From Rubrivivax sp. (lineage in GTDB: Bacteria; Pseudomonadota; Gammaproteobacteria; Burkholderiales; Burkholderiaceae_C): a stretch of DNA of 47,200 nucleotides. The notes below the pieces were generated by a model. That model did no database searches and was not told where the DNA came from. It saw nothing but the letters and a program-made list of their open reading frames with translations. Shown here one piece after another: positions 1-47,200 of the stretch; the stretch's first letter is position 1; every line of letters starts with the position of its first letter. A program made the position numbers and the translations under genes. The stretch is from NCBI GenBank assembly GCA_016788525.1, contig JAEUPD010000011.1:1-47200 (forward strand), given 5' to 3'.

Positions 1-173
1 CGAAGCGCAGCGCCGCGCGGGATGCGATCGGCGCCCCGGAGCGCAGCGCAGGGGTCCCGGCTTGCTGGCAAGCCGGGTAGGCCGACGGTGTATCCGTCGG
101 CCGTCATCGACGGCGGGCCCGCAGGGCCCGGCGGCGACGCCGGGCCTCGCGTCCCGCGCGGCGCTGCGCTTCG
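1..173. repeat. Compound palindrome (outer inverted repeat with nested hairpins)
   Basis: Bases 1-26 are the reverse complement of 148-173 with one mismatch (A22-T23-G against CGT, a G-T type pair). The outer arm may continue beyond the window start. Inside are three clean hairpins: 56-64/69-77 (9 bp, 4-nt loop), 80-88/94-102 (9 bp, 5-nt loop) and 127-133/138-144 (7 bp, 4-nt loop). The motif GCGCAGCGC occurs at 5-13 and 41-49 and inverted at 161-169. It lies downstream of the minus-strand nucleoside hydrolase gene. No credible gene is seen in 1-295. It could be a non-autonomous repeat, a structured RNA or a terminator-like element. Confidence 0.7.
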
Positions 174-295
174 GGCCGGACCTCTGCTCGCCGCAACCTC
201 CATGCGCGGGCGCGACCATGGCCCCAACCGCTGGATCCAGGCCGAGCCGCAGCAATGCCGCGGCGACGCCGCAACCGCGCGGCGCACCGGCGAAT

Positions 296-1420
296 TCAGG
301 GCGCACCGCGCAGGCAGGCGAAGAAGTCGCTGAAGATCGCGTCGCGCTGCACCGCGTGGGCTTCACGCATCCAAGCCCGCGCGGCGTCGGCGTGCCAGCG
401 CAGATCGGCGCCGAGGCGCGGCGTGCGCACCAGCTCGCTCGGCACCCACTCGGGCGCGAGCATCCATGCCACGTTGATGAGGTCCCAGATCACCCAGCTG
501 CAGGCGCTCGACGGCTCCAGCGCCTCGGCAGCATCGATGCCCACCAGCGGCCACAGCGGGTTGTGCGTGAACAGCTCGTGCAGGTGCGCGCCAACGGCGC
601 CGCAGCCGCGCACGTGGCGCTCCATTTCGGGCAGCGACAGCCGCAACTGCGCGCCGACGTGGTAGCCGGGCAGATACACCAGCGGCACGCCGCAATCGAA
701 CACCAGCTGCGTGGCCAGCAGGTCCTGCTCCAGGTTGAAGGCGCGGTTGACGTGCGGGGCGTGGCTCGGATAGCCCGCGGTCCACACGACGACCAGGCGG
801 CGTACCAAGCCAGGCTCGAGCAGCAGCGCGTTGGCGATGTTGGTCAGGCAGCCGATGGCCAGCACGTACAGCGGTTCGCCTGGCGGCTGCGCTGCGGCGA
901 GTTCGATCAGGCGCGCGGTGGCCGCGCTCGGCTCGGGCTCTTCGAACGAGCGCAGGTAGCGCGTGGAGCCGGCGAACACATTGCCGGCAGGCGGCCGGCC
1001 GAGCCGTTCGTACACGTGGACGATCTCGTCGAAGCTGCGCCGCATGCCCTCTTCGGGCGTGCAGAAGGAGGGCAGCTGCAGCGTGGCCGGGTCCCAGCCG
1101 CGCGCTTCCCAGAAGGCCAGCTTGTGGCTGTGCAGCCGCAGGAACTCCTGGTCTTCCGCCGAGGCGAGGGCCGGCGTGTCGCGGGCCAGGCGCGCACGCA
1201 GCGCCTCTCGCCGCCGGTATTCGAACGAGAACGGCGTCGCCAGGCAGGCCAGCACCCGCAGCCGTTCGGGCGCCAGGAGCGCCCAGGCGAGGGCGAACGG
1301 GTCGTCGATCTCGTTGGCGGCGTCGGAGTCGATCACCACCGCCGGCCGCAGGTGGCGCGCGGGCGGCGCAAGCCGCGCGAGCCGTTCGTCGCCTGCAAGC
1401 AATGGGAACCGGTTGAGCAT
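296..1420 (-). CDS. Nucleoside hydrolase family protein
   Basis: The 374-residue product resembles inosine/uridine-preferring nucleoside hydrolases, which split the N-glycosidic bond of ribonucleosides to base and ribose. The N-terminal Asp cluster, DSDAANEIDDPFALAW at residues 31-46, fits the calcium- and ribose-binding DxDxxxxxDD motif; D31, D33, D39 and D40 are the likely ligands. A later segment (LYVLAIGCLTNIANAL) matches the family's conserved G-x-x-T-N-x-A block. There is no signal peptide, so it is probably cytoplasmic. The reading frame stays open far upstream on this strand, but homology-like sequence begins only at the ATG at 1420. It is divergent from the cyclase gene, with about 125 bp between them. 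The substrate cannot be read from sequence; this is a distant branch of the family. Confidence 0.85.
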   Translation of the reverse strand: MLNRFPLLAGDERLARLAPPARHLRPAVVIDSDAANEIDDPFALAWALLAPERLRVLACLATPFSFEYRRREALRARLARDTPALASAEDQEFLRLHSHKLAFWEARGWDPATLQLPSFCTPEEGMRRSFDEIVHVYERLGRPPAGNVFAGSTRYLRSFEEPEPSAATARLIELAAAQPPGEPLYVLAIGCLTNIANALLLEPGLVRRLVVVWTAGYPSHAPHVNRAFNLEQDLLATQLVFDCGVPLVYLPGYHVGAQLRLSLPEMERHVRGCGAVGAHLHELFTHNPLWPLVGIDAAEALEPSSACSWVIWDLINVAWMLAPEWVPSELVRTPRLGADLRWHADAARAWMREAHAVQRDAIFSDFFACLRGAP

Positions 1421-1546
1421 GGCCGCAGCATACGGTGAGCCCCCGGGGCTGGCCCGCCTGCCCGCCCGAGGCCGACGTCGACCGCGCATTGCGGGGCAGG
1501 TGCCACACCGGCCGCACAATCCGGCCCACGCGTCCCCGTCGATCCC

Positions 1547-4294
1547 TTGCCAGCCCCGAACCCAGGCGTGAGTGCCGAGCCGTCGACCGCGAGCCTGTTC
1601 CGCACCTTCCTGTTCACAGACATCGAAGGCAGCACGCGCCTTTGGGAACACGAACCCGCGCGCATGCGCGCCGCGCTGGAGCGGCATGACGAGCTGAGCC
1701 GCGCCGCCGTGCGCGCGGCCGGCGGCGAGCTGGTCAAGACCACCGGCGACGGCGTGCACGCCGCCTTTGAACAACCCCACGCGGCCGTGGCCGCCGCGCT
1801 GGCGCTGCAGCAGGCGATGGCCGCGCCGGTGGCCGAAGGGCAGCTGGCGCTGAAGGTGCGCTGCGGCGTGCACTGCGGCGAATGCGAAGCGCGCGACGGC
1901 GACTACTACGGCCCGGTGCTCAACCGCGCCGCGCGCGTGATGGGCGCCGCGCACGGCGGCCAGACGCTGGTGACGCAGGCGGTGGCCGAACGCGCTGCCA
2001 ACCACCTGCCGGCCGGCACGACGCTGCTGGACCTGGGCACCGTGCGCCTGCGCGACCTGGCCAGCCCCGAGCGCGTGCACCAGCTCCTGCACCCGGCGCT
2101 GCGGGCGCAGTTCCCGCCGCTGCGATCGCTCGAGGCCACGCCCAACAACCTGACGCAGCAGCTCAACAGCTTCGTCGGCCGCGAGCGCGAGCTGGCCGAG
2201 GTGCGGCAGCTGCTCGCCAGGACCCGGCTGCTCACGCTGCTGGGCATGGGCGGCATCGGCAAGAGCCGGCTGTCGGTGCAGCTGGGCGCCGAGCTGCTGG
2301 ACGAATACCCCGATGGCGTGTGGCTGGTCGAACTCGCGCCGCTGGCCGACCCGCTGCTCGTGCCGCAGGCGCTGGCCAGCGTGCTGGGCGTGAAGGAAGA
2401 GCGCGGCGCAGGCGTCACCGAGGCGCTGCTGACCTACGTGCGCGACAAGTCGTTGCTGGTCATCCTGGACAACTGCGAGCACGTGGTGCACGCCTGTGCC
2501 GACCTCGCCAAGCGGCTGTTGCAGGCCAGCCCGGGCGTGCGGATGCTCACCTCCAGCCGCGACGTGCTGCAGGTGGCCGGCGAAACGGTCTACCAGGTGC
2601 CCACGCTGGGCGTGCCCGCCGCCGACGAGGACGGCGCCGACACCGTGCCGCCTGTTCGCACTGGCGGCGAAGGCCGCGCGGCCACCGTGCCGCGCCGCCC
2701 GGCCCGGCCGGGCCTCGTCAACGAGCTCGGCCGCCACGCGGCCGTGCAGCTCTTCCTCGACCGCGCCGGCGCGGTACAGCCGAGCTTCAGGCTCGATCCC
2801 GACAACGCCGCGGCCGTGGCCTCCATCTGCCGGCGGCTGGACGGCATTCCGCTGGCACTGGAGCTGGCCGCGGCGCGCACGCGCGCGCTGTCGGTCCAGG
2901 TGATCGCCGAGCGTCTGAAAGACCGCTTCCGGCTGCTGGTGAGCGGCGACCAGACCGTGCTGCCGCGCCAGCGCACGCTGCGCGCGCTGATCGACTGGAG
3001 CTTCGAGCTGCTGAGCGAACCCGAGCGCACGCTGTTCCGCCGGCTGGCGGTGTTTGCGGGCGGTTGGACGCTCGAGTCGGCGGAGAGGGTCTGTGCGGGT
3101 GAAGGCCTCGACGAAGCGGACGTGCTCGACCTGCTGGCGCAGCTGGTGCAGAAGTCGCTGGTGGTGATGGAGCGCGAAGGCGCCCGCTACCGCATGCTGG
3201 AGACGGTGCGCGCCTACGCGGCGGAGAAGCTCGCCGACGCAGGCGACGAGGCCGCGGCGCGGAGGAGGCACGTCAGCCACTACGTCGATTTCGCCGACCG
3301 CATGCGCGGCAAGCTCGCCGGGCCGGAGCAGGCCGGTGGCCTGGCCGAGCTGGACCTCGAGCGTGACAACCTGCTGGCGGCACATGCGTGGTGCGGCACC
3401 GACGCCGAGTGCCTGGAACCCGGGTTGCGGCTGGTGTTCCTGCTGAAGATCTACTGGCACGCCCGCGGGCTGCTCAGTCTGGGGCTGCGTGTGACCGTGG
3501 AGGCACTGGGCCGCACGCGGCCGGATCAGCGCGACTTCCTGCGCTGCCGGGCGCTGTGTGATGCAGGGCAGCTGGCTTACTACATGGGCCGCCACGTCGA
3601 TGCCCGCGCCTTCCTGGAGGAGAGCCACGCTATCGCTCTCGAACTCGGCAACAAGGAGCGCCTGTCGGCGCTGCTTGCTCCCTTGGGAATGCTGCAGGCG
3701 ACAGCCGGAGACCACGCTCAGGCGATCGCGACATTTGAGTCTGCTGTTGCAGTATCGGAGGAACTCGGTCACCGTCGACAAGCAGCGGTGGCCTTGAACT
3801 CGCTGGCTCAGCTCCACCGAGCGTCCGGCAATCTCCCAACAGCCGAAGCTCTGTACCAGAGAGTCTTGGGCCTGCTGCAAGAGCTCGGGGACAGTGAGAG
3901 CATTGCGATCGCACTGCTGAACCTTGCAATGCTGGCCATCACCGCGGGCGACGATCAGCCGGCAAGGAGCCGCTTGTCGCGAGTCCTTGCCATCGAACGA
4001 GAGATCAACTCCAAGCCGGTCTACAAGAGTCTGCTGGAGGTGGCGGCTGGGTTCTGTGCCACCAACAACGATCCGGGCGGCTGCGCATACCTCTTTGGCT
4101 CCGCCGAGGAGATCGGGGCCAAGACCGGCCTGCAACGTGAGCGAGAGGACGACGAGTTCCTTCGGCCACTTGTCGAGCGCGCTCGTTGTGACCTAGGAAG
4201 TGCTGGCTTCGAGGTGCAGACTGCCGCCGGCCGGCGGGCACCGGAACTGGAAGTCAGGGAACTCTTGGCTCGGGTCGTTCGCTTGGCCAAGTAG
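1547..4294 (+). CDS. Class III adenylate/guanylate cyclase-domain, NTPase and TPR regulator
   Basis: This 915-residue protein has three parts. Residues 20-175 are a class III cyclase catalytic domain with metal Asp residues in FTDIEGSTRLWE (D25) and TTGDGV (D68), and the Asn/Arg pair in VLNRAAR (N126, R130). Residues 205-520 are an AP/STAND-type ATPase with P-loop GMGGIGKS near 233-240 and Walker B LLVILDNCEHV near 303. A helical, TPR-like region follows from about 590 to the end. The architecture is that of predicted signal-transducing ATPases; the ligand is unknown. The start is uncertain: TTG at 1547 or GTG at 1568, both without a good ribosome site. A Pro/Arg/Gly-rich stretch near residues 365-385 looks like an insertion. 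The last 700 bp are clearly less GC-rich than the front. It converges on the lipoprotein gene with 2 bp between stops. Confidence 0.88.
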   Translation: MPAPNPGVSAEPSTASLFRTFLFTDIEGSTRLWEHEPARMRAALERHDELSRAAVRAAGGELVKTTGDGVHAAFEQPHAAVAAALALQQAMAAPVAEGQLALKVRCGVHCGECEARDGDYYGPVLNRAARVMGAAHGGQTLVTQAVAERAANHLPAGTTLLDLGTVRLRDLASPERVHQLLHPALRAQFPPLRSLEATPNNLTQQLNSFVGRERELAEVRQLLARTRLLTLLGMGGIGKSRLSVQLGAELLDEYPDGVWLVELAPLADPLLVPQALASVLGVKEERGAGVTEALLTYVRDKSLLVILDNCEHVVHACADLAKRLLQASPGVRMLTSSRDVLQVAGETVYQVPTLGVPAADEDGADTVPPVRTGGEGRAATVPRRPARPGLVNELGRHAAVQLFLDRAGAVQPSFRLDPDNAAAVASICRRLDGIPLALELAAARTRALSVQVIAERLKDRFRLLVSGDQTVLPRQRTLRALIDWSFELLSEPERTLFRRLAVFAGGWTLESAERVCAGEGLDEADVLDLLAQLVQKSLVVMEREGARYRMLETVRAYAAEKLADAGDEAAARRRHVSHYVDFADRMRGKLAGPEQAGGLAELDLERDNLLAAHAWCGTDAECLEPGLRLVFLLKIYWHARGLLSLGLRVTVEALGRTRPDQRDFLRCRALCDAGQLAYYMGRHVDARAFLEESHAIALELGNKERLSALLAPLGMLQATAGDHAQAIATFESAVAVSEELGHRRQAAVALNSLAQLHRASGNLPTAEALYQRVLGLLQELGDSESIAIALLNLAMLAITAGDDQPARSRLSRVLAIEREINSKPVYKSLLEVAAGFCATNNDPGGCAYLFGSAEEIGAKTGLQREREDDEFLRPLVERARCDLGSAGFEVQTAAGRRAPELEVRELLARVVRLAK

Positions 4295-4296
4295 CC

Positions 4297-4809
4297 TCAT
4301 TCCATCCCGAAAATGCTCGGATCCGACTCCACCGGCTTGCCCGAAGGATCCACCGCCCGGATGTTGTACCGGTAGATTCCCACCACCGCCTTGTCGGTGA
4401 AGCGGCAGCTGAACTCCGAGCGGTCCTTGTCGTTGATCTGGCAGCTCAGCGCCGCACGCCCCTCGCGGCTGATGCGTGGGTTGGGGTCCTTGAAGACCTT
4501 CGGGTCGGGCTTGACGGGGTTGCCCTGGCCGTCCACCACCACGCCGAGGATCTCGATGCCGTTCTCGGCGGCGAAGCGGTGGCCCGCCGGCAGGCGCCAG
4601 GTCATCGGCTTGGCGTTCGGGCCCCTGCCCAGTTCCTTCATGCTCACCACGATGGGCTCGGGCGCCACCGAGATGAAGCCGCTGCGCACGGTGAGCACCG
4701 GGTTGGTGTGCAGTTCGTTGGCCAGCTGGTCGCTCACGCGTTCGCGCGCCAGCTGGCTGCAGGCGCCCAGCGCGGCGGCGGCGGTCAGGGCCAGGACGAG
4801 TTTCTTCAT
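4297..4809 (-). CDS. Putative lipoprotein, unknown function
   Basis: The 170-residue product starts with a textbook lipoprotein signal: MKK, a hydrophobic run, then lipobox LGAC with Cys17 as the lipidation site. The mature part is polar and includes two further Cys residues (in ALSCQIND and FSCRFTD) that could form a disulfide. The segment VVGIYRYNIRAV suggests a beta-sandwich, but I do not recognise the family. The ATG at 4809 is preceded on its strand by GGAGGACAACCC, a strong ribosome site. The next residue after the lipobox Cys is Ser, consistent with outer-membrane sorting. Confidence 0.8.
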   Translation of the reverse strand: MKKLVLALTAAAALGACSQLARERVSDQLANELHTNPVLTVRSGFISVAPEPIVVSMKELGRGPNAKPMTWRLPAGHRFAAENGIEILGVVVDGQGNPVKPDPKVFKDPNPRISREGRAALSCQINDKDRSEFSCRFTDKAVVGIYRYNIRAVDPSGKPVESDPSIFGME

Positions 4810-4884
4810 GATGGGTTGTCCTCCGGTTGCAACGGCGCCGATGATGCCCTGAGCGCATGCGGTCGGGCAATCGCGGCGCGCACG

Positions 4885-4940
4885 GCCATCAGCCCCCGAG
4901 GGGGCTCGCGGCGCGGGCCGGTGGGTGGGCCCGGCCTGCG
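4885..4940 (-). repeat. Stop-abutting GC hairpin repeat (copy 1, diverged)
   Basis: Directly after the TAG of the TetR gene, read on the minus strand, the sequence runs GGGCCCACCCACCGG and then reaches a hairpin, AGCCCCC/GGGGGCT, at 4891-4906. Its layout (GGGCCCACCC, then a GCCCCCT/GGGGGC hairpin) resembles the repeat at 11004 and more weakly the one at 34800. There is no U-tract, so it would be a factor-assisted terminator or a REP-like element. Confidence 0.45.
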
Positions 4941-5597
4941 CTACACGTATGCCGCGGCCAGCCCCTGCAAATGCTCCCGCGATCCCTCGTCCAGATGAGG
5001 CAGCAGCAGGGCCAGCGCGTGATACGCCCCGCGCCCCAGCGCCGCGGCGGCGTTCTCGGGCTCCAGCGCGTGCCGCGGGTCGCGCACGTATTCGTAGCTC
5101 AGCCAGTACGTCAACACCACCACCATGGCGGTGGCCATCGGGGCGGCGGCTTCACCGGTGAGCTGCGCGGCACCGCTGCGCGACAGGCCGTCGAGCAGCG
5201 CGCGCATCGCGCGGCCCTTGCGCGCCAGCACCTCCTGGAAATGCGTCTCCAGGCGGCGGTTCTTGCTCAGCAGGTCGTTGAGGTCGCGGTACAGGAAGCG
5301 GTACTTCCAGATCAGCTCGAACAGCACGTGCATGAGCAGCCACGCGTCCTCGACGTTCTCGACGCCGTCGGCCCCTTCCAGCACCTCGGCCAGCCCGCGC
5401 TCGTAGCGGTCGAACAGGCCGTTGATCAGCTGGTCTTTCGCCGGGTAGTGGTAATACAGGTTGCCCGGGCTGATGTTCATCTCGGCCGAGATGAGCGTGG
5501 TGCTGACGTTGGGCTCGCCGAAGCGATTGAAGAGTTCCAGCGTCACCTCGAGGATGCGCTCGGCGGTGCGGCGCGGCGGCTTCTTGGGCTGGGCCAT
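4941..5597 (-). CDS. TetR/AcrR-family transcriptional regulator
   Basis: The 218-residue protein has an N-terminal helix-turn-helix in the TetR arrangement: TAERILEVTLELFNRFG, then ISAEMNISPGNLYYHYPAKDQL at residues 39-60, which is the typical recognition helix followed by YYHYPxKxxL. The rest is the helical ligand-binding and dimerisation part, with HVLFELIWKYRFLYRDLNDLL typical of the subgroup carrying a TetR C-terminal domain near acyl-CoA or fatty-acid genes. The ATG at 5597 gives a normal-length protein. It stands alone, with no obvious divergent target within 350 bp, so its regulon is unknown. Confidence 0.88.
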   Translation of the reverse strand: MAQPKKPPRRTAERILEVTLELFNRFGEPNVSTTLISAEMNISPGNLYYHYPAKDQLINGLFDRYERGLAEVLEGADGVENVEDAWLLMHVLFELIWKYRFLYRDLNDLLSKNRRLETHFQEVLARKGRAMRALLDGLSRSGAAQLTGEAAAPMATAMVVVLTYWLSYEYVRDPRHALEPENAAAALGRGAYHALALLLPHLDEGSREHLQGLAAAYV

Positions 5598-5970
5598 GGC
5601 GGGCGCATTCTGGCACCGGCAGCGCTTGGCCCTGCCCTCGGCGCGCGCGCCTTGGCCGCCCGGCCGATCAGTCGTCGGCCGGCGTGAAGCGGCCCGGAGG
5701 ATGGGCCAGCGCAGGCCGCGGCCCCTGCACGCTGAAGGCAGCCGGCGCCTTCGGCATGCCGGCGATGGAGGCGGCCGCGACGCCTGGCGCTGCTTCGGCC
5801 GCGGCGCGGTCGCACTGCAAGTGCGCCGGCTCGTCGCCGCTCAGCCGGCAGCGGCCCTCGCCGCCCCTGGTAGGCTCGCGGGGCCAGGGGTCGAACCCGC
5901 ACCATCGGCATCCACCGCCCGACCTCGAGAGGCGCTTCGAACACCGGCCCTTCGCCCGAGGAACCCTGCC
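5598..5970. other. 373-bp gap, no supported gene
   Basis: A minus-strand frame ending at 5668 is open back through this gap and has coding-like third-position GC, but its only in-frame starts are TTG at 5820 (50 residues) and ATG at 5757 (29 residues), with no ribosome site. I see no family resemblance. The stretch at 5866-5905 looks a little like a tRNA 3' half on the minus strand (GGTTCGA, ending CCTACCA), but the T-stem does not pair. I leave this region unannotated. Confidence 0.4.
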
Positions 5971-6873
5971 ATGCAAGGCTGTGCCTACATCGACGAGCAG
6001 TTCGTCGCCCCCGAGGACGCGAAGATCTCGATCTTCGACTGGGGCTTCCTGCACTCCGACGCCACCTACGACGTGGCGCATGTCTGGCAAGGCCGCTTCT
6101 TCCGGCTGGACGACCACCTCGATCGATTTGGAGCCAGCTGCCGCGCGCTGCGCCTGGACCCGGGGGTGAGCCGCCAGCGCATGCGCGAGGTGATGCACGA
6201 ATGCGTGCGCCGCGCCGGCCTGACCGATGCCTACGTCGAGCTGCTGTGCACGCGCGGGCAGCCGGCACCCGGCTCGCGCGACCCGCGCACCTGCACCAAC
6301 CGTTTCATGGCCTTCGCGATCCCGTTCGTGTGGATCGCCGACCCGGCCCGGCAGCGCCGCGGCATCGATCTGGTCGTCGGCACGCCGCAGCGCATTCCCG
6401 CTTCCAGCGTGGACCCGCGGGTGAAGAACTACCACTGGCTCGACTTCGTCACCGGCCTGTTCGAGGCCTACGAGCGAGGCGCCGAGACCGTGGTGCTCAC
6501 CGACGGGGCGGGCGCGGTGACCGAGGGCCCCGGCTTCAACGTCTTCGCGGTGTTCGGCGCTCGCACCGTGGTGACGCCCGAGCGTGGCGTGCTCGAGGGC
6601 ATCTCGCGCCGCACCGTCATCGAACTGGTGCAGGCCGCAGGCCTCGAGATGCAGGTGCGTCGCCTCGGCGTGGAGGAACTCCGGCGCGCCGACGAGGTGT
6701 TCCTCAGCAGCACCGGCGGCGGCGTGATCCCCATCGCCACGCTGGACGGCGTGGCGGTGGGCGGCCGCGAGCGCGGCCGGTTCGGCCCGGTGAGCGAGCG
6801 GTTGCAGGCCGCGTACTGGGCACTGCACGACGACCCGCGGCACACCGAGCCGGTGCGCATGACCGCTGCCTGA
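5971..6873 (+). CDS. Class IV (fold-type IV PLP) aminotransferase
   Basis: The 300-residue product belongs to the branched-chain/D-amino-acid aminotransferase fold. The segment IFDWGFLHSDATYDVAHVW (residues 21-39) is the usual early block, and R45, H49 and R52 follow in RLDDHLDRF. The PLP Lys is K152 in VDPRVKNYHWLDF. Cofactor-phosphate contacts fit TEGPGFNVF and the late STGGGVIPI. The VKNYHW form of the lysine motif is closer to the D-alanine/(R)-amine transaminase side than to IlvE, but the substrate is not settled. The ATG at 5971 has a GAGGA ribosome site 8 bp upstream. It ends 107 bp before the ABC ATPase gene, which has its own promoter-like sequence, so co-transcription is not certain. 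Confidence 0.85.
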   Translation: MQGCAYIDEQFVAPEDAKISIFDWGFLHSDATYDVAHVWQGRFFRLDDHLDRFGASCRALRLDPGVSRQRMREVMHECVRRAGLTDAYVELLCTRGQPAPGSRDPRTCTNRFMAFAIPFVWIADPARQRRGIDLVVGTPQRIPASSVDPRVKNYHWLDFVTGLFEAYERGAETVVLTDGAGAVTEGPGFNVFAVFGARTVVTPERGVLEGISRRTVIELVQAAGLEMQVRRLGVEELRRADEVFLSSTGGGVIPIATLDGVAVGGRERGRFGPVSERLQAAYWALHDDPRHTEPVRMTAA

Positions 6874-6964
6874 CGCCCCCTAGGACGCGCGGCCGGCGCG
6901 CGGCCGCAGCGCCGCGTGCGCGGTGTGCATGGCACCTTCGCCCAGGTGCACGGCCGGGCGCTGC

Positions 6965-6970
6965 CTACAA
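6965..6970 (+). promoter_or_regulatory. Candidate -10 element
   Basis: TACAAT lies 10 bp upstream of the ABC ATPase start codon, implying a very short or absent 5' leader. No convincing -35 is seen 16-18 bp upstream. The same arrangement occurs before hrcA, mutM and the small membrane protein gene at 41073. Confidence 0.4.
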
Positions 6971-6980
6971 TCCGCGCCCC

Positions 6981-7946
6981 ATGCCCGTGCCACCCCGCCC
7001 GCCCGCCGTCCGCTTCGAGGCAGTCACCAAGGTCTACAGCGGCGCGCGCGGCACGGTGCGCGCGCTCGGCGGCGTGAGCTTCGACATCGACGAGGGCGAG
7101 TTCTTCGGCCTGCTGGGCCCCAACGGCGCGGGCAAGACGACGCTGATCTCGGTGCTGGCCGGCCTCACGCGCGCCACCAGCGGGCGCGCCACGGTGATGG
7201 GGCACGACGTCGTCACCGACTTCGCCACCGCCCGCAAGGCGCTGGGCATCGTGCCGCAGGAGCTGGTGTTCGACCCCTTCTTCAGCGTGCGCGAGACGCT
7301 GCGCATCCAGGGGGGCTATTTCGGCGTGAAGAACAACGACGCCTGGATCGACGAGCTGCTGGCCAACCTGGGCCTGGCCGACAAGGCCAACGCCAACATG
7401 CGGCAACTGTCCGGCGGCATGAAGCGCCGCGTGCTGGTGGCGCAGGCGCTGGTGCACAAGCCGCCGGTGATCGTGCTGGACGAACCGACCGCCGGCGTCG
7501 ACGTGGAGCTGCGCCAGACGCTGTGGAGCTTCATTGCGCGCCTGAATCGCGAGGGCCACACGGTGCTCTTGACCACGCACTACCTCGAAGAGGCCGAGGC
7601 GCTTTGCGGCCGCATCGCGATGCTCAAGCAAGGCCAGGTCGTGGCGCTGGACAAGACCAGCGCGCTCCTGGCCGGCACCGCGCACCAGATGATGCGCTTC
7701 AAGACCGACGACGCGCTGCCCGCCGCCGTGGCGCCGCGCGCGCGCGTCACGGGCCGCATCGCGCAGGTGGCTGCGCACGACCCCGTCGAGGTGGAAGCGA
7801 CACTTGCCGCGCTGCGTGAAGCGAACGTTCGCGTCGAAGACCTGGAGATCGGCCGCGCCGACCTGGAGGACGTGTTCCTGCAGATCATGCAGGGCGGCCC
7901 GGGCGCACGCGTCGCGGCGGCGCTGGATGCCGGTGGCGGCCGCTGA
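6981..7946 (+). CDS. ABC-2 type transporter ATP-binding subunit
   Basis: This 321-residue ATPase has all ABC motifs: Walker A GPNGAGKTT (46-54), Q-loop IVPQELVF, signature LSGGMKRR, Walker B VIVLDEPTAGVD and switch His in TTHYLEEAE. The C-terminal 80 residues (from about 240) form the extra domain common in YadG/DrrA-like export ATPases. It should pair with the ABC-2 permease at 10185-11003. That permease lies 2.2 kb away behind a DUF3422 gene and an opposite-strand ankyrin gene; the two are adjacent in many bacteria. The substrate is unknown. Its last codons overlap the DUF3422 start by 20 bp. Confidence 0.92.
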   Translation: MPVPPRPPAVRFEAVTKVYSGARGTVRALGGVSFDIDEGEFFGLLGPNGAGKTTLISVLAGLTRATSGRATVMGHDVVTDFATARKALGIVPQELVFDPFFSVRETLRIQGGYFGVKNNDAWIDELLANLGLADKANANMRQLSGGMKRRVLVAQALVHKPPVIVLDEPTAGVDVELRQTLWSFIARLNREGHTVLLTTHYLEEAEALCGRIAMLKQGQVVALDKTSALLAGTAHQMMRFKTDDALPAAVAPRARVTGRIAQVAAHDPVEVEATLAALREANVRVEDLEIGRADLEDVFLQIMQGGPGARVAAALDAGGGR

Positions 7947-9237
7947 CACCCAAGGCGCGGCGCCGACGCTGCCGCCCGACGACCCGCTGCGCCGAGCGCT
8001 GCACGACGAGGTGCATTCGCGGCCCGCGGCGCGGGTGCGGCTGCCGGCGTGCGTGCGGTACGTGGCCGTTCTCAACGATGGCGTGTCGCGTGCCGACGAG
8101 GCGCGCCACCTGGCGACGTTGCCAGACGCCATGCCCGCGGGCGCCGGCGCGATGACCGAGCCGTACCTGCGCGTGCGCCTGCCCGGCGCCATGCTCAGGC
8201 GCGAGCACCACAGCGAGTTCACGCGCTACACCCTGGTGACGTCGCAGCCCGCGACGGCGGGTCGGGGCCAGGCCGTTCCGCCGCGGTGGTGGGCGGGCAT
8301 CCCCGGGCGCCTGTTCGCGGCCATCGAGCTGACGCTCGAAGAGGGCGACCTGTCGGACCTGCCGGCGGTGCTGGGCGAGCTGCGGCAGGGCTTCGGCGGC
8401 GACGAGGTCGTGGCCTCGCTGCTGGGCGACGGTTATGCGCTGGCCGTCACCGACTTCCGCGTGGCCGCCGACGGGGTCGAGCGCATCGTCGTGCGCTGTG
8501 CGCCGGGCACCTCGGCCACGCGCGCCGGCCGCATCGTGCAGCGGCTGCTGGAGCTAGAGACGTATCGGCTGATGGCGCTGCGCGGCCTGCCGGCGTCCAA
8601 GGCGCTGGCCGGCCCGCTGGGCGTGGCCGAGGCCGACCTGGTCGCCATCACCGCGCAGACGGTAGACCAGCACAGCGCCGACGCCGACCTGCTGGCCCGC
8701 CTCACGCTGCTGGCCGCGCGCATCGAGCAGGCCACGGCCGCCAACGGCTACCGCTTCTCGGCCACGGCGGCCTACCACGCCATCGTGCAGCAACGCATTG
8801 CCGAGCTGTGCGAGCGCGCCGTGCCCGGCACGCAGGCGCTGGGCGTGTTCATGCAGCGCCGGCTGACACCGGCGATGGCCACCGTGGCCTCGACGGCGCA
8901 GCGGCTGGCTGCCCTGTCGCAGCGCATCGAGCGCGCCGGCGCGCTGCTGCGCACGCGCGTGGACATCGCCACCGAGGCGCAGAACCAGCAGCTGCTGGAA
9001 AAACTCACGCGCGGCCAGGACCTGCAGTTGCGACTGCAAAGCACGGTCGAGGGCCTGTCGATCGCCGCCATCTCCTACTACGTGGTCAGCCTGGTGCTCT
9101 ACGGCGCGAAGGCCGCCAAGGCGGCCGGGTTGCCGCTGGAGCCCGAGCTGCTGGCCGGGGCGGCGATTCCGCTGGTGCTGTGGGGCGTGTGGCATACGGT
9201 GCGCAATATCCACCGGGCGCTGCGGGCCGGCGGCTGA
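7927..9237 (+). CDS. DUF3422 family membrane-associated protein
   Basis: The 436-residue protein matches what I know of DUF3422: an N-terminal P-x-R-x-x-L-x-x-E-V-H-x-R-P block (DDPLRRALHDEVHSRP), a long helical centre with ARIEQATAANGYRFSATAAYHAIV, and two C-terminal membrane segments (about residues 375-395 and 405-425, GLSIAAISYYVVSLVLYGAK and AAIPLVLWGVWHTV). The function is not established for the family. The ATG at 7927 overlaps the end of the ABC ATPase gene, so translation is probably coupled; GTG at 7933 is an alternative. The overlap suggests a link with the transporter, but this is only context. Confidence 0.85.
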   Translation: MPVAAADTQGAAPTLPPDDPLRRALHDEVHSRPAARVRLPACVRYVAVLNDGVSRADEARHLATLPDAMPAGAGAMTEPYLRVRLPGAMLRREHHSEFTRYTLVTSQPATAGRGQAVPPRWWAGIPGRLFAAIELTLEEGDLSDLPAVLGELRQGFGGDEVVASLLGDGYALAVTDFRVAADGVERIVVRCAPGTSATRAGRIVQRLLELETYRLMALRGLPASKALAGPLGVAEADLVAITAQTVDQHSADADLLARLTLLAARIEQATAANGYRFSATAAYHAIVQQRIAELCERAVPGTQALGVFMQRRLTPAMATVASTAQRLAALSQRIERAGALLRTRVDIATEAQNQQLLEKLTRGQDLQLRLQSTVEGLSIAAISYYVVSLVLYGAKAAKAAGLPLEPELLAGAAIPLVLWGVWHTVRNIHRALRAGG

Positions 9238-9313
9238 ATCGCGCGGACAGCCGCCGCGCCGTCGCGCGGTCTGGCGCGAACGACCCGCTGCCCGCGCCGC
9301 CACCCCTGCGCCG

Positions 9314-10108
9314 CTACGGCTTGCGCGGCGACTCCAGCATGCGCACCATCTCCGCGTAGCCGTGCGAGCGCGCCAGCTGCAGCGGCGTGCGGCCTTCGCG
9401 GTCGGCGAGCTGCGTGCTGGCGCCGCCGTCGAGCAGCGCGCGCACGGTGGCCTGGTGGCGCGGACCGCCGTTGCCCAGCACCACGGCCTCGATCAGCGCG
9501 GTCCAGTGCAGGTTGTTCACGTGGTCCAGCGGCGCGCCGGCAGCAATGAGCTGGCGCACCACGCCGTCGTGGCCCAGGTGCGCCGCGGCGATGAGCGCGG
9601 TGCCGTCGTAGCGGCTGGTGACGAGCCTGGCACTGGCACCCAGCTCGAGCAGCACACGAAGCGTGGGCTCGTCGTCGGCCACGGCGGCGATCGTCACCGC
9701 GTCGTAGCGGCCGGCTTCCAGCGCGGCGGTATCGGCGCCGGCCTTCACCAGCGCGCGCACCGCCTCGCGCTGGCGCGCGAAGGTCGCCACGTGCAGCGGC
9801 GTGCGGCCGTGGTCGTCGCGCGCTTCCAGTGCCGGCTTGCCGGTGGCCAGGCGGCCGATGGCCTCGAGGTCGCCACGGTACGCCGCGGCGTGCAGGCCGC
9901 GATAGGCCTGCACCTGCGCCGGCGAAGGCGGTACCTGTGCACGGGCCGTCGGCGCCCACGTCAGCACCAGCAGGCACGCGAGGGCCAAGGCCCACGCCAG
10001 CGGCGCGAATGCAGCCGCCGGCGCGCCGGCGGCCACCGGGCCGGCAAGGAGTGGCCCGGGGCGCCAGACCCCCCGGCGCAGGCCGGCATCAAGGCATCGT
10101 CTGAGCAT
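9314..10108 (-). CDS. Exported ankyrin-repeat protein
   Basis: The 264-residue product has a long N-terminus with a hydrophobic stretch (AFAPLAWALALACLLVLTWAPTA) and an AQA-type cleavage site near residue 58. About five ankyrin repeats follow, for example GLHAAAYRGDLEAIGRL, GRTPLHVATFARQREAVRAL, GTALIAAAHLGHDGVVRQLI and GRTPLQLARSHGYAEMV. It is likely periplasmic and a protein-protein interaction module; no catalytic motif is seen. The true start may be one of several downstream codons, since the signal peptide needs only the last 30 residues of the leader. It is oriented against its neighbours and interrupts the ABC transporter gene set. Confidence 0.85.
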   Translation of the reverse strand: MLRRCLDAGLRRGVWRPGPLLAGPVAAGAPAAAFAPLAWALALACLLVLTWAPTARAQVPPSPAQVQAYRGLHAAAYRGDLEAIGRLATGKPALEARDDHGRTPLHVATFARQREAVRALVKAGADTAALEAGRYDAVTIAAVADDEPTLRVLLELGASARLVTSRYDGTALIAAAHLGHDGVVRQLIAAGAPLDHVNNLHWTALIEAVVLGNGGPRHQATVRALLDGGASTQLADREGRTPLQLARSHGYAEMVRMLESPRKP

Positions 10109-10184
10109 GCGGCGATTGTGCTCGGCCTGTCTTCGGCGCCGGGCAGGCCAGGTGGGCGCAGAGGCCGTGAGCTATCGTCGCAAC

Positions 10185-11003
10185 ATGACCACCACGATGG
10201 CCCCGCCACCCGGCACGCCCGCGGCGCGACTCGCCGGCGGCCTGGTGCCACCAGGCACCGGCACGCTCTTCTACAAGGAGGTCCTGCGCTTCTGGAAAGT
10301 GGCCTTCCAGACCGTGGCCGCGCCGGTGCTGACCGCGGTGCTGTACCTGCTGATCTTTGGCCACGTGCTCGAGGACCGCGTGCAGGTGTTCCAGGGCGTG
10401 GGCTACACCAGCTTCCTGATCCCGGGGCTGGTGATGATGAGCGTGCTGCAGAACTCGTTCGCCAACAGTTCGAGCTCGCTCATCCAGAGCAAGATCACCG
10501 GCAACGTGGTGTTCCTGCTGGTGACGCCGCTGAACCACTGGGCGTGGTACCTGGCCTATGTGGGCGCCTCGGTCGTGCGCGGGCTCACGGTGGGGCTCGG
10601 AGTGTTCCTGGTCACCGTATGGTTCGCACCGCTGCAACTGGCGCAGCCGTGGTGGATCGTCATCTTCGCGGCGTTGGGCGCGGCCATGCTCGGGTCGCTG
10701 GGCCTGATCGCGGGGCTGTGGGCCGACAAGTTCGACCAGCTCGCGGCGTTCCAGAACTTCATCATCATGCCGCTGACTTTTCTCAGCGGCGTCTTCTACT
10801 CGGTGCACTCGCTGCCGGCGGTGTGGCAGGCGGTGAGCCACCTGAACCCGTTCTTCTACATGATCGACGGCTTCAGGCGCGGCTTCTTCGGCGCCAGCGA
10901 TGTCTCGCCTTGGCTGAGCCTGGCGGTGGTGGGAACGAGCTTTGCGCTGGTGGCGGCGGTGACGCTGCGGCTGCTGGCTACGGGGTACAAGCTCAGGCCG
11001 TAG
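10185..11003 (+). CDS. ABC-2 type transporter permease
   Basis: The 272-residue protein has an N-terminal cytoplasmic segment (GTLFYKEVLRFWKVAFQTV) and six membrane helices, with the ABC-2 family block FIIMPLTFLSGVFYSVHSLP and HLNPFFYMIDGFRRGFFG. These are hallmarks of YadH-type permeases. It should form a half-transporter dimer with the ATPase encoded at 6981-7946. The ATG at 10185 was chosen because the frame upstream is not membrane-like and MTTTMAPPPGT is a common type of N-terminus. The stop is followed at once by a GC-rich hairpin repeat. Confidence 0.92.
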   Translation: MTTTMAPPPGTPAARLAGGLVPPGTGTLFYKEVLRFWKVAFQTVAAPVLTAVLYLLIFGHVLEDRVQVFQGVGYTSFLIPGLVMMSVLQNSFANSSSSLIQSKITGNVVFLLVTPLNHWAWYLAYVGASVVRGLTVGLGVFLVTVWFAPLQLAQPWWIVIFAALGAAMLGSLGLIAGLWADKFDQLAAFQNFIIMPLTFLSGVFYSVHSLPAVWQAVSHLNPFFYMIDGFRRGFFGASDVSPWLSLAVVGTSFALVAAVTLRLLATGYKLRP

Positions 11004-11066
11004 TGGGCCCACCCCCGAAGCGCCTTCGGCTTTGCCCCCTCGAGGGGGCAACGCCAGCGGCCCGGC
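11004..11066 (+). repeat. Stop-abutting GC hairpin repeat (copy 2)
   Basis: The repeat begins immediately after the permease TAG. It contains GCCTTCGGC, then the palindrome TTGCCCCC-TCGA-GGGGGCAA (11032-11051), then CGCCAGCGGCCCGGC. The segment at 34800-34865, read on the minus strand, has the same order of blocks and shares GGGGGCAACGCCAGCGGCCC. It is likely a dispersed repeat with terminator-like structure but no U-tract. Confidence 0.7.
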
Positions 11067-11126
11067 AAAGCCGGCGCCGCGGCGTTCGCTGGCCTGGGCA
11101 GGCCGCGGCGTCTCGGAAGCCCCAGC

Positions 11127-11132
11127 GATAAT
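11127..11132 (+). promoter_or_regulatory. Candidate -10 element for clpP-bolA
   Basis: GATAAT lies 27 bp upstream of the clpP start. The ribosome site GGAG at 11148-11151 follows. No clear -35 is present. Confidence 0.3.
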
Positions 11133-11159
11133 CGATGTTCGCCTTCCGGAGCCAGGTTC

Positions 11160-11750
11160 ATGCCCACCGACCCCACCCCCGCCGACGAAGCCAAGGCCGC
11201 GCCGCGCGGCAGCCTGATCGAGAACCTGAGCCTGAAGTCGCGCTTCGTGCTCGTGTTCGGCGAGATCGACGACAAGACGGCGCGCCAGACCTGCGAGCGG
11301 CTGATCCTGCTGGCGCAGGAGAGCGAAGCGCCGATCCAGCTGCTGATCAGCTCGCCGGGCGGCCACGTGGAGAGCGGCGACGCCATCCACGACATGATCC
11401 GCTTCGTGCGCGCGCCGGTCACCACCATCGGCAGCGGCTGGGTGGCCAGCGCCGGCACGCACATCTTCCTGGCCGCGCCCAAGGAGCGCCGCGTGTGCCT
11501 GCCCAACACGCGCTTCATGATCCACCAGCCCGCGGGCGGCGCCGGCGGCCGCGCCACCGACATCGCCATCCAGGCCAAGGAGATCATCAAGACGCGCGAG
11601 CGCATCGCCAAGGTGATCGCGCGCGAAACCGGCCACAAGCTGGACAAGGTGCTGGCCGACATGGAGCGCGACTACTGGATGAGCGCGGAGGAGGCGGTGG
11701 CCTACGGCATCGTCTCGCGCATCATCGAGCGCCACAAGGACCTGAGCTGA
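11160..11750 (+). CDS. clpP: ClpP-family serine peptidase subunit
   Basis: The 196-residue protein is a ClpP homologue with an intact triad by position: Ser97 in GWVASAGTH, His122 in MIHQPAGGAGG and Asp171 in ERDYWMSAEEA. The LLISSPGGHVESGDAIHDMI block and the AKEIIKTRERIAKVIA helix are also conserved. It differs from the housekeeping ClpP next to clpX: the nucleophile elbow is GWVASAG rather than GQAASMG, and the axial N-terminal loop is unusual (RGSLIENLSLKSRFVLVFGEI). It is therefore probably a second ClpP paralogue whose partner ATPase is not in the window. GGAG sits 8 bp before the ATG. Its stop overlaps the bolA start (ATGA), so the two are translationally coupled. Confidence 0.9.
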   Translation: MPTDPTPADEAKAAPRGSLIENLSLKSRFVLVFGEIDDKTARQTCERLILLAQESEAPIQLLISSPGGHVESGDAIHDMIRFVRAPVTTIGSGWVASAGTHIFLAAPKERRVCLPNTRFMIHQPAGGAGGRATDIAIQAKEIIKTRERIAKVIARETGHKLDKVLADMERDYWMSAEEAVAYGIVSRIIERHKDLS

Positions 11751-12031
11751 TGAGCGAACCCACCGCCGCCGAGGTGCGCGCGTTCATCGCCGCCGGGCTG
11801 CCGTGCACGCACGTCGAGGTGGAAGGCGACGGCCGCCACTTCTTCGCCACCATCGTCTCGGCCGAGTTCGAAGGCCTGCCGCGCGTGCGGCGCCACCAGC
11901 GGGTCTACGCGGCGCTGGGCGATAGAATGCGCGAACAGATCCACGCGTTGTCGATGAAGACGCTGACTCCGGCCGAATACGACGCTGCCCCCGCCGCAGC
12001 GCCGGCCGCCACGCCGCACCACCACCATTGA
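11750..12031 (+). CDS. BolA/IbaG family protein
   Basis: The 93-residue protein is a small BolA-like protein: [21 protein letters not shown], then [18 protein letters not shown] and [13 protein letters not shown] match the family core, including the conserved His of the RHQ(R/L)VY motif used with Fe-S glutaredoxins. The C-terminus is an Ala/Pro-rich tail ending in four His. It starts at an ATG inside the clpP stop. In many Burkholderiales a gene of this family sits between the ABC permease and murA-hisG; here clpP precedes it and no murA follows (12032-12196 is non-coding). Confidence 0.9.
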
Positions 12032-12196
12032 CCCTCCCTGCGGTGCGCCGCGGGGGGCCGCAGCGCGCCGCGTGCCTGCCGTGTCAAGGGTGGTGCAGCG
12101 CAGGGCAGCCAGGCGGGTCCTCTCTCCAGCCAGCCCAAGCGCGCGCACCGGTCGAGAAGAGCCTTTCCGCAAGACTCACCCGCCCACGCCGCCACC

Positions 12197-12874
12197 ATGA
12201 TCACCCTCGCCCTTTCCAAGGGCCGCATCTACGACGACTCGCTGCCGCTGCTGGCCGCGGCCGGCATCGAGGTGCGGGACGACCCCGAGCGCACGCGCAA
12301 GCTCATCCTGGCCACCAACCGGCCCGACCTGCGCGTGGTGCTGGTGCGTGCCACCGACGTGCCCACCTACGTGCAGCATGGTGGGGCCGACCTCGGCGTG
12401 GCGGGCCTGGACGTGCTGCTGGAGCATGGGGCCGAGGCCGGCAACGCGGGCGGCAGCACGGGCCTGTACCGGCCGCTGGACCTGGGCATCGCGCGCTGCC
12501 GGCTGAGCGTGGCCACGCGCGAGGACTTCGACTACGCGAGCGCCGTGCGCCAGGGTTCGCGCATCCGCGTGGCCACCAAGTACACGCAGGCGGCGCGCGC
12601 GCACTTCGCGGCCAAGGGCGTGCATGTCGACCTCATCAAGCTTTATGGTTCGATGGAGCTGGCGCCACTCACGGGGCTGGCCGACGCCATCGTCGACCTC
12701 GTCTCCACCGGCGGCACGCTGAAGGCGAACCGCCTGGTCGAAGTGGAACGCATCATGGACGTCTCGGCACGCCTGGTGGTCAACGCGGCGGCGCTGAAGG
12801 TCAAGCGCGAACCGCTGCGGGCGCTGATCGATGCCTTCGAGGCCGCGGTCGCAAACGGCGCCGGCACCCCATGA
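12197..12874 (+). CDS. hisG: ATP phosphoribosyltransferase, short form
   Basis: HisG joins ATP and PRPP in the first step of histidine synthesis. The 225-residue product is the short form, lacking the C-terminal regulatory ACT-like domain, and so should need the HisZ regulatory subunit, which is not in this window. Visible blocks: [11 protein letters not shown] at the start, [28 protein letters not shown] and the PRPP-binding region [25 protein letters not shown]. The ATG at 12197 gives the canonical N-terminus. The stop overlaps the hisD start (ATGA). It opens the his cluster; no attenuator-like leader is seen in the 165 bp before it. Confidence 0.96.
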
Positions 12875-15378
12875 GCGCTGCGGTGAAGATCGCCCGGCTG
12901 TCGACCGCGGCCGCGGGTTTCGAGCAGCAGCTCACCCGGCTGCAGCACTGGTCGGAAGACACCGACGCGGCGGTCGAGCACGCGGTCGGCGAGATCCTCG
13001 CCGACGTGCGCCGGCGCGGCGACGCGGCGGTGCTGGAGTACACCGCCCGCTTCGACGGGCTGCAGGCCGCGAGCGTGGCCGCGCTCGAAGTCCCGCGGGC
13101 CGATCTGGCCGCGGCACTGGAGGCCATCACGCCCGCGCAGCGCGGCGCACTCGAAACCGCCGCCGCGCGCATCCGCACCTATCACGAGCGCCAGATCGAA
13201 GCTTGCGGCCGCGGCTTCAGCTACCGCGATGCCGATGGCACGCTGCTGGGCCAGAAGGTGACCCCGCTGGATCGCGTGGGCATCTATGTGCCCGGCGGCA
13301 AGGCGGCGTATCCGTCGAGCCTGCTGATGAACGCGGTGCCGGCCAAGGTGGCCGGCGTCGGCGAGATCGTGATGGTGGCGCCCACGCCGGTGGCCGGCAG
13401 CGTGGCCACCGGCGGCAAAGGCAGCAACGGCAACACGGCGGCGCGCGGCGATCGCAGCCCGCTCGTGCTGGCCGCCGCGGCGATCGCCGGCGTCGACCGC
13501 GTGTTCACGATCGGCGGCGCTCAGGCGGTGGCGGCGCTGGCGTACGGCACGGCGACGATCCCGCGCGTCGACAAGATCACCGGCCCCGGCAACGCCTATG
13601 TCGCGGCGGCCAAGCGGCGGGTGTTCGGCCAGGTCGGCATCGACATGATCGCGGGCCCCAGCGAGATCCTCGTGCTGGCCGATGGCACAACGCCGCCGGA
13701 CTGGGTGGCGATGGACCTGTTCAGCCAGGCCGAGCACGACGAACTCGCGCAAAGCCTCCTGCTGTGCCCCGACGCCGCTTATCTCGACGCGGTGCAGGCC
13801 GCCATCGACCGCCTGCTGCCGGGGCTGCCGCGCCGCGACGTGATCCGCGCCAGCCTGGAGGGCCGCGGCGCGCTGGTGCTCACGCGCAGCATGGAAGAGG
13901 CGTGCGCCATCAGCAACCGCATCGCGCCCGAGCACCTGGAGATCAGTGCCCGCGAGCCCGCGCGCTGGGAGCCGCTGCTCAGGCACGCCGGCGCCATCTT
14001 CCTCGGCGCCTTCACCAGCGAGAGCCTGGGCGACTACTGCGCCGGGCCGAACCACGTGCTGCCCACGTCGGGCACGGCGCGGTTCAGCTCGCCGCTGGGG
14101 GTTCATGACTTCCACAAGCGCAGCAGCCTCATCGGGGTGAGCGAAGCCGGTGCGCGCGCGCTTGGCCCGGTGGCCGCGGAACTGGCCTGCGGCGAAGGGT
14201 TGCAGGCGCACGCGCGCGCCGCCGAGATGCGCCTCGAAGGCAGCGCCCCCGTTGCGGGCGCCGGCGGCACGCTGGCCGCGCGCATCCGCGCCACCCTTCG
14301 CCAGGACGTGCAGTCGATGCACGCCTATGCCATCCAGCCCAGCGCCGGCCTGCTCAAGCTCGACGCGATGGAGAACCCCTTCCGCCTGCCGCCAGAGCTG
14401 CAATCCGCGCTCGGCAAGCGGCTGGCCGCGGTGCCGATCAACCGCTACCCCGGGGCACGGCAGGCCGATCTGGTGGCGGCGCTCGGTGCCCACGCGCAAT
14501 TGCCCGCCGGATGCAGGCTGATGCTCGGCAACGGCAGCGACGAGCTGATCGACCTGCTCTCGGTGGCCTGCGATGTGCCACCGGGCGAACGGCCCGACGG
14601 CAGGGCCCCCACGGTGCTGGCACCGCTGCCCGGCTTCGTGATGTACGAGATGAGCGCGAAGCTGCGCGGGCTGCGCTTCGCCGGCGTGCCGCTGACGGCG
14701 GCGTTCGAACTCGACGAAGCGGCGATGCTGGCCGCCATCGAGCAGCACCGGCCGGCGCTGACCTACCTCGCGTACCCGAACAACCCCACCGCCAACCTGT
14801 GGGACGACGGCGTGATCGACCGCATCGTCGCCGCGGTCGGCGCGCAGCAGGGCCTGGTCGTGTTCGACGAGGCGTACCAGCCGTTCGCCTCGCGCACCTG
14901 GATGCAGCGCATGGGCGAGCCGGGGCACGAGCACGTGCTGGTGCTGCGCACGCTGTCGAAGTTCGGGCTGGCCGGCGTGCGGCTGGGCTACCTGTGCGGG
15001 CGCGCCGCGCTGATCGACGAAGTCGACAAGGTGCGCCCGCCCTACAACATCAGCGTGCTCAACGCCGAGGCGGCGCTGTTCGCGCTGGAGCACGCCGACG
15101 AGTACGCCAGGCAGGCTGCCGTGCTGCGCGGCGAGCGCGCACGGCTGCTGGCAGCACTCGCCGCGATGCCCGGCGTGGCCCCCTTCCCGAGCGAAGCCAA
15201 CATGGTGCTGGTGCGCGTGCCCGACGCGAAGCGCACCTTCGAGGGCCTGAAGTCGCGCGGCGTGCTCGTCAAGCACATCGACGGGCTGCACCCGCTGCTG
15301 GCCAACTGCCTGCGGCTGACGGTGGGTGCCCCGGAAGAAACGACCCGGCTCATCGACGCACTGCGCGAGAGCCTCTGA
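12871..15378 (+). CDS. hisDC: HisD-HisC fusion: histidinol dehydrogenase + histidinol-phosphate aminotransferase
   Basis: One open frame of 835 codons carries both enzymes. Residues 1-456 are HisD (L-histidinol to L-histidine, NAD-linked) with zinc ligands Q286, H289 (SQAEHDE), D388 ([10 protein letters not shown]) and H447, and catalytic E354-H355 (APEHLE). Residues 470-835 are HisC (imidazole-acetol phosphate to histidinol phosphate) with PLP Lys697 in [15 protein letters not shown]666 (FDEAY) and N638 (PNNPT). Codons 451-470 run through a short Gly/Ala-rich linker without a stop, and no ATG/GTG/TTG lies where a separate HisC would normally begin; the nearest is Met453. HisD also has a 15-residue Gly/Asn-rich insert near 173-194. 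ATGA overlap with hisG. A read-through at this point could be a real fusion or a sequence error at the hisD stop. Confidence 0.88.
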
Positions 15379-15425
15379 CCCGTGCAGACCCCCGCAGACC
15401 CCAGCCACCCACGAGCGAGCCCGCG

Positions 15426-16022
15426 ATGACCACCCCGCGCACCGCCGACGTCCGCCGCGACACCAAGGAAACGAGGATCCGCGTCGCCGTCAACCTCGAA
15501 GGCACCGGCCAGGCTCAGCTCGCCACCGGCATCGGCTTCTTCGACCACATGCTCGACCAGATCGCGCGCCACGGGTTGATCGACCTGACGATCGAAGCCG
15601 CGGGCGACCTGCACATCGACGGCCACCACACGGTGGAGGATGTGGGCATCACGCTGGGCATGGCGGTGGCGCAGGCCGCGGGTGACAAGCGCGGCATCAC
15701 CCGCTACGGCCACGCCTACGTGCCGCTGGACGAGGCGCTGTCGCGCGTGGTGGTCGACTTCTCCGGGCGCCCCGGGCTGCACATGGACGTGGCGTTCAAG
15801 GCCGCGCAGATCGGCGGCTTCGACACCCAGCTGGCTTTCGAGTTCTTCCAGGGCTTCGCCAACCATGCGCAGGTCACGCTGCACATCGACAACCTGAAGG
15901 GCGACAACGCGCACCACCAGTGCGAGACGGTCTTCAAGGCGTTCGCGCGCGCGCTGCGCATGGCGCTGGCGCCGGACCCGCGGGCGGCCGGGGCGATCCC
16001 GTCGACCAAGGGAGCGCTGTGA
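15426..16022 (+). CDS. hisB: Imidazoleglycerol-phosphate dehydratase
   Basis: HisB dehydrates imidazoleglycerol phosphate to imidazole-acetol phosphate, the substrate of HisC. The 198-residue monofunctional form shows the metal-binding His clusters [29 protein letters not shown] and [18 protein letters not shown], and the central [11 protein letters not shown] block. It lacks the phosphatase half found in enterobacterial HisB. The ATG at 15426 leaves 47 bp after the hisDC stop. Confidence 0.96.
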
Positions 16023-16051
16023 GTCCCTCCCGAAGCGCGAAGCGCGACTGA

Positions 16052-16705
16052 ATGGACACCGTCGCCGTCGTCGACTACGGCATGGGCAACCTGCGTTCGG
16101 TGTCGCAGGCCGTGGCGCATGCCGCGCGCGAGCTGGACGTCAAGGTCATCGTCACGGCCAACCCGGAAGAGGTGTTCGCCGCCGCCCGCGTGGTGCTGCC
16201 CGGCCAGGGCGCGATGCGCGACTGCATGCACGAGCTGCGCGCCTCGGGCCTGGAGGAAGCGGTGCGCGACGCCGCGGCGACCAAGCCGCTTTTCGGCGTG
16301 TGCGTGGGCATGCAGATGCTGCTGGAGCACAGCGAGGAACAGGACACGCCGGGCCTCGCACTCATCCCCGGCCGCGTGCGCCGCTTCCGGCTGGAAGGCC
16401 TGCGCCAGCCCGACGGCAGCCGCTACAAGGTGCCGCAGATGGGCTGGAACCGCGTGCATTGCACCGAGGCGGCCTCACACCACCCCTTGTGGCGTGGCGT
16501 GGCCGACGGCAGCTGGTTCTACTTCGTGCACAGCTTCCACGCCGCACCCGACCAGCCGCGCCACAGCGCAGGTGAAACCGAGTACGGCGTGCGCTTTACC
16601 AGCGCGCTGGCGCGGGATAACATTTTTGCCACCCAGTTCCACCCCGAGAAGAGCGCCGCTCAGGGCTTGGCCCTGTACCGCAACTTCCTGCTCTGGAAGC
16701 CCTGA
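16052..16705 (+). CDS. hisH: Imidazole glycerol phosphate synthase, glutaminase subunit
   Basis: HisH hydrolyses glutamine and channels ammonia to HisF. This is a class I glutamine amidotransferase of 217 residues, with nucleophile Cys in [16 protein letters not shown] and the His-Glu pair in [13 protein letters not shown]. The N-terminus [14 protein letters not shown] is canonical. It is 29 bp downstream of hisB. The partner HisF is encoded two genes further on. Confidence 0.96.
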
Positions 16706-16733
16706 CCGGCCGCCGCCGAACCGCCCTCGCACG

Positions 16734-16760
16734 CTGCGCCTACTGCGCCTACTGCGCCCA
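16734..16760 (+). repeat. 9-bp tandem repeat, three units
   Basis: CTGCGCCTA, CTGCGCCTA and CTGCGCCCA follow each other in the hisH-hisA spacer. A C-rich tract at 16791-16813 follows. It looks like simple slippage sequence; no function is evident. Confidence 0.75.
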
Positions 16761-16826
16761 ACGCGCCCGCAGCCTCCGCCATCGGGCTTCCGCCCCCCCC
16801 CTTCCCCCACCCGCTCCTGTCGAGCC

Positions 16827-17579
16827 ATGCTGCTGATCCCAGCCATCGACCTCAAGGACGGCAAGTGCGTGCGCCTGCAGCAAGGCGACATGAACGCCGT
16901 CACCACCTTCGGCGACGACCCGGCGGCGATGGCCCGCCGCTGGCTGGAAGCCGGGGCGCGCCGGCTGCATCTGGTGGACCTGAACGGCGCCTTCGCCGGC
17001 CGGCCGGTGAACGAGGGCGCAGTGAAGGCCATCCTGAGGGCCGTGGGCGACGACATCCCGGTGCAGCTGGGCGGCGGCATCCGCGACCTCGACACCATCG
17101 AGCGCTATCTGGACGACGGCATCGGCTACGTCGTCATCGGCACCGCCGCGGTGAAGAACCCCGGCTTCATGAAGGACGCCTGCAGCGCCTTCGGCGGCCA
17201 CGTCATCGTCGGCCTCGACGCGAAGGACGGCAAGGTCGCCACCGACGGCTGGAGCAAGCTTACCGGCCACGAGGTGGCCGACCTGGCGAAGAAGTTCGAG
17301 GACTACGGAGTCGAGGCCGTCATCTACACCGACATCGGCCGCGACGGCATGCTCACCGGCATCAACGTCGAGGCCACGGTGAAGCTGGCGCAGTCGCTGT
17401 CCATCCCGGTCATCGCCTCGGGCGGGCTGGCCGGCCTGGCCGACATCGAGCAGCTGTGCGCGGTGGAGCCCGACGGCGTCACCGGCGTCATCTGCGGCCG
17501 CAGCATCTACACCGGCGCGCTCGACTTCGCCGCAGCGCAGAAACGGGCTGACGAACTGAACGGCAACGCCGCCGGGTAA
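16827..17579 (+). CDS. hisA: ProFAR isomerase (HisA)
   Basis: HisA is the (beta-alpha)8 Amadori isomerase that makes PRFAR. The 250-residue protein starts [17 protein letters not shown], with catalytic Asp in AIDLKDG and the second Asp in [14 protein letters not shown]. Phosphate-binding glycine motifs [16 protein letters not shown] and VICGRSIY are all present. It is separated from hisH by 121 bp holding a short tandem repeat, and is followed by hisF. Confidence 0.96.
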
Positions 17580-17644
17580 GCGCCCCGGTGCACCCGCCGA
17601 CCTGCCGCGCCCCGGGCCCGGCCCCTGACCCCGAAAGTGACCGC

Positions 17645-18427
17645 ATGCTCGCCAAGCGCATCATTCCCTGCCTGGACGTGACCGGCGGCCGCGTCGTCAA
17701 GGGCGTCAACTTCGTCGAGCTGCGCGATGCCGGCGACCCGGTGGAGATCGCGGCGCGCTACAACGAGCAGGGCGCCGACGAACTGACCTTTCTCGACATC
17801 ACCGCCACCAGCGACGGCCGCGACCTGATCCTGCCGATCATCGAGGCGGTGGCCTCGCAGGTGTTCATCCCGCTCACCGTGGGCGGCGGCGTGCGCACGG
17901 TGGCCGACGTGCGAAGGTTGCTCAACGCCGGCGCCGACAAGGTGAGCTTCAACTCCGCCGCGGTGGCGCGGCCCGAGGTCATCCGCGAGGCGAGCGAGAA
18001 GTACGGCGCGCAGTGCATCGTGGTGGCCATCGATGCCAAGCGGCGCACGGCCGCAGACGAGCTTGCCGCCCGCGGCACGGGCTGGGACGTCTACACCCAC
18101 GGCGGCCGCAAGAACGCCGGCATCGACGCGGTGACCTGGGCGCGCCGGATGGCCGAGCTGGGTGCCGGCGAGATCCTGCTCACGAGCATGGACCGCGATG
18201 GCACGAAGATCGGCTTTGACCTCGAGTTGACGCGCGCCGTGAGCGACGCGGTGCCGGTACCGGTGATCGCCTCGGGCGGCGTAGGCGCGCTGGAGCACCT
18301 GAGCGACGGGATCCGCATCGGCGGTGCCGACGCGGTGCTGGCGGCCAGCATCTTCCACTACGGCGAGTTCACGGTCGGCCAGGCCAAGGCGCTGCTGGCG
18401 CGCGATGGCATTGCCGTGCGGCTGTGA
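17645..18427 (+). CDS. hisF: Imidazole glycerol phosphate synthase, cyclase subunit
   Basis: HisF is the cyclase half of the HisH-HisF complex and makes imidazoleglycerol phosphate plus AICAR. The 260-residue TIM barrel begins [23 protein letters not shown] with catalytic Asp in PCLDV, and has the second Asp in [12 protein letters not shown]. Glycine phosphate loops TVGGGVRT and ASGGVGA are intact. The ATG at 17645 matches the family start; the frame is open upstream only by chance. Its TGA overlaps the GTG start of rsmD. The usual followers hisI and hisE are absent. Confidence 0.96.
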
Positions 18428-19080
18428 GCACGCGCAGGGGCGCGGCGCCGACTGGCGGGCGTCCCGGTGAGGTCGGCCCGATCGGCGGACGCCCCGGTGA
18501 GGTCGGCCCGATCGGCGGACGTCCCGGTGAGGTCCGCCTGATCGGCGGACTGTGGAAACGCAGCAAGCTGCCGGTGCCCGCCCGGCCCGGCCTGCGCCCC
18601 ACGCCCGACCGCGTGCGCGAGACGCTGTTCAACTGGCTGGGGCAGGACCTCACCGGCTGGCGCGTGCTCGACGCATTCGCAGGCAGCGGCGCGCTCGGCT
18701 TCGAGGCGGCTTCGCGTGGCGCGGCCGAGGTGACGCTGCTGGAGCGCGACCCGGTCATCGCGCGTGGGCTGCAGGCGTCGAAGCAGCGGCTGAACGGCAC
18801 GATGCTCACGATCCTGTGCGCCGACGCATTGGCGTGGATGTCGCGGGCGGCACCGGGGCGCTTCGACCTCGTGCTGCTCGACCCACCTTTCGACGCGGCG
18901 CTGGGCGCACGCGCCGCCGACCTTGCTGCGCCACTCGTCGCCCCCACGGGGCTGCTCTACGTCGAAGGCCGGGAGGCGCTGGCGCCGATACCCGCCGGTT
19001 TCGAGCCGCGGCGATCGCTGCGGGCGGGCGCGGTGCATGCGCAGCTGCTGTGTCGGGGCGGCCACGGGTTCGCACCGTGA
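18424..19080 (+). CDS. rsmD: 16S rRNA (guanine-N2) methyltransferase, RsmD-type
   Basis: RsmD methylates G966 of 16S rRNA in the 30S subunit. The 218-residue protein has SAM motif [21 protein letters not shown] and the catalytic motif VLLDPPFD (DPPF). The N-terminus is odd: the family motif G-x-V-R-x-I-G-G-x-W-(K/R) is preceded by two extra copies of a 10-residue unit ([10 protein letters not shown]), encoded by a 30-bp tandem repeat at 18460-18549. The last unit, [20 protein letters not shown], is the normal family sequence. The GTG start overlaps the hisF stop (GTGA), suggesting coupling to the his operon. Confidence 0.92.
18460..18549 (+). repeat. 30-bp in-frame tandem repeat, three units
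   Basis: Units are 18460-18489, 18490-18519 and 18520-18549. Unit 2 differs from unit 1 by one base near its start, and unit 3 differs from unit 1 by two bases at its GGTCCGCCTG end. The length is a multiple of three, so copy-number changes would keep rsmD in frame. Confidence 0.95.
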
Positions 19081-19218
19081 GGATGGGCCGCCGCGAGGGC
19101 CGACCGTGAGTCCAGGGCGGGCGCCCCGCTACACTGCGCCGCAACATCAACCGCCGCCGGCCCACCGGCAGGTGCTCGTCCCCCCAACAGCGCCACAGAG
19201 GGCGAGGAGGCCCGCGCC

Positions 19219-20449
<1,231 letters not shown>

Positions 20450-20453
<4 letters not shown>

Positions 20454-21130
20454 GTGTCGTCTCCTTCACCATGGGCCGGTGGCGAGGCCTCGCCGCCGGC
20501 GGGGGTCCGTGGCGCCGCGGCAGGTTCCTTGCGCGGCGGCTTGGGCCGCTCGGGCCCGGCGTGCACAAGTGCCAGGGCCTTGTCCATCTGACCCGCCATG
20601 AGCAGGGGCGCGGCCTTCAGCGACTGCTCGATCGACTTGCCGATCGCCTCGCGGTGCTCGGCCGACGGTCGCTTGAGCACGTAGTTCACCACCTCGGCCT
20701 TCACGCCGGGGTGGCCGATGCCCAGCCTGAGGCGCCAGAAGTCCAGCGTGCCGAGCATGCCGTGGATGTCTTTCAGGCCGTTGTGGCCCGCGACGCTGCC
20801 GCCGAACTTGAGCTTGGCCTGGCCGGGTTGCAGGTCGAGCTCGTCGTGCACGACGAGGATCTGCTTCGGCTCGATCTTGAAGAAGCGCGCCAGCCCCGCC
20901 ACCGAGACGCCCGAGCGGTTCATGTAGGTCATCGGCTCGAGCAGCCAGACCGGGCCGCCGTCGGCAGCCTTGCCGTTCACGCGCGCGGCGATGCCCTGGT
21001 AGCGCGCCTCGGGCACCAGGCGCACACCGAGCTCCTGCGCCAGTGCGTCCACCCACCAGAAGCCGGCGTTGTGGCGCGTGTCCTCGTACTCCGCGCCCGG
21101 GTTGCCCAGGCCGACGAACAATCGAATCAT
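20450..21130 (-). CDS. pth: Peptidyl-tRNA hydrolase
   Basis: Pth releases peptides from prematurely dissociated peptidyl-tRNA. The 226-residue protein has the family start [23 protein letters not shown] with catalytic His in TRHNAGF, plus PMTYMNRSG and [11 protein letters not shown] (catalytic Asp region) and [13 protein letters not shown]. About 30 extra residues at the C-terminus are Pro/Glu/Gly-rich and unlike the core. It is downstream of rplY on the same strand, the usual prs-rplY-pth order. The ychF gene that often follows is replaced here by a DUF4124 gene. Confidence 0.95.
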
Positions 21131-21244
21131 GATGGGCCGGGATTATCGGGAGCCCCAAAGCACGCAGGCCTCACCGAAGTGAGGCCTGCCAAGGTGGGAG
21201 CCGCTGGCGCGGCCGGCTCCCCCGGAAGGTGCGAAAGCCCCCTC

Positions 21245-21898
21245 CTACTTCTTGTTCTGCTTCTCGTCCTTCTTCTTGGGCGCAGCCTTCTTGTCCGGCG
21301 CGGCCACCACCGGTGCGGCCGGCGCGGCTTCCTCGGCCTCGGCCTTGGGCACGGTGACCGAGACGATCACCGGGTTCAGCGTGCCGTGGCGCACGGCCTT
21401 GATGCCCTCGGGCAGCTTGAGGTCGCTGGCGTGCAGGCTCTGGCCCTTGACCAGACCCGACAGGTCGATGTCGATGTACTCGGGCAGCTTGGCCGCCAGG
21501 CATTCGATCTCGATTTCGTTGGCCACGTGGCCGACCAGGCAGTGGTCGGTCTTCACGGCCGGCGAGTTCTCCTCGCCCTTGAAGTGCAGCGGCACCTTCT
21601 TGCGCAGCCGGGTGTTCTCGTCGACACGCTGGAAGTCGATGTGCATGACGATCGGCTTCCAGGCGTGCATCTGGAAGTCGCGCAGCAGCACCTTTTCCAC
21701 CTGACCGGCCAGTTCCATCTCGAGGATGGAGCTGTGGAAGGCTTCCTTCTTCAGCGCGAAGAACAGCGCGTTGTGATCGAGCTCGATCATCCGGGGCGTG
21801 CCGGCACCGTAGACGATGCCGGGCACCTTGTCGGCGAGGCGCAGGCGGCGGCTCGCTCCGGTCCCCTGCAGCGTACGCTCGTAGGCGGTGAATTTCAT
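21245..21898 (-). CDS. rplY: 50S ribosomal protein L25 (Ctc form)
   Basis: L25 binds 5S rRNA in the large subunit. This 217-residue version is the long Ctc/TL5 type: an N-terminal 5S-binding domain ([20 protein letters not shown], then GIVYGAG) and a C-terminal beta domain (residues 95-190), followed by an Ala/Lys-rich tail ending in [10 protein letters not shown]. The start was set at the ATG at 21898, with GGAG 7 bp upstream on its strand. The frame is open to 21976 but that part is not L25-like. The leader contains a terminator-like hairpin. Confidence 0.95.
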
Positions 21899-21925
21899 GG
21901 TGACTCCGTGGGGGGTCTTCAGTTG

Positions 21926-21950
21926 AAAAAGGCGCCCGCGACCAGGCGCC
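21926..21950 (-). terminator. Intrinsic terminator or attenuator in the rplY leader
   Basis: Read on the minus strand: GGCGCC, 8-nt loop, GGCGCC, then five T. It sits 28 bp before the rplY ATG and downstream of prs, so transcription from prs would have to pass it to reach rplY and pth. Confidence 0.7.
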
Positions 21951-21985
21951 GAAGATGAGCTTGGACGCAAGACCAAACTCGCTTG

Positions 21986-22006
21986 GCCAGCCCCAGCGGG
22001 GCTGGC
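21986..22006 (-). terminator. GC-rich hairpin just after prs
   Basis: A 9-bp perfect stem (GCCAGCCCC/GGGGCTGGC) with a 3-nt loop lies 8 bp after the prs stop. No T-run follows on the minus strand, so it may only pause RNA polymerase or protect the 3' end. Confidence 0.45.
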
Positions 22007-22013
22007 TTATCCT

Positions 22014-22976
22014 CTAAAAGTTATTGTTCTGCTCCGAGAACAGCGAGGTGACCGACTCGCCGTCGCTGATGCGCCGGATGGTCTCGGCGAACAGGAACGC
22101 CACCGACAGCTGGCGGATCTTCGGGCAGCCCTTGGCGGCGTCGGAAAGCGGAATGGTGTTGGTGATCACCACCTCGTCCAGCGCACTCTTGGCGATGCGC
22201 TCGACCGCGGGGCCGCTGAACACCGGGTGCGTGCAGTAGGCGTACACGCGCTTGGCGCCGCGCTCCTTGAGCACCTCGGCCGCCTTCACCAGCGTGCCGG
22301 CGGTGTCGATCATGTCGTCCATAATCACGCAGTTGCGGCCCTCGATCTCGCCGATGACATGCATCACCTCGGCCACCCCGGCCGCCGGGCGGCGCTTGTC
22401 GATGATCGCGAGGTCGCAGCCCAGTTGCTTGGCCAGCGCCCGTGCGCGCACGACGCCGCCGACGTCGGGGCTGATGACCACGAGGTTCGAGTAGCGCTTG
22501 CTCTTGACGTCCGACAGCAGCACGGGGCTGGCGTAGATGTTGTCGACCGGGATGTCGAAGAAGCCCTGGATCTGATCGGCGTGCAGGTCCATCGTCAGCA
22601 CGCGCTCGACACCCACCGTCTCCAGCAGGTTGGCCACCACCTTGGCGCTGATGGGCACGCGCGTGCTGCGCGGCCGGCGGTCCTGCCGCGCATAGCCGAA
22701 GTACGGGATCACGGCAGTGATGCGGCGGGCGCTGGCGCGCTTCATCGCATCGACCATGACCAGCAGCTCCATCAGGTTCTCGTTGACCGGTGTGCAGGTC
22801 GGTTGCACGACGAAGATGTCGCGCGCACGCACGTTCTGGCGGATCTCGATGGTGACTTCGCCGTCGGAGAAGCGCCCCACCGAGGCCTGGCCGAGTTCCA
22901 CGCCCAGGTGCGAGGCGATCTCCTGCGCCAGCACCGGGTTGGCATTGCCGGTGAACAGCACGGTGTTGAACAGCAC
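22014..22976 (-). CDS. prs: Ribose-phosphate pyrophosphokinase
   Basis: Prs makes PRPP from ribose 5-phosphate and ATP, feeding purine, pyrimidine, histidine (hisG here), tryptophan and NAD synthesis. The 320-residue product shows [16 protein letters not shown], the flexible-loop and substrate block [27 protein letters not shown], and the PRPP-binding motif [14 protein letters not shown]. There is no ATG at the N-terminus. GTG at 22976 was chosen because GGAG lies 8 bp upstream; GTG at 22961 is an alternative. The two candidate starts sit in a near-duplicate of CGTGCTGTTCA. Confidence 0.95.
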
Positions 22977-23132
22977 GGATCGGGCTCCGGAGGGCGGTGA
23001 CCCGGCTGGTCGGGCCTGGCCCCGTGCCGGCGTCGGTGGGGGTCGGCCCGGCGGGCGGGTCAGGTCTGGGCTGGAGTCAAGGACTGACGTGGGGTGCGCC
23101 AGGGCGCAGGACAAGGATGCAACGTGTGGGTT

Positions 23133-23209
23133 TGGCAGGGGAGGAAGGATTCGAACCCTCGTATGTCGGAATCAAAATCCGATGCCTTAACCAACTTGGC
23201 GACTCCCCT
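23133..23209 (-). tRNA. tRNA-Gln (anticodon TTG)
   Basis: The 77-nt cloverleaf on the minus strand has acceptor AGGGGAG/CTCCCCT, T-arm GAGGG-TTCGAAT-CCTTC and anticodon loop TTTTGAT carrying TTG. The terminal CCA is genome-encoded (complement of 23133-23135) with G as discriminator. It sits between ispE and prs, the usual place in Burkholderiales. Confidence 0.96.
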
Positions 23210-23276
23210 ACACGGGTCGCACCGCCAGCGCACGAGCGCCGCGGCACCACCGGAACTCTCTGTCTGACCGTCTCGC

Positions 23277-24263
23277 TCAGCCCGCCCAGCCCCGCAGCGG
23301 ATGCTGGTCGAGCCCCCGGCACAGGCGCCCCACCCACCCGGCCGGCAGGCCCGCCAGAAAATCAGGCGGATCGGCTGGCGCGGGCATCGCCTGGGGTGGC
23401 GCAGACTGGCCTGGAACGATACCTTCTTGCACTCTCGAGAACACCGCGCTGCCCGAACCCGTCATGCGGCTGTTGCCGAAACGGGCCTGGAGCCAGCGTG
23501 CCACCTCGGCCACCTCGGGGCACCGGTCTTCGGCCGGAGGCTGCAGGTCGTTGGTGCCGAACCCGCCGCTCCAGACCACGCCCTCGGGCGCGCCGGCGTT
23601 CCCGGGGCAGCTTGTTGGCGCACCTTGCAGCGCACCGCCCCCAAGAAAGCCCGAAAGTATAACGGGCTCGGTGTCGCGCCTGAGCGCCGGGTGGCGAAAG
23701 ATGGACGCCGTATCCAGCGACGACGCCGGCTTGACCACCGCGTACCGCCGCGCCGGCACCCGAAGCGGGGTGATGCGTTCGCCGACGCCTTCGACGAACG
23801 CGTTGCAGCCCTGCACGAAGAACGGCACGTCTGCCCCCAGCATCAGGCCGATCTGCGCCAACCGCTCGCGCGGCCAGCCCAGGCCCCACAGGCGGTTCAG
23901 CGCCAGCAGCGTGGTGGCCGCGTCCGAGCTGCCGCCACCCATGCCGGCGCCTGTGGGCACCTGCTTGGCCAGGTGAATGTCGGCGCCCAGCGTGGTGCCG
24001 CTCGCCTGGGCCAGCGCGCGCGCCGCGCGCACGCACAGGTCGTCGGCGGGCAACGCGGCGGCGGGGCTCGCGCCGCCCACCGCCAGGTCGTGCCGCGCGA
24101 TCCGACCGTCCTCGCGCCGCTCGAAGTGCAGCCGGTCGGACCAGTCGATGAGCACGAACAGCGACTGCAGCAGGTGGTAGCCGTCGTCGCGCCGGCCGGT
24201 CACGTGCAGGAACAGGTTCAGCTTGGCCGGCGCCGGAACGTCATGCAGCGCGCGCAGCGTCAC
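23277..24263 (-). CDS. ispE: 4-diphosphocytidyl-2-C-methyl-D-erythritol kinase
   Basis: IspE phosphorylates CDP-methylerythritol in the MEP isoprenoid pathway. The 328-residue GHMP kinase has PAPAKLNLFLHVTGRRDDGYHLL, the ATP loop PTGAGMGGGSSDAATTL and a late G-S-G motif RMTGSGSAVFS. It is longer than usual (about 280-300) because of a Gly/Pro-rich stretch of roughly 27 residues between ILSGFLGGG and GTNDLQPP (about 23563-23643), where relatives have a short link. GTG start overlaps the lolB stop (GTGA). Confidence 0.94.
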   Translation of the reverse strand: MTLRALHDVPAPAKLNLFLHVTGRRDDGYHLLQSLFVLIDWSDRLHFERREDGRIARHDLAVGGASPAAALPADDLCVRAARALAQASGTTLGADIHLAKQVPTGAGMGGGSSDAATTLLALNRLWGLGWPRERLAQIGLMLGADVPFFVQGCNAFVEGVGERITPLRVPARRYAVVKPASSLDTASIFRHPALRRDTEPVILSGFLGGGALQGAPTSCPGNAGAPEGVVWSGGFGTNDLQPPAEDRCPEVAEVARWLQARFGNSRMTGSGSAVFSRVQEGIVPGQSAPPQAMPAPADPPDFLAGLPAGWVGRLCRGLDQHPLRGWAG

Positions 24264-24853
24264 GGGCGGCTCCGCGGTTCAAGGTCGAGCACGATGCGCA
24301 CGGTCACGGCCGGCGGCGCGGGGCGGCGCGCGTCGATGCGGCCTTCGCCGTGCCGCGACAGATCGACACGCCAGCCCAGCTGCTCGAACCCCGACGTGGT
24401 GCCATCCAGAGGCGCCGATATCGCGCCGGACCAGGGCCGGCCGGCAAGCCAGTCGGCCCAGGCCTGCAACGGCAGTCGCTCGCCGAACGTGCGCTCGGCC
24501 AGCGCCTCGAGCGTGTCGAACCGCGCGGCACCATCGGGCGTGACCAGCCGCACTTCGCCCGGGGCCCAGCGCGCCTGCGCGAGCTGCGTGCCCAGCGGCG
24601 ACAGCAGCGCCAACTCGCCGCGTTCGCCATCTCCGCGCCACTCGAAGCCCGCACTCTGGCTCTGGGCCGGGCGATCGCCATGGGCTTCGATGCGCAGGCT
24701 CATGCGTCCAGCCGCCGCCAGGGCAAGGGGCGGGGCGACGGGCGCCTGTACGCAGCCGGCAGCCAGGGCCACCGCGGACCACGCGCCGACGCGCATCAGC
24801 GCCGTGCGCCTTGCCGCCTGCGCCGCGGCCGGCACGGCGCCCGGAGCAATCAC
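24260..24853 (-). CDS. lolB: Outer-membrane lipoprotein LolB
   Basis: LolB receives lipoproteins from LolA and inserts them into the outer membrane. The 197-residue product has a lipobox LAAGC (Cys34) and a LolB-like body: GRMSLRIEAHG, GFEWRGDGERGELALLSPLGTQLAQ, LPLQAWADWLAGRPW. The GTG start at 24853 overlaps the TPR gene stop; ATG at 24796 would give a shorter signal peptide. It is the middle gene of a coupled TPR-lolB-ispE run. Confidence 0.9.
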   Translation of the reverse strand: MIAPGAVPAAAQAARRTALMRVGAWSAVALAAGCVQAPVAPPLALAAAGRMSLRIEAHGDRPAQSQSAGFEWRGDGERGELALLSPLGTQLAQARWAPGEVRLVTPDGAARFDTLEALAERTFGERLPLQAWADWLAGRPWSGAISAPLDGTTSGFEQLGWRVDLSRHGEGRIDARRPAPPAVTVRIVLDLEPRSRP

Positions 24854-26772
24854 AGATCGGCGCGCAGGCGCGTCAGCGTCTCGCGCAGCACCTCATTGCT
24901 GGCGTCCTTGTCGCGCGACTCGCGCCAAATGCGCCGAGCGTCTTCCTTGCGGCCCAGCGACCACAGCACCTCGCCCAGGTGCGCGCCGATCTCGGCGTCG
25001 GGCCGGGCGCGCCAGGCGCTCTCCAGGTGGTGCAGTGCCTCCTCCCGGTTGCCCAGGCGAAACTCGACCCAGCCCAGGCTGTCGGTGACGAACGGGTCGC
25101 CCGGGGCGAGTTCGAGCGCGCGGCGGATGAGTTCACGCGCTTCGGGCAGCCGCTGCTTGCGATCGGCCAGCGAGTAGCCCAGCGCGTTGTGCGCATGGGC
25201 GTTGGTCGGCTTGAGCTCGATCACGCGCCGCAGCAGCCGCTCCATCTCGTCGATGCGCTCGAGCTTCTCGGCCATCATGGCTTGCTCGTAGAGGAGGTCG
25301 CTGTCATCGGGCTGGCGCTTCACGGCGCCGGCCAGCACGTCGTAGGCGTCGCGCCAGCGTTTCACCTCGCGCAGCACGCCTACCTCGGCCACCAGCTTGG
25401 CGCGGCCGTCCTCGGTGGTGCGCTCGGGCGCCGCGCGGATCAACTGCCGCGCCTCGGCAAGCTTGCCCTGCCGCGCCAGGATCGAGGCGCGACGGGTCTG
25501 CACCTCGAGCGCGCGGCGGGGATCCTCGATGCGCCCGAGCCAGCCCTCGGCCGCCGCGAAGTCGCCGCGCTGTTCGGCAGCCTGCGCAAGCATCAACCAG
25601 GCCTGCATCAGCCCGCGCTCGGCGCCCGCCCGCCCCGGTTCGTCGTCGTCGTCGTCACTGCCTGCGGTGGCGCCGAGGCCCTGGGACGCGGCCTGCGCCG
25701 GCGCCCCCTGCGTTCCCTGCATCAGCTCGACATAGCGCACCAGCGCCGCTTCCGCCTCGCGCGTGTTGCGCAGCTCCAGCTGCAGCGCACCCAGCGTCAG
25801 CCAGCTCGGCGCGAAACCCGGCTGCTGGCGCGTGGCCTGCTGCAACTGGGCCACCGCCTCGCCGTAGCGGTTGGCGTCGGTCAGCGCGCGCACATAGGCC
25901 AGCCGCATGGGCGCCTCGACATCGGCACGCGCCATGTGCGCGGCGACCAGCTGCGCGGCCTCGGGCGACTCGCGCATCATCTCCAGCGCCAGCAGCGCCG
26001 GGCCGGGGGCCGCGGGGTCCAGCGCCTGCGCCTCGCGCGCCAGCTCGAGCGCGCGGCCGCGCTCGCCCGCGGCCAGCCAGGCACGGCCCTGGGCGATGCG
26101 CGCCGGCACGCGCGTGGTCTCGGCCTGCAGGTGAGGCCGCACGATCTCTTCGATCAACCCGGCCACCGCCTTGGGCTCGCCGGCGCGCTGGAAGAAGCGA
26201 GGCAGCGCCGCGATCACGCCGCCGCGCTCGGCCGCCGGCGTGGTGCTGATCAGCGCGCGCGCCGGCTCGATGGTGTCCGGCAGCCGCCCCATCGCCAAGA
26301 GGATCTGCAGCTGCATCCGCATCGCATCGGTGGACTCGGGCCTGGCCGACCGCCACGCACGCGAGGCGGCCAGCGCCTGCTCGCCCGAGCGCGCGGCCAG
26401 CGCGATGTCCACCGAGCGTCGGAAAAGCGCCTCGTCCTTGGTGCGCCGGGCCGCGTCGAGGATCACCGCGTAGGCGGTGCCGTTCTCACCGCCGCGCAGC
26501 TCCAGTTCGCCGATCAGCAGCTGGTAGAAGAGTGGCGCGTCCAGCGGCGAATTGGCCACCTGGGCCGGTGGCACCTGCGACCGGCCGGCCGCCGTATCAG
26601 CCGCGGGCGGCGGCGTGGCCACCTGCGCCCTCGCCGGCCCGCCGGCCTCGGCCCGAGCCTGCGGCGGCAGCCACCCCGCGGCCATCGACAGGGCCAGGGC
26701 CGCGAGCCCGGGACGAATCACGCCCGGCGGCATCTTGCGGGTGCCGGCGGCGCGGCGGACGAGGTCAGTCAT
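24850..26772 (-). CDS. Exported TPR-repeat protein
   Basis: The 640-residue protein has an N-terminal signal region ([26 protein letters not shown]) and is otherwise helical TPR repeats, for example [74 protein letters not shown] and [56 protein letters not shown] short acidic run, SDDDDDEPG, lies near the middle. It probably acts in the periplasm as a scaffold for outer-membrane assembly; this is inferred from the lolB linkage. Divergent from mutM across 40 bp. Confidence 0.88.
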
Positions 26773-26800
26773 GGCGCTCCAGGGCTGCAAGTCATTCTCA

Positions 26801-26806
26801 CATAAT
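26801..26806 (+). promoter_or_regulatory. Candidate -10 element in the TPR/mutM divergent region
   Basis: CATAAT lies 6 bp before the mutM start codon in a 40-bp, unusually AT-rich intergenic stretch. If used, the mRNA would be almost leaderless. No -35 match at the right distance is seen. Confidence 0.35.
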
Positions 26807-26812
26807 GAATTC

Positions 26813-27673
26813 ATGCCCGAGTTGCCTGAGGTGGAGGTCACCCGCCAAGGAATCGACCAGCCCCTGCGTGACGCCCGCGTGCTCGGCGTTCGCCTGGGCA
26901 AGCCGCTGCGCTGGCCGCTGGGGTGCCGGGCGCAACAACTGGTGGGAACGCGGCTCGGGCCGGTCCAGCGGCGCGGCAAGTACCTCTGGCTGCCCCTGCT
27001 GCGCACCGACGGCGCCGCGGCGGCGCCCGCCGGCGGCCTGCTGGTCCACCTCGGGATGTCGGGTTCGCTCGCCCTGCTGTCCGGCGGCGCAACGGGCCCG
27101 CCACCGCCACCCCCGGGCCCGCACGACCACTTCGACCTCGTCACCGACCGTGGCACGCTGCGCCTGAACGACCCGCGGCGCTTCGGCGCCGTGGTGCATG
27201 CGCCCGCGCTGGACCGGCCGCCGGCCAGCCGCCTGCTGGCCCGCCTGGGTGCCGAGCCCTTCGATCAGGCGTTCACGCCCGCCGCGTTCCACCAGGCTCT
27301 GCGGGGCCGCCGCACGCCCATCAAGGCGGTGCTGCTCGCGGGCGACGTGGTGGTCGGCGCGGGCAACATCTACGCCTGCGAGGCGCTGCACCGGGCCGGC
27401 ATCCATCCCGCCACGCCCGCCCGGAGGCTGGGGCCGCGGCGCGCCGCGCGGCTGCTCGAGGCGCTGCGGCTGACGCTGGCCCGGGCCGTGGCCATCGGTG
27501 GCTCGACGCTGCGCGACTTCAGCGACGTCCATGGCGCCAGCGGCGCCTACCAGGCCGAGGCCGCTGTCTACGGGCGGGAAGGCCGGCCCTGCCCGCGCTG
27601 CCGCCACCCGGTGCGGCGCATCGTGCAAGCCCAGCGCTCCACCTACTACTGCCCGGGCTGCCAGCGCCCCTGA
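26813..27673 (+). CDS. mutM: Formamidopyrimidine-DNA glycosylase
   Basis: MutM/Fpg removes 8-oxoguanine and other oxidised bases with beta,delta-lyase activity. The 286-residue protein has the catalytic N-terminal Pro2-Glu3 ([12 protein letters not shown]), the [10 protein letters not shown] lysine region, [10 protein letters not shown] and a C-terminal zinc finger [25 protein letters not shown] Gly/Pro run ([12 protein letters not shown]) near residue 95 lengthens a loop. The partner MutY lies two genes downstream. Confidence 0.96.
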
Positions 27674-27811
27674 GGCATGGCGGAAAGGGAACGCGCCGGG
27701 CGGGCCAGCCCAGGCCGGCACCCAGACGTACTCCTCACGAAGAGATAAACGGACACAGCCAGCGCCGCCCCCATCCGCTAGGATGCGCCGCGCGCCAGAG
27801 CCGCCCACCGG

Positions 27812-29911
27812 ATGAAGACCTTCATCGCCCGCCAACTCGACACCCTGGCCGGCTGGCGTGGTGCGGTGGACAAGCGGGTGCAGTCGCTGTCGGCGCTGCT
27901 GGCCGACAACGACCTGCAGGACGACGCCGCCACCGCGCAGATCATCGCGCTGCGCGAGCGCCTCGCTTCCGACAAGCTGGTGCTGGCCTTCGTGGCCGAG
28001 TTCTCGCGCGGCAAGTCGGAACTGATCAACGCCATCTTCTTCGCCGATGCCGGCCGGCGCGTGCTGCCGGCCACGCCCGGGCGCACCACGATGTGCCCGG
28101 TGGAGCTGCGCCACGATGCCGACCGGCCACCACGCCTGTCGCTGCTGCCCATCGAGACGCGGCTGCGCGGCCTGTCGCTGGCCGAACTGCGCGGCCACGA
28201 GGAGGCCTGGCAGCACGTGCCGCTGGAGCCGCGCAACACGCAGTCGCTGACGCAGGCGCTGGCCGCCGTCACGCGCACGCAGCATGTCAGCGTCGAGCAG
28301 GCCACGGCGCTGGGCCTGTGGAACGAGAACCGGCCCGAAGACAACCCGCCGCAGACAGCCGATGGCAGGGTCGAGGTGCCGAACTGGCGCCACGCGCTCA
28401 TCAATTACCCGCATCCGCTGCTGGAGGCCGGGCTGGTGGTCATCGACACGCCGGGGCTGAACGCCATCGGCGCCGAACCCGAGCTGACGCTGGGCCTGCT
28501 GCCCACCGCGCACGCGGTGGTGTTCGTGCTCGCCGCCGATACGGGCGTCACGCGCACCGACCTGGCCATCTGGCGCGAGCACCTCGGTGGCGCGAGCCTC
28601 GCGCGCTTCGTCGTGTTGAACAAGATCGACACGCTGGTCGACCCGCTGGCCACCACCGAGGAGGTGGAAGCGCAGATCGAGCAGCAGCGCCGCCACACCG
28701 CCGCCACGCTGGAGATTCCGCTGGCGCGTGTGTTCGCGCTGTCGGCGCGCGACGCCCTCTCGGCGCGTGTGGGCCACAACGCCGAGGCCGTCACGGCCAG
28801 CCGGGTGCCGCCGCTGGAGCGCGCGCTCGCCGACGAGCTGATGCCTCGCCGGCACGAGCTCTTGGTGCAAGCCGCCGTCACCGTGGTGCAGCAGCTGCAT
28901 GCCGGCGCGCTGCACCGCCTGGCCGACCGCCGCCGGCACACCGCCGAGCAGCTGCTCGAATTGCGCGGCCTGCGCGGCAAGAGCAGCGGCAAGCTGCAGC
29001 GCATGCTCGAACGCGTCGAGATCGAAGCGGCCGAGTTCGAGCGCTGCACCGCTCGGCTGGCCGCGCTGCGTTCGGTGCAGATGCGGCAGCTGCGCGAGAT
29101 GACCGCGCGGCTTTCCAACGAGACGCTGCGCCGCGAGGTGGGCGTGCTGCAGAACGAGACCGCGGGCCGCCCCTTCAACATCGGCGGCAAGGCGGCCTTC
29201 GCCAGCCTGCTGGGTCGCCTGCGCGACGTGCTCACCGCCGCCGAGCGCCAGGCCGACGAGATGCGGCAAATGCTCGAAGCCAGCTTCACACAGCTGAACA
29301 CCGAGTTCGGCTTCGCGCTGGTGGTCAGCCCGGCACCCTCGCTGGAGGCGTACCGCCGCGAGCTCACGCTGATCCAGGACAACTACAGCCGCTACTTCGG
29401 CTTCCACCAGGCCTGGCGCATGTCGCAGCCGGGCTTCGCCGAGCAGTTCCGGCGCATGCTGTTGTCCAAGCTGCGGGTCGTGTTCGAGAACGCCGGCGCC
29501 GAGCTCGAGCTGTGGAGCAAGGCGAGTTCGGGCCAGATCGAGATGCAGCTGCGTGAGCGGCGCCGCGGCTTCGCGCGCCGGCGCGATTCGCTGGAACGCG
29601 TGCAAAGCGCCGCCGGCGAGCTGGAGCTGCGCATCGCCGAGGTGCAGCAGCAGGAGGACCACCTCGTGCATCTGATCAGCCGCATCGAGGCGCTGGCCGG
29701 CAACGCGGTGTCCGCGGCGCGCTGCCCGCCCGGGCAGGAAGATCGGCTGGTGGACACCGTGCTGCCGGCGCTGCTGCCAGCGGCTGTGCCGGCGTCGGCC
29801 GCGCAGAGCCGCCGCTTCGACACGGTGCTGGACCACGCCGCCTCCGCCGGGAGTCTGGCCGCCGAGCTCGAACTCGACGAGCTGCCTGCGGCGCGGCAGA
29901 ACGCGGCTTGA
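27812..29911 (+). CDS. Dynamin-like GTPase
   Basis: The 699-residue protein has GTPase motifs G1 AEFSRGKSEL (62-71), a switch Thr in PGRTTMCPVEL, G3 VVIDTPGLNAIG and G4 VLNKIDTL. Long helical, coiled-coil-like stretches (about 340-520 and 550-640) carry no other known domain, as expected of bacterial dynamin-like stalks. No clear membrane helix is seen. Its stop overlaps the mutY start (TTGA). A gene of this type between mutM and mutY is a recurring Burkholderiales arrangement, but the role beside base-excision repair is not known. Confidence 0.9.
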   Translation: MKTFIARQLDTLAGWRGAVDKRVQSLSALLADNDLQDDAATAQIIALRERLASDKLVLAFVAEFSRGKSELINAIFFADAGRRVLPATPGRTTMCPVELRHDADRPPRLSLLPIETRLRGLSLAELRGHEEAWQHVPLEPRNTQSLTQALAAVTRTQHVSVEQATALGLWNENRPEDNPPQTADGRVEVPNWRHALINYPHPLLEAGLVVIDTPGLNAIGAEPELTLGLLPTAHAVVFVLAADTGVTRTDLAIWREHLGGASLARFVVLNKIDTLVDPLATTEEVEAQIEQQRRHTAATLEIPLARVFALSARDALSARVGHNAEAVTASRVPPLERALADELMPRRHELLVQAAVTVVQQLHAGALHRLADRRRHTAEQLLELRGLRGKSSGKLQRMLERVEIEAAEFERCTARLAALRSVQMRQLREMTARLSNETLRREVGVLQNETAGRPFNIGGKAAFASLLGRLRDVLTAAERQADEMRQMLEASFTQLNTEFGFALVVSPAPSLEAYRRELTLIQDNYSRYFGFHQAWRMSQPGFAEQFRRMLLSKLRVVFENAGAELELWSKASSGQIEMQLRERRRGFARRRDSLERVQSAAGELELRIAEVQQQEDHLVHLISRIEALAGNAVSAARCPPGQEDRLVDTVLPALLPAAVPASAAQSRRFDTVLDHAASAGSLAAELELDELPAARQNAA

Positions 29912-31011
29912 GCCGCACCCCGCGCCCGGCCGCGCACGACGCGCACGCCAGGCACGCCGAGCCAAACCCGCGCCCCGATGTCGCCGCCGCCGTGCAGCGC
30001 TGGCAACGACGGCATGGCCGCCGCGGCCTGCCGTGGGTCGGCGAGCGCGACCCGTACCGCGTCTGGCTTTCCGAGGTGATGCTGCAGCAGACGCAGGTCG
30101 CCACGGTGGTGGGCTACTACCAGCGCTTCCTTGAGCGCTTCCCGCATGTGCACGCGCTCGCCGAGGCGAGCGAGGACGAGGTGCTGGCACTGTGGAGCGG
30201 GCTGGGCTACTACAGCCGTGCGCGCAACCTGCACCGCTGCGCGCAGCAGGTGGTGGCCGTGCACCGTGGCCGGTTTCCCGAAGACAGCGCTGCCCTGGCG
30301 CAGCTGCCCGGCATCGGCCGCAGCACCGCCGCGGCCATAGCGGCCTTCTGCTTTGGCGAGCGTGCAGCCATTCTGGACGGCAACGTCAAGCGCGTGCTGA
30401 CGCGCGTGCTCGGCTTCGGTGGCGATCTGGCCGAAGCCGCCGCCGAGCGGGCGCTGTGGGCACGCGCCCAGGCGCTGCTGCCGGTGCGCGGCATCGAGGT
30501 CTACACGCAGGGCTTGATGGACCTCGGCGCCACCGTGTGCCTGACGCGGCAGCCCCGGTGCGCGCGCTGCCCGCTGGCCGCCCATTGCACGGCACGCGAA
30601 GAGGGCCGCCCCGAGGCCTACCCGGTGAAGAGCCGCCGCGCGCGCCGCGGAGAGCGCGATGACATCCTGCTGTGGCTGGAGCACCGCGGCCGCTGGTGGC
30701 TGGCGCGGCGCCCGGGCACCGGGGTGTGGGCCGGCCTGTGGTGCCTGCCGCTGCTGGCCGACACCGCGACTTTGACGCGCGCCACGGCCGGCTGGCCTGG
30801 CTCGTCACAGGCGCTGCCCGAGGTGCGGCATGCGCTCACGCACTTCGACTGGACGCTGCGCCCAACGCACTGGCGCTGGCCGGCCCGGGCCCGAGCCCCG
30901 GAGCCGGCCGAGCTGGAGAAGCGGCTGGGTCCGGGCCGCTGGCTGCTGCCCGACGAGGCCCTGGCGCAGGGTCTGCCGGCGCCGGTGCGCAGGTTGCTCG
31001 AAGCTGCTTGA
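29908..31011 (+). CDS. mutY: A/G-specific adenine glycosylase
   Basis: MutY removes adenine opposite 8-oxoguanine. The 367-residue protein has catalytic Glu in SEVMLQQTQV, helix-hairpin-helix LPGIGRSTAAAI, catalytic Asp in ILDGNVKRVL, and the [4Fe-4S] cluster CLTRQPRCARCPLAAHC (C-x6-C-x2-C-x5-C). The C-terminal NUDIX-like domain recognising 8-oxoG starts at about 245 (DDILLWLEHRGRWWLARR). The TTG start overlaps the GTPase stop; a later start such as GTG at 29993 would only trim a disordered N-terminus. Confidence 0.95.
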   Translation: MSRTPRPAAHDAHARHAEPNPRPDVAAAVQRWQRRHGRRGLPWVGERDPYRVWLSEVMLQQTQVATVVGYYQRFLERFPHVHALAEASEDEVLALWSGLGYYSRARNLHRCAQQVVAVHRGRFPEDSAALAQLPGIGRSTAAAIAAFCFGERAAILDGNVKRVLTRVLGFGGDLAEAAAERALWARAQALLPVRGIEVYTQGLMDLGATVCLTRQPRCARCPLAAHCTAREEGRPEAYPVKSRRARRGERDDILLWLEHRGRWWLARRPGTGVWAGLWCLPLLADTATLTRATAGWPGSSQALPEVRHALTHFDWTLRPTHWRWPARARAPEPAELEKRLGPGRWLLPDEALAQGLPAPVRRLLEAA

Positions 31012-31056
31012 TCTGATCCTGAGCCCAGGTGGTCTTGCGGCTCGAGGTGGGTGGCG

Positions 31057-31171
31057 CGCCAAGGCCGCCGGGTGGTCGGCTCCGCGAATGTCCTCTTCGG
31101 GGGGCCGAGCTGCGCTCGGCCCCCGATGGCCCCCTTGATTTCGCGGCGCCGACCACCCGGCGGCCTTGGCG
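31057..31171 (+). repeat. 115-nt nested palindrome, copy A
   Basis: Perfect 24-bp arms (31057-31080 and 31148-31171) enclose a 67-nt core with a second hairpin, GGGGGCCGAGC-TGC-GCTCGGCCCCC, in its centre. Core edges are CGCGAATGTCCTCTTC and CCTTGATTTCGC, which also appear in copy B. It lies in the 397-bp space between the convergent mutY and LON genes. Confidence 0.92.
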
Positions 31172-31219
31172 GGCACGAGGGTCGGTCGCCGAGCGCCCGT
31201 ACTCCGCAGCGTGTGCCTA

Positions 31220-31334
31220 GACCGGGCCGCCGGGGTGCCCTGCGCAGCGAAATCAAGGATGCATCTGAGTGCCATGCAAAGCAGGGCACTCGGAAAAGGA
31301 CATTCGCGCAGCAGGGCACCCCGGTGGCCCGGTC
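31220..31334 (-). repeat. 115-nt nested palindrome, copy B (inverted)
   Basis: Arms of 24 bp (31220-31243 and 31311-31334, one mismatch) enclose a 67-nt core, exactly the sizes of copy A but in opposite orientation. Read on the minus strand the core starts GCGCGAATGTCCTTTTC and ends CCTTGATTTCGC. The inner hairpin is GAGTGCC...GGCACTC, different in sequence from copy A but in the same place. The gap between the copies is 48 nt; the stretch 31335-31408 after copy B holds nothing recognisable. Confidence 0.92.
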
Positions 31335-31408
31335 CCGCCACCAAGGAGTGCGCCCCGATCGACCTCCACCGAGCCGAGATCAACCGACTGGCACACACCA
31401 TGCCGCAT

Positions 31409-32065
31409 TCAGCCCAGCACCACCTTCTTGTCGCGCAAGTACCCGTCGACGATCGACAGCCGGATCACCGGGTCGGCCAGCTCCATCAGTTTCTGCTTGG
31501 CCGCCAGCGGCACTGGCAGCAGCTCGCACCAGCGGTTGGCCACCCAGCCGGCATCGTCCAGCCGGTAGGGCTCGGCGAAGGGCACCTTGTCCATCTGCTG
31601 CAGCTTGCGGATGGCTTCGGCCAGCGCGTTCACCGTCTGCAGCATGGCCGGGCCCGGCATGTGGGCGGCGTCGTCGGCGATCGGCTCGGCAGCGCTTTGC
31701 CACAGGCCGTTGTCCTGCTGCCACGGCGCTCCCTTCAGCCGGAAGCGACCCTGGCCGCTGCAGCGCACGCGCAGGATGCCGGCCTGTTCGGCGTCGACCT
31801 CGTCGATGCGCGCGAGCACGCCCACGCTCTCGAACTCCACCTGGCCCGCCACGCGGCCGGCCTCGGTGCCGCGCCTGAGGCACACGACGCCGAAGCCGCT
31901 GCCGCTTTTCATGCACTGGCTCACCAGGTCGAGGTAGCGCGCCTCGAACACCCGCAGCGACAGCAGCGCGCCCGGGAACAGCACGGCGTTCAGCGGGAAC
32001 AGCGCCAGCGACTGCGGCAACGCCGCCCGCTGCGGCCCGGCCGCGGGCAACCCCGGCAAGGTCAT
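31409..32065 (-). CDS. LON substrate-binding-domain protein
   Basis: The 218-residue protein matches the stand-alone LON N-terminal domain: [33 protein letters not shown], then [15 protein letters not shown] and a C-terminal helical bundle. It has no ATPase or peptidase domain, so it cannot be a protease itself; a substrate- or partner-binding role is likely. The ATG lies in the rapZ stop (ATGA), making it the last gene of nadK-recN-rapZ-LON. Confidence 0.9.
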
Positions 32066-32961
32066 TCCCGCGCGTCCAGCTCGCGGTGGCGCACCAGCGT
32101 GGCATGCCGCGGCTCGAACTGCCGCGCCAGCCACTCCACCGCGTACACCGAGCGGTGCTGCCCGCCGGTGCAGCCGATGGCCACCGTGAGGTAGCTGCGC
32201 TGGTCGTCCTCGAAGTTGGGCAGCCAGCGCTGAACGAAGCCCTGGATCTGCGCCAGCATCTCCTTGGCCTCGGGCTGCGCGTCGAGGTAGGTGGCCACTG
32301 GCGCGTCGCGCCCGGTCAGCGGCCTGAGCTCGCGCACGTAGTAAGGGTTGGGCAGCACGCGCACGTCGAACACGTAGTCGGCGTCCAGCGGCACGCCGTG
32401 CTTGTAGGCGAAGCTCTCGAAGACGAGCGTCAGCTCCGAGTCGCGCGCCCCGACCAGCGAACGCACCCAGCTGCGCAGCACCGCCGGCCTGAGCTGGCTG
32501 GTGTCGATGACGGTGGAGACGTCGCGGATGTCGGCCAGCAGCTGGCGCTCGAGGTCGATGGCTTCCACCAGCGCACGCGTGCTGTCGCGCTCGCCGCCCA
32601 GAGCCGTCAGCGGGTGCGGGCGGCGCGTCTCGGAGTAGCGGCGCAGCAGCGCGTCGTTGCTCGCATCGAGGAAGATCGAGCGCATGTGGATGCCCTCGCT
32701 GCGCAACGAGTCGATCAGCGGCACCAGGTGCGGCAGCGAGCTCGCGGTGCGCACGTCCACCGCGGCGGCCACGCGGTGCGTGAAGCGCTCGTGCTCCAGC
32801 CGGATGAAGTCGCGCAGCAGCTCCGGCGGCAGGTTGTCGACGCAGAAGTAGCCGGCATCTTCCAGCGCGTGCAGCGCCACCGACTTGCCCGAACCGCTGA
32901 TGCCCGTGACGAGCACGACGTCCTGCCGGCCCTCGGGGCCGAGCGGCATCCACTCGCTCAT
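32062..32961 (-). CDS. rapZ: RNase adapter RapZ
   Basis: RapZ (YvcJ family) binds nucleotides and, in enterobacteria, guides RNase E to GlmZ in amino-sugar control; in other bacteria the target is unknown. The 299-residue protein has Walker [21 protein letters not shown], and the C-terminal binding motif [16 protein letters not shown]. Both neighbours overlap by 4 bp. In many Burkholderiales hprK precedes rapZ; here recN does, and no hprK or ptsN is in the window. Confidence 0.95.
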
Positions 32962-34763
32962 CGCGCACGCTCCGGCCTGGCCGGCTTTGCCGGAACGGCG
33001 GCGGAACCCGCCGCCGCCTGCGCGCCGAGCATGGCCTGGGCGTGCGCCGTGCCCGACAGCCGCTCGCCGCCGAGCATGCGCGCGATCTCGGCCACGCGCG
33101 CCTCGCCGTCCACCGGCTGCAGCGCCGACAGCGTCTGCTGCCCGGCAGCCGTCTGCACCTCGGCCTTGGTGACCACCAGGTGATGATCGGCGCAGGCCGC
33201 CACCTGCGCCAGGTGCGTGACGGCGAGCACCTGCGCGCTCGCGCCCAGCTGCTTCATCAGCCGGCCCACGCTGTCGGCCACGTTGCCGCCGACGCCGGCA
33301 TCGATCTCGTCGAAGATCAGCGTGGGCACACCGCGCCCTGGCCCCGCAGCAGCCCCTTCCCCCCCTGCACCCGCCACCGGTTGGCCCTTCGGCCTGGCCC
33401 CCGGCCGGCCGTGGCCACGGGCCTGCTGCCCCTGCGCCGTGGTGACGGCAATGGCCAGTGCCAGCCGCGAAAGCTCGCCACCGGAGGCCACCTTGGCCAG
33501 CGGCCGCGGCGTGCTGCCGGCGTGGCCGGCCACGCGCAGCTCCACCGTCTCCAGGCCGAAGCTCTGCGGTTCGTCCTGCGGCATCAGCACCACCTCGAAG
33601 CGCCCGCCGGCCATGCCCAGCTGCTGCATCTGCGCGGTCACGGCCTCGGCCAGCGGCGGGGCGGCTCGATGGCGCTGCCGCGAGATGCGCCCGGCCTCGG
33701 CACGCCAGGCCTGTTCGCTCTCGCCGGCGGCGCGTTCGAGCGATTCGATGTCGGCCGCGGCATCGAGCCCGGCCAGCTCTTCCTTCCACTGCGCCAGCAG
33801 CGCCGGCAGTTCGGCCGGCAAGCGCCGATAGCGCCGCGCCTGCCCCACCCAGGCGGCCAGCCGCGCGTCGAGCTCGGCCAGGCGCTGCGGGTCGGGATCA
33901 GCGCGCCCCAGGTACGCCCCCAGCGTGTGCGCGGCGTCCTGCAATTGCGCCTGGGCTGCGCGCAGCTCCTCGACGACCGGCGCCAGCGCGGCGTCGAAGC
34001 GCGCCACCTCGTCCAGCGCGTCAGCGGCGCGCCCGCACAGGCCCGCCGCGCTCGGCTCGTCATCGCTCACCGCGGCCAGCGCGGCGCGTGCGCCGTCAAG
34101 CAGGGCCAGTCCGTGGGCCAACCGCTGGTGCTCGGCGTTCAGCGCTTCCCACTCGTCGGCGCCGGGGCCGAGCTTGTCCAGCTCGCCCACCTGCCAGGCC
34201 AGCCGCTCGCGGTCGCGCGCGAGCGCATCACGCTGTGCGCGAGCGACCTCGAGCCTGGCCTGCGCGTCGCGCCAGGCCTTCCATGCCGCGGCCAGCGCGG
34301 TGGTGTCGATGCCGGCCTGCTCGTCCAGCAGCGCGCGCACGGACGCCGGCCGCGTCAGGCTTTGCCAGGCGTGCTGGCCGTGGATGTCCACCAGCCACTC
34401 GGCGGCCTCGCGCAGCTGCGCCACCGTGGCCGGGCTGCCGTTGATCCACGCGCGGCTCCTGCCCTGCGCGTCGACCGTGCGGCGCAGCAGCAGCAACGCA
34501 TCGTCGCCGGTGGCGAAACCGGCCTCCTCGAGCCACGGCCGCAGCGCCGTGGGCGTGTCGAACTCGGCGCTCACCTCGGCCCGCACCGCGCCCTCGCGCA
34601 CGATGGTCGCCTCGGCGCGCCCGCCCAGCGCCAGCTGCAGCGCATCGACGAGGATCGACTTGCCCGCCCCGGTTTCGCCAGTGAGCACGCTGAAGCCGGA
34701 TTGCAGCTCCACCTCGAGCTCGGCGACGATGACCACGTCGCGCAGGTTCAGTCGGCGCAACAC
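32958..34763 (-). CDS. recN: DNA repair protein RecN
   Basis: RecN is an SMC-like ATPase used in double-strand-break repair. The 601-residue protein has Walker [16 protein letters not shown] (30-44), coiled-coil regions with a hinge near 300, the ABC signature [14 protein letters not shown], Walker [13 protein letters not shown] and the D-loop/H-loop region [12 protein letters not shown]. Between signature and Walker B is a 37-residue Gly/Arg/Ala-rich insert (about 33325-33440) not usual in RecN. The start is GTG at 34763. No LexA box is seen before it; the repeat at 34800 lies there instead. Confidence 0.94.
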
Positions 34764-34799
34764 CTCAGCAACCCTCCAGCCAGGCCGACACCGCGGGTC

Positions 34800-34865
34800 C
34801 GGCCTGGCCGGGCCGCTGGCGTTGCCCCCCGGCGGGAGGCAGCCGAAGGCCTTCTCGGGGGGGAG
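34800..34865 (-). repeat. Stop-abutting GC hairpin repeat (copy 3)
   Basis: Read on the minus strand, directly after the nadK TGA: CTCCCCCCGAGAAGGCCTTC, GGCTGCC, then a CCCGCCGGGGGG hairpin and CAACGCCAGCGGCCCGGCC. The blocks match copy 2 at 11004 in the same order. Also placed sense-oriented straight after a stop codon. Confidence 0.75.
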
Positions 34866-35798
34866 TCATACGCCGCCTTCGTACCAGCGCAACTTCCGGC
34901 GCAAGGTCGCGTAGTAGCTCCATCCGCGCGGGTGCAGGAAACGCACCTGATGCGCCGAGCGCCGCACGCGGATCTGGTCGCCATGCAGCAAGCTCGCCAG
35001 GTTGTGCATGTCGAAGCTCACCGAGACATCCTTGCCGGCCACGATGCCGATGCGCACCTCGCCCGCATCGGGCAGCACGATCGGCCGGTTGGACAGCGTG
35101 TGCGAGGCGATCGGCACCACCACCCAACCGCCGATCGAAGGGTGCAGGATCGGCCCGCCGGCCGACAGCGCATAGGCCGTGCTGCCGGTGGGCGTGGCGA
35201 CGATCAGGCCGTCGGCGCGCAGGTTGGCGACGAAGTCGTCGTCGACGTCGACGCGCAGTTCCACCATGCCGGCAGTGGCGCCGCGGCTGACCACCACGTC
35301 GTTCAGCGACACGCCCTCGAAGATGCACTCGCTGAGCTGGTCGCTCTGGCGCCACACGCCGCCGGCCAGCATGGAGCGGTGCTCCTCCTCGTAGTCGCCA
35401 GCCAGGATGGGCGCCAGGCTTTCCTTGTAGCGGTCGAGCGGGATGTCGGTGATGAAACCCAGGCGCCCGGCGTTGATGCCCACCAGCGGCACCTGGTGGC
35501 GCGACATCTCGCGCGCGAAGGCGAGCATCGTGCCGTCGCCCCCCACCACCACCGCGATGTCGCAGCGCCGGCCGAGCTCTTCGACCGACAGCGCCTCGAA
35601 TCCGCCCGGCCCGCCCACCGCACCGACGCTGCCGTCGCGCGCCAGGCCGGTGGCGCCCATGCCCAGCGCGGTTTCGCGCTCGAAGACCACGTCCAGGCCC
35701 CGGCCGACCAGGAAGTGCGCAATCTCCTCGAGCACCGGCCCGATGCCGCGGGCCTGGAACTTGCCCACGATGGCGGCATGCTTGAAGGCCTTCGGCAT
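34866..35798 (-). CDS. nadK: NAD kinase
   Basis: NadK makes NADP from NAD and ATP. The 310-residue protein has GGDGT in [14 protein letters not shown], the NAGRLGF motif, and the C-terminal [17 protein letters not shown] block. The ATG at 35798 gives [18 protein letters not shown], the usual N-terminus; ATG at 35807 would add three residues. TCTAAT just upstream could be a -10. It is divergent from hrcA and heads a coupled run with recN, rapZ and the LON gene. Confidence 0.95.
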
Positions 35799-35900
35799 GC
35801 GGCACATTAGACCATAGCCACCCTCGTGGAACGCCTGCTTGCGGGGGCGTTCGCGCCCGCTGCGCAGGTGCCGGGCCGCACTGCGCGGCAGGGCCGTTCG

Positions 35901-35906
35901 TACAAT
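35901..35906 (+). promoter_or_regulatory. Candidate -10 element for hrcA
   Basis: TACAAT, 8 bp before the hrcA start codon, again implies a very short leader. No CIRCE inverted repeat is seen here. Confidence 0.4.
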
Positions 35907-35914
35907 GAAACATC

Positions 35915-36955
35915 ATGCTCGACGACCGTGCCCGCACCCTGTTGAAGGCGCTGGTGGAACGCTACATCGCCGAGGGGCAGCCGGTGGGCTCGCGCACGCT
36001 GTCGCGCGCTTCGGGGCTCGACCTGTCGCCGGCGACCATCCGCAACGTGATGGCCGACCTCGAGGAGCTGGGCCTGATCGCCAGCCCGCACACCAGCGCC
36101 GGCCGCGTGCCCACCGCGCGCGGCTACCGCCTGTTCGTCGACACGATGCTCACCGCGCGGCCTGCCGCCGAGCTGGGCGGCACGCTGGCCGACAGCGCCG
36201 AAATGGCCGCCGCCCGCGAGCAGCTCCATCCCGATCAGCCGCAGCGCGTCATCGCGCAGGCCGCCTCGCTGCTTTCCAGCCTGTCCACCTATGTCGGCGT
36301 GGTCAGCGCGCCGCGCAAGGCCGGCGTCTTCCACCACATCGAGTTCCTGCGCCTGGGCGAGCGGCGTGTGCTGGTGATCCTGGTGTCGCCGGAGGGCGAC
36401 GTGCAGAACCGCGTCGTCTTCACCGCGGGCGACCACACGCAGGCCGAGCTGATCGAGGCCACCAACTACGTCAACGCGCACTATGCCGGTCTGACGCTGG
36501 AGGAGGTGCGCGAACGCCTGAAGCGCGAGATCGACGCGCTGCGCGGCGAGATCGCCACGCTGATGCAGGCGGCGGTCGAGGTCGGCAGCGAAGCCGCGGA
36601 AGACGGCGCAGACCAGGTGGTGGTGGCCGGCGAGCGCAACCTGCTGGGCGTGCAGGACTTCGGCCAGGACATGGGCAGCCTGCGCCGCATGTTCGACCTG
36701 TTCGAGCAGAAGACGCAACTGCTGCGCCTGCTGGACGTGAGCAGCCGCGCCGAGGGCGTGCGCATCTTCATCGGCGGCGAAAGCCAGGTCGTGCCCTACG
36801 AGCAGCTCTCGGTGGTGACCGCGCCGTACGAGGTGGACGGGCGCGTGGTCGGCACGCTGGGGGTCATCGGCCCCACGCGCATGCCTTACGAGCGGATGAT
36901 CCAGATCGTCGACATCACCGCACGGCTCGTCGGTCACGCGCTGTCGCTGAAGTAG
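35915..36955 (+). CDS. hrcA: Heat-inducible transcription repressor HrcA
   Basis: HrcA represses groE/dnaK operons at CIRCE operators. The 346-residue protein has the N-terminal winged helix [20 protein letters not shown] and [18 protein letters not shown], the GAF-like middle domain and a C-terminal [21 protein letters not shown] block. Normal length and start. Its divergent pairing with nadK-recN is common in Burkholderiales. Confidence 0.95.
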
Positions 36956-37042
36956 CGCCGCCGCCCGCGGCAAGCGCCGCGGTCTGGTGGCCCGCCGCAC
37001 CTTGACGGACACTCCGCCCCACGACGAGACCCGGGGACCACC

Positions 37043-38089
37043 ATGGACAGCCTCGACCTGCAAGTGCTCTCGCAAGCGCGCGACTGGCACCACGGCGGCC
37101 ATGCCGTGTGGCTGGTCACCGTCATCGAGACCTGGGGCTCCGCGCCACGCGCACCCGGTGCGCTGCTTGCCATGCGCGACGACGGCCAGGTGGTCGGCTC
37201 GGTCAGCGGCGGCTGCGTCGAGGACGACCTCATCGACCGCGTGCGCCATGGCGAGCGCGTCACCGCACCCAGCCTCATCGCCTACGGTGTCACCAAGGAG
37301 GAAGCGGCGCGATTCGGCCTGCCCTGCGGAGGCAACCTGCGGCTGGTGCAGGAGCCGCTGGGCGACACCCGCTGGATCGACGAGGTGCTTGCGCGCACGG
37401 CACGCCATGAACTGGTGGCGCGCCGCCTCGATCTGGCCACCGGCACCGTGTCGGTGGAGCCGGCGCACCGCGGCGAGGCCTTCGAGTTCGACGGGCTGCG
37501 GCTGCGCGCGCTGTACGGCCCGCGCTGGCGCCTGCTCGTCATCGGCGCCGGCCAGCTCTCACGCGTGCTCGCGCCGATGGCGCTGGCGCTGGACTTCGAA
37601 GTCATCTGCTGCGACCCGCGCGAGGAGTACCACCTCAGCTGGGACGTGCCCGGCACCACCTTCAGCAAGGCCATGCCCGACGACCTGGTGCAGGAGCTGC
37701 AACTCGACCCGCACTGCGCCGTGGTGGCCGTGACGCACGACCCCAAGCTCGACGACCTGGTACTGCTGGAGGCGCTGAAGTCGCCGGCCTTCTACGTCGG
37801 TGCGCTCGGCTCGCGCAGCAACACCGCCAAACGGCGCGAGCGGCTGGCGATGTTCGACCTGAGCGAGGCCGAGATCGCGCGGCTGCATGGCCCCGTCGGG
37901 CTCGACCTGGGCGGGCGCACGCCGGCGGAGATCGCCGTGTCCATCCTCGCCGAGGTGATTGCCGTGCGGCACGGCGTGCCGCTGGCCCAGAAGAAGCCGG
38001 GCTCGGCACACCCGCCCACCGAGGCAGCCCGCGAGCCGCGGGCTGCAGCCCTCGTCAGGACGCCGAACCGGCAAGCGCCGCCCGCATGA
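37043..38089 (+). CDS. XdhC/CoxI-family protein
   Basis: The 348-residue protein has the XdhC N-terminal domain ([35 protein letters not shown]) and a C-terminal Rossmann-like domain (LLVIGAGQLSRVLAPMALAL, FYVGALGSRSNTAKRRERL, GLDLGGRTPAEIAVSILAEVIA). The family sulfurates or delivers molybdenum cofactor to xanthine dehydrogenase-type enzymes. No such enzyme is in the window, so the client is unknown. The last 30 residues are low-complexity. Confidence 0.9.
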   Translation: MDSLDLQVLSQARDWHHGGHAVWLVTVIETWGSAPRAPGALLAMRDDGQVVGSVSGGCVEDDLIDRVRHGERVTAPSLIAYGVTKEEAARFGLPCGGNLRLVQEPLGDTRWIDEVLARTARHELVARRLDLATGTVSVEPAHRGEAFEFDGLRLRALYGPRWRLLVIGAGQLSRVLAPMALALDFEVICCDPREEYHLSWDVPGTTFSKAMPDDLVQELQLDPHCAVVAVTHDPKLDDLVLLEALKSPAFYVGALGSRSNTAKRRERLAMFDLSEAEIARLHGPVGLDLGGRTPAEIAVSILAEVIAVRHGVPLAQKKPGSAHPPTEAAREPRAAALVRTPNRQAPPA

Positions 38090-38328
38090 TGCCCACACAG
38101 GTCAGCACGCTGGCGACATGGGCCGGGCTCAGCCTTGCCAAGGCAGGCCCCGAAGGCCGACCAAGGCCACAGCCGCCCCGCACTGATGCGCGTGGCCGAC
38201 GATGTCGCGGCGGTGTCGTGATGCACACCGGTACACTGCGTCGCGCGTGCGCCATCGGCCGAGCGAGCGAACGCGGCACAACGGGTCAGCGCACACCGCT
38301 TTCGGCACGTGCGTAACGTGCAGGACGT

Positions 38329-38405
38329 GGGCCGGTAGCTCAGTCGGTCAGAGCAAGGGCCTCATAAGCCCGTGGTCGCGGGTTCGAGCCCCGCCCGGCC
38401 TACCA
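38329..38405 (+). tRNA. tRNA with CAT anticodon (tRNA-Met or tRNA-Ile2)
   Basis: A 77-nt cloverleaf with acceptor GGGCCGG/CCGGCCT, D-arm AGCTC...GAGC, anticodon loop CTCATAA, T-arm GCGGG-TTCGAGC-CCCGC, discriminator A and encoded CCA. The first acceptor pair is G-T and the outer anticodon-stem pair is A-G. C4-G69 and C5-G68 resemble the lysidine-modified tRNA-Ile2 of E. coli, so this may be that rather than elongator Met. Confidence 0.95.
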
Positions 38406-38437
38406 CTATCGCTGCGTACTTCGACGAAGCCCGCATT

Positions 38438-38455
38438 GCCTTCGCGAGCGAAGGC
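38438..38455 (+). terminator. Hairpin after the tRNA
   Basis: GCCTTCG-CGAG-CGAAGGC, a 7-bp stem with 4-nt loop, 32 bp after the tRNA. GCCCG/CGGGC bases on either side could extend it with a bulge. No T-run. Confidence 0.4.
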
Positions 38456-38620
38456 GGGCAGGCTGCTGCGGGCGGCCGTCGCTGCCCCCACTTCCGATCG
38501 TCTGCGAGATCCTGTACCGGGCATCTGGAGCAGACCCCGACCGAGTGCCGATGATCGGCTCGGCGTGCCGCTGTGGACCGGCCTTTGGCGACGGGGCCGC
38601 GGCGCCGACGAGGAAGGGGT

Positions 38621-38649
38621 TGCAGGTGGGGCTGTATTTTCATACAGTC
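38621..38649 (+). promoter_or_regulatory. Promoter overlapping the LexA box
   Basis: TTGCAG (38621-38626) and TACAGT (38644-38649) are separated by 17 bp, a near-ideal sigma-70 layout. The LexA box covers the spacer and -10, which is the usual way LexA blocks a promoter. Confidence 0.7.
38632..38647 (+). promoter_or_regulatory. LexA (SOS) box
   Basis: CTGTATTTTCATACAG is a full CTGT-N8-ACAG SOS box with an AT-only centre apart from one C. In a 70% GC genome a chance match is unlikely. It lies 27 bp before the ATG of the 28-residue ORF. Confidence 0.85.
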
Positions 38650-38673
38650 CCCTCCCCGCCAACGGAGAGTCCC

Positions 38674-38760
38674 ATGCACGCCCGAGACCTTCGCCAGCTG
38701 TACCACCCCAGGCCGCAGCGGCTGCCGCGCTGGCTGCGGCGCATCTGGGTCTGGTTCTGA
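38674..38760 (+). CDS. SOS-controlled 28-residue peptide (candidate)
   Basis: This ORF, too short for routine calling, follows the LexA-box promoter. GGAGAG at 38664-38669 is a strong ribosome site 4 bp before the ATG. The peptide starts MHARDLRQLYHPRPQ and ends RWLRRIWVWF: seven Arg, three Trp and one Phe, so it is strongly basic with an aromatic C-terminus. It is not a plain hydrophobic helix like TisB, but its size and LexA control recall TisB and SidA, which act at the membrane in SOS. I recognise no family. The 38406-38620 stretch before it and 38761-38903 after it hold no other ORF. Confidence 0.6.
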   Translation: MHARDLRQLYHPRPQRLPRWLRRIWVWF

Positions 38761-38903
38761 GTTCCCGTTCCGCCGTTGCGTCACTGCCCACTCGTCATCG
38801 GCCAAGCGCCGCACGTCACGTTGTGGCGCCAACTCGTGTGCCGGTTCATGGCCCCTCGACCACGAGCCGCCGCCACCACCGATCCCTTCCGCCGACCTGT
38901 CTC

Positions 38904-39188
38904 ATGAACGCCCCCTGGTCCCCCGAAGTCCTTCTCCGTCTGGCTGACGACGGCCAGGCCTCGCTCCCGCTGGGCGCCGATGGCGTGGCGCGCTGGGTAT
39001 GGCAAAGCCGCTTCGGCGCCATGCTCATCGAAGTCATCGACGGGGCGGTGTTCGTCAATGGCGCGCGCGTGCAGCCGCATGTCGGCACGCCTGGACAAAG
39101 GCCGCCGGCGCCATCGACGAGCAGCGCGGCGCCCGCCGCGGATGCGGCCGCGACCTCACCGGCCGGGCGACCGGGGCCGCAGCCATGA
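38904..39188 (+). CDS. Small hypothetical protein coupled to DUF3224 gene
   Basis: The 94-residue product starts MNAPWSPEVLLRLADDGQAS, has a beta-rich centre (VWQSRFGAMLIEVIDGAVFVNG), and ends in a Pro/Ala/Ser-rich tail of about 35 residues. I do not recognise it. Its stop overlaps the start of the DUF3224 gene (ATGA), which supports real translation. It could belong to the LexA-controlled transcript, since no terminator is seen in between. Confidence 0.65.
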   Translation: MNAPWSPEVLLRLADDGQASLPLGADGVARWVWQSRFGAMLIEVIDGAVFVNGARVQPHVGTPGQRPPAPSTSSAAPAADAAATSPAGRPGPQP

Positions 39189-39610
39189 ACACCACGGCCT
39201 GCGGGACCTTCGTCGTGAGGCTGTCGCCGCTGCCCTTCGAGGGCGACCCCGGCCAGCCGGCGCAGGCCACCGGGGCCGGCGCAAGCGCGACGCTGGCCCG
39301 CCTCGAGATCAACAAGCAGATCGAAGGCGACCTCGTCGCCACCACCCGCGGCCAGATGCTCAGCGCAGTGCCCGGCATGCCAGGCTCGGCCGGCTACGTC
39401 GCCATGGAGCTTGTCGACGGCGCGCTGCACGGCCGCCGCGGCTCGTTCGTGCTTCAGCACTCGGGCACGATGAGCCGGGGAACACCGCAACTGGCCGTGA
39501 CGGTGGTGCCCGACTCGGCCACCGGCGAGCTGCAGGGGCTGGCGGGCACGTTCCGCATCATCGTGGCCGGCGGCCAGCACCGCTACGAGTTCGACTACAC
39601 GCTGCCCTGA
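39185..39610 (+). CDS. DUF3224 domain-containing protein
   Basis: The 141-residue protein matches the allene oxide cyclase-like DUF3224 barrel: ARLEINKQIEGDLVATTRGQML, AGYVAMELVDGALHGRRGSFVLQHSGTM, then VVPDSATGELQGLAGTFRIIV and a final YEFDYTLP. No catalytic role is established for bacterial members. No signal peptide. Coupled to the preceding small gene. Confidence 0.88.
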   Translation: MNTTACGTFVVRLSPLPFEGDPGQPAQATGAGASATLARLEINKQIEGDLVATTRGQMLSAVPGMPGSAGYVAMELVDGALHGRRGSFVLQHSGTMSRGTPQLAVTVVPDSATGELQGLAGTFRIIVAGGQHRYEFDYTLP

Positions 39611-39622
39611 CGACCCGGCGCC

Positions 39623-40086
39623 GTGGACATGCCCTCGCCCGCCCCGCTGCTGCTTCTTGCAGGGGCCAGCGGCTATGCCTACGACCAGTGGAGAGGCAAC
39701 TTCCACCCCGAGAAGCTGCGTGCCGGGGAAATGCTCGGCCGGTACACGCAGCACCTCGGCAAGGTGGAGATCAACAACACCTTCTACCGCATGCCCAGGC
39801 GCAGCGTGCTCGAGCGGTGGGCGCCGCGGTGCCCGAACACTTCCGCTTTGCGCTCAAGGCCTCGCGCCGCATCACGCACGAGGCACGGCTCGATGGCGCG
39901 CCGCGCTGGGTGGCCACGACCAGTTGGGGCTACCCGCGCCTGCGGCTCGAGCATTGCACCGAGGCCAGCCTGGCCGAGTGGGCCGCGCGCATTGCAGCGG
40001 CGCCGTGGCGCGAGGCCCACGTGTACTTCGTGCACGAGCCCGCGGCGCTGTCGCGCCTGTACGAGGCTGGCCTGGCGGCAGCCTGA
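39623..40086 (+). pseudogene. DUF72 (YecE-like) pseudogene: frameshift and internal deletion
   Basis: The front (GASGYAYDQWRGNFHPEKLR, then KVEINNTFYRMPRRSVLERWAPR) is a clear DUF72 N-terminus in frame with GTG 39623. Near 39820 the reading frame must shift to continue with VPEHFRFALKASRRITHEARL. The following sequence jumps straight to the C-terminal WVATTSWGYPRLRLEHC...WREAHVYFVHEP block, so roughly 100 middle residues are missing. Total length is about 154 codons against 240-260 in the family. Not expected to be functional. Confidence 0.8.
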
Positions 40087-40242
40087 GCACGCGTCGGCCG
40101 GCAGCGGCACGGCCGGCAACGCACAAGGTCGCCCGGGCGTTCCGGACATGAAGGCCGAACCCTCGGCCTCGGTGCGGCCGGCTGGCGGCTGCTAACGCAC
40201 CGGGGCGCCGGCCCAGGCCCCCGCCCGAGAAGGCCGGCCAGG

Positions 40243-40836
40243 TTAGAAGCGCGTGTTCGACACGCAGTCCCAGCCAAAGCTGACCGGCGTGCCGGCCGCT
40301 CCGCGGGCATCGACGGGCACGTAGGTGAACTGGAACTGCCGCGCCTTCAGGCTGATCTTCTCGGTGAGCGTGCCGTCTCCGGGCGGGTCGATCTGCTCGA
40401 CGGCATCGACCACGACATCGCGCAGGCGCACGATGTAGTAGTCGAACGTCTGGGCGCCGCTGCGCTGGAAGGTGATCACGCCTTCGGGGATGTGGCGCCC
40501 GGTGGTGACGTGCATGATGAGGTCGGGCGTGGCGTTGTCGATGTTCTTCAGCAGCGTCACGTCACCACAGCGCACGCGGCCACTGCTGGCCCCACCGCTG
40601 CCGAAGCCGAAGTTGACGGTGTTGCGGAACGACTGCGCATACGACGTGACTTCGATCTCGTCGCGGTGATTGCGGTCGGTGGCGGTGCCGCGGATGCCGT
40701 CGAGCTTGAGGAAGATCTGGTCGGCCGCCGCGGCGCCGAAGGTCGCGGTCGCGGCCGCAGTGGCGGCGATCAGGGGCGCGAAGCGGCGCATCGCGGCGGC
40801 GGCCCATGGCGGGCAAACGGCAAACGTGCTGGGCAT
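40243..40836 (-). CDS. Exported Hcp-like (type VI tube family) protein
   Basis: The 197-residue product has a signal-peptide-like N-terminus (RRFAPLIAATAAATATFGAAAA, cleavage near residue 38). The mature part is Hcp-like: DQIFLKLDGIRGTATDRNHRDEIEVTSYAQSF, LLKNIDNATPDLIMHVTTGRHI and FDYYIVRLRDVVVDAVE. GAGGAG lies 7 bp before the ATG at 40836; ATG at 40791 would still leave a short signal. Classical Hcp has no Sec signal and is exported by T6SS; there are no other T6SS genes here. Likely a periplasmic or secreted relative. Confidence 0.85.
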   Translation of the reverse strand: MPSTFAVCPPWAAAAMRRFAPLIAATAAATATFGAAAADQIFLKLDGIRGTATDRNHRDEIEVTSYAQSFRNTVNFGFGSGGASSGRVRCGDVTLLKNIDNATPDLIMHVTTGRHIPEGVITFQRSGAQTFDYYIVRLRDVVVDAVEQIDPPGDGTLTEKISLKARQFQFTYVPVDARGAAGTPVSFGWDCVSNTRF

Positions 40837-41060
40837 GGCAGGCTCCTCGGCAGCAGGGGGTCGATGAAACGCACCCCCAGCATAGGCCGCCCGCGACCCA
40901 AGCGCATCGGCACCGGGGCTGCGGGCGTCCCCGCGGCGAAGGACGCGCCGGCTGCGGCCGCGCTCGCCGCCGGTGCAGGCGTGAAATGGTCCGCGGCGCA
41001 GGGTGCACAACAGGGCATGCCCAGTCACGCCGCGCACGCCCCAGGCCGCACCGCCGTCCC

Positions 41061-41066
41061 GATAAT
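41061..41066 (+). promoter_or_regulatory. Candidate -10 element
   Basis: GATAAT lies 6 bp before the start of the small membrane protein gene. No -35 is seen. Confidence 0.3.
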
Positions 41067-41072
41067 CGAGCC

Positions 41073-41294
41073 ATGACAGTCTTCTACTGGGTGATGGCGG
41101 TGCTCATCGTGGGCACGTTCGTGCCCTCGGCGTTCTTCCTGGTGCTCTACGCGGTCACCGGCGAAGACGGCTGCCTGCGGCGCGCCCGCGGCCTGTTCAC
41201 CATGAGTCGGCTGTTCACGATGCTGGGGCTGAACATCCTCATCTGGGGCCACGTCGTCGTGGGACTGTGGCGCATCTGGTTCCCGGGCCGCTGA
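41073..41294 (+). CDS. Small two-helix membrane protein
   Basis: The 73-residue product has two membrane helices (about 4-27, FYWVMAVLIVGTFVPSAFFL, and 47-66, FTMLGLNILIWGHVVVGLW) joined by a short basic loop. No motif is recognised. It starts at an ATG with a GATAAT element close by and ends 52 bp before the HNH stop, in convergent orientation. Confidence 0.75.
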   Translation: MTVFYWVMAVLIVGTFVPSAFFLVLYAVTGEDGCLRRARGLFTMSRLFTMLGLNILIWGHVVVGLWRIWFPGR

Positions 41295-41346
41295 TCGGCA
41301 GCCGTCACCTCGCGCGGCGCCGGGCCAGGCCGGCGCGACCCAGTCT

Positions 41347-41904
41347 TCAGCCGTGCAGCCGGCTGCTGCGCGGCACCGAGGCCAGCAGGAAGTCCATCTG
41401 ATCGGCCAAGATGCGCCGGCCGCGAAGGATCATGTCTTCGTGCAGGCTGGGCACGTACGGAAGGTACAGCAGGCTCATGCGCGCCTCCTCGGGCAGCCGG
41501 TTGCCCTTGGCGCCGTTGCAAGAGCGGCACGCGGTGATGCAGTTCATCCACGTGTCGCTGCCGCCACGCGACACCGGCGTGATGTGCTCGCGCGTGAGCT
41601 CGTCGAAGTGGAAGCGCCCGCCGCAATAGGCGCAGACGTGGCGGTCGCGCGCGAACAGCTTCGGGTTGGTCAGCGCAGGGGCAGTGCGCCACGCGCGGCT
41701 GGGCACGGCCCCGCGGACCGCGATGATGGGGTGCAGTTCGATGCGGCTCTGGCGACCCGTGGTGCGCTGAATGCCCCCGCGCAGCACGAAGAAGGCTTCG
41801 CCCAGCGTCCAGGCGACGCCGTCGCTGGCGTACAGCACGGCCGCCTCCTTGGGCGTTACCCAGGCCTGTGGTCGGCCCGATACATCGAGCTGAAGCACTT
41901 CCAT
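41347..41904 (-). CDS. HNH endonuclease
   Basis: The 185-residue protein has the HNH/zinc core CAYCGGRFHFDELTREHITP...GGSDTWMNCITACRSCN (two CxxC pairs, catalytic H in EHITP, N and H-ligand region) followed by GAKGNRLPEEA. These stand-alone HNH proteins are widespread and their target is usually unknown. No intein, intron or restriction partner is nearby. The ATG at 41904 is the most likely start; the frame is open further upstream. Divergent from the protease gene. Confidence 0.9.
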   Translation of the reverse strand: MEVLQLDVSGRPQAWVTPKEAAVLYASDGVAWTLGEAFFVLRGGIQRTTGRQSRIELHPIIAVRGAVPSRAWRTAPALTNPKLFARDRHVCAYCGGRFHFDELTREHITPVSRGGSDTWMNCITACRSCNGAKGNRLPEEARMSLLYLPYVPSLHEDMILRGRRILADQMDFLLASVPRSSRLHG

Positions 41905-42019
41905 CGTTTGACGGGGAAGCTCGTTCCCGCCCTCGGAGCATAACAAGAAGCCAATGCATGCCACGCACGCGGCGCCGGCGCCACCGGCGGCCGCGGCGAA
42001 CCATCGGCCACAATGGCCC

Positions 42020-43567
42020 ATGATCGGTGTAGGTTTGCAGCGCCCGGCTCGGCGGCAGTGGCGCGAGGTGGTGCGGTGGCTGGGTGCAATGCTGCCGGGG
42101 CCGTCTGCGGTCCTGGCCTTGGTGGGCGCATTGGGCGCGTTCGCCATCGCGCAAGCTGCAGGCCCGGCCGGCCCTTCCGCCCCCAGCGCCCCGGCGCAGT
42201 CGCCTGCGGCACAGCCCACGGCGGCCCCGGCTCCGCCTCGCAGCCTCGACGCGCGCACGCGCATCGCCCCTGCAGCCACTTCGGCATCGGCCCCGGCAGC
42301 CACGTCGTCGGCGCCGGCGGCAGCTCCTGACGCCAGCCAGCGCGCCTTCGCCAGCGCGCGCGAGCGGCTGCTGCAGGTACGCACGCTGTTGCGCGGGCAG
42401 GACAGCCAGGCCTCGGTGGGCTCGGGCTTCCTCGTCACGCCCGAAGGCCACCTCATCACCAACTACCACGTGGTCAGCCAGTACGCGCTGAAGCCCGCGC
42501 AGTACCGGCTCGTTTACGCCACCGCCGACGGGCGCCAGGGCGCGCTGCAGCTGCTGGACATCGACGTCATCCATGACCTCGCGCTGCTGAAGGTGGCCGA
42601 TGCCGCCACGGTGGCCGGTCGCGGCGTGCTGCCGTTGCGGCCCGAGGCTGACCCGCTGCAGCGTGGCGAGCGCATCCACGCGCTGGGCAACCCGCTGGAC
42701 GTGGGCTTCGCGGTGATGAGCGGCGCCTACAACGGGCTGGTCGAGCGCAGCTACCTGCCGGTGATCTTCTTCGGCGGCTCGCTGTCCGGCGGCATGAGCG
42801 GCGGGCCCACACTGGACGAACGCGGCCGCGTCATCGGCATCAACGTGGCCGCGCGGCGCGACGGGGAGCAGGTCAGCTTTCTCGTGCCTGCGCACTTCGC
42901 CGAGCAGCTGCTGGCGCGCGGCGCGAAGGCCGCGCCCATCACCGAAGCCGTCTACCCGCGCATCGTGCAGCAGCTGTTGCGCCACCAGGAGGGGTTGACC
43001 CAGGCCTTCCTTGCGCAGCCCTGGCGCGCCTCGGGCCACGCGCACTACGCGATTCCCGTGCCGCGCGAGTCGTTCATGCGCTGCTGGGGGCGCAGCAACC
43101 CGCCCGACGCGCGCGGCCTGCTCTTCGAACGCAGCGACTGCCAGATGGACAGCCGCATCTTCATCGGCGGCAACCAGCTGCTGGGCCACCTCGTCGTGCG
43201 GCACGAGGCCTACGACGGCCGGCGCATCGGCGCCGTGCGCTTCCTCGACCGCTACGCCAAGAGTTTTCGCAACGAACCCTTCGGTGGCGCCACGCGGCTC
43301 CAGAGCGCCTCGCAGTGCCAGGAAGACACGGTGCAGGGCCAAGGCGTGCCGCTGCGCGCGGTGATGTGCCTGCGCGCCCACAAGAAGCTGCCCGGGCTGT
43401 ACGACCTGTCGCTGCTGGTGGCCACGCTGGACGGCAGCGCGCAAGGCGTGCAGGGCCGCTTCGACGCCTATGGCTTCTCCTTCCCCAATGCGCAGAAGCT
43501 GGCCGCGCACTACCTGGGCGGCTTCGGCGTGCTGCCGGCCGCCAGTGGCCGCAAGGTGGCGCCATGA
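42020..43567 (+). CDS. Membrane-anchored trypsin-like serine protease
   Basis: The 515-residue protein has an N-terminal membrane helix (AVLALVGALGAFAIAQAAG), a Pro/Ala linker to about residue 110, then a trypsin/HtrA-like domain with triad His in LITNYHVVSQ, Asp in VIHDLALLKV and Ser in GGSLSGGMSGGPTLDE. A Cys-rich C-terminal domain of about 200 residues (MRCWGRSNPP, ERSDCQMDSRIF, SASQCQED, VMCLRAHKK) is likely disulfide-bonded in the periplasm. No PDZ domain. ATG at 41954 could extend it by 22 residues; CACAAT before 42020 favours the later start. Coupled to the FHA gene. Confidence 0.87.
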   Translation: MIGVGLQRPARRQWREVVRWLGAMLPGPSAVLALVGALGAFAIAQAAGPAGPSAPSAPAQSPAAQPTAAPAPPRSLDARTRIAPAATSASAPAATSSAPAAAPDASQRAFASARERLLQVRTLLRGQDSQASVGSGFLVTPEGHLITNYHVVSQYALKPAQYRLVYATADGRQGALQLLDIDVIHDLALLKVADAATVAGRGVLPLRPEADPLQRGERIHALGNPLDVGFAVMSGAYNGLVERSYLPVIFFGGSLSGGMSGGPTLDERGRVIGINVAARRDGEQVSFLVPAHFAEQLLARGAKAAPITEAVYPRIVQQLLRHQEGLTQAFLAQPWRASGHAHYAIPVPRESFMRCWGRSNPPDARGLLFERSDCQMDSRIFIGGNQLLGHLVVRHEAYDGRRIGAVRFLDRYAKSFRNEPFGGATRLQSASQCQEDTVQGQGVPLRAVMCLRAHKKLPGLYDLSLLVATLDGSAQGVQGRFDAYGFSFPNAQKLAAHYLGGFGVLPAASGRKVAP

Positions 43568-44748
43568 ACGGCCTGCCGCATGAGGGCGACGGGCCGGCCG
43601 GTGGCACCGCCCAGGGACCGGACGCGCACCAGGCGCCGCAGCCGCTGTTGCAGGAACACGAACAGCCCACCCACGCAACGCCCGGCGCCCTTGCACACGC
43701 CACCATGCCGGGCCCGCTGGCCCTGGCCGAGGTCCTTGATCGCGACGGCCGCGTGAGGCTGGCGGTGCCGGTGGGTACCTGGCCGCTGCGCATCGGCCGC
43801 GCCATCGACAACGAGGTGGTCATCGACGACCCGCACGTCGCGCCGCACCATGCGGTGGTCGAGCAGGCTGACGATGGTGCCGCGCAGCTGCGCGTGCTGC
43901 CCGGTCGCAACGGCCTGCGCTGCGGCCGCCGTCACCTGCCCGCAGGCGGTGCCGCGGTGCCGCTGAGCGCTCTGGCGCCGCCGCCCCCTGGCAGCCCGGC
44001 AAGCGGCTCTTCCACGGCCGCCGGTCCGATCGAGCTCACGCTTGGCCACACGCGCATGCGCCTGCGGCTCGCCGGTGAGGCCCTGGAGCCCGAGCGCGCG
44101 TTGCGCGACGCCGGCTTCGGGCACCTGCGCACACTCGGGCTGGCGCTGCTGCTGTGGCTGTGGATCCTCGCCGAGCAGGCCATCACCCTGGACCCGGGCA
44201 GCAAGGCCACCGACTGGATCTCGCCGCTGCTGACTGTTCCGGCCGCACTGGCTGGCTGGTGCCTGGTCTGGGGTCTGGCCTCCAAGCTGTTCCAGCACCG
44301 CTTCGAGTTCTGGACTCATCTGGCCGTGGTGGTGCCGGGGCTGCTGGGGCTGGAGGTCGCCACCTTCGTGCTGCAGTGGGCCTCGGCGCTGAGCGGCTGG
44401 CCCGGGTTCGCGCGCCTGGTCACCGGCGTCAACTCGGCCATCGCACTGGTCACCTTGTGGGGCCATGCCCGCCTGGTGCTGCCGCACCACCGGCGCGCGC
44501 TGGGCTGGGCCGCAGGCGCCGCGTACGCTGTTGGCGCGGCCATCCTGCTGGGCCTGAACCAGCAGCGCAGCGAACGCTGGTTCGCCGAGCTTTACTCCCA
44601 TGTGCTGCCGCCGCCGGCGCTGATGTGGCGCACGCCCACGCCGCGCGACGCCTTCGTCAAGCGCGCCGAGCAGCTCAAGCCGGCACTGGACAGGAGCACG
44701 GCCGAGGCCGCCGCCGAGCAGAAGGACCGCGGCGACGACGAAGAGTGA
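43564..44748 (+). CDS. FHA-domain multi-pass membrane protein
   Basis: The 394-residue protein has an FHA-like domain at about 68-165 (PLRIGRAIDNEVVIDDPHVAPHHAVVE) followed by six membrane helices from about 190 to 345 and a charged tail. The phosphothreonine-binding Arg and His are present, but the Ser of the usual SxxH motif is Ala (HVAPHHA), so phosphopeptide binding may be weak or lost. The ATG overlaps the protease stop (ATGA). The pair suggests a membrane complex in which FHA sensing on the inside is linked to periplasmic proteolysis; this is inference. Confidence 0.85.
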   Translation: MNGLPHEGDGPAGGTAQGPDAHQAPQPLLQEHEQPTHATPGALAHATMPGPLALAEVLDRDGRVRLAVPVGTWPLRIGRAIDNEVVIDDPHVAPHHAVVEQADDGAAQLRVLPGRNGLRCGRRHLPAGGAAVPLSALAPPPPGSPASGSSTAAGPIELTLGHTRMRLRLAGEALEPERALRDAGFGHLRTLGLALLLWLWILAEQAITLDPGSKATDWISPLLTVPAALAGWCLVWGLASKLFQHRFEFWTHLAVVVPGLLGLEVATFVLQWASALSGWPGFARLVTGVNSAIALVTLWGHARLVLPHHRRALGWAAGAAYAVGAAILLGLNQQRSERWFAELYSHVLPPPALMWRTPTPRDAFVKRAEQLKPALDRSTAEAAAEQKDRGDDEE

Positions 44749-44939
44749 GGGATCCTGCACGGCCCGGTCGGCTGCTCCATGGGAGCGGCTGCAGGCCGGC
44801 TGCCCCTTGGTACCCCGCCCGTCAGGGCAACCTGCCTCGCCCACAGCCACGGCTTCTGCCGCCCGGCTGCTAGACCGGCGTCCCTAGAAAACCTGGGCTT
44901 GTTTCACGCCCGGCCGCCGCGGTGCCGGCCAAAATAGCA

Positions 44940-44953
44940 CGATCGTTCGATCG
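44940..44953. promoter_or_regulatory. Candidate TetR operator
   Basis: CGATCG-TT-CGATCG is a 14-bp inverted repeat 44 bp before the TetR gene, next to AAAATA, which may be part of a -10. This is the expected place for autoregulation of the regulator and the following acyl-CoA dehydrogenase gene. Confidence 0.5.
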
Positions 44954-44997
44954 CCGTTCCTCTGAGGTTCGGCAAGCCGCGTGCCGATAACCCACCG

Positions 44998-45846
44998 ATG
45001 AGCCCACCAGCGCCCGCGGGGCCCCCTGCCCCCGCGCCCTCACGCCCGCAGCCCAAGGGGCCGCCGAAAGGCCAGCCCAAGGGGCAGCACACCCGCGCCG
45101 TGATCCTCGACGCGGCGCTCGCGCTCGCCTCGCAGATGGGGCTGGAGGGCCTGTCCATCGGGGCGCTGGCCGAGGTCACGAAGATGAGCAAGAGCGGCGT
45201 CTTCGCGCACTTCGGCTCGCGCGAGGAACTGCAGATCGCCGTCATCCGCGAGTACCACGCGCGCTTCGAGGACGAGGTGTTCTTCCCGGCCATCCGCGAA
45301 CCGCGCGGCCTGCCGCGCCTGCGCGCGCTGTTCGAGCGCTGGGTGCGGCGCGTGTCGGTCGAGCTGGAAGCCGGCTGCATCTACATCAGCGGCGCCGTGG
45401 AATTCGACGACCGCCCGGGCCCGGTACGCGACGCGCTGGCCGACATGGTGCGCGCCTGGCACGGCGCTCTCGAACGCGCCATCCTCGGCGCGGTAGAGGC
45501 TGGCCACCTGCGCGAGGGCACCGACGCGGCGCAGATGCTGTTCGAACTGCACGGCCTGGTGCTCGCGCTGCACCACGACTGGCGCTTCCTGCGCAACGCC
45601 GGCGTGCTCGACCGTGCGCGCACCGGCTTCGAGCGCGTCGTGGCGTTCCATGCGCCGCCCGCCAAGGCGAAGGCGCGCGACGCCTCAGGCGCCCCTTTCG
45701 GGCCGACGACCGCAGACGCGCCGACCGCGCCGATGTCGACCGTCACGGCCAGCGCCCCGACGGCCACAAGCGCCTCCGCTCGCCCCGCCACCACGCCCCG
45801 CAAGCCCACCCGCACCGCACGCGCGGCCGCCGGCGCGCGCCGCTGA
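44998..45846 (+). CDS. TetR-family regulator with low-complexity tails
   Basis: The 282-residue protein has a Pro-rich N-terminus (about 28 residues), a TetR HTH (AVILDAALALASQMGLEGLS, then LAEVTKMSKSGVFAHFGSREELQIAVI), the helical ligand domain, and a C-terminal Ala/Thr/Pro-rich tail of about 60 residues. MSKSGVFAHFGSREEL is the subgroup linked to fatty-acid and acyl-CoA genes. It sits 40 bp upstream of an acyl-CoA dehydrogenase on the same strand, which it most likely controls together with itself. Confidence 0.9.
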   Translation: MSPPAPAGPPAPAPSRPQPKGPPKGQPKGQHTRAVILDAALALASQMGLEGLSIGALAEVTKMSKSGVFAHFGSREELQIAVIREYHARFEDEVFFPAIREPRGLPRLRALFERWVRRVSVELEAGCIYISGAVEFDDRPGPVRDALADMVRAWHGALERAILGAVEAGHLREGTDAAQMLFELHGLVLALHHDWRFLRNAGVLDRARTGFERVVAFHAPPAKAKARDASGAPFGPTTADAPTAPMSTVTASAPTATSASARPATTPRKPTRTARAAAGARR

Positions 45847-45886
45847 GTTCCTCGCCAGCCCGCCCATTTCGACAGGGAGAACCACC

Positions 45887-47200
45887 ATGCCCCAGTACAC
45901 CCCGCCGCTGCGCGACATGCAGTTCGTGATGCACGAAGTGCTTGGCGTCGTCGACGAGTTGAAGATGTGCCCGCGCCACGCGGAGATCGACGCCGACACC
46001 ATCAACGCCGTGCTGGAAGAAGGCGGCAAGTTCGCCGCCGAGGTGCTGGCGCCGTTGAACCTGCCCGGCGACCAGGAAGGCTGCACGCATGACAAGGCCA
46101 CGCGCGCCGTGCGCACGCCCAAGGGCTTCAAGGAAGCCTATGCGCAGTACGTCGAGGGCGGCTGGCCGGCGCTGAGCGTCGACCCCGAGTTCGGCGGCCA
46201 GGGCCTGCCGATCGTCGTGAACCAGTGCTTCTACGAGATGATGAACTCGGCCAACCAGGCCTGGACGATGTACCCGGGCCTGTCGCACGGCGCGCTGGAG
46301 TGCCTGCACGCGCACGGCACCGACGAGCAGAAGAAGACCTACCTGCCCAGGCTGACCAGTGGCGTGTGGACCGGCACCATGTGCCTGACCGAGCCGCACT
46401 GCGGCACCGACCTCGGCCTGCTGCGCACCAAGGCCGAGCCGCAGCCTGACGGCGGCTACAAGCTCACCGGCCAGAAGATCTTCATCAGCGCCGGCGAGCA
46501 CGACATGGCCGAGAACATCGTGCACCTGGTGCTGGCGCGCCTTCCCGAGGCACCGGCCGGCAGCAAGGGCATCAGCCTGTTCGTGGTGCCCAAGTTCAAG
46601 GTCACGCCCGATGGCTCGATCGGCGAGCGCAACCCGATCTTCTGCACCGCCATCGAAGAGAAGATGGGCATTCACGGCAACGCCACGTGCCAGATCGACC
46701 TCGAAGGCGCCAGCGGCACGCTGGTCGGCGAGCCGCACAAGGGGCTGGCCGCGATGTTCGTGATGATGAACGCCGCGCGCCTGGGCGTGGGCAACCAGAG
46801 CCTGGGGCTCACCGAGGTGGCCTACCAGAACGCCGTGGCCTACGCCAAGGACCGCATCCAGATGCGTTCGCTCAGCGGCCCGAAGGCCAAGGACAAGCCG
46901 GCCGACCCCATCATCGTGCACCCCGACGTGCGCAAGATGCTCCTGACCGCCCGCGCCTATGCCGAGGGCGGCCGCGCGCTGGCCATCTACTGCGCCTTGC
47001 TCATCGACAAGATGCTCTCCACCGATGACGAGGACGAGCGCAAGGAGGCCGCCGACCTGACCGCGCTGCTCACGCCCATCGTCAAGGCCTTCATCACCGA
47101 CAACGGCTGGATCGCCACCAGCCACTGCATGCAGGTGTTCGGCGGCCACGGCTACATCGCCGGCGCCGGCATGGAGCAGTTCGTGCGCGACGCGCGCATC
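45887..47200 (+). CDS. Acyl-CoA dehydrogenase (3' end outside the window)
   Basis: The 438 codons present encode the N-terminal and central parts of a long acyl-CoA dehydrogenase of the FadE/DmdC type, which normally is about 590-600 residues with an extra C-terminal domain. Visible are MYPGLSHGALECLHAHG, the FAD region MCLTEPHCGTDLGLLRTKAEP, LTGQKIFISAGEHDM, MNAARLGVGNQSLG and QVFGGHGYIAGAGMEQFVRDARI. The catalytic Glu in the following IYEG motif would lie just past the end. AGGGAGA is 6 bp before the ATG. Probably co-transcribed with the TetR gene. Confidence 0.93.
   Translation, partial: MPQYTPPLRDMQFVMHEVLGVVDELKMCPRHAEIDADTINAVLEEGGKFAAEVLAPLNLPGDQEGCTHDKATRAVRTPKGFKEAYAQYVEGGWPALSVDPEFGGQGLPIVVNQCFYEMMNSANQAWTMYPGLSHGALECLHAHGTDEQKKTYLPRLTSGVWTGTMCLTEPHCGTDLGLLRTKAEPQPDGGYKLTGQKIFISAGEHDMAENIVHLVLARLPEAPAGSKGISLFVVPKFKVTPDGSIGERNPIFCTAIEEKMGIHGNATCQIDLEGASGTLVGEPHKGLAAMFVMMNAARLGVGNQSLGLTEVAYQNAVAYAKDRIQMRSLSGPKAKDKPADPIIVHPDVRKMLLTARAYAEGGRALAIYCALLIDKMLSTDDEDERKEAADLTALLTPIVKAFITDNGWIATSHCMQVFGGHGYIAGAGMEQFVRDARI

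Follow-up and report, generated by a model that had tools for sequence, protein, structure and literature searches.

A LexA-boxed, tryptophan-rich microprotein and its small partner dn1: a candidate SOS module in one bacterial family

The window, a 47,200-nucleotide stretch of a Rubrivivax sp. contig, carries a very short gene behind a LexA-type promoter, followed on the same strand by a small partner gene and a further open reading frame (ORF):

38620..38625, + strand: -35 element TTGCAG, from sequence reading, with a family-wide cTTGc at the same offset
38632..38647, + strand: LexA core CTGTATTTTCATACAG, from sequence reading, conserved in family loci
38643..38648, + strand: -10 element TACAGT after a 17-bp spacer, inside the box, from sequence reading and box-aligned family loci
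38674..38760, + strand: gene of a 28-residue basic, Trp-rich microprotein, stop included, with homologs in the genus and pN/pS 0.30
38904..39188, + strand: partner gene dn1, 94 aa, with a QASLPL motif and a small predicted beta domain, from adjacent homologs, alignment and predicted fold
39185..39610, + strand: ORF whose ATG overlaps the dn1 stop codon (ATGA, 39185-39188)

A preliminary description of this DNA had placed a CTGT-N8-ACAG box across the spacer and -10 element of a TTGCAG-17 bp-TACAGT promoter, and both readings hold: the core overlaps the -10 element, and the promoter spacing is kept across family loci. The start that it gave, 38621, is one base late. The ribosome site and short ORF that it described are also there, with an SD-like GGAGAG before the ATG at 38674 and 28 codons plus TGA (translation MHARDLRQLYHPRPQRLPRWLRRIWVWF). 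A generic sigma-70 scan does not list the peptide promoter among its predictions; the -35 element agrees with the consensus at 3 of 6 bases, and the scan demands 4.

The peptide box is the single CTGT-N8-ACAG site in the window. This bare pattern is not rare by chance, with a mean of 0.40 per shuffle and at least one site in 36 of 100 shuffles of the window, and the window's assembly (73% complete) holds 11 such sites genome-wide versus 9 for a reversed control. We regard the peptide box as beyond chance for two reasons. First, 4 of the 11 sites, the peptide box among them, have the fuller form CTGTAT-N4-ATACAG, and the remaining three precede imuA, a PA0069-family radical-SAM gene and an integron integrase gene. 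Second, box, promoter spacing, start codon and reading frame are kept together over 112 loci. Two studies report or predict that, in beta-proteobacteria, LexA governs imuA, integron integrases and a gene resembling photolyases (PMC3323433, PMC3108266). The radical-SAM gene of the window's genome (L203, 365-1498, minus strand), which has a perfect LexA core directly before it and a dnaB-type helicase gene beside it, is possibly this predicted SOS photolyase-like gene. The DNA-binding domain of LexA was found in all 21 genus genomes searched, and the lexA locus of the window's genome has two side-by-side near-boxes, of which one departs from the core at a single base and the other at two.

Across the family, 88 of 112 loci have a perfect LexA core no more than 110 nt upstream of the start codon, and 105 have a core if one mismatch is allowed, compared with 0.3% and 4.3% of shuffled upstream regions and 0.55% and 2.7% of other long-ORF starts in the same loci (n=4587, nested starts included). 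When the 105 loci are aligned on the box, cTTGc is the sole strongly conserved block upstream of the box edge (T 0.75, T 0.64, G 0.70), and it lies 17 bp from the in-box TACAGT. The box ends 17-28 nt before the start codon in 68 of these 105 loci. Of the 112 starts, 108 are ATG and 93 have an SD-like tetramer before them. In 36 of the 112 loci a further box, again with no more than one mismatch, is found within 150 nt, and in 24 of these it lies 18 nt away from the first box; two such boxes occur in 0.04% of base shuffles. The family thus shows what is expected of a LexA-regulon member, a box that overlaps the promoter and is conserved across orthologs. Judged from the DNA, the peptide gene with its LexA-type control at 38620-38760 is almost certainly real.

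With the 28-residue peptide sequence as query, 19 of 24 other genus genomes were matched (E at most 0.0012) and none of 16 genomes of other families (best E 0.128). A profile search found the peptide in 53 of 81 genus genomes, the window's own included, each at E at most 1.3e-7, with no match in the other 28. In a draw of 399 family genomes scored on the best 20 candidates per genome, 71 were matched at 0.01 and 62 kept, after nine with partial matches were dropped (G066, G080, G089, G119, G125, G144, G189, G338, G409); in a draw of 250 genomes from the order, scored on the best 33 candidates per genome, the window's own gave the sole clear match. With candidates limited in this way, absences in these searches are soft. 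Partial matches in 6 of the 249 non-window genomes, from other families of the order, reached 6e-4 at best and were not kept. In another family of the order, an ORF beginning at base 77 of L199 (G579; E 6e-4) has a peptide-like start, MRQHYTPKPAPIPRW, that runs into a hydrophobic membrane-type segment, and is either a chance likeness or a fused relative. The 200 loci collected reduce to 112 distinct loci and 106 distinct proteins once identical copies are removed, along with matches that score below 20 bits or have two or more residues past the matched stretch. Among nine loci, the carriers with names include Rhizobacter sp. Root404, two further Rhizobacter records and Rubrivivax sp. SCN 70-15. 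Some genomes, G473, G024, G271 and G106, have the peptide gene in two or three copies (L142/L078, L106/L158, L135/L161, L177/L270).

The family consensus peptide has no match in plasmids or phages, none of 80 peptide pattern matches in viral contigs was confirmed, and dn1, searched with two queries in plasmids and one in phages, has no match in either; a phage or plasmid origin of the two genes was rejected on the lack of matches to plasmids and phages. In 7 of 112 loci, namely the window (38329-38405), L083, L086, L128, L129, L131 and L133, a same-strand tRNA gene for Met, Val, Ser, Pro or Lys precedes the peptide gene by no more than 450 nt. With five different amino acids among so few loci, a link of the peptide to the upstream tRNA-Met is not general; the tRNAs of this minority perhaps hint at how the peptide gene changes place.

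Codon comparisons indicate that the peptide is conserved at the protein level and is under purifying selection. Forty-two disjoint pairs, picked by nucleotide identity, were compared over their last 22 codons: 128, 76 and 227 changes fall at codon positions 1, 2 and 3, and the pooled pN/pS is 0.30 (bootstrap 0.24-0.37), decreasing to 0.10 when the 13 closest pairs are taken. Neither of the two remaining reading frames of this DNA has a comparable excess of synonymous change. The window's closest relative, L083, has an identical peptide, its last 22 codons differing by three synonymous changes alone. The preliminary description had named loss of the ORF beside a kept box as one observation that would count against it, and had proposed the synonymous change pattern as a check; ORF and box are in fact kept together, and selection acts on the ORF. 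Downstream of the gene, the first 60 nt have 36% identity in an ungapped comparison of the 42 pairs, in which a shifted element could escape.

Conservation is strongest at the C-terminus, where the 106 proteins share the pattern P-x-W-L-R-R-[ILV]-W-x-W-[FL] with the stop codon directly after it. Counted back from the end, P at -11 is present in 106 of 106 proteins, the Trp residues at -9, -4 and -2 are present in 101, 103 and 101, and the final residue is F or L in 100. The mean net charge is +4.8, and at least three Trp are found in 93 of 106 proteins. The helical moment of the last 9-11 residues peaks at 100 degrees among eight angles tried, and same-permutation shuffles reach that moment in 33, 19 and 15 of 500 cases for 9, 10 and 11 residues, which we take as moderate evidence for a C-terminal amphipathic helix. 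The best 15-residue Kyte-Doolittle mean over the 106 peptides is 0.67, so no stretch is hydrophobic enough to cross a membrane.

These properties bear on whether the peptide could act as TisB does, a basic Trp-rich helix on the inner face of the membrane lowering the proton gradient and bringing on dormancy. TisB and DinQ are described, in the portion of the source available, as hydrophobic inner-membrane peptides of type I pairs (PMC11997105), and the peptide is like them small, amphipathic and placed under SOS control, which for the peptide is predicted. Its charge, its Trp content and its C-terminal helix would suit a membrane-active peptide, but it is too short and polar to span a membrane and lacks the hydrophobic spanning segment that characterizes the SidA/TisB type. 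Moreover, the positions of Arg, Tyr and Pro are conserved, which would be unexpected for a mere membrane binder, whereas TisB and DinQ differ from it in the polar and aromatic residues that it keeps. Type I pairs use antisense-RNA antitoxins. Here the short distance from box to start and the unconserved downstream flank (compared ungapped) give no sign of such an arrangement. A membrane-active role is for these reasons quite unlikely, and a specific protein partner is the reading that we prefer: the conservation of R, Y, P, P, W, W and W goes beyond what charge and hydrophobicity would demand, suggesting that the peptide probably docks on such a partner rather than acting on membranes in general.

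The peptide is related to no characterized family that we could identify, as the preliminary description had expected when it called the peptide undescribed. There is no convincing match in Pfam or NCBIfam for two sequences and a 40-member alignment (A3), and no match to SulA (PF03846) in either; PHROGs and PADLOC give nothing beyond weak, chance-like matches, and a PDB sequence search found nothing. PF14475 (best 0.006, 5 of 40 members) and phrog_30075 (best 0.011, 2 of 40 members) were taken as chance. The claim that the peptide resembles neither TisB nor SidA also holds up, in that it has no membrane-crossing stretch, SidA and TisB being known here by description.

The partner gene dn1 lies directly downstream of the peptide gene in 26 of 112 loci and directly upstream in five, 31 loci in all, leaving 81 in which no dn1 adjoins the peptide. 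Among 14 groups, the largest, of other small conserved neighbors in those 81 loci, none spans more than four loci. All five dn1-first loci belong to the seven whose peptide gene has no box of its own; a box with at most one mismatch stands before dn1 in three of the five and is absent in two, and the stop and start codons overlap in three. Where dn1 occurs with no peptide detected nearby, it has its own box in 18 of 27 loci, nine of them perfect. In two further loci, L276 and L281, which the count lists as having dn1 alone, a diverged peptide can be read by eye ahead of dn1. Thus, the peptide and dn1 genes stand behind predicted LexA-type boxes, together or apart. Over 21 pairs, dn1 has a pN/pS of 0.32, which indicates purifying selection.

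At E 0.001, 28 of the 81 genomes of the genus and 40 of the 399 drawn from the family gave a dn1 match, the family search scoring the best 15 candidates per genome, so that its absences are soft; the genus and family searches together recovered the genomes of all 31 loci in which dn1 adjoins the peptide. Co-occurrence was counted with dn1 matches of at least 50 bits (26 of the 28 genus genomes and 34 of the 40 family genomes). Within the genus, 24 genomes have both genes, 2 dn1 only, 29 the peptide only and 26 neither (Fisher p 4e-4, not corrected for descent); in the family draw the corresponding counts are 23, 11, 39 and 326 (p 4e-13, likewise not corrected for descent). The genus pattern is nearly nested, since 24 of the 26 dn1 genomes also carry the peptide, while 29 of the 53 peptide-bearing genomes have no dn1 at 50 bits or more among the limited candidates scored per genome. 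In the family draw, 11 of 34 dn1 genomes have no detected peptide, and two of the 11 are the genomes of the by-eye peptides just mentioned. The association of the two genes may reflect shared descent.

These distributions weigh on two further readings. The ORF could be a leader peptide, or upstream ORF, whose sole function is to regulate dn1, as its position before dn1 in 26 loci would allow; this is hardly credible, given that 81 loci have no adjoining dn1, that five have the peptide after dn1, and that protein-level constraint acts on the C-terminal residues. Alternatively, the peptide and dn1 could form a toxin-antidote pair, the basic peptide (mean charge +4.8) being held by the acidic dn1 (mean charge -2.5). 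Their adjacency in both orders and the stop/start overlap in three of five dn1-first loci would fit such a pair, but both genes stand under LexA-type boxes, and with so many peptide-bearing genus genomes lacking dn1 it is hardly an obligatory antidote; the antidote that accompanies its toxin in type II systems is accordingly not what we see here. We consider this pair very unlikely and retain the view of two microproteins that would be induced together or apart.

At the window locus, the preliminary description had raised the possibility that the transcript actually serves the genes at 38904-39610. Half of this stands: the transcript probably serves dn1 (38904), a conserved partner, also, but not instead of the peptide, because in 81 of 112 loci the peptide occurs without an adjoining dn1. 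The ORF at 39185-39610 is possibly the third gene of this transcript; the alignment with L083 skips window positions 39085-39599.

The 94 residues of dn1 in the window compare with a range of 54-96 aa over 56 distinct proteins, which are conserved in an alignment (A5). Near the N-terminus is a short motif, in the window QASLPL at residues 18-23 (38955-38972). In the family, the spacing from this hexamer to the first conserved Trp after it is constant, and the hexamer has Q in 43 of 55 proteins, L in 50, P in 40 and L in 50 (QADLPL, QASLPL and the like). Q..L.L occurs within the first 40 residues of 41 of 56 dn1 proteins versus 3.3% of shuffles. The predicted structure, made with six sequences (mean pLDDT 65, pTM 0.40), has strands at residues 28-56; a block at residues 31-60 reaches pLDDT 83-88, and the N-terminal part that bears the motif is of low confidence. 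A fold search with this model found nothing at E 0.001 in the PDB or among viral models. By sequence, three dn1 proteins gave no Pfam match and one NCBIfam match at 0.16, a single PHROG match at 0.099 came from 1 of 27, and the PDB gave two weak matches only (0.28, 0.83).

The QxxLPL of dn1 resembles sliding-clamp-binding motifs. The clamp-binding motif also exists in a hexapeptide form, of which E. coli Hda and Pol III are examples, and Hda has its motif at the N-terminus, ahead of an AAA+ domain. In the best matches to the Hda model from the clade and its order, Q-[LIV]-x-L-x-[LIV] stands near the N-terminus in 15 of 15 read, several of which lie below the model cut-off (a sixteenth, L307, was left out because its match starts at model position 19). 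The position of the hexapeptide in dn1 is similar, but the second residue of the motif is Leu, Ile or Val in Hda and in most dn1 proteins Pro or Ala (Leu in 5 of 55), and dn1 has its small predicted beta domain. The motif of dn1 is of the Q-x-x-L-x-[LF] type, lies in a low-confidence segment of the model that we take as flexible, and mostly lacks the preferred Leu at position 2. The clamp-binding consensus is given elsewhere as QL[S/D]LF, with S or D most frequent at the central residue, in the part of that article available (PMC3716654). No clamp motif was seen in the conserved columns of the peptide.

The ImuA-ImuB-DnaE2 mutagenesis cassette offers a LexA-controlled comparison in beta-proteobacteria, and mycobacterial ImuB has a clamp-binding motif, according to the accessible portions of two papers (PMC3323433, PMC3901139). 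It is like the present genes in its LexA control and in the ImuB motif, which dn1 may share, but its proteins are far larger and ImuA does not track the peptide. ImuA was rejected as a simple partner: the peptide is carried by 7 of 11 genus genomes without ImuA (none over the cut-off), or 4 of 8 if three matches at contig ends are set aside, versus 53 of 81 overall. In four cassettes, a pattern search for ImuB clamp motifs gave none that could be assigned.

We propose that a LexA-repressed gene encodes a cytosolic effector peptide of about 28 residues, which in about a quarter of loci would share a transcription unit with dn1. DNA damage would remove LexA, and the peptide and dn1 would then be made. 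The last ten residues of the peptide would form an amphipathic helix that has a Trp face, ends in a fixed and free C-terminus and docks on a specific partner. The site of action of the module would be the clamp or replisome, where it would slow replication or gate polymerase exchange during repair of the damage. Induction by damage is expected because the SOS pathway, in which DNA damage leads to LexA cleavage and induction, is well established, and because the promoter has the matching anatomy; that both proteins are made and selected is indicated by the codon evidence. Taken as a whole, this explanation of an SOS-induced, replisome-acting module of two microproteins is our best one, held tentatively and at somewhat less than an even chance. 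The clamp or replisome as site of action is favored because the clamp-type motif of dn1 lies just before its small beta domain, and is by itself a possible assignment more than a probable one; a clamp role deduced from dn1 need not apply to the peptide, because dn1 does not adjoin the peptide in most loci and, at 50 bits or more, was not detected in 29 of the 53 genus genomes that carry the peptide. More speculative, and rather unlikely in this full form, is a previously undescribed SOS checkpoint in which dn1 sits on the sliding clamp and the Trp-helix peptide beside it on the replisome, holding or re-routing replication after damage.

The main rival to the clamp or replisome is division arrest, because no clear SulA was found in this group. 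Here the peptide would be the SOS cell-division inhibitor, in the role of SulA or SidA, binding a divisome protein, with dn1 as a modulator. PF03846 has matches in 2 of 81 genus and 27 of 399 family genomes, all weak, and the three that were checked are ImuA. As far as the available parts of two articles go, SOS division inhibitors vary among bacterial groups and several are small (PMC4211646, PMC9578287), and the residue-specific conservation of the peptide points to a protein partner, as such an inhibitor would need. SidA of Caulobacter, a 29-aa SOS-induced inner-membrane protein that acts on FtsW according to the accessible text (PMC4211646), is similar in size, in LexA control and in being a single small gene. 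However, SidA, YneA and SosA are all presented as membrane proteins in the source portions seen, and the peptide, compared with SidA by description and not by sequence, has no spanning stretch. Moreover, 28 of 81 genus genomes have no peptide match, and the dn1 motif points elsewhere. We judge a division inhibitor unlikely and keep to the clamp or replisome as the preferred site.

The peptide family appears to be a new, unnamed part of the SOS response in one bacterial family. Among the literature matches listed, from a search with most subscription journals outside its scope, no title or abstract describes such a peptide. How beta-proteobacteria control division and replication during the SOS response is little understood. 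The two microproteins, which are conserved, stand behind LexA boxes and have no convincing match in Pfam or NCBIfam, provide a concrete, testable entry to this question. If the clamp motif of dn1 works, dn1 would be an SOS-induced mini-protein at the sliding clamp, which bears on replication control and would make it a natural clamp ligand. In the available portion of one study, hypA and hypB are hypothetical genes of beta-proteobacteria with predicted LexA control (PMC3323433); by that description alone they are like dn1 and the peptide in being uncharacterized, LexA-predicted and beta-proteobacterial, and could be related to dn1.

Two minor features of the window were also recorded. ARAGORN reports a 93-nt tRNA-Ala at 29893-29985 on the minus strand, which is absent from Rfam at the gathering threshold and is probably false. 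On the plus strand (39623-40195 and 38980-40086), a protein that starts MDMPSPAPLLLLAGASGYAYDQWRGNF seems to continue in another frame near 39800 (VPEHFRFALKASRR), where the gene seems to be frameshifted or the assembly in error.
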